From a virus, in IMG/VR virus record IMGVR_UViG_3300045776_000066, positions 1 through 37,481 of that record: a DNA stretch of 37,481 nucleotides; one strand, written 5' to 3'. A program made the position numbers and the translations under genes. Of the stretch, positions 1 to 37,481 are shown one piece after another (position 1 is the first letter of the stretch; every line of letters starts with the position of its first letter). The notes under the pieces were generated by a model. It searched no databases. It was not told the DNA's origin and saw nothing but the letters and a program-made list of their open reading frames with translations.

Positions 1-119
1 CCATCGCTCCTGATCCGCAAATACTGCGGGAAAGAATCGTACCCGTACGTAAATCCCGGAGTTGCCATGTTGTTGGAAGTCGCAGGCCAAGTGCCACCCC
101 TGAAGTAAAGCGTATTTCC
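1..119. repeat. Terminal direct overlap, left copy
   Basis: The first 119 bases are repeated at 37363-37481 with a single difference (C at 111, T at 37473). The repeat lies inside a gene whose reading frame continues across the join, so it most likely marks closure of a circular or circularly permuted genome rather than a non-coding end repeat. The mismatch is a synonymous Thr codon change on the minus strand (ACG/ACA), as expected from population variation. Confidence 0.95.
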
Positions 120-902
120 AACATAACCTGAGCCGCTCGTGAGCGTGCCATTTTGCACATAAAAACAATTGTTACTGCCCGCATCGTTTAAAAAGCCGAC
201 CAAATCTGTGAGATTGTTGCCGCTGTTGTAGACGATCATCCCGACGGCTTGACCTTGAAAAACATTGAAGGCAGAAGCCTTGATAGTCATCGTCCACGGA
301 TAACTCGGCGCGGTTTGCAAAAAAACTGGAGCGGTGGTGAAAGTGAATCCCACATTGCCACTCAATGAGAGATTTCCACCCGCCACGCTTGCGGTGTATT
401 GACCCGCAACCGCGTTCCCAAATAAAGCCCAAGGATTGGCGCCCGAGAAACGCGATCCGGTGGTGTCGATCACTGATCCCACGTCAAATTCGTCATCCCA
501 AATGGTGCCGGGCTCAGGATAAGTGTCCGGGGACAGCACCTGCGACAGCCACCCGCGAGTGCCTGCGTTGTTAGATCCGTAGAACTTGGTATTGCCCGGG
601 GTTGCCAGGTCATTGACCAGCTGTATGGGTGTTCCAGCTCCGTTGCCGGTGATTGAATCGACGCTTGAGACAGTCGCCGAGCCCAAAGCCACCCAGGCCG
701 CCCCCGTCCACACGACGGGATATCCCAACGTGGTATCGAACCACAACTGGCCGATATAGAGGTTCGTGGTCGGGCGTGAGGTTGAAGGACCGCTAGAGCT
801 CACCGCCTGCAGAATTTTCTGCACCGTGGAGAACCACCCCGCCCAAGCCTGAGAATCCAAGGTGAGGGGCGGCCGCGGCAATCCCCCCAGCGGCGATGTC
901 AT
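1..902 (-). CDS. Tail-associated beta-sandwich (ConA/lectin-like) protein, 5' part
   Basis: This is the 5' portion of a gene that leaves the window at base 1 and resumes at 37362, ending at 37203. Joined, it is 353 residues. The ATG at 902 overlaps the stop of the tail-hub gene (ATGA). Residues about 1-60 are Pro/Ser-rich followed by a short Trp-rich module (IGQLWFDTT, VVWTGAAWV) of the kind seen in phage tail fibres. From about residue 135 the pattern (WDDEFD, NPWALFG, then alternating strands) resembles concanavalin A-like glucanase/lectin folds. It sits directly after the P22 gp10-like hub, so a receptor- or glycan-binding role on the tail is inferred. No catalytic motif was identified. 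Confidence 0.8.
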   Translation of the reverse strand, partial: MTSPLGGLPRPPLTLDSQAWAGWFSTVQKILQAVSSSGPSTSRPTTNLYIGQLWFDTTLGYPVVWTGAAWVALGSATVSSVDSITGNGAGTPIQLVNDLATPGNTKFYGSNNAGTRGWLSQVLSPDTYPEPGTIWDDEFDVGSVIDTTGSRFSGANPWALFGNAVAGQYTASVAGGNLSLSGNVGFTFTTAPVFLQTAPSYPWTMTIKASAFNVFQGQAVGMIVYNSGNNLTDLVGFLNDAGSNNCFYVQNGTLTSGSGYVGNTLYFRGGTWPATSNNMATPGFTYGYDSFPQYLRIRSD

Positions 903-2380
903 TGGGCGGCCCGGCCGCGCATCCTCGAAATGGTAGCGCCGGCGGTGATGACAAAGGGCACGGGATCGGTCATGCGGATTTTGAACACGAACGAGCGGCC
1001 CGTGCCCCAGCGGCGGGTCAATACCCGGTGAATGAAATTCCCTTGCTTTCCCAAACTCACCAACCGTTCGGGCCCAAAGTCGCGCATATCACGGGAACGG
1101 CTGATCAACACCTGCGGCGTGTAGCCCTGAAGTGCCGGATTCGACAAGCCCACCCCCGTCTCCATGTCGACATAGAACGCGGACACCCGAAAGCGATTGA
1201 AGTCATTCAGCATGACCTTGGTAACAAATTCGCGCGGAATCACGTTCCCGTTGTCTTGATAGGTTGTCGGGCTCGGGTTGTACAAATTGGCCGACAGATA
1301 ATCCGAAACCCAGGTCTTGTAATAGGCGACGCAGGAAAACTGCCCCATGTGCCGCGCGCCCGGGCCTGGAGCTACGCCCGTTTGAGTCTCGCTCCATGTG
1401 TCTTCACTCACATCGTAAAGCAGAGAGCGCCCCAAGCCGTTGTTTGCAGATGGCAAGGTCAGCTGCACGAACTTGTGGTTGTCCTGCTGATAGACCAGCA
1501 TCGTGGCGTCGGACACTTTGGAGGTGGCCGCAATCGACTGCAGTATGTTGTCGACATCGGGCGTGGAGACGATCTGCACCTGATATCCGCGGATGCGCGC
1601 TACTTGGATGCCGCCTTCCCGGGTCTGCGTCAGGAATACGATGCTATCCCCGGCGTGCGCTCGAGCGTAGATGGCGGCAAGTCCATACTCTACCGCCGAG
1701 TTGGTGATGTACTGAAACGGTTCAACCGTGGCGCCCACGTTCTGCCAAAACTCCAAATGGCCCGCCGAAAACACCACCACCAAGCCGCCTAACGAATCTA
1801 CCGCTATCACGCTATCGGTGTATTGCACTGCGGTAAAATAACTCAGCGCATTCCAAGTGGTGCCGTCGTTCAAATTCGAGACGAATATCTGATTGGTGCC
1901 GGGAGACTCGCACAGGAAAAACCCGTTGCACTGCGTCACGGTTTTGGCGCCGTTTGGAAAACCCGCCGAGCTGATCTGCGTCAAGGTCAAGGTGGCGATG
2001 GTGAAGATATAGCCCAAAGCGCCGTCGACCACGATAACCTGGGTGGGATTGAGCGCAAGCTGCACACTGCCCACGGTTGACATCAAAGATCCGGATGATC
2101 CCAGCACACCCCCAGTCACACTGAGTGACTGGAAAGAAGCTCCAGCTACCACATAAAACGCCGAATTGTTGCCGATCATGCCCCGAATGGGATAAACATT
2201 GGTGAGATTGAGCGCGAACGCGAAGGCAAGTCCAGGAGTGCCGTAAACCACAATGGTCGACTTGTCGGCGTCTTTTCGCACCTCGAGATAGCAATTGAGG
2301 CGCCGCTGGCGGGTGACCACCGCGGACTTGGCGGTGATCCCAACGCCAAAGATTGATTGGCGCTTGAGCTTCGTCGTCAC
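899..2380 (-). CDS. P22 gp10-like tail hub / packaged-DNA stabilization protein
   Basis: The 493-residue protein matches the size and general character of P22 gp10-type stabilization proteins, which form the tail hub and plug the portal after packaging. It begins with a basic stretch (MTTKLKRQS). Many short beta-rich blades follow (for example GTPGLAFAF, GALGYIFTI, GGLVVVFSAGHLEFW). The C-terminal segment contains RRWGTGRSFVFKIRMTDPVPF, a region typical of this family as I remember it. The ATG overlaps the stop of the upstream gp4-like gene (ATGA), and its own stop overlaps the next tail gene. The gp4-gp10-tail protein order is that of P22-type short tails. Family assignment is from recognition and gene order, not a search. 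Confidence 0.8.
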   Translation of the reverse strand: MTTKLKRQSIFGVGITAKSAVVTRQRRLNCYLEVRKDADKSTIVVYGTPGLAFAFALNLTNVYPIRGMIGNNSAFYVVAGASFQSLSVTGGVLGSSGSLMSTVGSVQLALNPTQVIVVDGALGYIFTIATLTLTQISSAGFPNGAKTVTQCNGFFLCESPGTNQIFVSNLNDGTTWNALSYFTAVQYTDSVIAVDSLGGLVVVFSAGHLEFWQNVGATVEPFQYITNSAVEYGLAAIYARAHAGDSIVFLTQTREGGIQVARIRGYQVQIVSTPDVDNILQSIAATSKVSDATMLVYQQDNHKFVQLTLPSANNGLGRSLLYDVSEDTWSETQTGVAPGPGARHMGQFSCVAYYKTWVSDYLSANLYNPSPTTYQDNGNVIPREFVTKVMLNDFNRFRVSAFYVDMETGVGLSNPALQGYTPQVLISRSRDMRDFGPERLVSLGKQGNFIHRVLTRRWGTGRSFVFKIRMTDPVPFVITAGATISRMRGRAAQ

Positions 2381-3438
2381 GGTGTATACGGACTTTCGGC
2401 GTAGGGCTCGAAATACACATCGGTAATCGCGGGATCCGCCTGTTTGGCAATCGCCAAGGCTTCAGTCAAGTTCTGCTCCATGGTCTGCGTCCACTCGCAA
2501 TCGAACATGCTAGCGATGTCCTTCGCATGTCCCCAAGTAAGCGCTCTATACCACTGCTGCGGGTAGTCGGGAGAGTCTCCGGGGTTCACCAGATCCTGAG
2601 TGGGCGCCAAGTAGACGCAGTGCAGGCGCTTGGTCACATCCTGGGCGCCGGCAACATCCAAATACAGAATGCCGTTCGGTGACTGATTGGTGAACTGGCT
2701 TTCGTACAGGATGGCCGTAGGATCAGCGATGTTAGTCGGCGCCACCTTGGTGGGCAGCGACTCATAGCGCTCGGTGGTCATGAAATTTAAGGGCGTGTCG
2801 TTGGCGTAAATGTCCCGCAAGACACAGGTTATGATCGACAGCGGCCGCACCGCCTTGTTGGTGTAGTTCCATACGTACGTGACTGCCGAGGCGGTGATAG
2901 CGTTGGGCACTCCCGATTGGATGGTCATCGTCGGCGGATTAGGAACGGGGTTCAAATTCGTGATCTTGGTCCAGTAAATATCGTTACCGTTCAAGATCCC
3001 GACATAGTCGCCGATGTTCTGCTGCGCAATGGATGCCACCGGGATGGTCGTCGCATTGGCGGCCACGCTCGTCGCGACGTACGTCTGACCGTAGCTTTGC
3101 GGATACGCAAGCCCCGCCGTTGAATCGACCCAATGATCGCCCGTCTGGCCTAAGTTATAGGCGTATTTAGCCACGCCCATGAATAGGTCCGCGCGTCGTC
3201 TCGTCCAGATTTTGAGTCCCGGCGCGAAATCGGTGTTCCCCATCCATTGCTTGGTCATCATGTTGAGCTTAAAAGAACAATCCGAGTATTCCTGCGCGGT
3301 CAGGTCTTCCTGCGGATCGATCGCTCCCAAATCGATCGCCGCCGCCCTGATAACCTGCTTTTGGGTAACAGAAAAAGTCCACGTCCCCGAGGTCGAGGGC
3401 GTATTGGCGGTAAACAGATTGATATTGAGCGCGGTCAC
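2377..3438 (-). CDS. Head-to-tail adaptor, P22 gp4-like head completion protein
   Basis: This 353-residue protein fits the adaptor family that docks under the portal ring. The N-terminal third is helical with the signature QKQVIRAAAIDLGAID followed by SFKLNMMTKQW, resembling the 'AL..LG...AE...LN.M...W' pattern of gp4/T7 gp11-type proteins. The remainder is beta-rich. I chose the GTG at 3438 because it overlaps the upstream MTase-GT9 stop (GTGA), the coupling used throughout this genome. A longer frame back to 3495 would overlap that gene by 61 bases. Its stop overlaps the gp10-like start. Confidence 0.75.
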   Translation of the reverse strand: MTALNINLFTANTPSTSGTWTFSVTQKQVIRAAAIDLGAIDPQEDLTAQEYSDCSFKLNMMTKQWMGNTDFAPGLKIWTRRRADLFMGVAKYAYNLGQTGDHWVDSTAGLAYPQSYGQTYVATSVAANATTIPVASIAQQNIGDYVGILNGNDIYWTKITNLNPVPNPPTMTIQSGVPNAITASAVTYVWNYTNKAVRPLSIITCVLRDIYANDTPLNFMTTERYESLPTKVAPTNIADPTAILYESQFTNQSPNGILYLDVAGAQDVTKRLHCVYLAPTQDLVNPGDSPDYPQQWYRALTWGHAKDIASMFDCEWTQTMEQNLTEALAIAKQADPAITDVYFEPYAESPYTP

Positions 3439-5093
3439 ACAATCGCCGCTTGGGGCTTCAACACCGATCTTATGACCGCACGGATGGTCGCCCATACCTC
3501 ATCGCCGTCCAAATCCGCCATGCACTGCGCGACGCCGCGCTCGGGGTGCTGCTTACAGTGCTCCCACGAGTAGTGGAGCATGTGGCAGGCGGGCGCCTCG
3601 TTCGCGCCGCGACCTGGGCAATGAGTGATGGAAGAAGCCACCGAGGTGGTATTGACCCAGTCGCGGCAGAGGTTCTCTTCGGTGCTGTGCGACAGGACCA
3701 AAACCTTGGGCTGCGGCAGCTGACTCATGGCGTTCATGACTCCGGTTTCAGGACCAATGCCCACATCCACAAACTCCAACAGGCTCATGGTCTCGCGAAT
3801 GCTGTACTTGCCAGAACGCGGCTTGACCCGCGGTTCGTGCTCCCACCCCTGCTCGAGGATTTGCGCATCCGCGCCACCCACAAGCACCACATGGGCGGTC
3901 GGAAATTCCACCATGATGGAGGCAATCGTGGCATCCAGTCCGTCCCAGGTCTTATGCACGGAAGAACCCGCCAAGGCCCACAGAATGAGCGGAGCCCCTC
4001 CCAGGCGTGCGCGTTCGGCCTTGGCCCAGTCAACCTCCGACTGCCGAGGGAAAAAGCGCACTTGGGGCTTGTGCGGGATCCCTGCGATGAGGTGAGCAAG
4101 CTCCACATAATTGTGGTTCATGTACTTGTGCCGCGCGGCCGGCGACCACAGGTGTGGCGTCTTGCCAGGAATCGACAAGAGCGAACCTTCAACGGATTCG
4201 GAAAGATTCACCCACTTGTCAAACTTTTTGGCGTGATAAGACCAAAAGTCACCCAGCATGTGGTTTGGAACTTGATCCTTGTCCTGCAGGTAGAACTGAT
4301 CGATGTTGGGGTCGAATTCGATTACAGTGTGCCCCGGTGGGCTCGTGAACAGGGTGACGTGATAACCCTGCGCTTTCAAACCCGCAGCCACCGAGCTCGT
4401 CTGCAAAAGATCCCCAAAAGCGCCGTAGCGCACGATTGCGGCAGTTTTCCTTGGCTTTGGCTGGTTCCACGAAAAATGACAGCCGCCGCGGCGCTTCTGA
4501 AACACGAAGTAAAGTGAGTATTCGTGCTCTTGGTGGCGGGTTTGAAAGTCGATCAGATCCCAGCCGTGGCCGGTTTCTTTCATGAGCTTGACCACCCTCT
4601 CATAGCTCACGTTCCACGCATGATCGGGATTGGCGCCCGGTTCCCCCACTTTGGGGTACTCATTTTCATCGGGCACGTAAAGGATCAAATACCCGTCGGT
4701 TTTTAAAACCCGCAGCCACTCTTTGAGAGCTTCGCCGGCGGTGTGCTTCTCAACGATCATCCGCTCGGCGAGCGCGCGCTTGACGGGATCTGCATCTTTT
4801 TTAGGTTCCAAACGCTCCAGCGGTATGTGCTCAAGGAGGTGGCTCGAGAACACGAAATCCATGGAACCCGACGCAAACATGGGCAAATCTGCGGCCGATT
4901 CGACCCAAATATCAGCATTCACCGGATGGTTGAAAAGAGCTCGATCTTTGCCGCTATCCACACCAATAAAATGCGGAAAGGTCTTCTGCATCCCGCAACC
5001 TAAGTCGAGTCCTCGGCCGCGAGTCCACTTGACGATCTCCCACTTGATCTTGCCCGATTCGTTCCCCAAGGGCCCGTCGATCTTCCATACCAT
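3435..5093 (-). CDS. Methyltransferase-glycosyltransferase family 9 fusion
   Basis: This is a 552-residue two-domain protein. Residues about 1-200 look like a class I SAM-dependent methyltransferase: motif I GLDLGCG (28-34), an acidic strand end (GVDSG), DFVFSSHLLEHI as the post-motif region, then LRVLKTDGYLILYVPDE. Residues about 218-552 resemble GT9, the ADP-heptose:LPS heptosyltransferase family: AAIVRYGAFGDLLQTS at the N-terminus, ILWALAGSSVHKTWDG, AHVVLVGGAD and VDVGIGPETGVMNAMSQL. A Cys/His-rich tail follows (HCPG, CHMLHYSWEHC). It is encoded among tail genes, 13 bases after the preceding stop. The acceptor is unknown: host LPS, a virion glycan or another substrate are all possible. Confidence 0.8.
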   Translation of the reverse strand: MVWKIDGPLGNESGKIKWEIVKWTRGRGLDLGCGMQKTFPHFIGVDSGKDRALFNHPVNADIWVESAADLPMFASGSMDFVFSSHLLEHIPLERLEPKKDADPVKRALAERMIVEKHTAGEALKEWLRVLKTDGYLILYVPDENEYPKVGEPGANPDHAWNVSYERVVKLMKETGHGWDLIDFQTRHQEHEYSLYFVFQKRRGGCHFSWNQPKPRKTAAIVRYGAFGDLLQTSSVAAGLKAQGYHVTLFTSPPGHTVIEFDPNIDQFYLQDKDQVPNHMLGDFWSYHAKKFDKWVNLSESVEGSLLSIPGKTPHLWSPAARHKYMNHNYVELAHLIAGIPHKPQVRFFPRQSEVDWAKAERARLGGAPLILWALAGSSVHKTWDGLDATIASIMVEFPTAHVVLVGGADAQILEQGWEHEPRVKPRSGKYSIRETMSLLEFVDVGIGPETGVMNAMSQLPQPKVLVLSHSTEENLCRDWVNTTSVASSITHCPGRGANEAPACHMLHYSWEHCKQHPERGVAQCMADLDGDEVWATIRAVIRSVLKPQAAIV

Positions 5094-5106
5094 CGGGCAG
5101 CATCCT

Positions 5107-5514
5107 TTAAGCGGGTTTCGGGTTCGCGCCCTTCACAATTCCAACAAGTTTCGGGTTGAATGCCTTGGGAGAACCTTTCGGCTCTTCGCGCAGGTAGCGC
5201 TTGTCGCGGCCAAACTGGTGACCGTTCTGCACATAGGCGGCGTCATGGTCGCCCACGCATAGACCATAAGGCTCGGTCTCATCAAAAATTGGGTTATTGT
5301 CTTCGTCGACCTTGCCGCGGTTCGGTTCTGCGGGCAAAGCGGCGGCGCGCTTGCGGGTCGCCGCGAGCTCGGCGTCAATGGCCGCCAAGCGCGCTTTCAA
5401 GAGCGCATTCTCGCTCGCCAAGTCGTCTTTCTCGGCCAGCGCCTCTGCCAATTCTCCAGAACCCATTGGAGCGGTGGAAAGCGTCTGGTTAGGCTTCTGC
5501 GGGGGGTTCGCCAT
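5107..5514 (-). CDS. Coiled-coil hypothetical virion-cluster protein
   Basis: This is a 135-residue protein with no recognised family. The ATG at 5514 follows a GGAG 8 bases upstream, so I preferred it over a longer frame to 5541. Residues about 27-70 form a heptad-like, Ala/Glu/Leu-rich coiled coil. The C-terminal part is polar with DNNPIFDETEPYG and FGRDKRYLREEPKGSP. It overlaps the previous gene by 26 bases and is followed 13 bases later by the MTase-GT9 gene, placing it in the late structural transcript. Confidence 0.6.
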   Translation of the reverse strand: MANPPQKPNQTLSTAPMGSGELAEALAEKDDLASENALLKARLAAIDAELAATRKRAAALPAEPNRGKVDEDNNPIFDETEPYGLCVGDHDAAYVQNGHQFGRDKRYLREEPKGSPKAFNPKLVGIVKGANPKPA

Positions 5515-5701
5515 TACTCTGCTCCTGCGGCTTTGGATCAACCGCGAATGTACTCGATTGGATCAAGTGGTCAAGCATCGCGGCTTCGGCCACGATATTG
5601 GTTCTGCCCCAATTGATCGTCATCCATACGTCCGAATGCAGAAGGGCGACGACCAGCAATCGGACGCGGTCCAAGCGTTCCAAATCTTGCGGATCGGTCA
5701 C
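5489..5701 (-). CDS. Small helical hypothetical protein
   Basis: This is a 70-residue protein. The ATG at 5701 overlaps the stop of the preceding small gene (ATGA). Residues 1-47 are predicted helical with a hydrophobic face (RVRLLVVALLHSDVW, NIVAEAAMLDHLIQ). The C-terminal 20 residues are Pro/Gln/Glu-rich and probably disordered. It is too short of hydrophobic length to be clearly transmembrane. No family is recognised, and a role in virion assembly is inferred from position only. Confidence 0.55.
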   Translation of the reverse strand: MTDPQDLERLDRVRLLVVALLHSDVWMTINWGRTNIVAEAAMLDHLIQSSTFAVDPKPQEQSNGEPPAEA

Positions 5702-5856
5702 GATTCGGTGCTCTTGCCAGGCCTCTTGTAGGGCATGGGCTTTCGCATCTGCGGCGTTTCATACTGCTTGCCGCTCTGCTTTAGTCGGCCAGCAGGCTCG
5801 GAAATGACTTTGCCATCTTTGAGCTTTGAGATGGGCCCGTACGATTTCTTCTTCAT
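5698..5856 (-). CDS. Small basic protein with GKQ-x-ETPQ motif
   Basis: This is a 52-residue, strongly basic protein starting at the ATG at 5856, which has AGGAAGG just upstream. The central motif SGKQYETPQ recurs as NGKQWETPQ near the N-terminus of the 165-residue protein at 8200-8697, so the two share a short module. The rest is Lys/Pro-rich and probably disordered. Function is unknown. The stop overlaps the next start. Confidence 0.55.
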   Translation of the reverse strand: MKKKSYGPISKLKDGKVISEPAGRLKQSGKQYETPQMRKPMPYKRPGKSTES

Positions 5857-5866
5857 GTCGGCCTTC

Positions 5867-6373
5867 CTAAAACAGAAACCAAGCCGATTGCTGCGCGCTG
5901 TACGTGATGTGATATCCCGTCTGAGCGGCAATCGCTGCAGGACTTGAAAAATTGAACAACCGTGTTCCGGTCGGAAGTGTAAGCGTCAGAGCGGTAATTG
6001 CAAACTGGGATTTGAGATAGTAGTCATCACCGTCTTGCGGTGCGGATGGGAAAACCAACGTGAGCGTCGCCAGAGCGGCAGACGGGGACAGCCAAAGGTA
6101 CAGCTTCCGATAGCCTTGGCCAACCGGCGATGGCACGTTGAAAGTCGATCCGGAGGTGGGCGAATCGATGATGAAAATGCCTGGTGCTGGGGTTGCGGGA
6201 GCGGGCGCCGTAAACACGCCGCCCGAATATGTGCCTCCCGTTTGCGCGTTAGGCTGGTTGAGTGCAGATACCAAAATGTTCGGTGCGACGTTGTAAGTGG
6301 AAACGTTGTCCCACAGCACTACATTAAGCACGTTGCCGCTTGGATCTATTACTGCGTAAGGTTGAAGTACCAT
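5867..6373 (-). CDS. Hypothetical beta-rich structural protein
   Basis: This is a 168-residue protein of unknown family. The ATG at 6373 has AGGA about 7 bases upstream. The N-terminus (YAVIDPSGNVLNVVLWD) is a short beta hairpin seen at the start of many phage tail and appendage proteins. Then comes a Pro/Ala/Gly linker (APAPATPAPG) and a C-terminal beta-rich domain (YRKLYLWLSPS, LTLTLPTGTRLFNFSS, ending QSAWFLF). Its position after the Gly-rich adhesin-type gene suggests a virion appendage or its chaperone. Confidence 0.6.
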   Translation of the reverse strand: MVLQPYAVIDPSGNVLNVVLWDNVSTYNVAPNILVSALNQPNAQTGGTYSGGVFTAPAPATPAPGIFIIDSPTSGSTFNVPSPVGQGYRKLYLWLSPSAALATLTLVFPSAPQDGDDYYLKSQFAITALTLTLPTGTRLFNFSSPAAIAAQTGYHITYSAQQSAWFLF

Positions 6374-6382
6374 GGGTTTTCC

Positions 6383-7531
6383 TCAGTAGTAGGCAATTAT
6401 GGTGACTTGGCCGCCGCTACCGTTACCGCCAGCACCGCTAGTATTTGTAGCTAGTGCCGAACCACCACCACCGCCACCTGACCCGTTAATTCCTACCCCT
6501 CCGCTACCACCGTTTCCTGTTATTGAGCTACCACCCCCACCGGAACCATAGCCCGGAGAATACGCGGGAATGCTTCCTGTATTTCCGCTGCCTCCGTTTG
6601 ACCCTATCGCACCGCCAGTACCACCATTATTTGAATATAATAGGAGTAATCCACCTCTGCCACCGGCAAATGCCGTTGGAGCTGTAGAAATACCGCCACC
6701 CGAACCGCCACCTGTAACGTTGAAATAACTACCGTTAGCGGCCTGAATACCTGCGCCCCCGTTAAGTCCGCCTGCGCCTCCGCTACCTGGGAAAATGGCA
6801 AGTCCGCTTGTGCCCGTAGTACCGCTACCCCCCGAACCGCTGCCGTAACCAGCGGCTCCTCCCGAACTTCCAGATGCGTTACTCCCCGTATTTTGTGGTG
6901 AACCACCCGCACCACCACCAGAGTTGGCCGAGATTTGCCCGCCAGCCCCCGCCCCGCCACCGTACACGGAAAAAATTCCAGCAGTGGAAGCGCCGCCCGC
7001 GGTGCCGTTGTTCCCGGCCCCGGCGCTGGTAATCCCCGCGCCACCAGCCCCTGCCGCGCCAACGGTTATCGTTTGGGGGCTAGGAAAAGAGGAAAAGGAT
7101 AAAATAAAGTCGTTATATCCAGCGCCACCACCCCCGCCGCCACCGCTTGACGCAACTCCAGACGCAGTTATCGCACCGGAACCACCACCACCACCACCAC
7201 CCCATATAATCAAACGAATAATTTTCGGTGAGCCGACCTCAGTCCACGTGCCGCTGCTAGTGAACGTTTGCACGTCCACCGCAGAAATGGCGCCCGGCGC
7301 AGCTGCGGTCGAAGCTCCAGTGCCCGCCATGAGCGCGGCCTGGATGTTGCCGGCGGTGATTTCCAAGTCGGTGGTGGGCCCGGTGCCGTTGGTGACTGTG
7401 ACCGTGCTGCCCGAGCTCGTGATCGTGCTGATTGACCCTGAGCCACCAGACGCTGCGTATTGCAGGCCGGTGGCCGGATCGATCAACACAATTGAGATGG
7501 GCGCCGCAGAGTTGCCCGAAACCACGGTCAT
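6383..7531 (-). CDS. Glycine-rich tail adhesin-type protein
   Basis: This is a 382-residue protein. It opens with an SGN-x-APIS-LIDPATG-QY module shared with its upstream neighbour. A short linker follows, then FTSSGTWT and IIRLIIWGGGGGGGSG, the usual entry into phage polyglycine domains. About 250 residues of Gly-rich loops follow (runs such as SGGGGGGGAG and GSGGGGSS). Polyglycine-helix sandwiches of this sort form receptor-binding tips in T-even gp38/S16-type adhesins, so a receptor-binding or fibre role is inferred. The start overlaps the previous stop (ATGA). The opposite strand looks open here only because of the Gly/Pro complementarity. Confidence 0.75.
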   Translation of the reverse strand: MTVVSGNSAAPISIVLIDPATGLQYAASGGSGSISTITSSGSTVTVTNGTGPTTDLEITAGNIQAALMAGTGASTAAAPGAISAVDVQTFTSSGTWTEVGSPKIIRLIIWGGGGGGGSGAITASGVASSGGGGGGGAGYNDFILSFSSFPSPQTITVGAAGAGGAGITSAGAGNNGTAGGASTAGIFSVYGGGAGAGGQISANSGGGAGGSPQNTGSNASGSSGGAAGYGSGSGGSGTTGTSGLAIFPGSGGAGGLNGGAGIQAANGSYFNVTGGGSGGGISTAPTAFAGGRGGLLLLYSNNGGTGGAIGSNGGSGNTGSIPAYSPGYGSGGGGSSITGNGGSGGVGINGSGGGGGGSALATNTSGAGGNGSGGQVTIIAYY

Positions 7532-7713
7532 GGCTTGTACTGATTCCCGGTCGTGGGATTGATCGCCACCACCGATTTAGGCGCTGAGATATTGCCTGAC
7601 GGCAGTTTAGGAGAAGGCGTATCGGCGCTGCCGTATTTGTACGGCTGGCCGTTCGCCGGATCGATCAAATAGGCTGAAATCGGCGCGGGCGTGTTACCCG
7701 ATGGGACCGCCAT
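7528..7713 (-). CDS. 61-residue protein made of two SGN...P-x-G-x-x-Y modules
   Basis: The protein is essentially two copies of a ~22-residue module. One begins SGNTPAPISAYLIDPANGQ and the other SGNISAPKSVVAINPTTGN, separated by a short linker. The same module begins the adjacent 382-residue adhesin-type protein. The two genes overlap by ATGA. The module may be an assembly or attachment unit, but nothing in the sequence proves this. Confidence 0.6.
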   Translation of the reverse strand: MAVPSGNTPAPISAYLIDPANGQPYKYGSADTPSPKLPSGNISAPKSVVAINPTTGNQYKP

Positions 7714-7716
7714 CGC

Positions 7717-8190
7717 TCACATCCGATCAAGCATGTTGTTGCGCTCAACGAAGCCTTCCACACCGTCGACTTCGACCGTGTCATAGAAGGCATCGTTGTG
7801 TTCTCTGGTGTACATATCGTCCGTGGGCCTCAACATTTTGCGATCAAACCCTCGACTGAGCACCCGGGAGCTTAAGTCCTGGGTGCGGTCGCCGCGGGCG
7901 AGTTCATCGCCCAAATTGCCGGCGGTGTTGATCGACATCTTACGGATGTCGCACATCTCCTGGTCTTCAATGTCCATGCCGGGAGGCAGCGACTGATAGA
8001 ACCGGGCGTTGTTCAAAAACCTCGAATTTGGATCACCACCGGGCAATCCTTCACGCCCGGGTGTGTTCTTCTTCGCCCGCGCCTCGGCATCAGTCACCCA
8101 CCCGCCGCCGGCGTGATCGCGATCGCTCGCATCATCGTTATCCTGCGACGGATAGTTTACCTGGAACTTTTCTTGAACGATCTTTGACAA
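7717..8190 (-). CDS. Hypothetical protein with LPPGMDIEDQE-CDIR motif
   Basis: This is a 157-residue, very polar protein. The only start with a Shine-Dalgarno match is a TTG at 8190 (GGAG 5-6 bases upstream). It carries QSLPPGMDIEDQEMCDIRKM at about residues 65-85, which is nearly repeated in the next-upstream protein (8200-8697). The rest is rich in Asp, Arg and Asn. The pair lies between decoration-like genes and adhesin genes, so minor capsid or appendage roles are likely, but the family is not recognised. Confidence 0.6.
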   Translation of the reverse strand: MSKIVQEKFQVNYPSQDNDDASDRDHAGGGWVTDAEARAKKNTPGREGLPGGDPNSRFLNNARFYQSLPPGMDIEDQEMCDIRKMSINTAGNLGDELARGDRTQDLSSRVLSRGFDRKMLRPTDDMYTREHNDAFYDTVEVDGVEGFVERNNMLDRM

Positions 8191-8199
8191 AATCGCTCC

Positions 8200-8697
8200 T
8201 TACTTTGGATTTTTGGGGTTCAGTGACCCATTCTGCTTGTAATTGGTCATGCCCGGGCGTCCCATGTCTTTCTTCATGGGCATTTGCTCACCGCGAACTC
8301 GCTTGACCCACCCATCGCCGGGAAACGACACACCGCCCTCGTAAGTGCGCATGGTCATTTGCCGAATGTCGCAGTTTTCCTGATCTTCGATGTCCATGCC
8401 AGGAGGTAGCGAGTTGTAAAGCGCGTTTACGCCGAACTCGAGATTCTTCTTGGCGAGATATCCAGAATCCATGATGCCGACCATCTCGTTGCCGAGCATT
8501 TCGGCCGAATCCGGGAGCACGTCAGTATCGGCCAAATGACCGCCCTTCATCTCGTGGCGCATCTGGCCGCGGGCATTCGCCGACCTTATTACATCGGTCA
8601 TGTCCGGAGCGGTGCCACCGTAGAACTCGGTCGCCGACTGATTGGGGACAATCTGCGGGGTCTCCCACTGCTTGCCGTTCTGAGTCAATTTCGCCAT
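8200..8697 (-). CDS. Hypothetical protein sharing motifs with two neighbours
   Basis: This is a 165-residue protein. The N-terminal NGKQWETPQ is shared with the 52-residue protein at 5698-5856. The segment NSLPPGMDIEDQENCDIRQM (about residues 95-114) is shared with the protein at 7717-8190. The middle is acidic/polar (SAEMLGNEMVGIMDSG) and the tail is Lys/Asn-rich. It begins 9 bases after the decoration-like gene. Function is unknown, but conservation of the motif within one genome implies a common binding partner. Confidence 0.6.
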   Translation of the reverse strand: MAKLTQNGKQWETPQIVPNQSATEFYGGTAPDMTDVIRSANARGQMRHEMKGGHLADTDVLPDSAEMLGNEMVGIMDSGYLAKKNLEFGVNALYNSLPPGMDIEDQENCDIRQMTMRTYEGGVSFPGDGWVKRVRGEQMPMKKDMGRPGMTNYKQNGSLNPKNPK

Positions 8698-8706
8698 CGC
8701 GTGCTC

Positions 8707-9213
8707 CTAAACCGTGAGAGGTGCTTGAGACTGAACTTGGTAATCGACGGTGACCAAATTGACCGCCGTCGCATCGGTGCCCGACACTACATAAAACTGG
8801 GAGCCCTGCGGTATGGGATATCCACCATACCCGGCCGTGCCCGCCGTGGTGTTGAGCGCAAATTGATTAGCTCCACCGACCTGGGCGGCAGTACCCTGAC
8901 CTCCTGCGAGGAATGGGCCCACCGTGGCAGTCGACAAGGCCACCGTCGAAGTGGTTGAGGTGTTCTGAATTACGATGAGGGAAAGCTGCTGGCCCGACAA
9001 GGTTGCGGTGCCGGTCGCCGTGCCTCCTACCGTTTGGGTGTAGGTCGAGGTCCCTAGCACGGTTTGATACGTATTCAGGCTGAAAAGAAGCAACGCCGCA
9101 TGCGCCACAAACTTCGACGTGACGCCGGCCGAACCCGCTGCGGTCGCGCCTAAAAAAGCCGCTTGGCGGGTAACGAAGGAAGGGTCTTGCGCGACTCGAG
9201 CGAGAAGTGCCAT
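8707..9213 (-). CDS. Decoration / head-fibre-like protein, paralogue 2
   Basis: This is a 168-residue Thr/Ser/Gly/Ala-rich beta protein, with ATG at 9213 preceded by AAGGGG. It is clearly paralogous to the upstream 202-residue protein. They share an N-terminal TRQ(V/A)A helix, an AGS...SKF-A-AAL segment, GTSTYT...GTAT, (Q/L)SLI-I-NT-TT and GPF--GG-G, and a C-terminal GD/GS...(Y/F)(F/Y)V-GTDAT. Position just after the major capsid gene suggests capsid decoration (cement) proteins. Tandem duplication followed by divergence is inferred. Confidence 0.65.
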   Translation of the reverse strand: MALLARVAQDPSFVTRQAAFLGATAAGSAGVTSKFVAHAALLLFSLNTYQTVLGTSTYTQTVGGTATGTATLSGQQLSLIVIQNTSTTSTVALSTATVGPFLAGGQGTAAQVGGANQFALNTTAGTAGYGGYPIPQGSQFYVVSGTDATAVNLVTVDYQVQSQAPLTV

Positions 9214-9222
9214 GGAAACCCC

Positions 9223-9831
9223 TTAGGCGACAATGTTGCCGCTGACGCCCTGCAGCGAATACTGAAGGATCGGCACCACCGATGCGGTTGCATCCGTGCC
9301 GCCCACAAAATAGAGCACATCACCGGGATTGACCGGCAACCCGCCCAAACCAATGCCCTGACCACCAGGATATCCCGACGATGTAAAGGTCTGCGTGCCC
9401 CAAGCCAAGGTCGTGTTGGTGCCGCCCAGGGTGTTGAAAGCGTATGGGCCGGTGTAGCCGCCGGCGACACCGCCGCCGAAGCCCAACAGGCTTCCGACGT
9501 TGCTGCCGAGCGCGCCGGTGCCACCCACCGTGAACGGCCCGATCGTGCTGGTGCCCAAGGTCACCGCGGTCCCGGTGGTGTTGGTGTTCGTAATGTAAAT
9601 CAAACTGAACTGGGTTGCAGGAGAGGTCGCCGTTCCGGATGCAGTATAGGTCGACGTGCCGGCCGTGACGGTGGCAAAAGTCACTCCATAGACGGTGAGC
9701 GCGGCCCAGGCGTAGAACTTTCCGCTGAGCGAACCAGATCCTGCGGTGTTGGCCGTCAGCTGCGCGACTTGGCGCGTGATGGCTGAGGGATTGTCATAGG
9801 CGACTTGGCGAACCGTGTTGTTTATAGACAT
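9223..9831 (-). CDS. Decoration / head-fibre-like protein, paralogue 1
   Basis: This is a 202-residue protein starting at the ATG at 9831 with GGAG six bases upstream. Composition is Gly/Thr/Ala-rich and strongly beta. The N-terminal helix (NNTVRQVAYDNPSAITRQVAQL) is followed by blades with GTSTYTASGTAT, LIYITNTNTTGTAV and TSTIGPFTVGGTG. It includes a Gly-rich insertion absent from paralogue 2 and ends VLYFVGGTDATASVVP. It follows the major capsid gene across a structured 222-base gap, which may set its expression separately. Confidence 0.65.
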   Translation of the reverse strand: MSINNTVRQVAYDNPSAITRQVAQLTANTAGSGSLSGKFYAWAALTVYGVTFATVTAGTSTYTASGTATSPATQFSLIYITNTNTTGTAVTLGTSTIGPFTVGGTGALGSNVGSLLGFGGGVAGGYTGPYAFNTLGGTNTTLAWGTQTFTSSGYPGGQGIGLGGLPVNPGDVLYFVGGTDATASVVPILQYSLQGVSGNIVA

Positions 9832-10053
9832 CGACTGCTCCGCGGTCTCTCGCTCTAGGGTGCCTTTCTCAGCACCCGGGGAGATTGACCCCCGGGCCAG
9901 GCTATGTGCGCTACCGTACGGTAGCGCGGATGTTCTTTGCTATCATTCACACAGCCCTGGCCTGATTCCTTGAACCTGATCCGGCCGGGGTTCAGCGGGG
10001 CGGGTGTGAGGCCGGGTAGGCCACCGAGTCCTCACATTCGCCCTTGCTTCTCA
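9832..10053 (-). promoter_or_regulatory. Structured intergenic region between capsid and decoration genes
   Basis: These 222 bases have no credible gene and contain several inverted repeats. One is GGGTGC/GCACCC (9858-9877). A second is CCCGGGG/CCCCGGG (9875-9896), which overlaps the first and so excludes it. A third is the perfect 20-base palindrome GCGCTACCGTACGGTAGCGC (9908-9927). A fourth is TGAACC/GGTTCA (9971-9994) around CCGGCCGG. None is followed on the minus strand by a T tract, so simple intrinsic termination is not supported. Attenuation, RNA processing or mRNA stabilisation after the highly expressed capsid gene is plausible. Confidence 0.6.
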
Positions 10054-11043
10054 TCAGGCCGCGCTGTCCCACTTCACGATGCGCGTATTGATCGCGATCG
10101 TGTGAACGATGCCGTAACCTCCCAAGTAATACCACGCGATTCCTTTCGACCGGCCGAAGTCGGTCGGAATTTTGCCGCGCATTTCCTCAGGCACAGCAAT
10201 GCCCTCAGCAACCGTGTCATTGCCGAAAAAGAAAATCCAGTCCGATTGACCGTTGGTCCACTGCACCATGTCGCCGCCACTAGCGGTCGCAATACCCGTC
10301 GAACCAATGCCCTTGGCGATGTTGGTCTGTTCGATATAGCGGACGTTTTCGTAGCGGCCAATCTCACCGTTCATGATGAGGTTAAAACCCGTATCGCTGT
10401 ATTGATGGATGCCTTCCAAGGTGTTCTTGAAGGTTCTGAGCGTCGTAGGCCACGCCAGGGCGTAGTAGTCATCAGCTATATATGCGGGGATGTTGCGCTC
10501 TTTCATCGCATCGACCACCGCTTTGGCGTGGGCGTTGGAGTAAGCGATCGAGTTGGTGCCGGTGACCGTCCCGTTGGTGTAGAGCGTGATGGCGCTCGCG
10601 GAGGTTCCGCCCACCGGAATAACTCGTATCAACGTCTGGTTGAACTGCCCCCACACCATGCGATCCAAGGTTTTGACTGTGTCGTTTTTCAATCCCTTCT
10701 TGATGATGTCTTCGACGGGAAACTTCGACAGATTGTCGAGTTTTCCGGAGTAGGGGATTGAGTTGCCGGCCTCGGTGATGGTCAGAGTGCCCTGCGTGAT
10801 CGTCAAGTTGGTCTCGGGCATGGTGTTGGTTTCGATGAGCACCGAGCCCACTTGCGCTACATCGGACACCACGTCCCAGGTGAACGTATCACCCTTCTTT
10901 TTGCCCTGTTGCGAGATGTCGTGTACATCCGCAAACTGGCGAAATTTGACCAACGGCTGCACATTCATGCGCAACACGTTAGACAATTGGCGGGCGTAGA
11001 AATAACCGCCTAAAGTATTAACCGACCAAACTTGACCCGCCAT
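10054..11043 (-). CDS. Major capsid protein (N4-gp56 / BPP-1 type, HK97-like fold)
   Basis: This is a 329-residue protein starting at the ATG at 11043 (GGGAG seven bases upstream). It has the hallmarks I associate with the N4-gp56 family and the Bordetella phage BPP-1 capsid. These are an N-terminal LVKFRQFAD, the strand KKGDTFTWDVVSDVA, TNTMPETNLTITQGTLTITE followed by GNSIPYSGKLDNLS, and a long helix FPVEDIIKKGLKND. The C-terminal part has MNGEIGRYENVRYIEQT and IPTDFGRSKGIAWYYLGGYG. It forms the icosahedral shell. The upstream gene is a charged, scaffold-like protein and the downstream genes look like decoration proteins, as expected. Confidence 0.88.
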   Translation of the reverse strand: MAGQVWSVNTLGGYFYARQLSNVLRMNVQPLVKFRQFADVHDISQQGKKKGDTFTWDVVSDVAQVGSVLIETNTMPETNLTITQGTLTITEAGNSIPYSGKLDNLSKFPVEDIIKKGLKNDTVKTLDRMVWGQFNQTLIRVIPVGGTSASAITLYTNGTVTGTNSIAYSNAHAKAVVDAMKERNIPAYIADDYYALAWPTTLRTFKNTLEGIHQYSDTGFNLIMNGEIGRYENVRYIEQTNIAKGIGSTGIATASGGDMVQWTNGQSDWIFFFGNDTVAEGIAVPEEMRGKIPTDFGRSKGIAWYYLGGYGIVHTIAINTRIVKWDSAA

Positions 11044-11083
11044 GTATCACTCCCAAAGGAGCGACACATTGAGCGCGCTCCCG

Positions 11084-12163
11084 TTAACCTGGTATGCGAC
11101 CGTGTCGGATAGCCCGCTGCTGTCCCCTGGCTTTCGCCATTCGATCAGCCACCGCGCTAGGCGACTCCTCTTCATCGTCTTCCGGATCCACTCGCACAGC
11201 ACGACTGGCGGCGCGCGGCGGAGGCGAAAGACTGCGCTTTCGTTCTTCCTTAGAGGGCGGGGTTTCCTGGGATTGTCGAAGCATTGGAGCGAACTCCTGG
11301 CGTATCTCCGAGCCAATCTTCCGGTATGCGTCGATTATTTGCAGGTCAGGCTCCGATTGAGCCAACTGCGATAAACGCACTCGGAAGTACTTGCTCAAAG
11401 ATGCGTGCCTCAAAATCTCAGCCTGCTCTCGCTCGGCTTGATCGATTGCGCGCTGTGTTGCCAGTTGCTGTTCGACCTGTCGCCCAACGTCCGCGGGAGT
11501 GGCGGATGGCCGAGACTTTAAGACAGATGCCAGCTTTTTGACTGCATCACTGTCACCTAAAGCCGCTGAGGCGATGACATCCTCAAGCTCGTCTTGTCCG
11601 AGCTCGCTGGGCGTTTGGGGACCAAGCGCCAGCTGCGTAGCCTTTTGTACCGCCTCTTGCGCGCGTTGTAAAGCCACATCGGCGGCATCAGTCTTCTGCG
11701 CAGCCGCCCTTAATTGCTCAAGCGTGAGCCATTTCTCCTTTCCGTTGACGATGGTGAGGTAATACCGCACCCCGCCGATCACCTTCTCATCGCCCGCTTG
11801 CGACTCTGCTCCTGATGAGGGCTGACCCTGATCATCCGCCCCTTCTGCCTGCAGCTCGCGCGCGCGGCGCTCTTGGGCGGCATCCGCCGCTTGACGCTCT
11901 TCGGCCAAAGCCTCCTCAGCCTCCCGATCGGCAATCTCGGCGGCCCGCTCTCGAGCCTCGGGGCTGTCGTCAAATTCCCCTTCCGCAAACCGTCCCGTTG
12001 GCTGTGCGCCATCCGCAGTGTCTTCCAACTCAGCCGAGCGGCGGGCATCCATGTTGCGCGCGATCTGCTCGCGCACCGAAAGCTGCTCGGAATTGCGTGC
12101 GCCATTGGCCGCCGCCGCCTTCTTCTGCGCTTCCTTAAGCTCCGCCTCTTCCTTCGGGTCCAT
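11084..12163 (-). CDS. Putative scaffolding protein
   Basis: This is a 359-residue, highly charged, Ala/Glu/Arg/Gln-rich protein with long predicted helices and disordered acidic linkers. Its place between portal and major capsid protein is that of phage scaffolds. Residues about 128-150 form the only clearly ordered strand pair (VIGGVRYYLTIVNGKEKWLT). A helical, presumably capsid-binding C-terminus follows a basic Pro/Arg segment and ends RMAKARGQQRAIRHGRIPG. The ATG overlaps the stop of the zinc-ribbon gene (TAATG). No protease domain is visible. Assignment is from position and composition. Confidence 0.65.
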   Translation of the reverse strand: MDPKEEAELKEAQKKAAAANGARNSEQLSVREQIARNMDARRSAELEDTADGAQPTGRFAEGEFDDSPEARERAAEIADREAEEALAEERQAADAAQERRARELQAEGADDQGQPSSGAESQAGDEKVIGGVRYYLTIVNGKEKWLTLEQLRAAAQKTDAADVALQRAQEAVQKATQLALGPQTPSELGQDELEDVIASAALGDSDAVKKLASVLKSRPSATPADVGRQVEQQLATQRAIDQAEREQAEILRHASLSKYFRVRLSQLAQSEPDLQIIDAYRKIGSEIRQEFAPMLRQSQETPPSKEERKRSLSPPPRAASRAVRVDPEDDEEESPSAVADRMAKARGQQRAIRHGRIPG

Positions 12164-12378
12164 TAGTTCAACTCCTCTTTGCGTTTCGCGCGCTTCGGCG
12201 GATGCTCAGGCAACCATACAATCTTAAGCGTCGTGTGCTGATACTGGCACGCCATGCACACTACCTGCCCATTTGGGCTCAATTGGAAGTGCATCGACCC
12301 GCAGGGACACACATACACATCTTCCCCATCCGCCGCGGGCGCCGGGGGCTTTTTCGGGAATTCGATTATTTCGGCCAT
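12163..12378 (-). CDS. Small zinc-ribbon protein
   Basis: This is a 71-residue protein with ATG at 12378 overlapping the upstream stop (TGATG). It contains VCPCGSMHFQLSPNGQVVCMAC, a CxC...CxxC arrangement typical of a one-knuckle zinc ribbon. An N-terminal Pro-rich stretch and a C-terminal basic tail (PKRAKRKEELN) flank it. Such small zinc proteins next to portal and scaffold genes are common in phages, but their job is unknown. Confidence 0.65.
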   Translation of the reverse strand: MAEIIEFPKKPPAPAADGEDVYVCPCGSMHFQLSPNGQVVCMACQYQHTTLKIVWLPEHPPKRAKRKEELN

Positions 12379-12656
12379 CAAGATTCTTCCTGCTCGATGA
12401 TGGTGCGCGCCTCCATGCCGCGAGACACCGCATCGGCGAGCCACTGACGCACTGACTGAGCGACTTTGAACTTGATCTGGCTGCGTTGCATCGCCACCGT
12501 ATCTGCTGCATCGCAGGATGCCATGGCTTCGGCCGCCTCGCTCATGTCGAGAATCGCGCAGTCCATGAGGTACTTGCCAATGCGGTCTTCGTTAATGAAA
12601 TACTCGACTTCCTTGCCAAAGGTCACGAGTTCCATTTGCTGGTCGCGTTCGGTCAC
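12378..12656 (-). CDS. Helical hypothetical protein next to portal
   Basis: This is a 92-residue, mostly helical, acidic protein. The ATG at 12656 overlaps the portal stop (ATGA) and its own stop overlaps the zinc-ribbon start (TGATG), so translation is tightly coupled. Visible features are an amphipathic N-terminal helix (MELVTFGKEVEYFINEDRIGKYLM) and a second helix (SQIKFKVAQSVRQWLADAVSRGM). No family is recognised. Confidence 0.6.
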   Translation of the reverse strand: MTERDQQMELVTFGKEVEYFINEDRIGKYLMDCAILDMSEAAEAMASCDAADTVAMQRSQIKFKVAQSVRQWLADAVSRGMEARTIIEQEES

Positions 12657-14974
12657 GCCACCTTACCACCGGCCGGCGGCGGCGCGCTCGGGCCTGGTAC
12701 GTTGGGGCTGGGTTTGGCCGCCTGTAAAGCCATCTGGCCGGCTTGCGCCTGGGACTGCTGGTTCAAGGCCTGCTCGCCCTGCATCTCGGCTTGCTCGCGC
12801 GCTGCTTCCTTCTGGCGATCCATTTTCTCCATTTCCATCAAATGCCCGACGAGAAGGTGTTTACCATCCTTCTGGTGCTGCTTGTCGGTGGTGATGATCT
12901 TGGTGAGGTTGGCCTCGCGCGCCGTCTGCAGGCGCACCACGTTCGCTTCGTGCCGGTTGGCTTTTTCGAGTTCTAGCTTGGCGAGCTTTTTCTGCATTAG
13001 CGCGAGCATTTGCTGCATCTTAATCTTGTCCGGATCGTCGGCGTTGAAGAAGCGCTGGCCGTCCTGATAGCCCGCGAGTGCCATGAATTCCTTGCCCACC
13101 TCCTTCAAATCCACACCCGGCGGCGGCTTGGCGCACACCTCCGCATACGTGTGGATGGCCGAAGAAAAGCGCTGCATCTTCATAACGGGGTCGGTGGCTC
13201 CCATCCCGATGTTGATATTCACCGCAATGCGTTTCTCAAGAATCGCATCGGTGACTTCATCGACCCCAAAGCGTTGCGCGATCTTGGCTTTCTGGCCGGC
13301 GACCGACAACAAGACCATGTCTGATTCGTAGTATTGCTCTAAAAGCACCAACTGACGCAGACAAGGCAGCAAAAAGGTTTGGCAGTAAGTCATGAGCGCG
13401 AATTCGGTCATCATGAGCGCCGGCGACTGAACCGCGTTCATCGTTCGGAATGACTCCCGAGGATTTCGGCCGCCAGGACCTAATGCCATTGGATTGAAAT
13501 TGCCTACCAAGCTGTCGAAGTCGGCATCAACCCGCGACTGCTCCTCATAGGCCGATTGCGTCACATCCGGCCAGCTGACCTCTTTTACGTCCTTTTCAGG
13601 GTCATTGACCATCGTCACCCCGCCGGGGACGTTGCGCACGAGACTGGTGGTGTCGACATTGGCCGAGCGCTTGGCGAACCAGCGCTTATTGAGCACCAGC
13701 TTCACATTGTCTGACCGCTGATTCTGGATGTCGTTCGTCTCTTCCTGCAAGCCTCGAGTCAAGGTGGGCAGCGAGGACGGCACCGCTTTGTGGGTCTCAA
13801 CGGTCCAAGATCCCACCACATAGTCGCGATCGCCGTGCCACACGTTCGCAACCAAAGGTTCAGGGTCGGTAAGCATATACTTGGAGGCCAGCATGTAAAA
13901 CTCGAAATCTTCTCCTCGGTAACGGTGTATGTGTCGATGCACCCACACGATGTCGTAATCATCCACCATGCGGTCTTGCTGGCTCGCGTCCTGGTTCTGA
14001 TTGGTGCGCGCCGAGCGGGTAGAATCATCCGCATTCTCCCGCGCCATCATCATCTGATCCATGGTCAGGCGCTTCCAGCGCTTGCCCTTGGGATCATCGT
14101 TCTCCATCCGCTCCATGACCTCACCGATGTACATCGGAATCTGTTCGATGAGGTACGGGCTGGTGCCCACGGGGTCCACCCAAGAGGCTGAAGGGTCAAA
14201 GCGGAAGTTCTCGATTGGGATCAATTCCATGACCGGACGATCTTCTTTCACATGGTATTTGCCGTCGCGGCGCGTAATCCCTCGGTGGCACCAGTAAATT
14301 TTGGCTATCGCAATACCCTGCGCCATCGCATCCTGAAAGCCGCCGATCGAAAACTGGAACCAAGGAATTGATACGGTCAGGCGCTGCTGCAAAACTTCCT
14401 TCATGACCTCGGCGCTCACCAACTCTTCCTTGTTCGACCCATCAACCGCCTGCGTTTCGATCAAATCAAGATTCGAAAACAGCGCCGCAGCCAATGCTGC
14501 CTCGTTTTTGCGCATAATTGTGCGTGTCTTTGGCCGGTAAAGCTTCGAGCGTTTGTTGAAAGTTTCGCTGTTGTACTTGCTGTCGGAAGCGTGCTGATTG
14601 TTAAACGCCCTTAAAGAATTGTCCAAGTCCTTTCGGTAATTCATGTCGAAGTAAGACGAAGATGCGTGAAACGCTTTGCGCCCTATGTCGGCAAAATCGG
14701 GCAGCTCATCATCCGCCGTGTCATCCTCCATGCCCTCGCCGTCTTCTTCGTCCCCAGGCGGCCGATTGCCTGGGCCTGAGCCCGGGTTATCTCGAGAAAT
14801 GGAATTTTCATCAAGGTGCGGCTGCTCTGCGCCACCCGCCCATTCGCCTAAGCCAATGACCTGCGAGCCGGTCGACTCGCGCTCGTCGGCCATGTAATCC
14901 AAAGGGGCTCGCCCTTCAGGGGGATCTTCCACAGCAGGCGGCTGGGTGCGCCATGGAACTGAAGGGCGAGCCAT
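12653..14974 (-). CDS. Portal protein
   Basis: This is a 773-residue protein, in the size range of podovirus portals. The first ~95 residues are acidic and Gly/Pro-rich (DEEDGEGMEDDTADDELPD) and probably disordered. The core has FNNQHASDSKYNSETFNKRSKLYRPKTRTIMRKNEAALAAALF-type wing segments and PIENFRFDPSASWVDP. A crown/stem region contains DIQNQRSDNVKLVLNKRWF and MTEFALMTYCQTFLLPCLRQLVLLEQYY. A long Gln/Lys/Glu-rich helical barrel (about 660-760) closes it. It makes the dodecameric DNA gate at one vertex. It follows the terminase genes and precedes scaffold and capsid genes. Confidence 0.85.
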   Translation of the reverse strand: MARPSVPWRTQPPAVEDPPEGRAPLDYMADERESTGSQVIGLGEWAGGAEQPHLDENSISRDNPGSGPGNRPPGDEEDGEGMEDDTADDELPDFADIGRKAFHASSSYFDMNYRKDLDNSLRAFNNQHASDSKYNSETFNKRSKLYRPKTRTIMRKNEAALAAALFSNLDLIETQAVDGSNKEELVSAEVMKEVLQQRLTVSIPWFQFSIGGFQDAMAQGIAIAKIYWCHRGITRRDGKYHVKEDRPVMELIPIENFRFDPSASWVDPVGTSPYLIEQIPMYIGEVMERMENDDPKGKRWKRLTMDQMMMARENADDSTRSARTNQNQDASQQDRMVDDYDIVWVHRHIHRYRGEDFEFYMLASKYMLTDPEPLVANVWHGDRDYVVGSWTVETHKAVPSSLPTLTRGLQEETNDIQNQRSDNVKLVLNKRWFAKRSANVDTTSLVRNVPGGVTMVNDPEKDVKEVSWPDVTQSAYEEQSRVDADFDSLVGNFNPMALGPGGRNPRESFRTMNAVQSPALMMTEFALMTYCQTFLLPCLRQLVLLEQYYESDMVLLSVAGQKAKIAQRFGVDEVTDAILEKRIAVNINIGMGATDPVMKMQRFSSAIHTYAEVCAKPPPGVDLKEVGKEFMALAGYQDGQRFFNADDPDKIKMQQMLALMQKKLAKLELEKANRHEANVVRLQTAREANLTKIITTDKQHQKDGKHLLVGHLMEMEKMDRQKEAAREQAEMQGEQALNQQSQAQAGQMALQAAKPSPNVPGPSAPPPAGGKVA

Positions 14975-14997
14975 TAACTGGTGCCGGCCACGCGTCG

Positions 14998-15031
14998 GGA
15001 AAAGAGAACAAAACGACGCCGCCGGCGGTCG
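14998..15031 (-). terminator. Possible weak intrinsic terminator upstream of portal
   Basis: On the minus strand CGAC-C-GCC/GGC-GTCG (15014-15031) can form a short GC-rich stem with one bulged base. It is followed by the T-rich run TTTTGTTCTCTTTT (14998-15013). This fits a weak terminator or attenuator between the small genes after terminase and the portal gene. The stem is short, and read-through into the portal seems necessary unless another promoter lies nearby. Confidence 0.35.
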
Positions 15032-15092
15032 CGGTTTCTTTGCATGCGCGGTGACTCACGACTAAAACCGCGGGGGATGGATGAGTTCCCCT

Positions 15093-15488
15093 TCATGCTT
15101 GACCCATGCCGCGAATCTGCTGACCGCGCTTGATCGTTTGGTAAAGGTCCTGCGGAATGCTTGGATACACATCCTCGGCCGCCGCACCGCGAGGCAGCTT
15201 GAAAGCCTCTAACAGCGCCCCTGCAAACCGCACCGCCGTGGCACAGGCTTCTTGGACCGTGCCGATCTTGTCGCGCGGCAGCAGGCTGCAGAAGCCTTCC
15301 TTGCCCGTCGCAACCGTCACCGCGTTGGCTATTCCCACGTGAGTGACGATCAAATTGTGGTCGCGAAAGCCAATCATCCAGTAATGCCCGGGGTAATGCC
15401 GTTCAAGCTCAACACTAATGGCCTTGGCGATCGCGAGGTCCTGAGCCTCATCGTCATTCCCCGCGACGATGTGAACTATCTGGCTCAC
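15093..15488 (-). CDS. Hypothetical protein between terminase and portal
   Basis: This is a 131-residue protein. I chose the GTG at 15488, which has CCGGAG eight bases upstream; a longer frame would run deep into the preceding gene. It looks globular alpha/beta: AIAKAISVELERHYPGHYWMIGFRDHNLIVTHVGI, then a helix with EACATAVRFAGALLEAF, and a C-terminal YPSIPQDLYQTIKRGQQIRG. No motif is recognised. The position suggests a head-assembly accessory protein. Confidence 0.6.
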   Translation of the reverse strand: MSQIVHIVAGNDDEAQDLAIAKAISVELERHYPGHYWMIGFRDHNLIVTHVGIANAVTVATGKEGFCSLLPRDKIGTVQEACATAVRFAGALLEAFKLPRGAAAEDVYPSIPQDLYQTIKRGQQIRGMGQA

Positions 15489-15492
15489 AAAA

Positions 15493-15717
15493 CTACTCCG
15501 GATAACCCTCGGGCGGCACATAGCCTGGGCGCTGATATATCCCGGTGGTGCCGATGTCGGTGGAATCAAACTTGCGGACCCCGCCGCCAAACACATAAAT
15601 GGCATGATCGGGAGCGTTGAACGCGGAGCCCCACTCGCGTTCAACCATTTCCTGGAGGCTAAATTGACGTGTGGTGACCTGGCGGCCGAGTGTGGGGGAC
15701 AATGGTGGCAGCGGCAT
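15493..15717 (-). CDS. Small hypothetical protein
   Basis: This is a 74-residue protein with ATG at 15717, three bases after the preceding stop. It is Pro-rich at both ends with a central NAPDHAIYVFGGGVRKFDST that could form a small beta unit. It lies 4 bases upstream of the next gene. No family is recognised. Confidence 0.5.
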   Translation of the reverse strand: MPLPPLSPTLGRQVTTRQFSLQEMVEREWGSAFNAPDHAIYVFGGGVRKFDSTDIGTTGIYQRPGYVPPEGYPE

Positions 15718-15720
15718 TGG

Positions 15721-15891
15721 CTAGCTCTCCGAGGGATCTAAATCGTACATGAATTGTCGTTCAGCGTGTTGGTCTCGAAGCTCACGGTTTTCGCTCAAAA
15801 GGCGTTGGAGTTGGTTTATGGTCCGCGGATCGCAGCGCTTCTGAACCGTCATAAGCAGTTGATCTAGCTCGAGGGGGGTCAGCTGGCTCAC
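15721..15891 (-). CDS. Short coiled-coil protein
   Basis: This is a 56-residue frame starting at a GTG at 15891 and stopping just before the next gene. The sequence is a clean amphipathic helix (LDQLLMTVQKRCDPRTINQL, then RLLSENRELRDQHAERQF), so it is more protein-like than the competing frame through the same bases. The tight spacing to the next ATG supports it. Function is unknown. Confidence 0.5.
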   Translation of the reverse strand: MSQLTPLELDQLLMTVQKRCDPRTINQLQRLLSENRELRDQHAERQFMYDLDPSES

Positions 15892-16009
15892 CCGTCACTC
15901 CAAAGCGGCGCATCTCGCGCGCCCACCAGGTCTTAAACTCCATGAGGGGCTTGACCCGTATGCGGCGTCTGACCACTGTTCCTTCCTCCTTGGAGAATCT
16001 TCCATTCAC
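15782..16009 (-). CDS. Questionable small basic ORF after terminase
   Basis: This is a 75-residue frame whose GTG at 16009 overlaps the terminase large-subunit stop (GTGA). The first half (EFKTWWAREMRRFGV) is protein-like. The second half is Pro/Arg/Ser-rich and overlaps the coiled-coil gene by 110 bases. Either the real product is short, or both frames are translated in part. Confidence 0.4.
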   Translation of the reverse strand: MNGRFSKEEGTVVRRRIRVKPLMEFKTWWAREMRRFGVTGEPADPPRARSTAYDGSEALRSADHKPTPTPFERKP

Positions 16010-17673
16010 ACTATATCCGGTTCGAGGGACTGCTGATCGATCGCCTCCGGTGCTATTGGATGAGCATCGTATATTCGGGAGGTGGCATCAATCAAATCCT
16101 TTCGCCCACCAAAGGGATACAGTGAGAACTGTATCCTCAATCGCTCGGAAACGTCATAGATCCGGTTTTCCTCGTCCAAGCGCCTGATCGGTCGAGCAAT
16201 GCGGTATTCGTATCCGGCGCCCACCATGGAGCGCTGCAGACGGGTCAGCCGGTCATCCTCGGTGGGGTAAGGCAGGTAGAACCGATGTCCTTTTATGTCC
16301 GGCACCAATCGCTGTACGCGGTCATCTTTGCCGACTTCGCCTGACTCCGGCCACTCAAGCTCAATAATCTCGAAGTGGTTGCCCTCCAAACGTTGACGCT
16401 CGTGAAAATAGTCCAAATCGGCGCGCGCGCCGAAACTTTCGTAACCCGCAATCACGCCCACCACGCCAGGCGCACGAATCCATTTGTCGTAAAGCTCCGA
16501 GAACCGCTGCCAGCGCTCCATCAGATCCATTTTGTGATCATAGCCATCGACCAAGTATTTGTTGCCCGCAGCGTCGATGCCAATCACCACCATGGCGGTA
16601 TTGGCACTTGATTTCTTTTTGCTCCGCGCAGGATCGCACAGCAAATAACACTGCAGGGTGCGCGGCCTGACTTCGTAAACTTGTAAATCTTGGGTATTGA
16701 ACATCCGCTGTGAGCCCGCCAACGGGTTCAGTAGCATTTGGCACGCCAAGGTCGAGTCCAGCATGTTGAGTTTGCGCTTGTCCCATTCGCGCTCGCTAAA
16801 AAGCACTGGTGGGCCGTCTTTTAAACCGTTGGAAGTCGCCGGGTAAATCCGTGGGATTGCCGCCTTCCTGTCCATAATTTCCTGGTATGTGTCGGCAAAG
16901 TGATAGCGGGTGCCGATGTACCAAACCCGCCCGCCGGCAGCGCCCAGGTTCGATGACATCGACCATCCTTCGGTCGTTTTCATGATTTGATCGGGCGTGG
17001 TCACCGATTCTGGAACGACTACGTCGTCGTACACCCGTAATGCAAAGTGGGCACCAACGGGCGTCCCCTCGACCAAACCCCAAGCCTCAAGTGTGCCTTC
17101 TTTGGGGTTTCCTTGGCGCTTCACCGTAAGTCCCTTTTGAACGCTCCAGCGCTCGGCCTGGTGACTCGGGTTTTCGTAGAGGATGTCTGGAAAAGCGGCT
17201 TTTAGTATTTCGTTGCGCTCAAACTCCAGTTTTATTTGCGTCACGAATTTTTCAGCGATCGGTTTGGTGTGGCTGAATACCCCGATGGTCAGTTCGGGAT
17301 TCCGAAGAATCTCTTGGATGATGCCGGCGAATGTGATGATGGTGGACTTGTAATGCTCTCTAGCCCACAAGTCGATGCGGTCATCGGGTGCTGCCTCTAC
17401 TTCGCGGCAGCGGGCATAAATCCAATCGTGAAGACAGTCTAAGCGGCCTAACACCCTGACCAGCAGGTAATAGCGGTCATACTTCGCTAGGGTCCTGACC
17501 GCCTTCAGGTTTTTGAATTTCTGATCCGTCTCCACCCACAGCTTGATCAGGTCCGTTATGAGCACGTCGTTCCGCGGCGATGCGGGCTTGGCGTTCGATA
17601 TAGGCGCCGAGGAGCTCGGGCTCGGAGTTCGATTCAAGGGCGATCGGGGCGCCGCCTGGGCCGCTGAGTTCAA
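16006..17673 (-). CDS. terL: Terminase large subunit (ATPase and nuclease)
   Basis: This protein, up to 555 residues, drives DNA packaging. A Walker-A-like loop WAREHYKSTIIT of the R-x-H-x-KS type lies near residue 103, and Walker B LRVYDDVVVPES near 215. Coupling and nuclease regions follow: WYIGTRYHFADTYQ, YLLCDPARSKKK (first metal Asp), VGVIAGYESFGARAD and GGRKDLIDATSRIYD (late Asp). The ATG at 17673 overlaps the small-subunit gene by 197 bases and adds a disordered Ala/Pro/Ser stretch. A GTG at 17565 (residue 37, GGAA upstream) could instead be the true start. Confidence 0.9.
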   Translation of the reverse strand: MNSAAQAAPRSPLNRTPSPSSSAPISNAKPASPRNDVLITDLIKLWVETDQKFKNLKAVRTLAKYDRYYLLVRVLGRLDCLHDWIYARCREVEAAPDDRIDLWAREHYKSTIITFAGIIQEILRNPELTIGVFSHTKPIAEKFVTQIKLEFERNEILKAAFPDILYENPSHQAERWSVQKGLTVKRQGNPKEGTLEAWGLVEGTPVGAHFALRVYDDVVVPESVTTPDQIMKTTEGWSMSSNLGAAGGRVWYIGTRYHFADTYQEIMDRKAAIPRIYPATSNGLKDGPPVLFSEREWDKRKLNMLDSTLACQMLLNPLAGSQRMFNTQDLQVYEVRPRTLQCYLLCDPARSKKKSSANTAMVVIGIDAAGNKYLVDGYDHKMDLMERWQRFSELYDKWIRAPGVVGVIAGYESFGARADLDYFHERQRLEGNHFEIIELEWPESGEVGKDDRVQRLVPDIKGHRFYLPYPTEDDRLTRLQRSMVGAGYEYRIARPIRRLDEENRIYDVSERLRIQFSLYPFGGRKDLIDATSRIYDAHPIAPEAIDQQSLEPDIV

Positions 17674-17947
17674 GACTGCGCTCCTCCTTCCACCTCATCT
17701 GCGTCTTGGTATACCAGATGAGCATCGTATCGGAGCCCTTCATGGCTCTCTGAAACGCCTTGCCGCCGATCTTGGCGTGCGCAACTGCTCGACCCTCGTC
17801 AAGCTCCTTCCGATACCACTTGCGCAAGGTTTTGTCGTCCTTGACCCCCACGAGGATGGCAATCGTTTCGTGCGGAATGCCGTGGCCAGCCACCTTTTTG
17901 ACCAATTTGCGGGTGGCCAACGTCGGCTTGTGGGGGTTGCGAGACAC
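17477..17947 (-). CDS. terS: Terminase small subunit
   Basis: This is a 156-residue protein directly upstream of the large subunit. The N-terminal half looks like a helix-turn-helix DNA recognition domain (TLATRKLVKKVAGHGIPHETIAILVGVKDDKTLRKWYRKEL). A helical oligomerisation segment (AKIGGKAFQRAMKGSDTMLIWYTKTQMRWKE) and a disordered acidic tail follow. These are the usual parts of a TerS that recognises the pac/cos site. The GTG at 17947 is the only upstream start; its Shine-Dalgarno match is poor, so coupling to the previous gene is likely. Confidence 0.8.
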   Translation of the reverse strand: MSRNPHKPTLATRKLVKKVAGHGIPHETIAILVGVKDDKTLRKWYRKELDEGRAVAHAKIGGKAFQRAMKGSDTMLIWYTKTQMRWKEERSLELSGPGGAPIALESNSEPELLGAYIERQARIAAERRAHNGPDQAVGGDGSEIQKPEGGQDPSEV

Positions 17948-17963
17948 CTTTATGAAGGGGAAA

Positions 17964-18185
17964 TTAGTCTAACTGGGCGCGATACCCGTTATAGGCAGTC
18001 CGCTGCCCGTAAGCGTCCCTTTTGGTATACATCGCCAAACGGTTTGGCATATCGGAATTGCCACGATGCTCAATGGTCGCATCGAGGTCATAATCGCCGG
18101 TCAAGTTCTCAACATCACGCCAATCTTTCGGCGCGCACTTGTGACAGCCTCGGTGGCCCATAACGTGCATTTCTCTCTTTTTCAC
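17964..18185 (-). CDS. Small hypothetical protein with HxxCHKC motif
   Basis: This is a 73-residue protein. The ATG at 18185 overlaps the upstream stop (ATGA). The N-terminus HRGCHKCAPKDWRD has a Cys pair flanked by His that could bind a metal. The rest is polar and Tyr/Arg-rich. It sits immediately before the terminase small subunit. No family is recognised. Confidence 0.55.
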   Translation of the reverse strand: MKKREMHVMGHRGCHKCAPKDWRDVENLTGDYDLDATIEHRGNSDMPNRLAMYTKRDAYGQRTAYNGYRAQLD

Positions 18186-18739
18186 GATTTCTCTCCTATT
18201 AGTCGAGACGCGAATTGCTCTCGCATACTTTGAACTTGGGCGCGCAGCTGAGCGATCGTGTCCGCTTGGCTGTCAAGCTGCTCTTGAATTATCGAATCCT
18301 TGTGCCGCACGGCCTCCAATTCTCTATCGGACGGGGCAGTCGGCGCGATGCCTAACCGATCAAGCGCGGTATCGCCCTGGGTGTCTGACTTGTGTGGGTC
18401 GATCCCTCGAGCTTTGAGGACTAGCTGGATCTGCTCGGCCAAATGATGAACCAGCTTTTCCAAGTTGGCGATTACCCCCTCTGACCGCGCGCCCATGGTG
18501 TAGCGCTGATATTCAAGCTCGCGGCGTATCGGATCTATACCCTTATCTCGGAACTCACCCAACTCTGCATTCAGTTTGGCGATATTTTCCTTGAACCCAC
18601 GGAAATCGCTCTGTATTGAGCCAATATCCTGTTGCACCCGCGACAAAGCGGTGGATGCGAGAAACTCCGCCGCCATACGCTCAACGACATTAGTTTGCTG
18701 AGTTGCAGAGGTCAATTGCATGTCACCCGGCTGTTTCAT
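18182..18739 (-). CDS. Coiled-coil hypothetical protein
   Basis: This is a 185-residue, almost entirely helical protein. Two long heptad regions are visible: residues about 35-110 (IGSIQSDFRGFKENIAKLNAELGEFRD onward) and about 140-180 (ELEAVRHKDSIIQEQLDSQADTIAQLRAQVQSMREQF). A Pro/Gly/Asp-containing break with DPHKSDTQGDTALDRLGIAP separates them. Both ends overlap neighbours by ATGA. Function is unknown; it could be a structural or DNA-associated scaffold. Confidence 0.6.
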   Translation of the reverse strand: MKQPGDMQLTSATQQTNVVERMAAEFLASTALSRVQQDIGSIQSDFRGFKENIAKLNAELGEFRDKGIDPIRRELEYQRYTMGARSEGVIANLEKLVHHLAEQIQLVLKARGIDPHKSDTQGDTALDRLGIAPTAPSDRELEAVRHKDSIIQEQLDSQADTIAQLRAQVQSMREQFASRLIGEKS

Positions 18740-19362
18740 TCAATCGCCTCCATTGCCGTAACTGGGTGATCCAGATCCAAAGTATCCCAAGTGTCGAGCA
18801 AATAGGATCGACATCCAGCGACAAAACCGGATTGAACCACGGCGGGGTCCTTCGAGACCACAATGCAGTTGGACAAGTTAAGCATATAGCGCTTTGCAAT
18901 CTGCTGCAGGAGCCCAGGACGAGGCGCACGGCAGACGCACCCTTCATGGGCCTCATGCTGGCAGGTCTTAAAACTCGTAAGCCGGGCGCCTAAAGCCTTG
19001 GCGCGGTAATAAAGCGCTAAGTGCATATCGGAAAGTGTGAATAGATCGACAAATTGGCCGTGCACCTTCTCATCGTTCAGAATGACGTGCGGTTGATAGC
19101 CGATGGACTCAAAGCGCCTGAGCGCGTCAATAGCACCTGGCACCCAAGGAATGACCCGAATCTCATCTACGGTCGACGGGCGCGGAGGTCGGTCTTCGAC
19201 CAACGTTCCATAAATGTCGACAAAAACTGCCATGTCATTGGGCGGTGGCATTGATTCCAAAAGTCCCAATTTTTTGACGAGCCCGGGCCCGCTTCCATGG
19301 GTTGTACCACAATACTTGGACTTTAGCCTTGATTGGAGGGACCAGCGTGTTCTAGCGCTCAT
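18736..19362 (-). CDS. GmhB-like HAD-superfamily protein, catalytically degenerate
   Basis: This is a 208-residue protein resembling the D,D-heptose-bisphosphate phosphatase branch of HAD enzymes. Motif I is VFVDIYGTLVED: nucleophile Asp49 is kept but the acid/base Asp of DxDGT is Tyr51. The zinc loop of that branch is intact (C134, H136, C142, C144 in CQHEAHEGCVCRAPRPG). Motif IV, normally GDxxxD, reads VVSKDPAVVQSG, so both Mg-binding Asp residues are missing. Normal phosphatase chemistry is therefore unlikely and a binding or regulatory role is more probable. The ATG at 19362 overlaps the upstream stop; a shorter start at Met38 is also possible. Confidence 0.75.
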   Translation of the reverse strand: MSARTRWSLQSRLKSKYCGTTHGSGPGLVKKLGLLESMPPPNDMAVFVDIYGTLVEDRPPRPSTVDEIRVIPWVPGAIDALRRFESIGYQPHVILNDEKVHGQFVDLFTLSDMHLALYYRAKALGARLTSFKTCQHEAHEGCVCRAPRPGLLQQIAKRYMLNLSNCIVVSKDPAVVQSGFVAGCRSYLLDTWDTLDLDHPVTAMEAIE

Positions 19363-19529
19363 TTCTGCTGCTCCTTAGCGGCATGCACGCCAATCACCAG
19401 CTGCACCGCCTCTCGAAGGAGATAGGGGATTTCAATGCCTGAGATTCTTGATAGCTTTCTAAGCGCATCCGCGTCCAATTTCTCAAGCCTGACTTGCTGC
19501 TGTCTTTTTGCTTTGGGTTTTTCTTCCAT
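19359..19529 (-). CDS. Ribbon-helix-helix DNA-binding protein
   Basis: This is a 56-residue protein starting at an ATG at 19529 with AAGGAAC just upstream. After a basic N-terminus, RQQQVRLEKLDADALRKLSR forms the expected beta strand plus helix A, and SGIEIPYLLREAVQLVIGV the second helix, as in CopG/MetJ-type repressors. It overlaps the nuclease gene by 47 bases and its stop overlaps the HAD start (ATGA). A dimeric regulator of phage or host promoters is inferred. Confidence 0.7.
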   Translation of the reverse strand: MEEKPKAKRQQQVRLEKLDADALRKLSRISGIEIPYLLREAVQLVIGVHAAKEQQK

Positions 19530-19902
19530 TTTTGGTTCCTTTTGACCGTGTGATGATATCGACCTTGAATCCGTAAATTTCCTCTACTTGCTTGATTTTG
19601 TTAAGGCTAACTTGGGTCATGACCCCTTTGCAATCCTCTACGCTTACAGGGTCCTTGAGCCGCGCCCAAACCACCAGAAAGTCGGCTCGGTAGGTAATGT
19701 CACCCGGCAAGCGAAACGGGACTTGGCGGGTAAACCACCTAATCATGCCCAAACGCCAATAATTCTTGAGTGAGTAATACCGATCCGCCTCGAGCTTTGA
19801 ATCAAATCGCTGACCGTCGATATAGGTGGGCTGATTGCGATACTTTTTGGCTCTTTTGAGCCTTGACGCATGAAATTCTGCCACCGTCATCCGCTCGGTC
19901 AT
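19483..19902 (-). CDS. DUF1064-type PD-(D/E)XK endonuclease
   Basis: This is a 139-residue protein typical of DUF1064, a phage family related to PD-(D/E)XK nucleases. Visible signatures are KYRNQPTYIDGQRFDSKLEADRY (family start with the conserved Glu), then ITYRADFLVVW and VSVEDCKG, together giving the D...ExK catalytic set. The C-terminal tail is basic. Family members are proposed to act as recombination or Holliday-junction nucleases. Here it is the clearest nucleic-acid enzyme outside packaging. The ATG at 19902 overlaps the upstream stop (ATGA). Confidence 0.85.
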   Translation of the reverse strand: MTERMTVAEFHASRLKRAKKYRNQPTYIDGQRFDSKLEADRYYSLKNYWRLGMIRWFTRQVPFRLPGDITYRADFLVVWARLKDPVSVEDCKGVMTQVSLNKIKQVEEIYGFKVDIITRSKGTKNGRKTQSKKTAASQA

Positions 19903-20099
19903 TCGTTGCTATCCTTCGCAATTCCGCTGAAATAGCGGCCGAGCTCCTCCCGAACGATCAACCGAATGGCGTAAAGCTTTGCTTCGGTTCTCGTTTGCTC
20001 GAAAATCGAGCACGCGCAGAGCGGCGCCGGAGCCGGGTATTCTGGATTGTGCATAAACGGTAAGCCGCACCAATCACAGGGCTTGTATTCGTCACTCAT
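19899..20099 (-). CDS. Small Cys-rich putative zinc protein
   Basis: This is a 66-residue protein. The ATG at 20099 overlaps the preceding stop (ATGA), so I preferred it to a longer upstream frame. CDWCGLPF and LCACSIFEQ form a CxxC...CxC arrangement that could bind zinc, followed by an amphipathic helix (AKLYAIRLIVREELGRYF). No family is recognised. Confidence 0.6.
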   Translation of the reverse strand: MSDEYKPCDWCGLPFMHNPEYPAPAPLCACSIFEQTRTEAKLYAIRLIVREELGRYFSGIAKDSNE

Positions 20100-20365
20100 G
20101 CTTTTGACTCCAAGGGCAGGGGGCGAGCGTGCTGTTCGCATATCTCTTTAGCTTTATCTGCAGTCAACAGACGGTGACCTATCACCGTGTCGGGCTTGCG
20201 CTTGGCCGTGTAGCGAGTGGCATCGCCCTCGCCATGGCGATCAATTACGAATGTGTCGCAGTGCGACTCAATTCTATGCTCGGTAACTTTTTTCCAGCGC
20301 AACGTTGTGCGCTCTTTCGGGAAGTTTTTCCTGATCTTCGCTCTGACTTGTTCCAGCGTATCCAT
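20096..20365 (-). CDS. Hypothetical small protein after the repeat genes
   Basis: This is an 89-residue basic protein with ATG at 20365, nine bases after the last repeat gene. It looks alpha/beta: EQVRAKIRKNFPKERTTLRW, VTEHRIESHCDTFVIDRHG, then a C-terminal helix TADKAKEICEQH. No motif is recognised. Its stop overlaps the next gene (ATGA), making it part of the left early operon. Confidence 0.55.
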   Translation of the reverse strand: MDTLEQVRAKIRKNFPKERTTLRWKKVTEHRIESHCDTFVIDRHGEGDATRYTAKRKPDTVIGHRLLTADKAKEICEQHARPLPLESKA

Positions 20366-20374
20366 GTGATTCTC

Positions 20375-20665
20375 TCAACTGGTTTGACCCGGGTAACTAC
20401 ATAAGTCCCCGTCCCCGTACCCTGACCCGTACCCGTACCCGGACCCGGACCCCCCGTACCCATACCCGTACCCATACCCTTCCCCGGACCCGGACGACCA
20501 GTACCCGGACCCGGACCCGGACCCGGACCCGTCCCCGTACCCGTCCCCTGACCCGTACCCGTACCCGTACCCGTACCCGTACCCGTACCCGTACCCGTCC
20601 CCGTACCCTGACCCGTACCCGTACCCGTCCCCGTACGCTGCAATTGGCAATTTGCTTGAGTTCAT
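20375..20665 (-). CDS. YG/SG/DG-repeat protein, copy 3
   Basis: This is a 96-residue low-complexity protein. It has a conserved head (MNSSKLPIAAYGDG), about 70 residues alternating Gly with Tyr, Ser or Asp around a YWSSGSG core, and a conserved tail (CSYPGQTS). The coding strand is nearly pure GGGNNN, giving other open frames of RV and GT repeats. The frame chosen is the one in which head and tail are shared by three copies. Start context AATCTGGGAAATCAC is identical in copy 2. Function is unknown; a flexible adhesive or condensate-forming protein is conceivable. Confidence 0.7.
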   Translation of the reverse strand: MNSSKLPIAAYGDGYGYGSGYGDGYGYGYGYGYGYGYGSGDGYGDGSGSGSGSGYWSSGSGEGYGYGYGYGGSGSGYGYGSGYGDGDLCSYPGQTS

Positions 20666-20685
20666 GTGATTTCCCAGATTTTCTC

Positions 20686-20982
20686 TCAACTGGTTTGACC
20701 CGGGTAACTACATAAGTCCCCGTCCCCGTACCCTGACCCGTACCCTGACCCGTACCCGTACCCGGACCCGTACCCGGACCCGTACCCGTACCCGTCCCCG
20801 GTCCCGGACCCGTCCGCGTACCCATACCACGCGGACCCGGACCCGGACGACCAGTACCCGGACCCGTCCCCGGTCCCGTCCCCGGACCCGTACCCGTACC
20901 CGTCCCCGGACCCCGCGTACCCGTACCCCGCGTAGCCGTACCCGTCCCCGTACGCTGTAATTGGCAATTTGATCGAGTTCAT
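20686..20982 (-). CDS. YG/SG/DG-repeat protein, copy 2
   Basis: This is a 98-residue paralogue beginning MNSIKLPITAYGDG and ending CSYPGQTS, 20 bases before copy 3. The repeat body has an AGYGYAGSG variant near the start and the core YWSSGSGSAWYGYADGSG shared with copy 1. The same frame stays open upstream to an ATG at 21333, so a 215-residue product is formally possible. The identical 15-base leader before the internal ATG in copies 2 and 3 argues for the short form. Confidence 0.65.
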   Translation of the reverse strand: MNSIKLPITAYGDGYGYAGYGYAGSGDGYGYGSGDGTGDGSGYWSSGSGSAWYGYADGSGTGDGYGYGSGYGSGYGYGSGYGSGYGDGDLCSYPGQTS

Positions 20983-21347
20983 GTGATTTCCCAGATTTTG
21001 CGCAGAACTCCAGCCCTTTCCCCCTCTTGGTGCTACCAAGCAGGTGTACTCGGGTCCCCTCGTCCATCGTTTGGACGCCCCAGTGAGGGCCGGGTCGCAA
21101 GTGGCACAGCGTTGCCCGGGTAACCGTTTCTTGAGGGTCAGGCCGGTTTCAGCCGTCATCTTTCGTGCCTCAGACGGGTGTAAGAGGGCGCCGACTGCAG
21201 GAATAGCTGGATTTCTTGAGGCTTTTTCGGTAACAATGATTGCACCGAATAGCGCCTTCTCCGCAATTCCGGGAGTCGAGACTGACATCTCGCACCAGAG
21301 GCCCCTTGCGGGGCTTCTGCGTTTATGGACCATGTAGGCTCATTCTG
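20983..21347 (-). other. 365-base spacer between repeat copies 1 and 2, possible ORF
   Basis: This stretch separates two repeat genes that are otherwise tandem. It holds an in-frame extension of copy 2 from an ATG at 21333 (about 117 residues, Arg/Ala/Gly-rich, containing SVSTPGIAEKALFGAI). There is no good Shine-Dalgarno site, and I do not recognise a family. A near-perfect hairpin (21296-21319) lies just inside that frame. It may be an inserted gene, a leader, or a remnant. Both strands are open here, so coding status is uncertain. Confidence 0.4.
21296..21319. other. Ten-base-pair hairpin
   Basis: CAGAGGCCCC-TTGC-GGGGCTTCTG forms a 10-bp stem (one G-T pair) with a four-base loop. Neither strand has a following T tract, so it is not a standard terminator. 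It could be an attenuator, RNA-processing or protein-binding site in the left operon. Confidence 0.5.
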
Positions 21348-21611
21348 TCAACTGGTTTGACCAGGGTAACTAGATCCATACCCGTACCCGGAACCGGACC
21401 CGTCCGCGTACCCATACCACGCGGACCCGGACCCGGACGACCAGTACCCGGACCCGGACCCGGACCCGGACCCGTCCCCGTACCCGTCCCCGTACCCATA
21501 CCCATACCCGTCCCCGTGCCCATACCACGCGAACCAGTACCCGTCGCCGGACCCGGACCCGGACCAGTCCCCGTCCCCGTACGCTGTAATTGGCAATTTG
21601 CTTGCGTTCAT
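21348..21611 (-). CDS. YG/SG/DG-repeat protein, copy 1
   Basis: This 87-residue protein is the first of three paralogues. Its ATG at 21611 overlaps the stop of the upstream gene (ATGA), which fixes the Gly-Tyr frame as the translated one. The head is MNASKLPITAYGDG and the tail SSYPGQTS. Unlike the other copies it has extra aromatic inserts (DGDWSG, YWFAWYGHG). The core YWSSGSGSAWYGYADGSG is shared with copy 2. Dispersed Gly-Tyr/Ser/Asp repeats also occur in other phage hypothetical proteins, from memory. The role is unknown. Confidence 0.7.
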   Translation of the reverse strand: MNASKLPITAYGDGDWSGSGSGDGYWFAWYGHGDGYGYGYGDGYGDGSGSGSGSGYWSSGSGSAWYGYADGSGSGYGYGSSYPGQTS

Positions 21612-21916
21612 GAAACGGCGAACATGTCGACCCAGTTCTTCGGATCAACATCCAATGCTGCGATTAAGGCGTGCCGAGGTACTGTTACGGTGCCGGCGCG
21701 ATCAAGCTTGGTTTTCTCTGTGGGACCGGATAAAGCGAGCTGTCCTATCCCGTCCGTGGTTCCCCAAAAACGTATGCAATGCGCACGTTCGATGAAAAAG
21801 AAATCGTCGACCGACTTTTTAATGAACCCAATGAAAACCCAGCCGCGATCCAAAATAATGATTTTTAAATCGCCGTCCAATTTTGTCGGCTGTTCCACTC
21901 TCTTTGCTTTAACCAC
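21608..21916 (-). CDS. Conserved phage hypothetical protein (DUF6948-like, tentative)
   Basis: This is a 102-residue protein, with ATG at 21916, nine bases after the repressor gene. The pattern KIIILDRGWVFIGFIKK, then ERAHCIRFWGTTDGIGQLALSGPTEKTKLDRAGTVTVP, matches a recurring small phage protein that I recall next to Gly-Tyr-repeat ORFs. I am not certain of the DUF number. It looks like a compact beta domain with a C-terminal helix. The function is unknown, and it is tightly coupled to repeat copy 1. Confidence 0.7.
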   Translation of the reverse strand: MVKAKRVEQPTKLDGDLKIIILDRGWVFIGFIKKSVDDFFFIERAHCIRFWGTTDGIGQLALSGPTEKTKLDRAGTVTVPRHALIAALDVDPKNWVDMFAVS

Positions 21917-21925
21917 GTTACTCTC

Positions 21926-22135
21926 CTAATGATTGGGATAAATATCCGGCCTTAAATCGTGCCGGCTGACTCCGGTAAGGCGCTCAATGACGAGCACCTT
22001 ACGCACCGGAACGCCACGAGCTCGCCACGAGCCCAAAGTCGACTGAGCGACACACAGCTTGTCACAGGCGGCCACAAACCCGCCCAACGCCTGAATCGCT
22101 TTCTCAAGCGCATCTCGCGGTGTCTTTTTGCTCAT
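21926..22135 (-). CDS. Cro/YdaS-like repressor
   Basis: This is a 69-residue helix-turn-helix protein of the YdaS/Cro type. A helix EKAIQALGGFVAACDKL precedes the recognition region VAQSTLGSWRARGVPV, and the family-typical end is VLVIERLTGVSRHDLRPDIYP. It lies divergent to the right operon and next to operator dyads, the layout of a lambda-like switch regulator. No Shine-Dalgarno sequence precedes the ATG, and the predicted transcript would start only a few bases upstream, so leaderless translation is possible. No separate, larger CI-type repressor is visible. Confidence 0.85.
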   Translation of the reverse strand: MSKKTPRDALEKAIQALGGFVAACDKLCVAQSTLGSWRARGVPVRKVLVIERLTGVSRHDLRPDIYPNH

Positions 22136-22145
22136 GGGGAGAAAC

Positions 22146-22172
22146 TCTATATCTAAAATGAGACACAGTCAA
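22146..22172 (-). promoter_or_regulatory. Leftward promoter for the repressor operon
   Basis: On the minus strand TTGACT (22172-22167) and TATAGA (22151-22146) are separated by 15 bases, shorter than ideal. A start about seven bases on would lie almost at the repressor ATG. It would drive the left operon from the Cro/YdaS gene onward. Confidence 0.5.
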
Positions 22173-22200
22173 CGCATTTTGAGTTGACGCAAAATGCGTC
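22168..22200. promoter_or_regulatory. Operator dyads in the divergent control region
   Basis: Two overlapping inverted repeats are visible: GTCAAC/GTTGAC (22168-22173 and 22183-22188) and GACGCA-AAA-TGCGTC (22186-22200). A wider pair ACGCATTTTG/CAAAATGCGT (22172-22181 and 22190-22199) combines them, and a related half AAAATGAGAC lies at 22155-22164. They cover the -35 elements of both promoters, as expected for binding sites of the adjacent repressor. Confidence 0.65.
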
Positions 22201-22212
22201 TATCGCTAAACT
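22184..22212 (+). promoter_or_regulatory. Rightward early promoter
   Basis: TTGACG (22184-22189) and TAAACT (22207-22212) are separated by exactly 17 bases, a good sigma70-type promoter for the plus-strand operon that begins at 22273. The operator dyad GACGCAAAATGCGTC overlaps its -35 and spacer, so repressor binding would block it. Confidence 0.65.
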
Positions 22213-22272
22213 AATCTTACTGGATCAAAGAACTGAACGATTAGTAGCAATTAATATTACGGAGTGACACAC

Positions 22273-22470
22273 ATGCAAAACGTTGACTATGTCCCTAATT
22301 TCGCAGAACTTGCCGCCTGTAAGTACCGCGCCGTGAAGGGCACGTTGTTTCAGGCGCATTCTTTTGTGCTGATTGATCAGCATGGCCGAGAGCATCCGGA
22401 GTTCGGTGCTTTTGACACTTGGTTTGAGGCTATCGAGTTTGCCGAGACACTTGAGAAGTGGCGGCCGTGA
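22273..22470 (+). CDS. First gene of right early operon, hypothetical
   Basis: This is a 65-residue protein. The ATG at 22273 has GGAG eight bases upstream; an in-frame GTG at 22264 is less likely. The fold looks small alpha/beta (KYRAVKGTLFQAHSFVLIDQHG, then FDTWFEAIEFAETLEKW). No family is recognised. Being first after the repressed promoter, it may be an immediate-early regulator or host-takeover factor. Confidence 0.6.
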   Translation: MQNVDYVPNFAELAACKYRAVKGTLFQAHSFVLIDQHGREHPEFGAFDTWFEAIEFAETLEKWRP

Positions 22471-22658
22471 GTGAGGTATGGTTCTGCGAGCACGCGGCGT
22501 GCCGCGCGGATCGGGCGATGGAGTTGGCACTGACGGCAGAGATTACCGGAGATGCGAGGTACGTCTCTTGGGCAATGGATGCACATACCTCTAAAGTCCC
22601 GTGCCGGATGGTTAAAATTTCTGAACTTCGAGGATTGAGTCATGAAAAAGCATTGTGA
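22467..22658 (+). CDS. Small Cys-containing hypothetical protein
   Basis: This is a 63-residue protein, with a GTG at 22467 overlapping the previous stop (GTGA). It has scattered Cys residues (WFCEHAACRADR, KVPCRM) and helical segments. No family is recognised. It overlaps the next gene by 17 bases. Confidence 0.5.
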   Translation: MSEVWFCEHAACRADRAMELALTAEITGDARYVSWAMDAHTSKVPCRMVKISELRGLSHEKAL

Positions 22659-22779
22659 GGATTTCGATAGGTACATGCGTTTGACCGCTTTAGCGATGAT
22701 CGGCGTGGTGGTGAGTCTGGTTGGTTTATCAGGGCTGTTGCTTGCTCCGGCTTCGTTTTTCGTGGAGCTCGCCAAATGA
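22642..22779 (+). CDS. Small single-helix membrane protein
   Basis: This is a 45-residue protein with ATG at 22642 and AGGA about eight bases upstream. Residues about 12-40 form one hydrophobic segment (LTALAMIGVVVSLVGLSGLL), with a short charged N-terminus suggesting N-in orientation. The stop overlaps the next ATG (ATGA). The function is unknown; early membrane proteins can act in superinfection exclusion. Confidence 0.6.
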   Translation: MKKHCEDFDRYMRLTALAMIGVVVSLVGLSGLLLAPASFFVELAK

Positions 22780-23009
22780 GCGCCGCCTGGTACACGGTGA
22801 CCGTCACCAAGGCGGATAAGTCCGTCATCAAGCAAAGCTGGTGGCCGAGCATCATGGCCGCGCGCAGGAGCGCTTACGAAGCGCTCTGTGATGAGCTGCA
22901 TGGCATCGGCTCTGGTGCGACAGTTTCGGATGAGTCGGGCACTGTCTTGTGGTGGGCGAATGTTGAACCGCAAGGATTGAATGTTTGCGGACAGCGGGGG
23001 CACGCATGA
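22776..23009 (+). CDS. Hypothetical early protein
   Basis: This is a 77-residue protein with ATG at 22776 overlapping the previous stop. It has a beta-alpha-beta look: AWYTVTVTKADKSVIKQSWW, a central helix AARRSAYEALCDEL, then GATVSDESGTVLWWANV. This resembles small phage proteins of unknown function. It ends with a short Cys/His tail. Confidence 0.55.
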   Translation: MSAAWYTVTVTKADKSVIKQSWWPSIMAARRSAYEALCDELHGIGSGATVSDESGTVLWWANVEPQGLNVCGQRGHA

Positions 23010-23200
23010 GCTTTCCCGATTTTGAACTCATGAGCGGGCTTGAGATAGCCGCCTGGTGCGCGGCCAACGGTAGAAGCGTACACATTGAGGCAGAACTCGC
23101 CCCTGATGGCGGCGTATTGGCCCGCATCTACGCGCGCCGCGAGCCTGACTATGAGTTGGATTCGATCGACATTCCCGCTTTACTGAGGACGCAAATATGA
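23006..23200 (+). CDS. Hypothetical acidic early protein
   Basis: This is a 64-residue acidic protein. The ATG at 23006 overlaps the preceding stop (ATGA) and its own stop overlaps the next ATG. The pattern FELMSGLEIAAWCAANGRSV then ELAPDGGVLARIYARR suggests a helix plus hairpin. No family is recognised. Confidence 0.55.
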   Translation: MSFPDFELMSGLEIAAWCAANGRSVHIEAELAPDGGVLARIYARREPDYELDSIDIPALLRTQI

Positions 23201-23475
23201 ACGAAATTCAATGGCGAAACATTCAACTGCGCGCGGCTTGGATGCTGCGCTGGCAGCATTATTTCCACACCGAGATGGCGCAGGGAGACTACGTGAGCCC
23301 TGAGCGGCGGGCAGCGCTTACCGAGTGGTACGAAGATCGCTTGGATTCGGCTCGTCTTTGGCTGATGGAGCGGTGTCGAGAGAAGCTCGAAGCGGCAATC
23401 GCGGCGGAAGAAAACGCGGGCAAAATCGTTGATTTTATGGCGCGGCGCGCAGGAGCTTACCGTGCGCACCAGTGA
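23197..23475 (+). CDS. Helical hypothetical early protein
   Basis: This is a 92-residue helical protein, Trp- and Arg-rich (WRNIQLRAAWMLRWQHYF, RRAALTEWYEDRLDSARLWLMERCREKLEAA). The ATG at 23197 overlaps the previous stop (ATGA). It overlaps the SSB-like gene by 14 bases. It could bind nucleic acid or another early protein; no family is recognised. Confidence 0.55.
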   Translation: MNEIQWRNIQLRAAWMLRWQHYFHTEMAQGDYVSPERRAALTEWYEDRLDSARLWLMERCREKLEAAIAAEENAGKIVDFMARRAGAYRAHQ

Positions 23476-24121
23476 CATGGTCAAATCGAAGTTTTGGCGC
23501 GCTGCGGACCTGCGCGGCCAGCCGCCCGTGCGGTTGACGATCGCCGACGTCACGGAGGAGCTAGTGGGCCGCGGCTCTCGTCAAGACTTAAAGTGCTTTC
23601 TCTGGTTTTCCGATCACGCCAAGGGCCTGCAGTTGAACAAAAGCCGGGTGGCTGTGTTGGAATTGGCCTATGGGCCCGATTCTGACTTGTGGATGGGCAA
23701 GCGGGTGCGGCTGTCTTTTGATCCGACCGTGGTGTTCGGCGGCCAAGCGGTTGGCGGGGTGAAGCTCGAGACACCGCCCGGGATCATCTACACGCCGAAC
23801 CCTGAGATACATACGGGCTGGGGTGAAGCGCCGCCTGGCAGGCCGCCAGCGCCAGTATGGGACGAAAACCGTCAGATGTGGATAACTCCCCAAGCCCCGC
23901 CCCCGAACGCCGCTCCTTCGCGTCCTCCGGCGCCCGTATGGGATGAGGCAAGCCAATCTTGGCTCACTCCCGGACAACCGAAGCCTTCAGGACCGCCGCA
24001 AACCATCTCACAGCGGGTCAACGCGCAGCATCCGGAAGGGCAAAGCTTTGATCCCAAGACGGGTGAGATTTTGCAAGCAGGCGATGATCCGGAATTCGGG
24101 CATCCGGAGATACCCTTTTGA
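23462..24121 (+). CDS. Candidate SSB-like protein with IPF C-terminal tip
   Basis: This is a 219-residue protein starting at a GTG (23462) with AGGAG eight bases upstream. Residues about 7-107 form a compact beta-rich domain (PPVRLTIADVTEE, KCFLWFSDHAKGLQLNKSRVAVLELAYG, WMGKRVRLSFDPTVVFGGQAVGGVKL), a pattern I recall from phage proteins among recombination genes. A Pro-rich linker carries two copies of RPPAPVWDE-x-x-Q-x-W (127-140 and 154-167). The acidic end GDDPEFGHPEIPF matches the form of bacterial SSB tips (DDDIPF). A single-stranded DNA-binding role with partner recruitment through the tip is inferred. Confidence 0.6.
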   Translation: MRTSDMVKSKFWRAADLRGQPPVRLTIADVTEELVGRGSRQDLKCFLWFSDHAKGLQLNKSRVAVLELAYGPDSDLWMGKRVRLSFDPTVVFGGQAVGGVKLETPPGIIYTPNPEIHTGWGEAPPGRPPAPVWDENRQMWITPQAPPPNAAPSRPPAPVWDEASQSWLTPGQPKPSGPPQTISQRVNAQHPEGQSFDPKTGEILQAGDDPEFGHPEIPF

Positions 24122-24381
24122 GCCATCACAAGAACGGCGCCGGCCGGTGGCATCGGTGCTTGGCTCACCCTCAATGCAGCAAAGTGGTCAAATACCAGTT
24201 GTGGGCGTGCAAACGCCATCGAGCCATTTTGCGGGAAGCCACCGGCTCTGACGAGCTGCATAATCTGCTAGCGTACCGCTGGATGGATCGCATCGCGCAC
24301 CCGGATGAGTATTTCAGCGCCCAGCGCCGCGCCGTGCTGATATTTGAGGCGCTGGAATCCAACGCAGGACCGGGGAGGTGA
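24118..24381 (+). CDS. Small zinc-finger-like phage protein
   Basis: This is an 87-residue protein. The start is a TTG at 24118 overlapping the previous stop (TTGA), with GGAG eight bases upstream. RWHRCLAHPQCSKVVKYQLWACKRHRAIL has the C-x5-C...C-x2-H spacing and WAC(K/R)xH signature of a common phage zinc protein found near replication genes. A helical C-terminus follows. The precise function of the family is unknown. Confidence 0.6.
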   Translation: MSHHKNGAGRWHRCLAHPQCSKVVKYQLWACKRHRAILREATGSDELHNLLAYRWMDRIAHPDEYFSAQRRAVLIFEALESNAGPGR

Positions 24382-24383
24382 GC

Positions 24384-24608
24384 ATGAGTGATCTTAGCGT
24401 TGGCACGCACTGGAATGATTGTTGGAAAGAACGCGCCCATCACGGCTGCGCAGTGGCCCGCATCGCGCAGTTAGAGTCCGACGACGTGGAATCAGCTAGA
24501 GAAATTGACGCTTATCGTATGGCTATCGATTTTTATCTAGCCCGCATCGCTGCCCTCGAAGCGCAGCTTGCCGAGCGCGAGCGGTACACGTTCCAGGTGC
24601 GCCCGTGA
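24384..24608 (+). CDS. Short coiled-coil early protein
   Basis: This is a 74-residue protein with ATG at 24384 and GGGAGG six bases upstream; a GTG at 24378 overlaps the preceding stop and is an alternative. After a His/Cys-containing N-terminus, residues 25-68 are a coiled coil (VARIAQLESDDVESAREIDAYRM, RIAALEAQLAERERY). The function is unknown. Confidence 0.55.
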   Translation: MSDLSVGTHWNDCWKERAHHGCAVARIAQLESDDVESAREIDAYRMAIDFYLARIAALEAQLAERERYTFQVRP

Positions 24609-24862
24609 GCGCGTACGACCGCAGCCTCGACTGGCTGTTCTGGATCGAGGAATGTGTTCGGCACCTGGAGCGCACCGGCGACACTCAGCTAGCCACGGAG
24701 GTGCGCAACGAGTACGAAATCATGAGAAGCATGCTTCGGCGCAACGCGCAGCTTGAGGCAGCTCTAGATGCAGAAAAAGCGATCCACACGGTATGGCTTG
24801 CACGCTTTGGCGAGCTTGCTATTGCTCCGCATTGCCCGACATGCTTGTGCTCGCATGGCTGA
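24605..24862 (+). CDS. Hypothetical helical early protein
   Basis: This is an 85-residue protein starting at a GTG at 24605 that overlaps the previous stop (GTGA). It is mostly helical (DRSLDWLFWIEECVRHLERTG, ATEVRNEYEIMRSMLRRNAQLEAAL) and ends in a His/Cys cluster (HCPTCLCSHG) that may bind metal. It is the last intact gene of the right operon. Confidence 0.55.
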   Translation: MSAYDRSLDWLFWIEECVRHLERTGDTQLATEVRNEYEIMRSMLRRNAQLEAALDAEKAIHTVWLARFGELAIAPHCPTCLCSHG

Positions 24863-24971
24863 CTGGTTGAACCGGACCAGCGTAGGAGACTGCCGCGCCC
24901 TGTTGCCTGCCATGCTGGTCAGTCCTTCGGTATCAAGCCTTTCCATAGCCGGTGAATGCCAGTTTCCGTGA
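24855..24971 (+). pseudogene. Possible 5' remnant of a DNA methyltransferase
   Basis: The ATG at 24855 overlaps the previous stop by eight bases and opens a 38-residue frame. Its first 21 residues, MADWLNRTSVGDCRALLPAML, look like the start of N6-adenine/N4-cytosine DNA methyltransferases, which begin with a short strand and VGDC-x-x-LLP before the catalytic domain. The frame then runs antisense through the end of the opposing gene and stops. If correct, the rest of the enzyme has been deleted at the junction of the early and late regions. Confidence 0.4.
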
Positions 24972-25104
24972 TATTGCTGGTATCCACCTCTTCAACCTCT
25001 ATGCCGTCGACTTTCGGCGCGTCCGGTTGATTATCAAAATGCGGTGGCGTGAACGGCTGGATCTTAGGCTCAGGCGTCTTTTTGCTCCACGGCCAGCGGA
25101 TCAT
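24919..25104 (-). CDS. Small acidic hypothetical protein, end of late operon
   Basis: This is a 61-residue protein. The ATG at 25104 overlaps the preceding stop (ATGA). A basic N-terminus with Trp residues (MIRWPWSKK) is followed by a Pro-rich segment and an acidic stretch (VDGIEVEEVDTSNI). It could be a membrane-associated peptide. It is the last minus-strand gene before the convergent boundary. Confidence 0.55.
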   Translation of the reverse strand: MIRWPWSKKTPEPKIQPFTPPHFDNQPDAPKVDGIEVEEVDTSNITETGIHRLWKGLIPKD

Positions 25105-25274
25105 GGGTAGGGCGCCTCAGTCCGCTCACAGGCCATTTTGGGGACTTGTGGATGCACTCGAGCGTCAAGCTTGACGCACAAGCCACCTAAAACGATCCCA
25201 AGCATCAAGCCTGCGAAAAAGATCATGGGTACATCCCACGGAAATGACCTCGCTTTGCCTATTTTGCCAAACAT
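25101..25274 (-). CDS. Small single-helix membrane protein in lysis region
   Basis: This is a 57-residue protein with ATG at 25274, inside the 3' end of the spanin gene, and its stop overlaps the next start. After KIGKARSFPWDV comes one hydrophobic segment, PMIFFAGLMLGIVLGGLCV, then a charged tail. Size and place suggest a lysis accessory such as an antiholin, but that is only positional. Confidence 0.6.
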   Translation of the reverse strand: MFGKIGKARSFPWDVPMIFFAGLMLGIVLGGLCVKLDARVHPQVPKMACERTEAPYP

Positions 25275-25693
25275 ACGCGCGTGATGTAGTCCTGCAGGCC
25301 CCTCACTTGGGCGTCGCAGCGGTGGGCGCCGAGCACGAGATAGGATCCGATGTCAGGACCAGGCAGCGGATCAGATCCTCGGTTGCCGGCGGTTGCATGA
25401 GCGGCGCCGGCGGCGGCGGGGGCTTTAAGCACAGGTCCGGCCTCGGGGTACTTGCACAAGCGGACAACAGGAGCGGGCACAGGATCAATCCTCGATTGCG
25501 CATACGCACTCCGTTCTATCTCGATTTCCTTGAGGTCATCCTGCCGTTTGGCATCATTCTGCGCCTGCTGCTTGACCGCCGCCTTGGCGTCGTTCAATTT
25601 CACCGATTGGCCGCCCTGATGATAACCCAACAGGAACGCTCCCAAAATCACGATGACGCCCACTATGTATTTGATATACGGAAGAATCATCAT
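25259..25693 (-). CDS. Rz: Rz-like inner-membrane spanin
   Basis: This is a 144-residue protein with an N-terminal anchor (YIKYIVGVIVILGAFLLGY, about residues 6-24). A periplasmic helical region follows (VKLNDAKAAVKQQAQNDAKRQDDLKEIEIE), then a Pro/Ala-rich part. This is the i-spanin layout. It pairs with the nested Rz1 lipoprotein in another frame to fuse inner and outer membranes at the end of lysis. The ATG overlaps the upstream stop (ATGA). A Cys-containing C-terminus (HRCDAQVRGLQDYITRVC) is typical of Rz. Confidence 0.8.
   Translation of the reverse strand: MMILPYIKYIVGVIVILGAFLLGYHQGGQSVKLNDAKAAVKQQAQNDAKRQDDLKEIEIERSAYAQSRIDPVPAPVVRLCKYPEAGPVLKAPAAAGAAHATAGNRGSDPLPGPDIGSYLVLGAHRCDAQVRGLQDYITRVCLAK
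25303..25503 (-). CDS. Rz1: Rz1-like outer-membrane spanin lipoprotein, nested in Rz
   Basis: This is a 66-residue protein encoded entirely within the Rz gene in another frame. The ATG at 25503 has GGAG five bases upstream. A signal peptide (MRNRGLILCPLLLSAC) ends in the lipobox LSAC with the lipidated Cys at 16. The mature part is Pro-rich (CLKPPPPPAPLMQPP), as in Rz1. This confirms lysis of a Gram-negative envelope. Confidence 0.82.
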   Translation of the reverse strand: MRNRGLILCPLLLSACASTPRPDLCLKPPPPPAPLMQPPATEDLIRCLVLTSDPISCSAPTAATPK

Positions 25694-25977
25694 TCGATGT
25701 TCATCCCAAAAAAACGGCCAAGTTTTTTCACTACCGAGACCATTTGATCGACCCGGTTTTTGGTCACCGTGGTGTCCTGCTTGACCGAGTCGAACACCGC
25801 CGATATGTGCTGGCGGGTCGCTTCCTGCTCAGTCTCGACGGTGCGCTTCAAAGACTCCCCGCCATCCGGCAGGTTGTTCAATTTCCGGTCATGGCGGATC
25901 GCCAAAATGACAAGAACAATAACTCCCAAGAACGTGAGCGCCGCCAATTGCAGCGCGATCTGTTCCTTGGATTCCAT
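25690..25977 (-). CDS. Membrane protein with coiled-coil tail
   Basis: This is a 95-residue protein with ATG at 25977, four bases after the preceding stop. One transmembrane segment (LAALTFLGVIVLVILAI, residues 11-27) precedes a long polar helix (RTVETEQEATRQHISAVFDSVKQDTTVTKNRVDQMVSVVKK). It could be a holin-regulator or a minor envelope protein. Its stop overlaps the spanin start. Confidence 0.6.
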   Translation of the reverse strand: MESKEQIALQLAALTFLGVIVLVILAIRHDRKLNNLPDGGESLKRTVETEQEATRQHISAVFDSVKQDTTVTKNRVDQMVSVVKKLGRFFGMNIE

Positions 25978-25981
25978 GGGC

Positions 25982-26266
25982 TTACCCTCGCCCGTGAACC
26001 AATAGAGCGACGATCACTCCGGCTATAACTTCCATTAGACATGCTACCACCACCCCGCGAACGAGCCAAACCAGCCCATCGACTCGCTCGCTTAGGACTT
26101 TGAGCTCCGTCAGTGCGTCCCGCTGCTTTTCCAATTGTTCCGCCATGCGGTCGACATCTTCGGACAGCGCGTCTCGTTTCGAGTCGGAAGCTTCGCGGCG
26201 AATAAGCGCGTGCAAGTCGCGCACGGTCTCGGAGTATTGTTGCGGGGGGTTTCTGCGGTCTTTCAC
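25982..26266 (-). CDS. Coiled-coil protein with C-terminal membrane helix
   Basis: This is a 94-residue protein. The GTG at 26266 overlaps the preceding stop (GTGA), so I preferred it over a longer frame to 26464 that runs through the neighbouring gene. Residues 10-65 are helical (REASDSKRDALSEDVDRMAEQLEKQRDALTELKVLSERV) and residues 69-90 form a membrane segment (LVWLVRGVVVACLMEVIAGVIVALL). This topology is common in small phage lysis-cassette proteins, and a holin or antiholin role is possible. Confidence 0.6.
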   Translation of the reverse strand: MKDRRNPPQQYSETVRDLHALIRREASDSKRDALSEDVDRMAEQLEKQRDALTELKVLSERVDGLVWLVRGVVVACLMEVIAGVIVALLVHGRG

Positions 26267-26517
26267 AATTCCCCCTGATGCCGATCGTTGTAATGCCCAA
26301 TAAGGGCTACCGCGGTAGAAAGCAGCAACATGGGCAAATGCTGGCCGCCTAAAATGCCGACCTGAATCGTCGACCCAAGGATGCCGATATATCCGGTAAC
26401 CTTGGTGCGATTGCGCCACGCAATAGTCGCCAACGACTTCAGGACCTTGGTTGCCGTCAGCCATAGCGAACGAGCTCTGCTAGTCGGTGCGCTCTCGGTC
26501 CCACTTGACTCGCCCAT
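26263..26517 (-). CDS. Putative holin-like membrane protein
   Basis: This is an 84-residue protein. The ATG at 26517 has GGAG 11 bases upstream and overlaps the lysozyme gene by 61 bases. The basic WRNRTKVTGYIGILGSTIQVGILGG and LPMLLLSTAVALIGHYNDRH give one or two short hydrophobic segments with a charged C-terminus. This is holin-like in size, and it sits directly after the lysozyme, which itself has no export signal and needs a holin. Which of the small membrane proteins is the holin cannot be decided from sequence. Confidence 0.55.
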   Translation of the reverse strand: MGESSGTESAPTSRARSLWLTATKVLKSLATIAWRNRTKVTGYIGILGSTIQVGILGGQHLPMLLLSTAVALIGHYNDRHQGEL

Positions 26518-26924
26518 GGCTGCGTGGTCTCCAGATTGCTGGCCGCTTGGTCCCACTGCTGTGCTTGCATCTGCGCAAGAAAGTGCGGCCAACGGCTCAA
26601 GAAGCGCAAAGGATTCCCCAACCCCACATTGAAATACAGGGAATAGATCACTGTCTGACGGCCGGCTGTCAGAGTTGTGACCCAAGGCAAATGCGGCGAC
26701 AAATCTGCCGCACATTGGTCACAATCGGCATCCAGCATGTTTTGCGATTCGGCTCGCGAAATGCCGCGGCCTGACAAGTTTCGCCCCACACCGATCGACG
26801 GATTGCCTTTGACTACGCTACCGGGTCCTATCGGCAGTCCGGTCGCATCGTCATAGACCTTTAAACGTTCGCCTTCATCGCCGCGCAGCTCCAGTTCAAG
26901 CTTTGCGCGGGTTGCCGGGTCCAC
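26457..26924 (-). CDS. GH24 phage lysozyme (endolysin)
   Basis: This is a 155-residue muramidase of the T4-lysozyme family, cutting peptidoglycan in the periplasm. GDEGERLKVYDDATGLP aligns with the catalytic Glu (E17) and Asp (D26). The third triad position, Thr in most members, is Ser43 in PSIGVGRNLSGRGIS. The C-terminal domain has LYFNVGLGNPLRFL and WASQVGPRAHRLAELV as in related phage lysozymes. There is no signal or SAR sequence, so release needs a holin. The start is a GTG at 26924. Confidence 0.85.
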   Translation of the reverse strand: MDPATRAKLELELRGDEGERLKVYDDATGLPIGPGSVVKGNPSIGVGRNLSGRGISRAESQNMLDADCDQCAADLSPHLPWVTTLTAGRQTVIYSLYFNVGLGNPLRFLSRWPHFLAQMQAQQWDQAASNLETTQPWASQVGPRAHRLAELVRYG

Positions 26925-26928
26925 CGCT

Positions 26929-27114
26929 TTAGAGCTTCTTCTCGACCGCCGCGGCCTCTGACTTCAAGTCAGCCGCCGCCGTCTCGACCGTACTCTGCAG
27001 GGTTTTTACGTCTGCACTCACCGACGCGCCGAAGGTTTTTCCCAAATAATAGCCCAAAGCGGTGCCCGTTCCGCCCGTGATGAGCGCCAATTCGACCGCG
27101 TGCATAAAGCCCAT
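26929..27114 (-). CDS. Small membrane protein upstream of lysozyme
   Basis: This is a 61-residue protein with a Gly-rich hydrophobic N-terminal half (VELALITGGTGTALGYYLG) and an amphipathic Ala/Glu/Lys helix (VKTLQSTVETAAADLKSEAAAVEKKL). It begins 10 bases after the tailspike gene and ends four bases before the lysozyme GTG, so a holin or lysis-timing role is possible. Confidence 0.6.
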   Translation of the reverse strand: MGFMHAVELALITGGTGTALGYYLGKTFGASVSADVKTLQSTVETAAADLKSEAAAVEKKL

Positions 27115-27124
27115 TTGAACCTCC

Positions 27125-29812
27125 TTAATCGCCTAATCGCTCCAAAACGACGCACGAGGCATTCTCAAGCGTCATGTTTTGACCGATCGATTCGGCTATT
27201 ACTTGAATGTAATCGGTGACGTTGGTGATCGGTAAAATCATACAAGCAGAAATGGTGTAATTCTGTGACGCGGCCGTGGGTGTAATGTGAGCCACAAATT
27301 GATTGCTGGCCGATGTCGCGCCATTCACGGACGGGAACAAAAATAAATCCGTCGCGGCAGATCCTGTTGTCTGCAAAACCAAGGTCGAGGTCACCTTGTA
27401 TCGTCCGGCCGGAAGTCCTATAAATTTGTACGTTCCGGAATTGTAGACCCCATAATCATCGATAAGCCCGGTTGAGCCAAATTGCACGGCGGCGGGGGTG
27501 CTCGATGTCAATGTCTGCGTGGTTCCTAGCAACGCATAGACAAATGGCTGATTGACGGGCGGACAATCGTTGTAAGCGCCGGAAGAAGGAAGATTAGTCC
27601 GCACATTTTCTCGGCTTATCTTGCCCGAGGTCGTCAAACATGCGCTAGCTGGCGTGATTAAGTCTCGAAGGTCGATATTTCTGAGAGTGTTGTCACCAGT
27701 GAGAGAGGACCCACCGGAAACGGACATGGTGTAAGCGGTTGAGCGGTTGGTCTCTTGGAACGCTCGGACGTTCGAAATGATGTTTCCGTAACCTATAATT
27801 CCAAAAATGTTGAATCCGCCAAAATTGTTATAGCCATTTTCTCTCAAAGTGATTCCGTTCATCACTGAGTTGGTGATCACCGCATAAATGGCCGCGCCGG
27901 CGTTGTATTCACACACTAAACCGTTCACCGACCATCCCCAGCCGGTGTACGCCACGGCGCCCAACGGGTGCCATGCCGCATAATCGCCGCTCGATGACGA
28001 CATCGCGGTGTTGTATCCGACTTGACCCGATCCCGCGTTAGATTCGTAATTGAACGCGCCCTGGAAATTCGCGACGCAGATATTGCCTACAGAAACGATG
28101 CCGGTGCAGCCGTCAAAATAGGTAGAATTATTGGAACTCCCGATGCTTTGATAGCTCTCGATCCCTGAATCTCCGCACCCATACACGTAATTGTGCTCGA
28201 CTCGAGGCTGATCCTGCCCCATGAGCATGATGCCCTCAAAGGCGTGCTCGCGAATCCGATTGCCCAACGCCGCGTTGGCGATCGATCGGCTAGTGGTAAA
28301 ATTCAAATAAGCAATTGCGCCCCAGGTCCAACCGCCTTTTAGATCACAGTTGCGCACCGTGTTGTAACTGCCGCCCTGAAACAGTATTGAGATAAACTTG
28401 GCGGTGACGTTTTCGACTACGCAATGATTGCCTAAAATCGACAGCACCGGACCTATTTGCGACGCGGTTTTCTGCGCGCTCGACATGCTGGCCCACATTG
28501 CATCGTTGACGGATGGCGGCCGATAGCCGTCATTCAGAGAATTGGTGAGCGCCGAGGTGGTCAGTGCCGTGTTGGTCACCAGGCTGAAGAACTCCACCGG
28601 CAGTTGAGTGCTCCAATAGGTGGCATTAGTGGGTAATGTGCCCGCAGAGCTTGCCAAGATGCACAGGTACTGCGAGCCGCTATAGGCGACAATGTTTCCC
28701 GGGACATAATTGGTGCCTGAACTCCAAGTTGGTGCGGCCGAACATCCGTTGTTTAGCGTGATCGTGGTGCCGGACACACCAATGACCGTGGTGGAATTCC
28801 ACAGACAAGGTCCCATGGCCCGCTGCCCTACCGCGATTCCCGTCGCGCTCGCCACGGTGATGGTGGCCGAATTGGAAACACACACCGCGGTTGTCTGGAT
28901 GTTGTTTACCGTGATGAATTGCGCCACCAGCGGCACGCTAATTGGCGCGAAATTGACCCCGCCGATGTAGCTGTAATCGCAGTTTGTCAGCGTCAAGATG
29001 AAACCGTCACAATACAGTGTTCCCGTTCCGGTCATCGTGATGGCACCGGATCGAGTGGTGCCTGTCACCACCTTGAATGACCAACCCGGCGCCACATACA
29101 CAGTCCCGGTCAAGACCGCAGTTGCAAAGGCGCTTGAGTCGTCGGTCGACGGTATCCCGGCGCTGGTGGCGCCGCCCACCCCGCCATACCGGCGCGGGTC
29201 GCCTGGTTGATAAAACAGGTTGGAAGGCGTCACCCCGGCGGCCGTTTCCTGCGGCGTAACCGGATACACCGACACCGCCTGATTGCTGATCAACTGCCAT
29301 GAGCTTCCAAGCCACTCAAAAAGGTAGATTCCGCCGGCAATTAAAGCGTTGGCGGTCAAGGTGCTGCTCGACGGGGTGCGCACCGTCTGCGCCCCCGTCG
29401 AATTCAAATTGAGCGTGGTCGATCCAGTGTTGGTGTTGGCAACCAACACTTGTATCTTGAGCCCCACATAAAGACCCGCAGGGTAGGCCGAACTCGTGAT
29501 CACCAAGGTGTTCGCGGTGCCTGTGTCGGTCGCATAAACAAAGCCCATGGGGTCGAGCATTTGCACCGGGCTTTTCGTCTTGTAGAGCGTCCCCTTGTAG
29601 TAATAGGAAAGGGTATAGGCGCCATCTGGCACGTAAAAGCTGATCTGTCCAGTGATATCCGAAATGACCGTCGAGGCTGCAATCGGGCTTGCAACCGAGT
29701 TGCTCGAGTAGATCGACGCGGCGGTGCCTCCCGGGTAGGTGGTCACTACGCAGGTCGCCCCGTACAGGCTGTTGCCAGAATCGTCCGTCAGGGTCTCAAA
29801 ATACTGCAGCAT
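27125..29812 (-). CDS. Beta-helix tailspike / tail fibre
   Basis: This is an 895-residue protein starting at the ATG at 29812 (AAGG seven bases upstream). An N-terminal small domain (LQYFETLTDDSGNSLYGA, VVTTYPGGTAASIYSSN) is probably the anchor. At about residue 230 the RYGGVGGAT...TDDSSAFATA pattern resembles the start of pectate-lyase-type right-handed beta-helices. Parallel coils follow to about residue 720: HCVVENVTAKFISI, YNTVRNCDLKGG, GNRIREHAFEGIML, PRVEHNYVYGCGDSGIES. A beta-sandwich tip (YKFIGLPAGRYKVTSTLVLQ) closes it. It likely binds and possibly cleaves a surface polysaccharide; no catalytic residues can be named. Confidence 0.8.
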   Translation of the reverse strand: MLQYFETLTDDSGNSLYGATCVVTTYPGGTAASIYSSNSVASPIAASTVISDITGQISFYVPDGAYTLSYYYKGTLYKTKSPVQMLDPMGFVYATDTGTANTLVITSSAYPAGLYVGLKIQVLVANTNTGSTTLNLNSTGAQTVRTPSSSTLTANALIAGGIYLFEWLGSSWQLISNQAVSVYPVTPQETAAGVTPSNLFYQPGDPRRYGGVGGATSAGIPSTDDSSAFATAVLTGTVYVAPGWSFKVVTGTTRSGAITMTGTGTLYCDGFILTLTNCDYSYIGGVNFAPISVPLVAQFITVNNIQTTAVCVSNSATITVASATGIAVGQRAMGPCLWNSTTVIGVSGTTITLNNGCSAAPTWSSGTNYVPGNIVAYSGSQYLCILASSAGTLPTNATYWSTQLPVEFFSLVTNTALTTSALTNSLNDGYRPPSVNDAMWASMSSAQKTASQIGPVLSILGNHCVVENVTAKFISILFQGGSYNTVRNCDLKGGWTWGAIAYLNFTTSRSIANAALGNRIREHAFEGIMLMGQDQPRVEHNYVYGCGDSGIESYQSIGSSNNSTYFDGCTGIVSVGNICVANFQGAFNYESNAGSGQVGYNTAMSSSSGDYAAWHPLGAVAYTGWGWSVNGLVCEYNAGAAIYAVITNSVMNGITLRENGYNNFGGFNIFGIIGYGNIISNVRAFQETNRSTAYTMSVSGGSSLTGDNTLRNIDLRDLITPASACLTTSGKISRENVRTNLPSSGAYNDCPPVNQPFVYALLGTTQTLTSSTPAAVQFGSTGLIDDYGVYNSGTYKFIGLPAGRYKVTSTLVLQTTGSAATDLFLFPSVNGATSASNQFVAHITPTAASQNYTISACMILPITNVTDYIQVIAESIGQNMTLENASCVVLERLGD

Positions 29813-29820
29813 GGCGAACC

Positions 29821-30528
29821 TTACGCAAGCGTGTAGGCGAACGAGCCTGAAAAAAGGCGCTTCGTGCCCGAGCTCGTCCAAGCCTGGGCGGTGTTATTGG
29901 GCGTGAGGCTTACCGTAGTCCCGCCCGTTGAGCTCGGGATCGTCATCGTGCAGCCGAGCCCCAAGGTGGTGTTGTCTTCGCACGCCAAGAGCGGCGATTG
30001 CGCCACCTTGGTGACGCCTTGCAAATAATACGGGAAACCAGTAAAGCCAAAAGCCGTGCTATTCGATGTCAAGGCGCCGGTGTCATCCCAGCTCAAAACC
30101 ACCAAACCGCTATTCACCGAACCGGAGGTCACATAGCGAAAATTGACTGAAGCCGCCGTCTGCACTCCCGTGACCGCCATGGAAAAGGTGCCTGAGTTGA
30201 CGGACGCGATCGCCGGGTCTCCAATACCGCCCATGTTGTCTAGGACATCTAACTGATTGCCCGCCGCATCAAATGCCACAAACTTAACCAGCGTTCCGGA
30301 CGGAATCCAAAAAGCCACCGGCGCCCCCGAAGCCGACACAGGCCTGCCTGACGATGACAGGGTCATGGGATTCGGGTTCGCTACCGTCCCAGTATTGTCC
30401 GTGTAGGTCGTCACCTGGGTGGTCGTGCCCGCAATGTAGGTGTAGATCGACCCGCCGGCGGCCATCACCCCAATGTTGGTGAACCATTGGGGAATGAATG
30501 ACATGGGGAGCAAAAAGAGCGTGCTCAT
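29821..30528 (-). CDS. Tail-fibre N-terminal/anchor-like protein
   Basis: This is a 235-residue protein with ATG at 30528, one base overlapping the ATP-grasp stop and GGAGG eight bases upstream. The N-terminus FTNIGVMAAGGSIYTYIAGTTT then TYTDNTGTVANPNPMTLSSSGRP is the head-binding/anchor pattern of podovirus fibres and tailspikes. A beta-rich C-terminal half (SVNFRYVTSGSVNSGLVVLSWD) could bind the tailspike that follows eight bases later. It looks like an anchor split off as its own gene. Confidence 0.7.
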   Translation of the reverse strand: MSTLFLLPMSFIPQWFTNIGVMAAGGSIYTYIAGTTTQVTTYTDNTGTVANPNPMTLSSSGRPVSASGAPVAFWIPSGTLVKFVAFDAAGNQLDVLDNMGGIGDPAIASVNSGTFSMAVTGVQTAASVNFRYVTSGSVNSGLVVLSWDDTGALTSNSTAFGFTGFPYYLQGVTKVAQSPLLACEDNTTLGLGCTMTIPSSTGGTTVSLTPNNTAQAWTSSGTKRLFSGSFAYTLA

Positions 30529-31853
30529 CAATCATACCTCCATTCGCTCGCAAGGCCGGCCGCCTGCAGTTTGGGTATTTCATCATCGAGCTTCTCGCCC
30601 ACATCGTCGCGATAGATCATATTTGGGATGTGCAGCTCCCGCACCGTGTCATAGGCTCGGGTGGTGGCCTGGGCGACGTTCTTGCCCATGCCGGTGACCA
30701 CCAGCAAATAGTCTCCCGTAGTGGTCCAGGTGTCTTTCTCGACCACCTCTTTTCCCTTCATCACAGGCTGCGGAGCCACCTTGACAGCCTGCGGGGATAG
30801 GTATTTCTCGTTCTCTTTGGTGATGCCGTAAATGGGAATCCCCTCGACCTCTGCTTTGGTTAGGGTACTGTAGGGGTAATCCGGCTGCGCGACCACTATT
30901 CCGCTGGCGTGTTTTGTCGACACCTGTAAAGTGTCTTTGCCATTGCAAGCGTCTAACATCCATTCCACCGGATCGCCTAAATGGCTCGCCCACAGGATGT
31001 TCGATGCGGGCCAACCCAGCCGCGTGGTAAACTCCAATGGCCATGCCATGCCCTCTTCATCCACAATACAGTTCACATCTACATCACCCATATGGCCGAG
31101 CTTCAACAAACCATCTTCGAGCGGTTCCAAGACCTGCTGAAAGAGTTCCGAAGTGCCGGCGCAGTATTTCATTACCGTTCCGGACTCGCCACAGTTGGGT
31201 CCGCAGTTCCCCGAGAGAAGCTTCTTGAATTCGAAGTTCTCGTTCGGCGGGCCGACCCACCCGGCCGATCCCATCCAGCGACTCACAGCGAATTCGATGC
31301 CCTCGACCACTTCTTGCAGCATAACGGGCCCCTTTGGATTCATGCCCAGCTTTTGCCAGCGGATGAGGCGCGCGACCATGTCAGCGGCCGACTTGCTGAC
31401 ATAGCTCAAGCTCTTGTCTTCCTCATCTCCCAAGGTTTTGAAGACAAATCGATCCCCAGTCTTCCGCACGTGTCTTTCCGCCTCCTGCAAGGTGCGAAAC
31501 TCGTGACTGGACGGAGTAGCTATGCCGGCGGCCTTGAAGAATTGCATGCCCTGCGCGCGGTCAATCTCTAGTTTTGCGCTTTTCTCGCTGGGTCCAAATA
31601 CCTTGATACCTGCTTTTCGCAGTTGATCGAATTTCGGCATGAATTCGTGATTGCCGGTCGGCACAATTAGATCCGCCCAACGCGCCTCGATGAGCCAGTT
31701 CTTGACCCGTTCTACGCCTTTGAAACCTACGCCCGTGGTCGGGTGGTTTTCTTTTGAGTACCAGATTTTGACCTGGTGACCTGCTTTGGCGGCACGAATC
31801 GCGAGCGGCAGACCCTCTCCAACATCATCCATGTTGACGATGAGGACTTTCAC
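30528..31853 (-). CDS. ATP-grasp ligase, PurD-like
   Basis: This is a 441-residue protein of the ATP-grasp superfamily, closest in appearance to glycinamide ribonucleotide synthetase. The N-terminal Rossmann-like half runs MKVLIVNMDDVGEG, ADLIVPTGNHEFMPKFDQLRKAGIKVFGP. The grasp then gives RFVFKTLGDEEDKS, PVMLQEVVEGIEFAVSRW and the metal-binding WPLEFTTRLGWPAS, where PurD has (N/C)CRFGDPE. Substrate loops differ from PurD, so the product is unknown. It lies between ejection and fibre genes with coupled ends, so it is co-expressed with virion proteins rather than with metabolism. Confidence 0.75.
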   Translation of the reverse strand: MKVLIVNMDDVGEGLPLAIRAAKAGHQVKIWYSKENHPTTGVGFKGVERVKNWLIEARWADLIVPTGNHEFMPKFDQLRKAGIKVFGPSEKSAKLEIDRAQGMQFFKAAGIATPSSHEFRTLQEAERHVRKTGDRFVFKTLGDEEDKSLSYVSKSAADMVARLIRWQKLGMNPKGPVMLQEVVEGIEFAVSRWMGSAGWVGPPNENFEFKKLLSGNCGPNCGESGTVMKYCAGTSELFQQVLEPLEDGLLKLGHMGDVDVNCIVDEEGMAWPLEFTTRLGWPASNILWASHLGDPVEWMLDACNGKDTLQVSTKHASGIVVAQPDYPYSTLTKAEVEGIPIYGITKENEKYLSPQAVKVAPQPVMKGKEVVEKDTWTTTGDYLLVVTGMGKNVAQATTRAYDTVRELHIPNMIYRDDVGEKLDDEIPKLQAAGLASEWRYD

Positions 31854-34015
31854 CGCTTCAGTCCGGTAAATAGCTCTCCCAAACTTACCGACGGCGAGCC
31901 TTTGCCGGCTTGCGCCGCCGCCTGCTGCAGAGGAGTGGTAGTTGCGCGTTTGACATCGTCGCGGCGGTCGGAGCGCTCGGTCGCTACCCGCTTCATCTCG
32001 ACCAAAGGCTTGCCAACTACCGGGACTTTTTCGACACCTTTTTCGATCAGGTGGCCGATAGAGCGCTTGGCTAGCACCAGCGCATTCGGGACCGTTCCCG
32101 ATTCTGTGACGCGATGCGCGGGGTCGGTGCGGGTGATTTTGGCCGCCCGCAGGGCGTTGTAAAGCTCGTTGGTGTTGCCTTTGCCTAAGATTTCATTAAG
32201 TTTTGGCCGTCCGTACCGATTGATCGCCGAGCGCAAAGCCGCGGCGGTCAGAATCTGCCGCTCCTCCTCATCCGTGGCCACCACGTTTCGAGCGCTCTCC
32301 AAAATGTCGTTGGCTACCGCGCCGCGTAGCGACCGCCAAGCCGCCTTGCCCTGCGCTCGAGTCGCCTTGTCTTCCCCGCCAAATAGCGACCGCTTAACCG
32401 TGCGCACGTCATCCAAACTGCCTTTGGCGATGGTCTGAAATACCTTCTCGGCAGCAATCCTCGGGGTGCTGGAGCCTTTGCCCGAGGTGCTCGACAGTTT
32501 GCGGATGATGTCCTGATCTTTAAATTCGGCCTGATGTTTGGCATACGCGCGGTTGGCTTCCTTCCACGCCTTGGAACCCTCGGGAACCTCTTCCATGGCC
32601 CGATCTATGCTTTTGAGAATTTGGCTAGCGTAGTAGCCGTCCGTGCCCCCTGCCCGGGCAATTCCGCCCGCCTTCTCGCGCAGGTCATGGAGCTCTTTCA
32701 AGGTAACCGGCCGGCGTTCAATGGTTGGGTTGCCGTCGGCATCTACCGTCTCTTTCTGGATCTTGGCGCGCTTGAGCCACCCCTGCAACCAGCCCGTGTG
32801 CTGCAGTTCCGGATTTTCTTCCAAATGCTGGTAAAGCGCTTCGGCCGACACCGCCGCGTTGGGCTCGGTGTTACGCGCCCGTTCATACAGCCGGTTGTAA
32901 TTGGCTTTGGATTGCTGCAACTTGCGGGTGAGCGCACCCTCTTTCCCCGCGATCGCGCGGCCGACTTCTTCGGGCGCCGCCACTCCCTCGCGGATTGAGG
33001 GGCCTAAGCGCTCCGCCCCCTCTTCAGTGGGATCGTGCAAACCGCCGCGCTTGCCGGCTACTCTTCCGCGGAGAACTTCCAAATTTGCTTGCAGGTCTCG
33101 GTTAGCTCCACGGTCGAGCTCCCGCAAGGGTGCGCCTTCTTCCTGAGTCGCCGCGAGATTCTCTTTTCGTACCTGCACGGGGTCGCGTTCCAACCGGCCT
33201 CGGGAGGTGGTGATTGGCACCCGTTGGGATTTGAGAAATAACTCTCGCTCCAAGGACTTGCCCTGTAATCCTTGAAAATCCTTGGCGTTTTTGGCGATTT
33301 CCGTGAGGTGATTCTGTGTTTCAGGGTCCAAACGAGACCAATCAATGCCAATACTGCGGACATAGGACTTCGCTCGCGCCTCGTTGGGGGTGGGCTTGGG
33401 TTTGGCACCGGCGGTTGATGAAGTCGTCTCTGCGGCGCTTTGCGTGGCTCCTGCTCTGGGTGCCTCTTCTGCTAGCCCTCCTCTTGCGCCTCGCAAGCCG
33501 AGCAAAGCGGGCGTCATCTGGATGCCGGTATTGACCAAAGCGCCCACCGCGGGGCTTCCCGTCGTTTTGGCGGCGGCCTCGCCTGCCACATCGGCGCCTT
33601 CGCCCCATTTTTTGAACGGATAATTGACCGCATTCGAGACCATCTGGCCCGCTTCAGTCTGCGGCTCAAAGGGAGCTTGAATAGCGCCCGATACTTGCGC
33701 GAACCGATCGGCGGCACTCATGCCGGATTTATTGCCGAATGCCTCGGCACCTAAGTTAAGCGCTCCCTGACCCAACCCTGCATACCCGCCCAGCACAGCG
33801 CCCACTCCCGCGGCGCCCATCTGCATGGCGGGCTCAAGCACTGCGGAATAGGGATTCGCCTTCATGGCGGAGCTGTAAGCGTTTTTAAGTTTTTCGCCGA
33901 CCCCAGGCGTTGGTGCTTTGGTCAGGTCCGCAATGGTCGCGTCTAACTGATCTTTACTATTGAAAGTGACCTTGGCTTTGCGACCATCCGGCAGACTGAC
34001 GAGCGCTTCGGGCAT
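31850..34015 (-). CDS. Large internal virion / DNA ejection protein
   Basis: This is a 721-residue protein. It starts PEALVSLPDGRKAKVTF, a short beta segment common at the N-terminus of podovirus internal proteins. Residues about 55-110 are Gly/Ala-rich and hydrophobic (MGAAGVGAVLGGYAGLGQGALNLGA), possibly membrane-inserting. The rest is long, charged helices (NYNRLYERARNT, TLKELHDLREKAGGIARAGG). This fits P22 gp16/gp20-type injectosome proteins stored in the capsid. The start overlaps the previous stop (TAATG). Confidence 0.65.
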   Translation of the reverse strand: MPEALVSLPDGRKAKVTFNSKDQLDATIADLTKAPTPGVGEKLKNAYSSAMKANPYSAVLEPAMQMGAAGVGAVLGGYAGLGQGALNLGAEAFGNKSGMSAADRFAQVSGAIQAPFEPQTEAGQMVSNAVNYPFKKWGEGADVAGEAAAKTTGSPAVGALVNTGIQMTPALLGLRGARGGLAEEAPRAGATQSAAETTSSTAGAKPKPTPNEARAKSYVRSIGIDWSRLDPETQNHLTEIAKNAKDFQGLQGKSLERELFLKSQRVPITTSRGRLERDPVQVRKENLAATQEEGAPLRELDRGANRDLQANLEVLRGRVAGKRGGLHDPTEEGAERLGPSIREGVAAPEEVGRAIAGKEGALTRKLQQSKANYNRLYERARNTEPNAAVSAEALYQHLEENPELQHTGWLQGWLKRAKIQKETVDADGNPTIERRPVTLKELHDLREKAGGIARAGGTDGYYASQILKSIDRAMEEVPEGSKAWKEANRAYAKHQAEFKDQDIIRKLSSTSGKGSSTPRIAAEKVFQTIAKGSLDDVRTVKRSLFGGEDKATRAQGKAAWRSLRGAVANDILESARNVVATDEEERQILTAAALRSAINRYGRPKLNEILGKGNTNELYNALRAAKITRTDPAHRVTESGTVPNALVLAKRSIGHLIEKGVEKVPVVGKPLVEMKRVATERSDRRDDVKRATTTPLQQAAAQAGKGSPSVSLGELFTGLKR

Positions 34016-35505
34016 TATTCGCTCAATATCTCGACCGTCGCGCCGCTCGAATGCTGGAACTTCGTGCCCGGGGTCAATTCGTGCCCTTTAGCCTCAACCA
34101 ACGTGTCTCGTTCGTTCAATTTGGACTTGTTAAGTTTTTCTTTGCCGATCAAATCCTCGAAAGTCATGCTGGGGTTTTTCTGTTGCGCGCGCTGCAGTTT
34201 GGTGACATCGGACTGGGTGTACGGGACAGCTTTTTCAAGATCACCGTTTATTTTGCGCATCAAATCCTTGATGGTGTTGGGTATGGCTTCATCAGCCAAT
34301 TGCGGCTCTAAACCGGCTTGCACCACTTGACGCATCTCGGCCAATTTTCGCAATTTCGTGAGGTTGGTATCGCCTGATCGCAATTCGAGGGACCCAAAGT
34401 TTTCGGTAAGAGCTCCCGAGGGAGCCAATCCTGTCGACTCGATAGTTGCCAAGTTACGTTTCACGCCCGCGAGCATGCTGTTGTAGTCCTGCACATCCTG
34501 CGGTGCCATCGCGTTAGTGAGCGCCGCCTTGCCGCTTGAGAACAACCCGCCATCAGAATGACCAGTTCCAAATACTCCGGATGAGGCTTTGATTGGAAGT
34601 TCTGTGATGTTTGTGATTGCCCGTACCGCTTCATCAGCACTCGTGACAATGCGCTGCGCAAACACTTTTTCGCGCCCCGACCAAGGTTTGCTGTTGGGAT
34701 CTTTGGGCCCGCCTTTGATCGGCCGCAATTCGTCGGTTTTGTCCGGGTCCCACTCAAATCCCGCCGGTGCTTTGCGTCCTTGCTCGCTTCTTTTCGCCTC
34801 AATGTCTTCTCGCGCCATATCGTGACGCTCTCTCTCAGCTTCCGCACGTTCACGGGTTTGCTCGCCTTTCGCCTGCGTTTGCGCCTTGAATTGCTCGAGC
34901 GCCATCTGCAGTTTCTTGGCGTGATCGCTTGCCTGACCCTCAAACCCTTCTAAGGTCGCAAGCGTCTGCGGTTGAGCGGTGATCTGCTTTAATGCCTCAT
35001 CTGCCAAGATGGGCTTTCCGTCGGGGCCTGGTGCTCGCAGGCGCTGCAAAGCCGTCGGCACTTTAGAGGCAATCAAAGCTTTCACATCCAAGTCCGAGGC
35101 GCCGGAGGCTTTGAGCTGCCGCGCTTCCGATAGGATCGGGTCCAAGGTCTTGACCATGAAATCGGTTTTCTGCTGATCGAGCGTCAGCGCGTCCATTTTC
35201 TGTTGAATTTCACCCGATTGGTATTGTTGACCCCACTTCATCAGGTCCATTGAGGCTTTCGGGCTCACTCGGTTCAAATCCTGAGCGGTCTTCGCCAACC
35301 CTTGAGGAGTGGTGTAATCGTTTTGCGAGAGGATCGCCTTGACTTTGGTGGCGTCCTCCGCATCGCTCTTGGCGCTGTTCAGTTGCAACTTCTTGAGCTG
35401 CTCAGTATCCGCCATCTCGCGCAACGTTGTCGCTCTGCCAATCGATTCGGGGGCGTTGTACTGCGAATCCGCAATTGCCCCAATGGTGGAAGGATCGAAC
35501 GCCAT
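34015..35505 (-). CDS. Internal virion / ejection protein
   Basis: This is a 496-residue, mostly helical, Gln/Lys/Ala-rich protein. The N-terminus (FDPSTIGAIADSQYNAPESIGRATTLREMAD) is typical of phage ejection proteins. A long coiled coil spans about 210-270 (LQMALEQFKAQTQAKGEQTRERAEAERERHDMAREDIEAKR). The C-terminal part has FEDLIGKEKLNKSKL and a small beta end (LTPGTKFQHSSGATVEIL). It is followed directly by the larger ejection protein gene. Confidence 0.65.
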   Translation of the reverse strand: MAFDPSTIGAIADSQYNAPESIGRATTLREMADTEQLKKLQLNSAKSDAEDATKVKAILSQNDYTTPQGLAKTAQDLNRVSPKASMDLMKWGQQYQSGEIQQKMDALTLDQQKTDFMVKTLDPILSEARQLKASGASDLDVKALIASKVPTALQRLRAPGPDGKPILADEALKQITAQPQTLATLEGFEGQASDHAKKLQMALEQFKAQTQAKGEQTRERAEAERERHDMAREDIEAKRSEQGRKAPAGFEWDPDKTDELRPIKGGPKDPNSKPWSGREKVFAQRIVTSADEAVRAITNITELPIKASSGVFGTGHSDGGLFSSGKAALTNAMAPQDVQDYNSMLAGVKRNLATIESTGLAPSGALTENFGSLELRSGDTNLTKLRKLAEMRQVVQAGLEPQLADEAIPNTIKDLMRKINGDLEKAVPYTQSDVTKLQRAQQKNPSMTFEDLIGKEKLNKSKLNERDTLVEAKGHELTPGTKFQHSSGATVEILSE

Positions 35506-35512
35506 GCGTCAC

Positions 35513-36220
35513 CTATGTCTGCGGGATGGAGCCATCAAAATTGACTCCCGTCGGCGCGGGGGCGGTGTTTATCGGGGTTCCGCCGTTCGCGGTTTGACCG
35601 TTGAGATATTGCAAAGTGGTGTACTGATTTCCGGTGTTGCCGGCTATTTTCGAAAAGCTTGCCGCCAAGTTCGAATCGATGCCGGCGGTGGTCTGTCCCT
35701 GCTGCGTTGCAATGTTGCCTAAGTTTGAGGCGGCGGTCCCGATATTCGACCCCACGCCCGCCGCCGCGGCTTGACCCAAACCCACGGCGCCTTGAATGTT
35801 GCCGACCGCGTTCTGGTAGGTTTGATCGGCCAAGCCGGTGTTGTATTGGTCGAGAGCGGCCAAAGTGTTGCCCCCCACCCCACCTTGTGCGCTTGCAGCA
35901 TTCAAAATGCCCTGCTCACCCTGTTGTTGAGTGAACTGGTAACCGGGAGTTTTCTGCAAAGCAGCCAAGGTGGTGGCAGGATTGGCGTTCGGTCCGATGC
36001 CCAGCAGTGCTTCATATTGCGGCAGTGCGGTGGTCCCTAACCCCGTATATGGCGCGGCCAGCTGTTCTTGCTGCGCAAGCGCCGCTTTCTGCTCGTTGGC
36101 TGCGGTGTTGGCAGCATTTTGCGTGGCGCCGGCCGAGGAGTTCGCGGCATAGGCGGTCGCGCCCGCGGCGGTAATCGCCCCCAAACCAATCGCAGTTCCG
36201 GCACTTATGGCTGCTGACAC
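35513..36220 (-). CDS. P22 gp7-like DNA transfer protein
   Basis: This is a 235-residue protein, Ala/Gly/Asn/Gln-rich. The N-terminal hydrophobic Ala/Gly helix (ISAGTAIGLGAITAAGATAYAA) is followed by a helical coil and PYTGLGTTALPQYEALLGIG, then TPGYQFTQQQGEQGILNAASAQGG, which I recognise from P22 gp7-like ejection proteins. It is first in the ejection block, and gp7, 20 and 16 homologues commonly occur in this order. Confidence 0.75.
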   Translation of the reverse strand: MSAAISAGTAIGLGAITAAGATAYAANSSAGATQNAANTAANEQKAALAQQEQLAAPYTGLGTTALPQYEALLGIGPNANPATTLAALQKTPGYQFTQQQGEQGILNAASAQGGVGGNTLAALDQYNTGLADQTYQNAVGNIQGAVGLGQAAAAGVGSNIGTAASNLGNIATQQGQTTAGIDSNLAASFSKIAGNTGNQYTTLQYLNGQTANGGTPINTAPAPTGVNFDGSIPQT

Positions 36221-36690
36221 GAAAGCTCCCGCAAGGATTGACTCAACACGCGGCCCCGTTCAATCACCTCCGCGCCGCTGCCAAACCACTTGGACTCCAG
36301 CGCCTCTATGTCGCGAGCCTCTTCCGGGTTCGGATGCACGGTGCGCGCCACCACATCGGTCAACATGTAAGCCACTGCATGAAATCCTGGTTTCGATTCC
36401 ATGTGGGCTGGCGCGTCAAAGCGGAATTTGCCATCGGGCGCGAACAAAATCGCTGATCCGTGACACAGTTCCACCCGATGACCCAAAAGATGCTCGCGGC
36501 CAGTCAACAGGGTGCCCGCGGGGACGCGCATTTCGCGAATGTACACCCCAGGCTCAAATAGATGCTTGAGCGGGGTCTCTACTTGGGTCAACCCTTCAAG
36601 GGATTGAAAGGTCAGCAGACACACCTTGTCTTTCCACGTGAGTATCGCCGGCAGGTTGTCCCACAGAGGGATCATAGGCATATCTAGCAT
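36205..36690 (-). CDS. Cupin-like phage protein
   Basis: This is a protein of about 161 residues. I place the start at the ATG at 36690; an ATG at 36681 is also possible. The core YIREMRVPAGTLLTGREHLLGHRVELCHGSAILF then KPGFHAVAYMLTDVVARTVHP reads as a small beta-barrel of cupin type with conserved His positions. A C-terminal helix carries IEALESKWFGSGAEVIERG. It overlaps the next ejection gene by 16 bases. The function is unknown, with a metal-binding or structural role inferred. Confidence 0.6.
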   Translation of the reverse strand: MLDMPMIPLWDNLPAILTWKDKVCLLTFQSLEGLTQVETPLKHLFEPGVYIREMRVPAGTLLTGREHLLGHRVELCHGSAILFAPDGKFRFDAPAHMESKPGFHAVAYMLTDVVARTVHPNPEEARDIEALESKWFGSGAEVIERGRVLSQSLRELSCQQP

Positions 36691-36841
36691 TGGCGCGAAC
36701 CTTGGCAAGCGCGGCTTGCATCTTCTGAGCGCAGATGACTTGCTTTAATTGAGCGTTTAAGGTTTGAAGCTCGGCGTAGACCGCTTCAGTGTGTCGATTG
36801 ATGGCGCGCAGCTCGTTGACTACTTCGGCGAGTGTTTCCAT
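36596..36841 (-). CDS. Short coiled-coil protein
   Basis: This is an 81-residue protein with ATG at 36841. Residues 1-50 are a coiled coil (EVVNELRAINRHTEAVYAELQTLNAQLKQV), followed by a polar tail that overlaps the cupin-like gene by 95 bases. It overlaps the SET gene by 22 bases. The function is unknown. The tail may be incidental, but the helical part looks real. Confidence 0.5.
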   Translation of the reverse strand: METLAEVVNELRAINRHTEAVYAELQTLNAQLKQVICAQKMQAALAKVRANARYAYDPSVGQPAGDTHVERQGVSADLSIP

Positions 36842-37206
36842 TCTGTCGGTCCCTCCTGGTTGACTTCAAGCACCTGTCGGTAGTCGACAGTAATCTCTCG
36901 ATTGGCTTTCAATGACCTAAGCAAATATACACGCAAGTGACCGTTATGATTCAACATTTTGGCGTTCGGAATGTCCGAATGATTAAGGTATCGCCCGAGC
37001 GGCGTGCGCTTGCCTTGCAGCCGTGCCCACCCTATTGTTTCGTTGTCATCCATGTCCCGGATGGTGAAAACCCCCAACCCATCGATGCTTGAGGCTTTGA
37101 CCTTCCAAGGCCCATAAGAAGAGCGCTGATCCGCGGTGCTCTGCACCATGCGCCTAATGTCAGACTCCTCAAGCCGCGCCTCTTTGATCATCTGCTCGTA
37201 ACTCAT
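36820..37206 (-). CDS. SET-domain protein (putative protein-lysine methyltransferase)
   Basis: This is a 128-residue protein that is almost only a SET domain. GLGVFTIRDM (43-52) is the first SAM-binding strand, RYLNHSDIPNA (72-82) the NHS motif, and EITVDYR (104-110) the catalytic Tyr region. No Cys-rich pre- or post-SET regions are present, so it is a minimal form like viral SET proteins. It likely transfers methyl groups from SAM to lysine on a protein; the target (capsid, ejection or host protein) is unknown. The ATG overlaps the tail gene stop (ATGA), so it is expressed with virion genes. Confidence 0.8.
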   Translation of the reverse strand: MSYEQMIKEARLEESDIRRMVQSTADQRSSYGPWKVKASSIDGLGVFTIRDMDDNETIGWARLQGKRTPLGRYLNHSDIPNAKMLNHNGHLRVYLLRSLKANREITVDYRQVLEVNQEGPTEWKHSPK

Positions 37207-37481
37207 GCGGTGCGGCGGAACCAGTCGACGTTCATGTAGCCGTTACCCGCGAAAATCCCCACATGCGTTACGGCTTTGATGTAGGAGGAAATGTTGTCGG
37301 TGTAGAGGTTCCGCCACGTGTTCTGATAGCCGTCAATGCTCCAATCGAAGAAAAGGCTGGTTCCATCGCTCCTGATCCGCAAATACTGCGGGAAAGAATC
37401 GTACCCGTACGTAAATCCCGGAGTTGCCATGTTGTTGGAAGTCGCAGGCCAAGTGCCACCCCTGAAGTAAAGTGTATTTCC
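37203..37481 (-). CDS. Tail-associated beta-sandwich protein, 3' part
   Basis: This is the 3' end of the gene whose start is at 902 at the other edge of the window. Bases 37363-37481 repeat positions 1-119, so the unique 3' part is 37203-37362. It continues the same frame with LRIRSDGTSLFFDWSIDG and ends GIFAGNGYMNVDWFRRTA, the closing strands of the lectin/glucanase-like fold. The stop overlaps the SET gene start. Confidence 0.8.
   Translation of the reverse strand, partial: GNTLYFRGGTWPATSNNMATPGFTYGYDSFPQYLRIRSDGTSLFFDWSIDGYQNTWRNLYTDNISSYIKAVTHVGIFAGNGYMNVDWFRRTA
37363..37481. repeat. Terminal direct overlap, right copy
   Basis: This matches bases 1-119 with one substitution (T at 37473). 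It shows the sequence closes on itself at about 37,362 bp. Confidence 0.95.

Follow-up and report, generated by a model that had tools for sequence, protein, structure and literature searches.

Genes of alternating glycine follow DUF6948, a predicted Sm-like protein, in a widespread phage module

What kind of product is encoded by a phage gene that reads almost throughout as glycine alternating with tyrosine, serine or aspartate, and why should three such genes lie in a row? The question is raised by IMG/VR virus record IMGVR_UViG_3300045776_000066, the whole 37,481-nt stretch of which we call the window. Its minus strand carries three of these genes, termed GX genes here: copy 1 at 21348..21611 (87 aa), copy 2 at 20686..20982 (98 aa; the longer ORF up to 21333 is unnecessary) and copy 3 at 20375..20665 (96 aa). 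Their translations, which begin MNASKLPITAYGDG, MNSIKLPITAYGDG and MNSSKLPIAAYGDG, respectively, and end in SSYPGQTS, SYPGQTS and SYPGQTS before the stop, bear out a preliminary description of the locus as three paralogues with a conserved head (MNxxKLPI[AT]AYGDG) and tail (SYPGQTS) and a common YWSSGSG core. The head-to-tail body measures 66-77 residues, close to the 60-75 given in that description, and corresponds in each copy to one of three 6-bp arrays of 33-38 copies found by TRF. Within the arrays, unbroken alternation with glycine reaches 23 positions; elsewhere in the window the maximum is 5, and 50 shuffled versions of the window never exceed 6.

The 17 nt 5′ of the ATG are common to copies 2 and 3, and in both the stop is followed by GAGAA, which marks these two as products of a tandem duplication with bodies that diverged afterwards. 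The 17-nt block, AAAATCTGGGAAATCAC, is identical at 20983..20999 and 20666..20682 (minus strand) and is a possible ribosome-binding site as well as a mark of the duplication. The claim that the family is kept in several versions also holds outside the window, where tandem arrangements of two to four GX genes at 18 loci point to recurrent duplication. A close parallel is locus L080, with four GX genes in a row about 22 nt apart and a single head type (MERIDNG/MERIGDG/MERIDDG). The C-terminal [FY]PGxTS of the window's subtype is kept in phages L103-L106.

Since all three reading frames are free of stops across the window's arrays, the window alone cannot fix the frame, and it is the relatives that do so. 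Within GX arrays, frames 0, 1 and 2 contain 0, 12 and 237 stops, respectively, and off-frame composition varies by lineage. Among 114 distinct GX proteins the dominant glycine codon is GGC in 83, GGT in 16, GGG in 11 and GGA in four, and serine is encoded by TCN in most lineages and by AGC in eight. The residue at the X position is Ser (33%), Tyr (29%), Asp (24%), Asn (4%) or Phe (3%), with Lys and Arg at 0.2% each, and with His and Cys, each one base from the Tyr codons, below 1%. In eight close Pectobacterium/Dickeya phages the GX genes span 162-270 nt and differ in length by multiples of 6, the heads being near-identical and free of frameshifts; the genes of two Rheinheimera Barba isolates differ by one TACGGC unit. 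Frameshifts or stops in relatives, which the preliminary description had named as the outcome that would count against a protein, did not appear: the frame is kept in those eight phages and in five Rheinheimera phages, with length changes in multiples of 6 nt, and in distant lineages the residues are preserved although the codons differ. These comparisons show that the repeat is conserved as protein and that Lys and Arg are excluded from it, and on the same sequence evidence we regard the window's three repeat genes as genuine protein-coding genes. In one GX ORF with an internal RVRVRV (L208, 9428-9746), two compensating frameshifts or assembly errors could bracket part of the array.

Copy 1 starts at an ATG (21611-21609) that overlaps, as ATGA, the TGA ending the gene upstream (21610-21608), the overlap by which its frame had been said to be locked to a conserved phage gene. 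That gene (21608..21916, minus strand, 102 aa) proves to be of DUF6948 type. Its product has no Pfam match at E<=0.1, and hence none to PF22253 above the gathering score. In a related phage whose terminase is 84% identical to that of the window (L003), the homologous product matches DUF6948 weakly (E 1.6e-4; 22.1 bits against a cut-off of 27), and its gene is likewise followed by a GX ORF. In Dickeya phage Setonix and MW202898 the genes 5′ of GX ORFs match DUF6948 strongly (Pfam E 6e-31 and 4e-33), the values with which L010 and L008, respectively, pass the PF22253 cut-off. When a profile of eight window-type proteins was aligned with one of 60 DUF6948 proteins by hhalign, homology was detected over 81 columns (E 9.4e-6, probability 82.7%), and the order of strands and helices is the same in the structure models of the two. 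We therefore treat the upstream gene as a divergent branch of DUF6948, joined to it through profile comparison alone. R7, A11, G12, V13 and G16 are invariant in the 60 DUF6948 proteins and R32 and R33 nearly so, each of the three arginines being present in 58 or more; of the adjacent pair, the window protein has retained just one. The median net charge of DUF6948 is +1, which is not strongly basic.

DUF6948 is an already named domain of unknown function, for which Pfam gives neither a role nor a partner; the pairing with GX genes and the Sm-like fold emerged here. DUF6948 loci were fetched by sequence: 80 of 540 from viral contigs, 65 from bacterial or archaeal genomes and eight of the window subtype. 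Among the 137 with at least 150 nt downstream, to which the count was limited, 125 have a [Y/S/D]G-repeat ORF beginning at the DUF6948 stop or close to it, most commonly 12 nt before the last base of that stop and so overlapping it (83 loci). Most of the 12 exceptions show degenerate Gly-rich frames by eye, and GX arrays more than 1 kb from DUF6948 number eight in 394 kb. The association also holds in reverse: when 43 viral loci were found with a codon-degenerate pattern of the repeat alone, DUF6948 lay just 5′ in 37, and five of the other six begin at a contig end. The linkage to the upstream gene envisaged in the preliminary description is thus seen from both sides, and adjacency and overlap of the two genes are near-obligate across the loci sampled. 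The window has the same arrangement, a DUF6948-type gene followed on the same strand by [YSD]G-repeat ORFs, and here the second gene of this widespread phage module is present in three tandem copies. That the partner is DUF6948, with a predicted Sm-like fold, and that the pairing is near-universal had both been missed.

The sole true orphan GX gene of the reverse search is in L200 (~3690-3918, reverse strand, with AGC for Ser), and a few DUF6948 genes have no GX gene. In L002 (5031-7471), tandem paralogues combine another folded head (xxSLSVTREHIRDALLCGACKE...RGRVPLWA) with GX bodies and the tail AVLPSPTQ; no DUF6948 was detected with them. L101 has two seemingly identical occurrences of one GX gene, at +42..+242 and +1554..+1754 from the DUF6948 stop, 1.5 kb apart, as a result of duplication or assembly redundancy. 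OX376640 (L009), in which a Thr-Gly repeat lies inside a larger gene, was rejected as a member of the family. Direct searches were of little use: the window's head and tail, sought as exact degenerate DNA patterns, gave no matches in viral contigs, the head of this subtype being local, and tblastn of a GX protein against phages gave none either, low-complexity sequence being masked by BLAST, so that GX genes would pass for orphans in an ordinary search.

The pair occurs in cultured phages, namely the eight Pectobacterium/Dickeya phages, Vibrio phage IKEMa6-1, Iodobacter phage PhiPLPE, Chlorobiaceae phage CV-1-33, Rhodobacter phage RcapNL and the Rheinheimera Barba phages; for the last, 115 records have a DUF6948-type gene, and all five inspected have the GX gene. 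Neisseria gonorrhoeae genomes also carry the pair; in one (L226, NZ_CP119142.1), DUF6948 is found in three places on a 2.17-Mb replicon, evidently a chromosome, that is filed as a plasmid in PLSDB. The phages and prophages concerned span Proteobacteria, Bacteroidota, Firmicutes, Acidobacteria, Cyanobacteria, Chlorobi and others, a range in which host names derived from metagenome-assembled genomes, archaeal ones above all, may be binning errors.

Existing annotation obscures these genes in several ways. Database entries give the GX arrays of L021 (2361-2606, gene25 of Chlorobiaceae phage CV-1-33) and L020 (1475-2077) in an incorrect reading frame (MAMAMALAM...), and in the latter the array lies 5′ of DUF6948 and is fused to it via a false start. 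Another phage GX protein (L219, 1746-2060; MW202613) is annotated as ‘lamprin’, by compositional similarity. Lamprin is a lamprey cartilage protein which, like silk fibroin, consists of Gly-rich alternating repeats; the likeness is one of composition only, and unlike these animal proteins the phage GX proteins are small and acidic with Tyr, Ser or Asp at X. A weak low-complexity match to phrog_10432, for which no function is given, was obtained with the long ORF of copy 2 (E 0.0013) and the Setonix GX protein (E 0.06), and Pfam matches to TrAA12 were rejected as weak, below the cut-off and compositional. In loci of Bacteroidota/Firmicutes type (L137, L139, L149, L156, L201, L214, L215 and L022) the ORF continues past the repeat into a conserved domain of about 130 aa (..IDxIPTII..WHHxLTGSCxxGRxxF..YGGxxI..), which, in the loci tested, had no match in Pfam, PHROG or NCBIfam.

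If the partner is so constant, its nature should bear on what the GX protein does. The AlphaFold2 model of DUF6948, like the others built as a single chain, has a mean pLDDT of 98.0, and all 50 of the PDB matches listed by Foldseek are Sm/Lsm or snRNP/spliceosome chains with probability 1.00 (E 3e-3 to 2e-2, TM ~0.5-0.6). For the window's own protein (pLDDT 89.1) the best PDB match is 3BY7 (E 7.1e-4, TM 0.51-0.71 over its chains), followed mostly by Lsm and Sm chains, the top matches again having probability 1.00. 3BY7 is a solved structure, of cyanophage origin, that is described as similar to Sm/Lsm-like RNA-binding proteins and is ~16% identical to the window protein; we know of no GX partner and no function for it. 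DUF6948 is thus predicted to be an Sm/Lsm-like beta barrel, at E-values that are modest overall (7e-4 to 2e-2). Small beta barrels have many functions. Pfam and NCBIfam scans gave no LSM or Hfq family match, so that membership is by predicted fold and not by sequence, and a sequence search found no solved structure for DUF6948.

The neighbourhood of the pair suggests a role early in infection. In 126 neighbouring proteins the largest named PHROG families are RecE-like and other exonucleases, Sak4, RecT, Erf, SSB and DnaB, and Pfam concurs (YqaJ, RecT, ERF, AAA_24, DnaB), which indicates an early recombination/replication setting in other phages. The window differs in detail: its neighbours include a repressor-like gene, a resolvase-like gene and a terminase, and no recombinase. 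The DUF6948-type gene starts 9 nt after a repressor/Cro-like gene of the YdaS family (21926..22135, minus strand; PF15943 E 8.9e-9; phrog_35 transcriptional repressor E 2.5e-11), probably the first gene of the operon. In RcapNL, too, a repressor gene precedes the pair, with two genes between. Expression of GX genes from the repressor promoter, as first suggested, is therefore plausible from gene order in these two phages; the promoter-like site 5′ of the window's repressor-like gene is a weak match. The next gene downstream (MDTLEQVRAKI..., 20096..20365, minus strand) is conserved in relatives L003 and L005, and its L003 homologue lies just 5′ of the DUF6948-type gene. Elsewhere on the window's minus strand, a 208-aa ORF at 18736-19362 (VFVDIYGTLVED) looks by eye like a HAD-type phosphatase and has no Pfam match, and a 918-aa protein at 27128-29881, probably a tail spike, combines a beta-helix region with a CBM_5_12-like carbohydrate-binding stretch.

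With regard to composition, GX proteins are Gly-rich, ~14% aromatic and strongly acidic: across 93 proteins the median net charge is -9, 96% are negative and the median protein has one Lys or Arg. They are expected to be disordered. We put at roughly 0.4 the probability of the explanation that we prefer, in which DUF6948 is an Sm-like nucleic-acid binder and the GX protein its acidic partner, acting in trans. DUF6948 would bind single-stranded nucleic acid, RNA or ssDNA, through the conserved arginines R7, R32 and R33, and the acidic, Tyr-rich GX protein, made from the same message, would bind the DUF6948 surface, itself or both. The GX protein would then amount to a disordered Sm-protein tail delivered as a separate molecule, a tail that could screen non-specific binding, recycle the ring and concentrate the complex, presumably during early phage DNA and RNA metabolism. 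The comparison is with Hfq, whose acidic disordered tail binds the basic Sm rim in competition with RNA and DNA (PMC5606850), and which also binds ssDNA, affecting replication and recombination (PMC10392684). The likeness is one of working parts, an Sm-fold core with an acidic disordered polypeptide (PMC5606850); the tail of Hfq, however, is covalent and not a dipeptide repeat, whereas GX is a separate and often duplicated gene and DUF6948 has no sequence match to Hfq or LSM. Rather more tentatively, the pair may represent an undescribed two-gene system of tailed phages from many phyla, a split counterpart of Hfq in which an Sm-like binder acts early in infection with a separate, rapidly re-arranging, pure acidic [Tyr/Ser/Asp]-Gly polypeptide that serves as detachable tail or condensate former.

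The main rival, which is compatible with the Hfq-like reading, would make the GX protein a condensate scaffold that self-associates through Tyr stickers and gathers DUF6948 with phage recombination and replication factors, any regulation of an Sm ring being secondary. In the composition of the 93 proteins and their X-residue counts we find a repeat of aromatic stickers and flexible spacers, with glycine at every second residue and Ser or Asp between, and GX length varies freely while composition is kept; a sticky or phase-separating protein, as the preliminary description surmised, is thus plausible. Genes for SSB and annealing proteins are among the neighbours, and bacterial SSB itself condenses (PMC12143593). 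As the leading explanation, however, a scaffold seems unlikely, because acidic repeats repel one another and some copies are very short (23-35 aa).

More doubtful is a counter-defence or anti-host decoy, in which the acidic repeat would mimic nucleic acid or clog a host factor and the copies would be maintained as variants. The strong negative charge with almost no basic residues, the recurrent tandem copies with diverged bodies and the wide spread in cultured phages and bacterial genomes would suit such a role, but a near-constant partner gene is unexpected for a stand-alone decoy and composition hardly changes from host to host over many phyla. Nor did the anti-host role floated in the preliminary description gain ground from comparison with known anti-phage defence proteins, since PADLOC gave no match at E<=0.1 and the neighbours are recombination and replication genes.

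An effect on Rho-dependent or intrinsic termination is improbable to a still greater degree. Its precedent is Rof, an Sm-like fold that can act without being an RNA chaperone (PMC11018626), and the repressor gene ahead of the pair in the window and RcapNL would accord with it; replication modules, however, often contain the pair as well. We give very little credence to a silk-like virion protein with a structural or adhesive role in tails or at the cell surface. The resemblance of Gly-X to silk and lamprin, with one copy so annotated, and the tail fibre gene adjoining the pair in Pectobacterium phages are set against a pair transcribed opposite to those tail genes, mostly recombination and replication genes among the named neighbours, and no signal peptide evident by eye. 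Last and least probable, a conserved DNA- or RNA-level element (here GGGTAC/GGGTCC/GGGGAC hexamers, capable of G-quadruplex formation) with an incidental ORF was rejected as largely refuted on codon evidence, because the GGG bias that favours it in the window (GGG makes up 94 of 101 Gly codons in copies 1-3, against 17% in the window's long genes) fits founder expansion of one hexamer, with homogenization by repeat expansion, and other lineages encode the same protein with GGC, GGT or GGA and either TCN or AGC serine, have a frame 2 full of stops, and keep the start overlap.

We are aware of no system in which an Sm-like protein is paired with a dipeptide-repeat protein that stands alone, and we therefore regard the module as new, its function being a proposal. 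Among open-licence papers we found no literature on DUF6948, DUF7666 or GX repeat strings, and the Barba phage paper, when searched by term, gave nothing on repeat or glycine-rich genes. Because the repeats are nearly devoid of Lys and Arg, trypsin-based proteomics would miss GX proteins, and this blindness, together with some wrong-frame annotations, may be why they have been overlooked.

Overall, a near-pure Gly-Tyr/Gly-Ser/Gly-Asp protein appears to be kept by amino-acid selection beside one particular fold, and a domain of unknown function is now linked, by prediction, to the Sm fold. Rhodobacter phage RcapNL and the Rheinheimera Barba phages offer tractable systems, and the hundreds of natural GX sequences represent a resource for learning the roles of low-complexity polypeptides.
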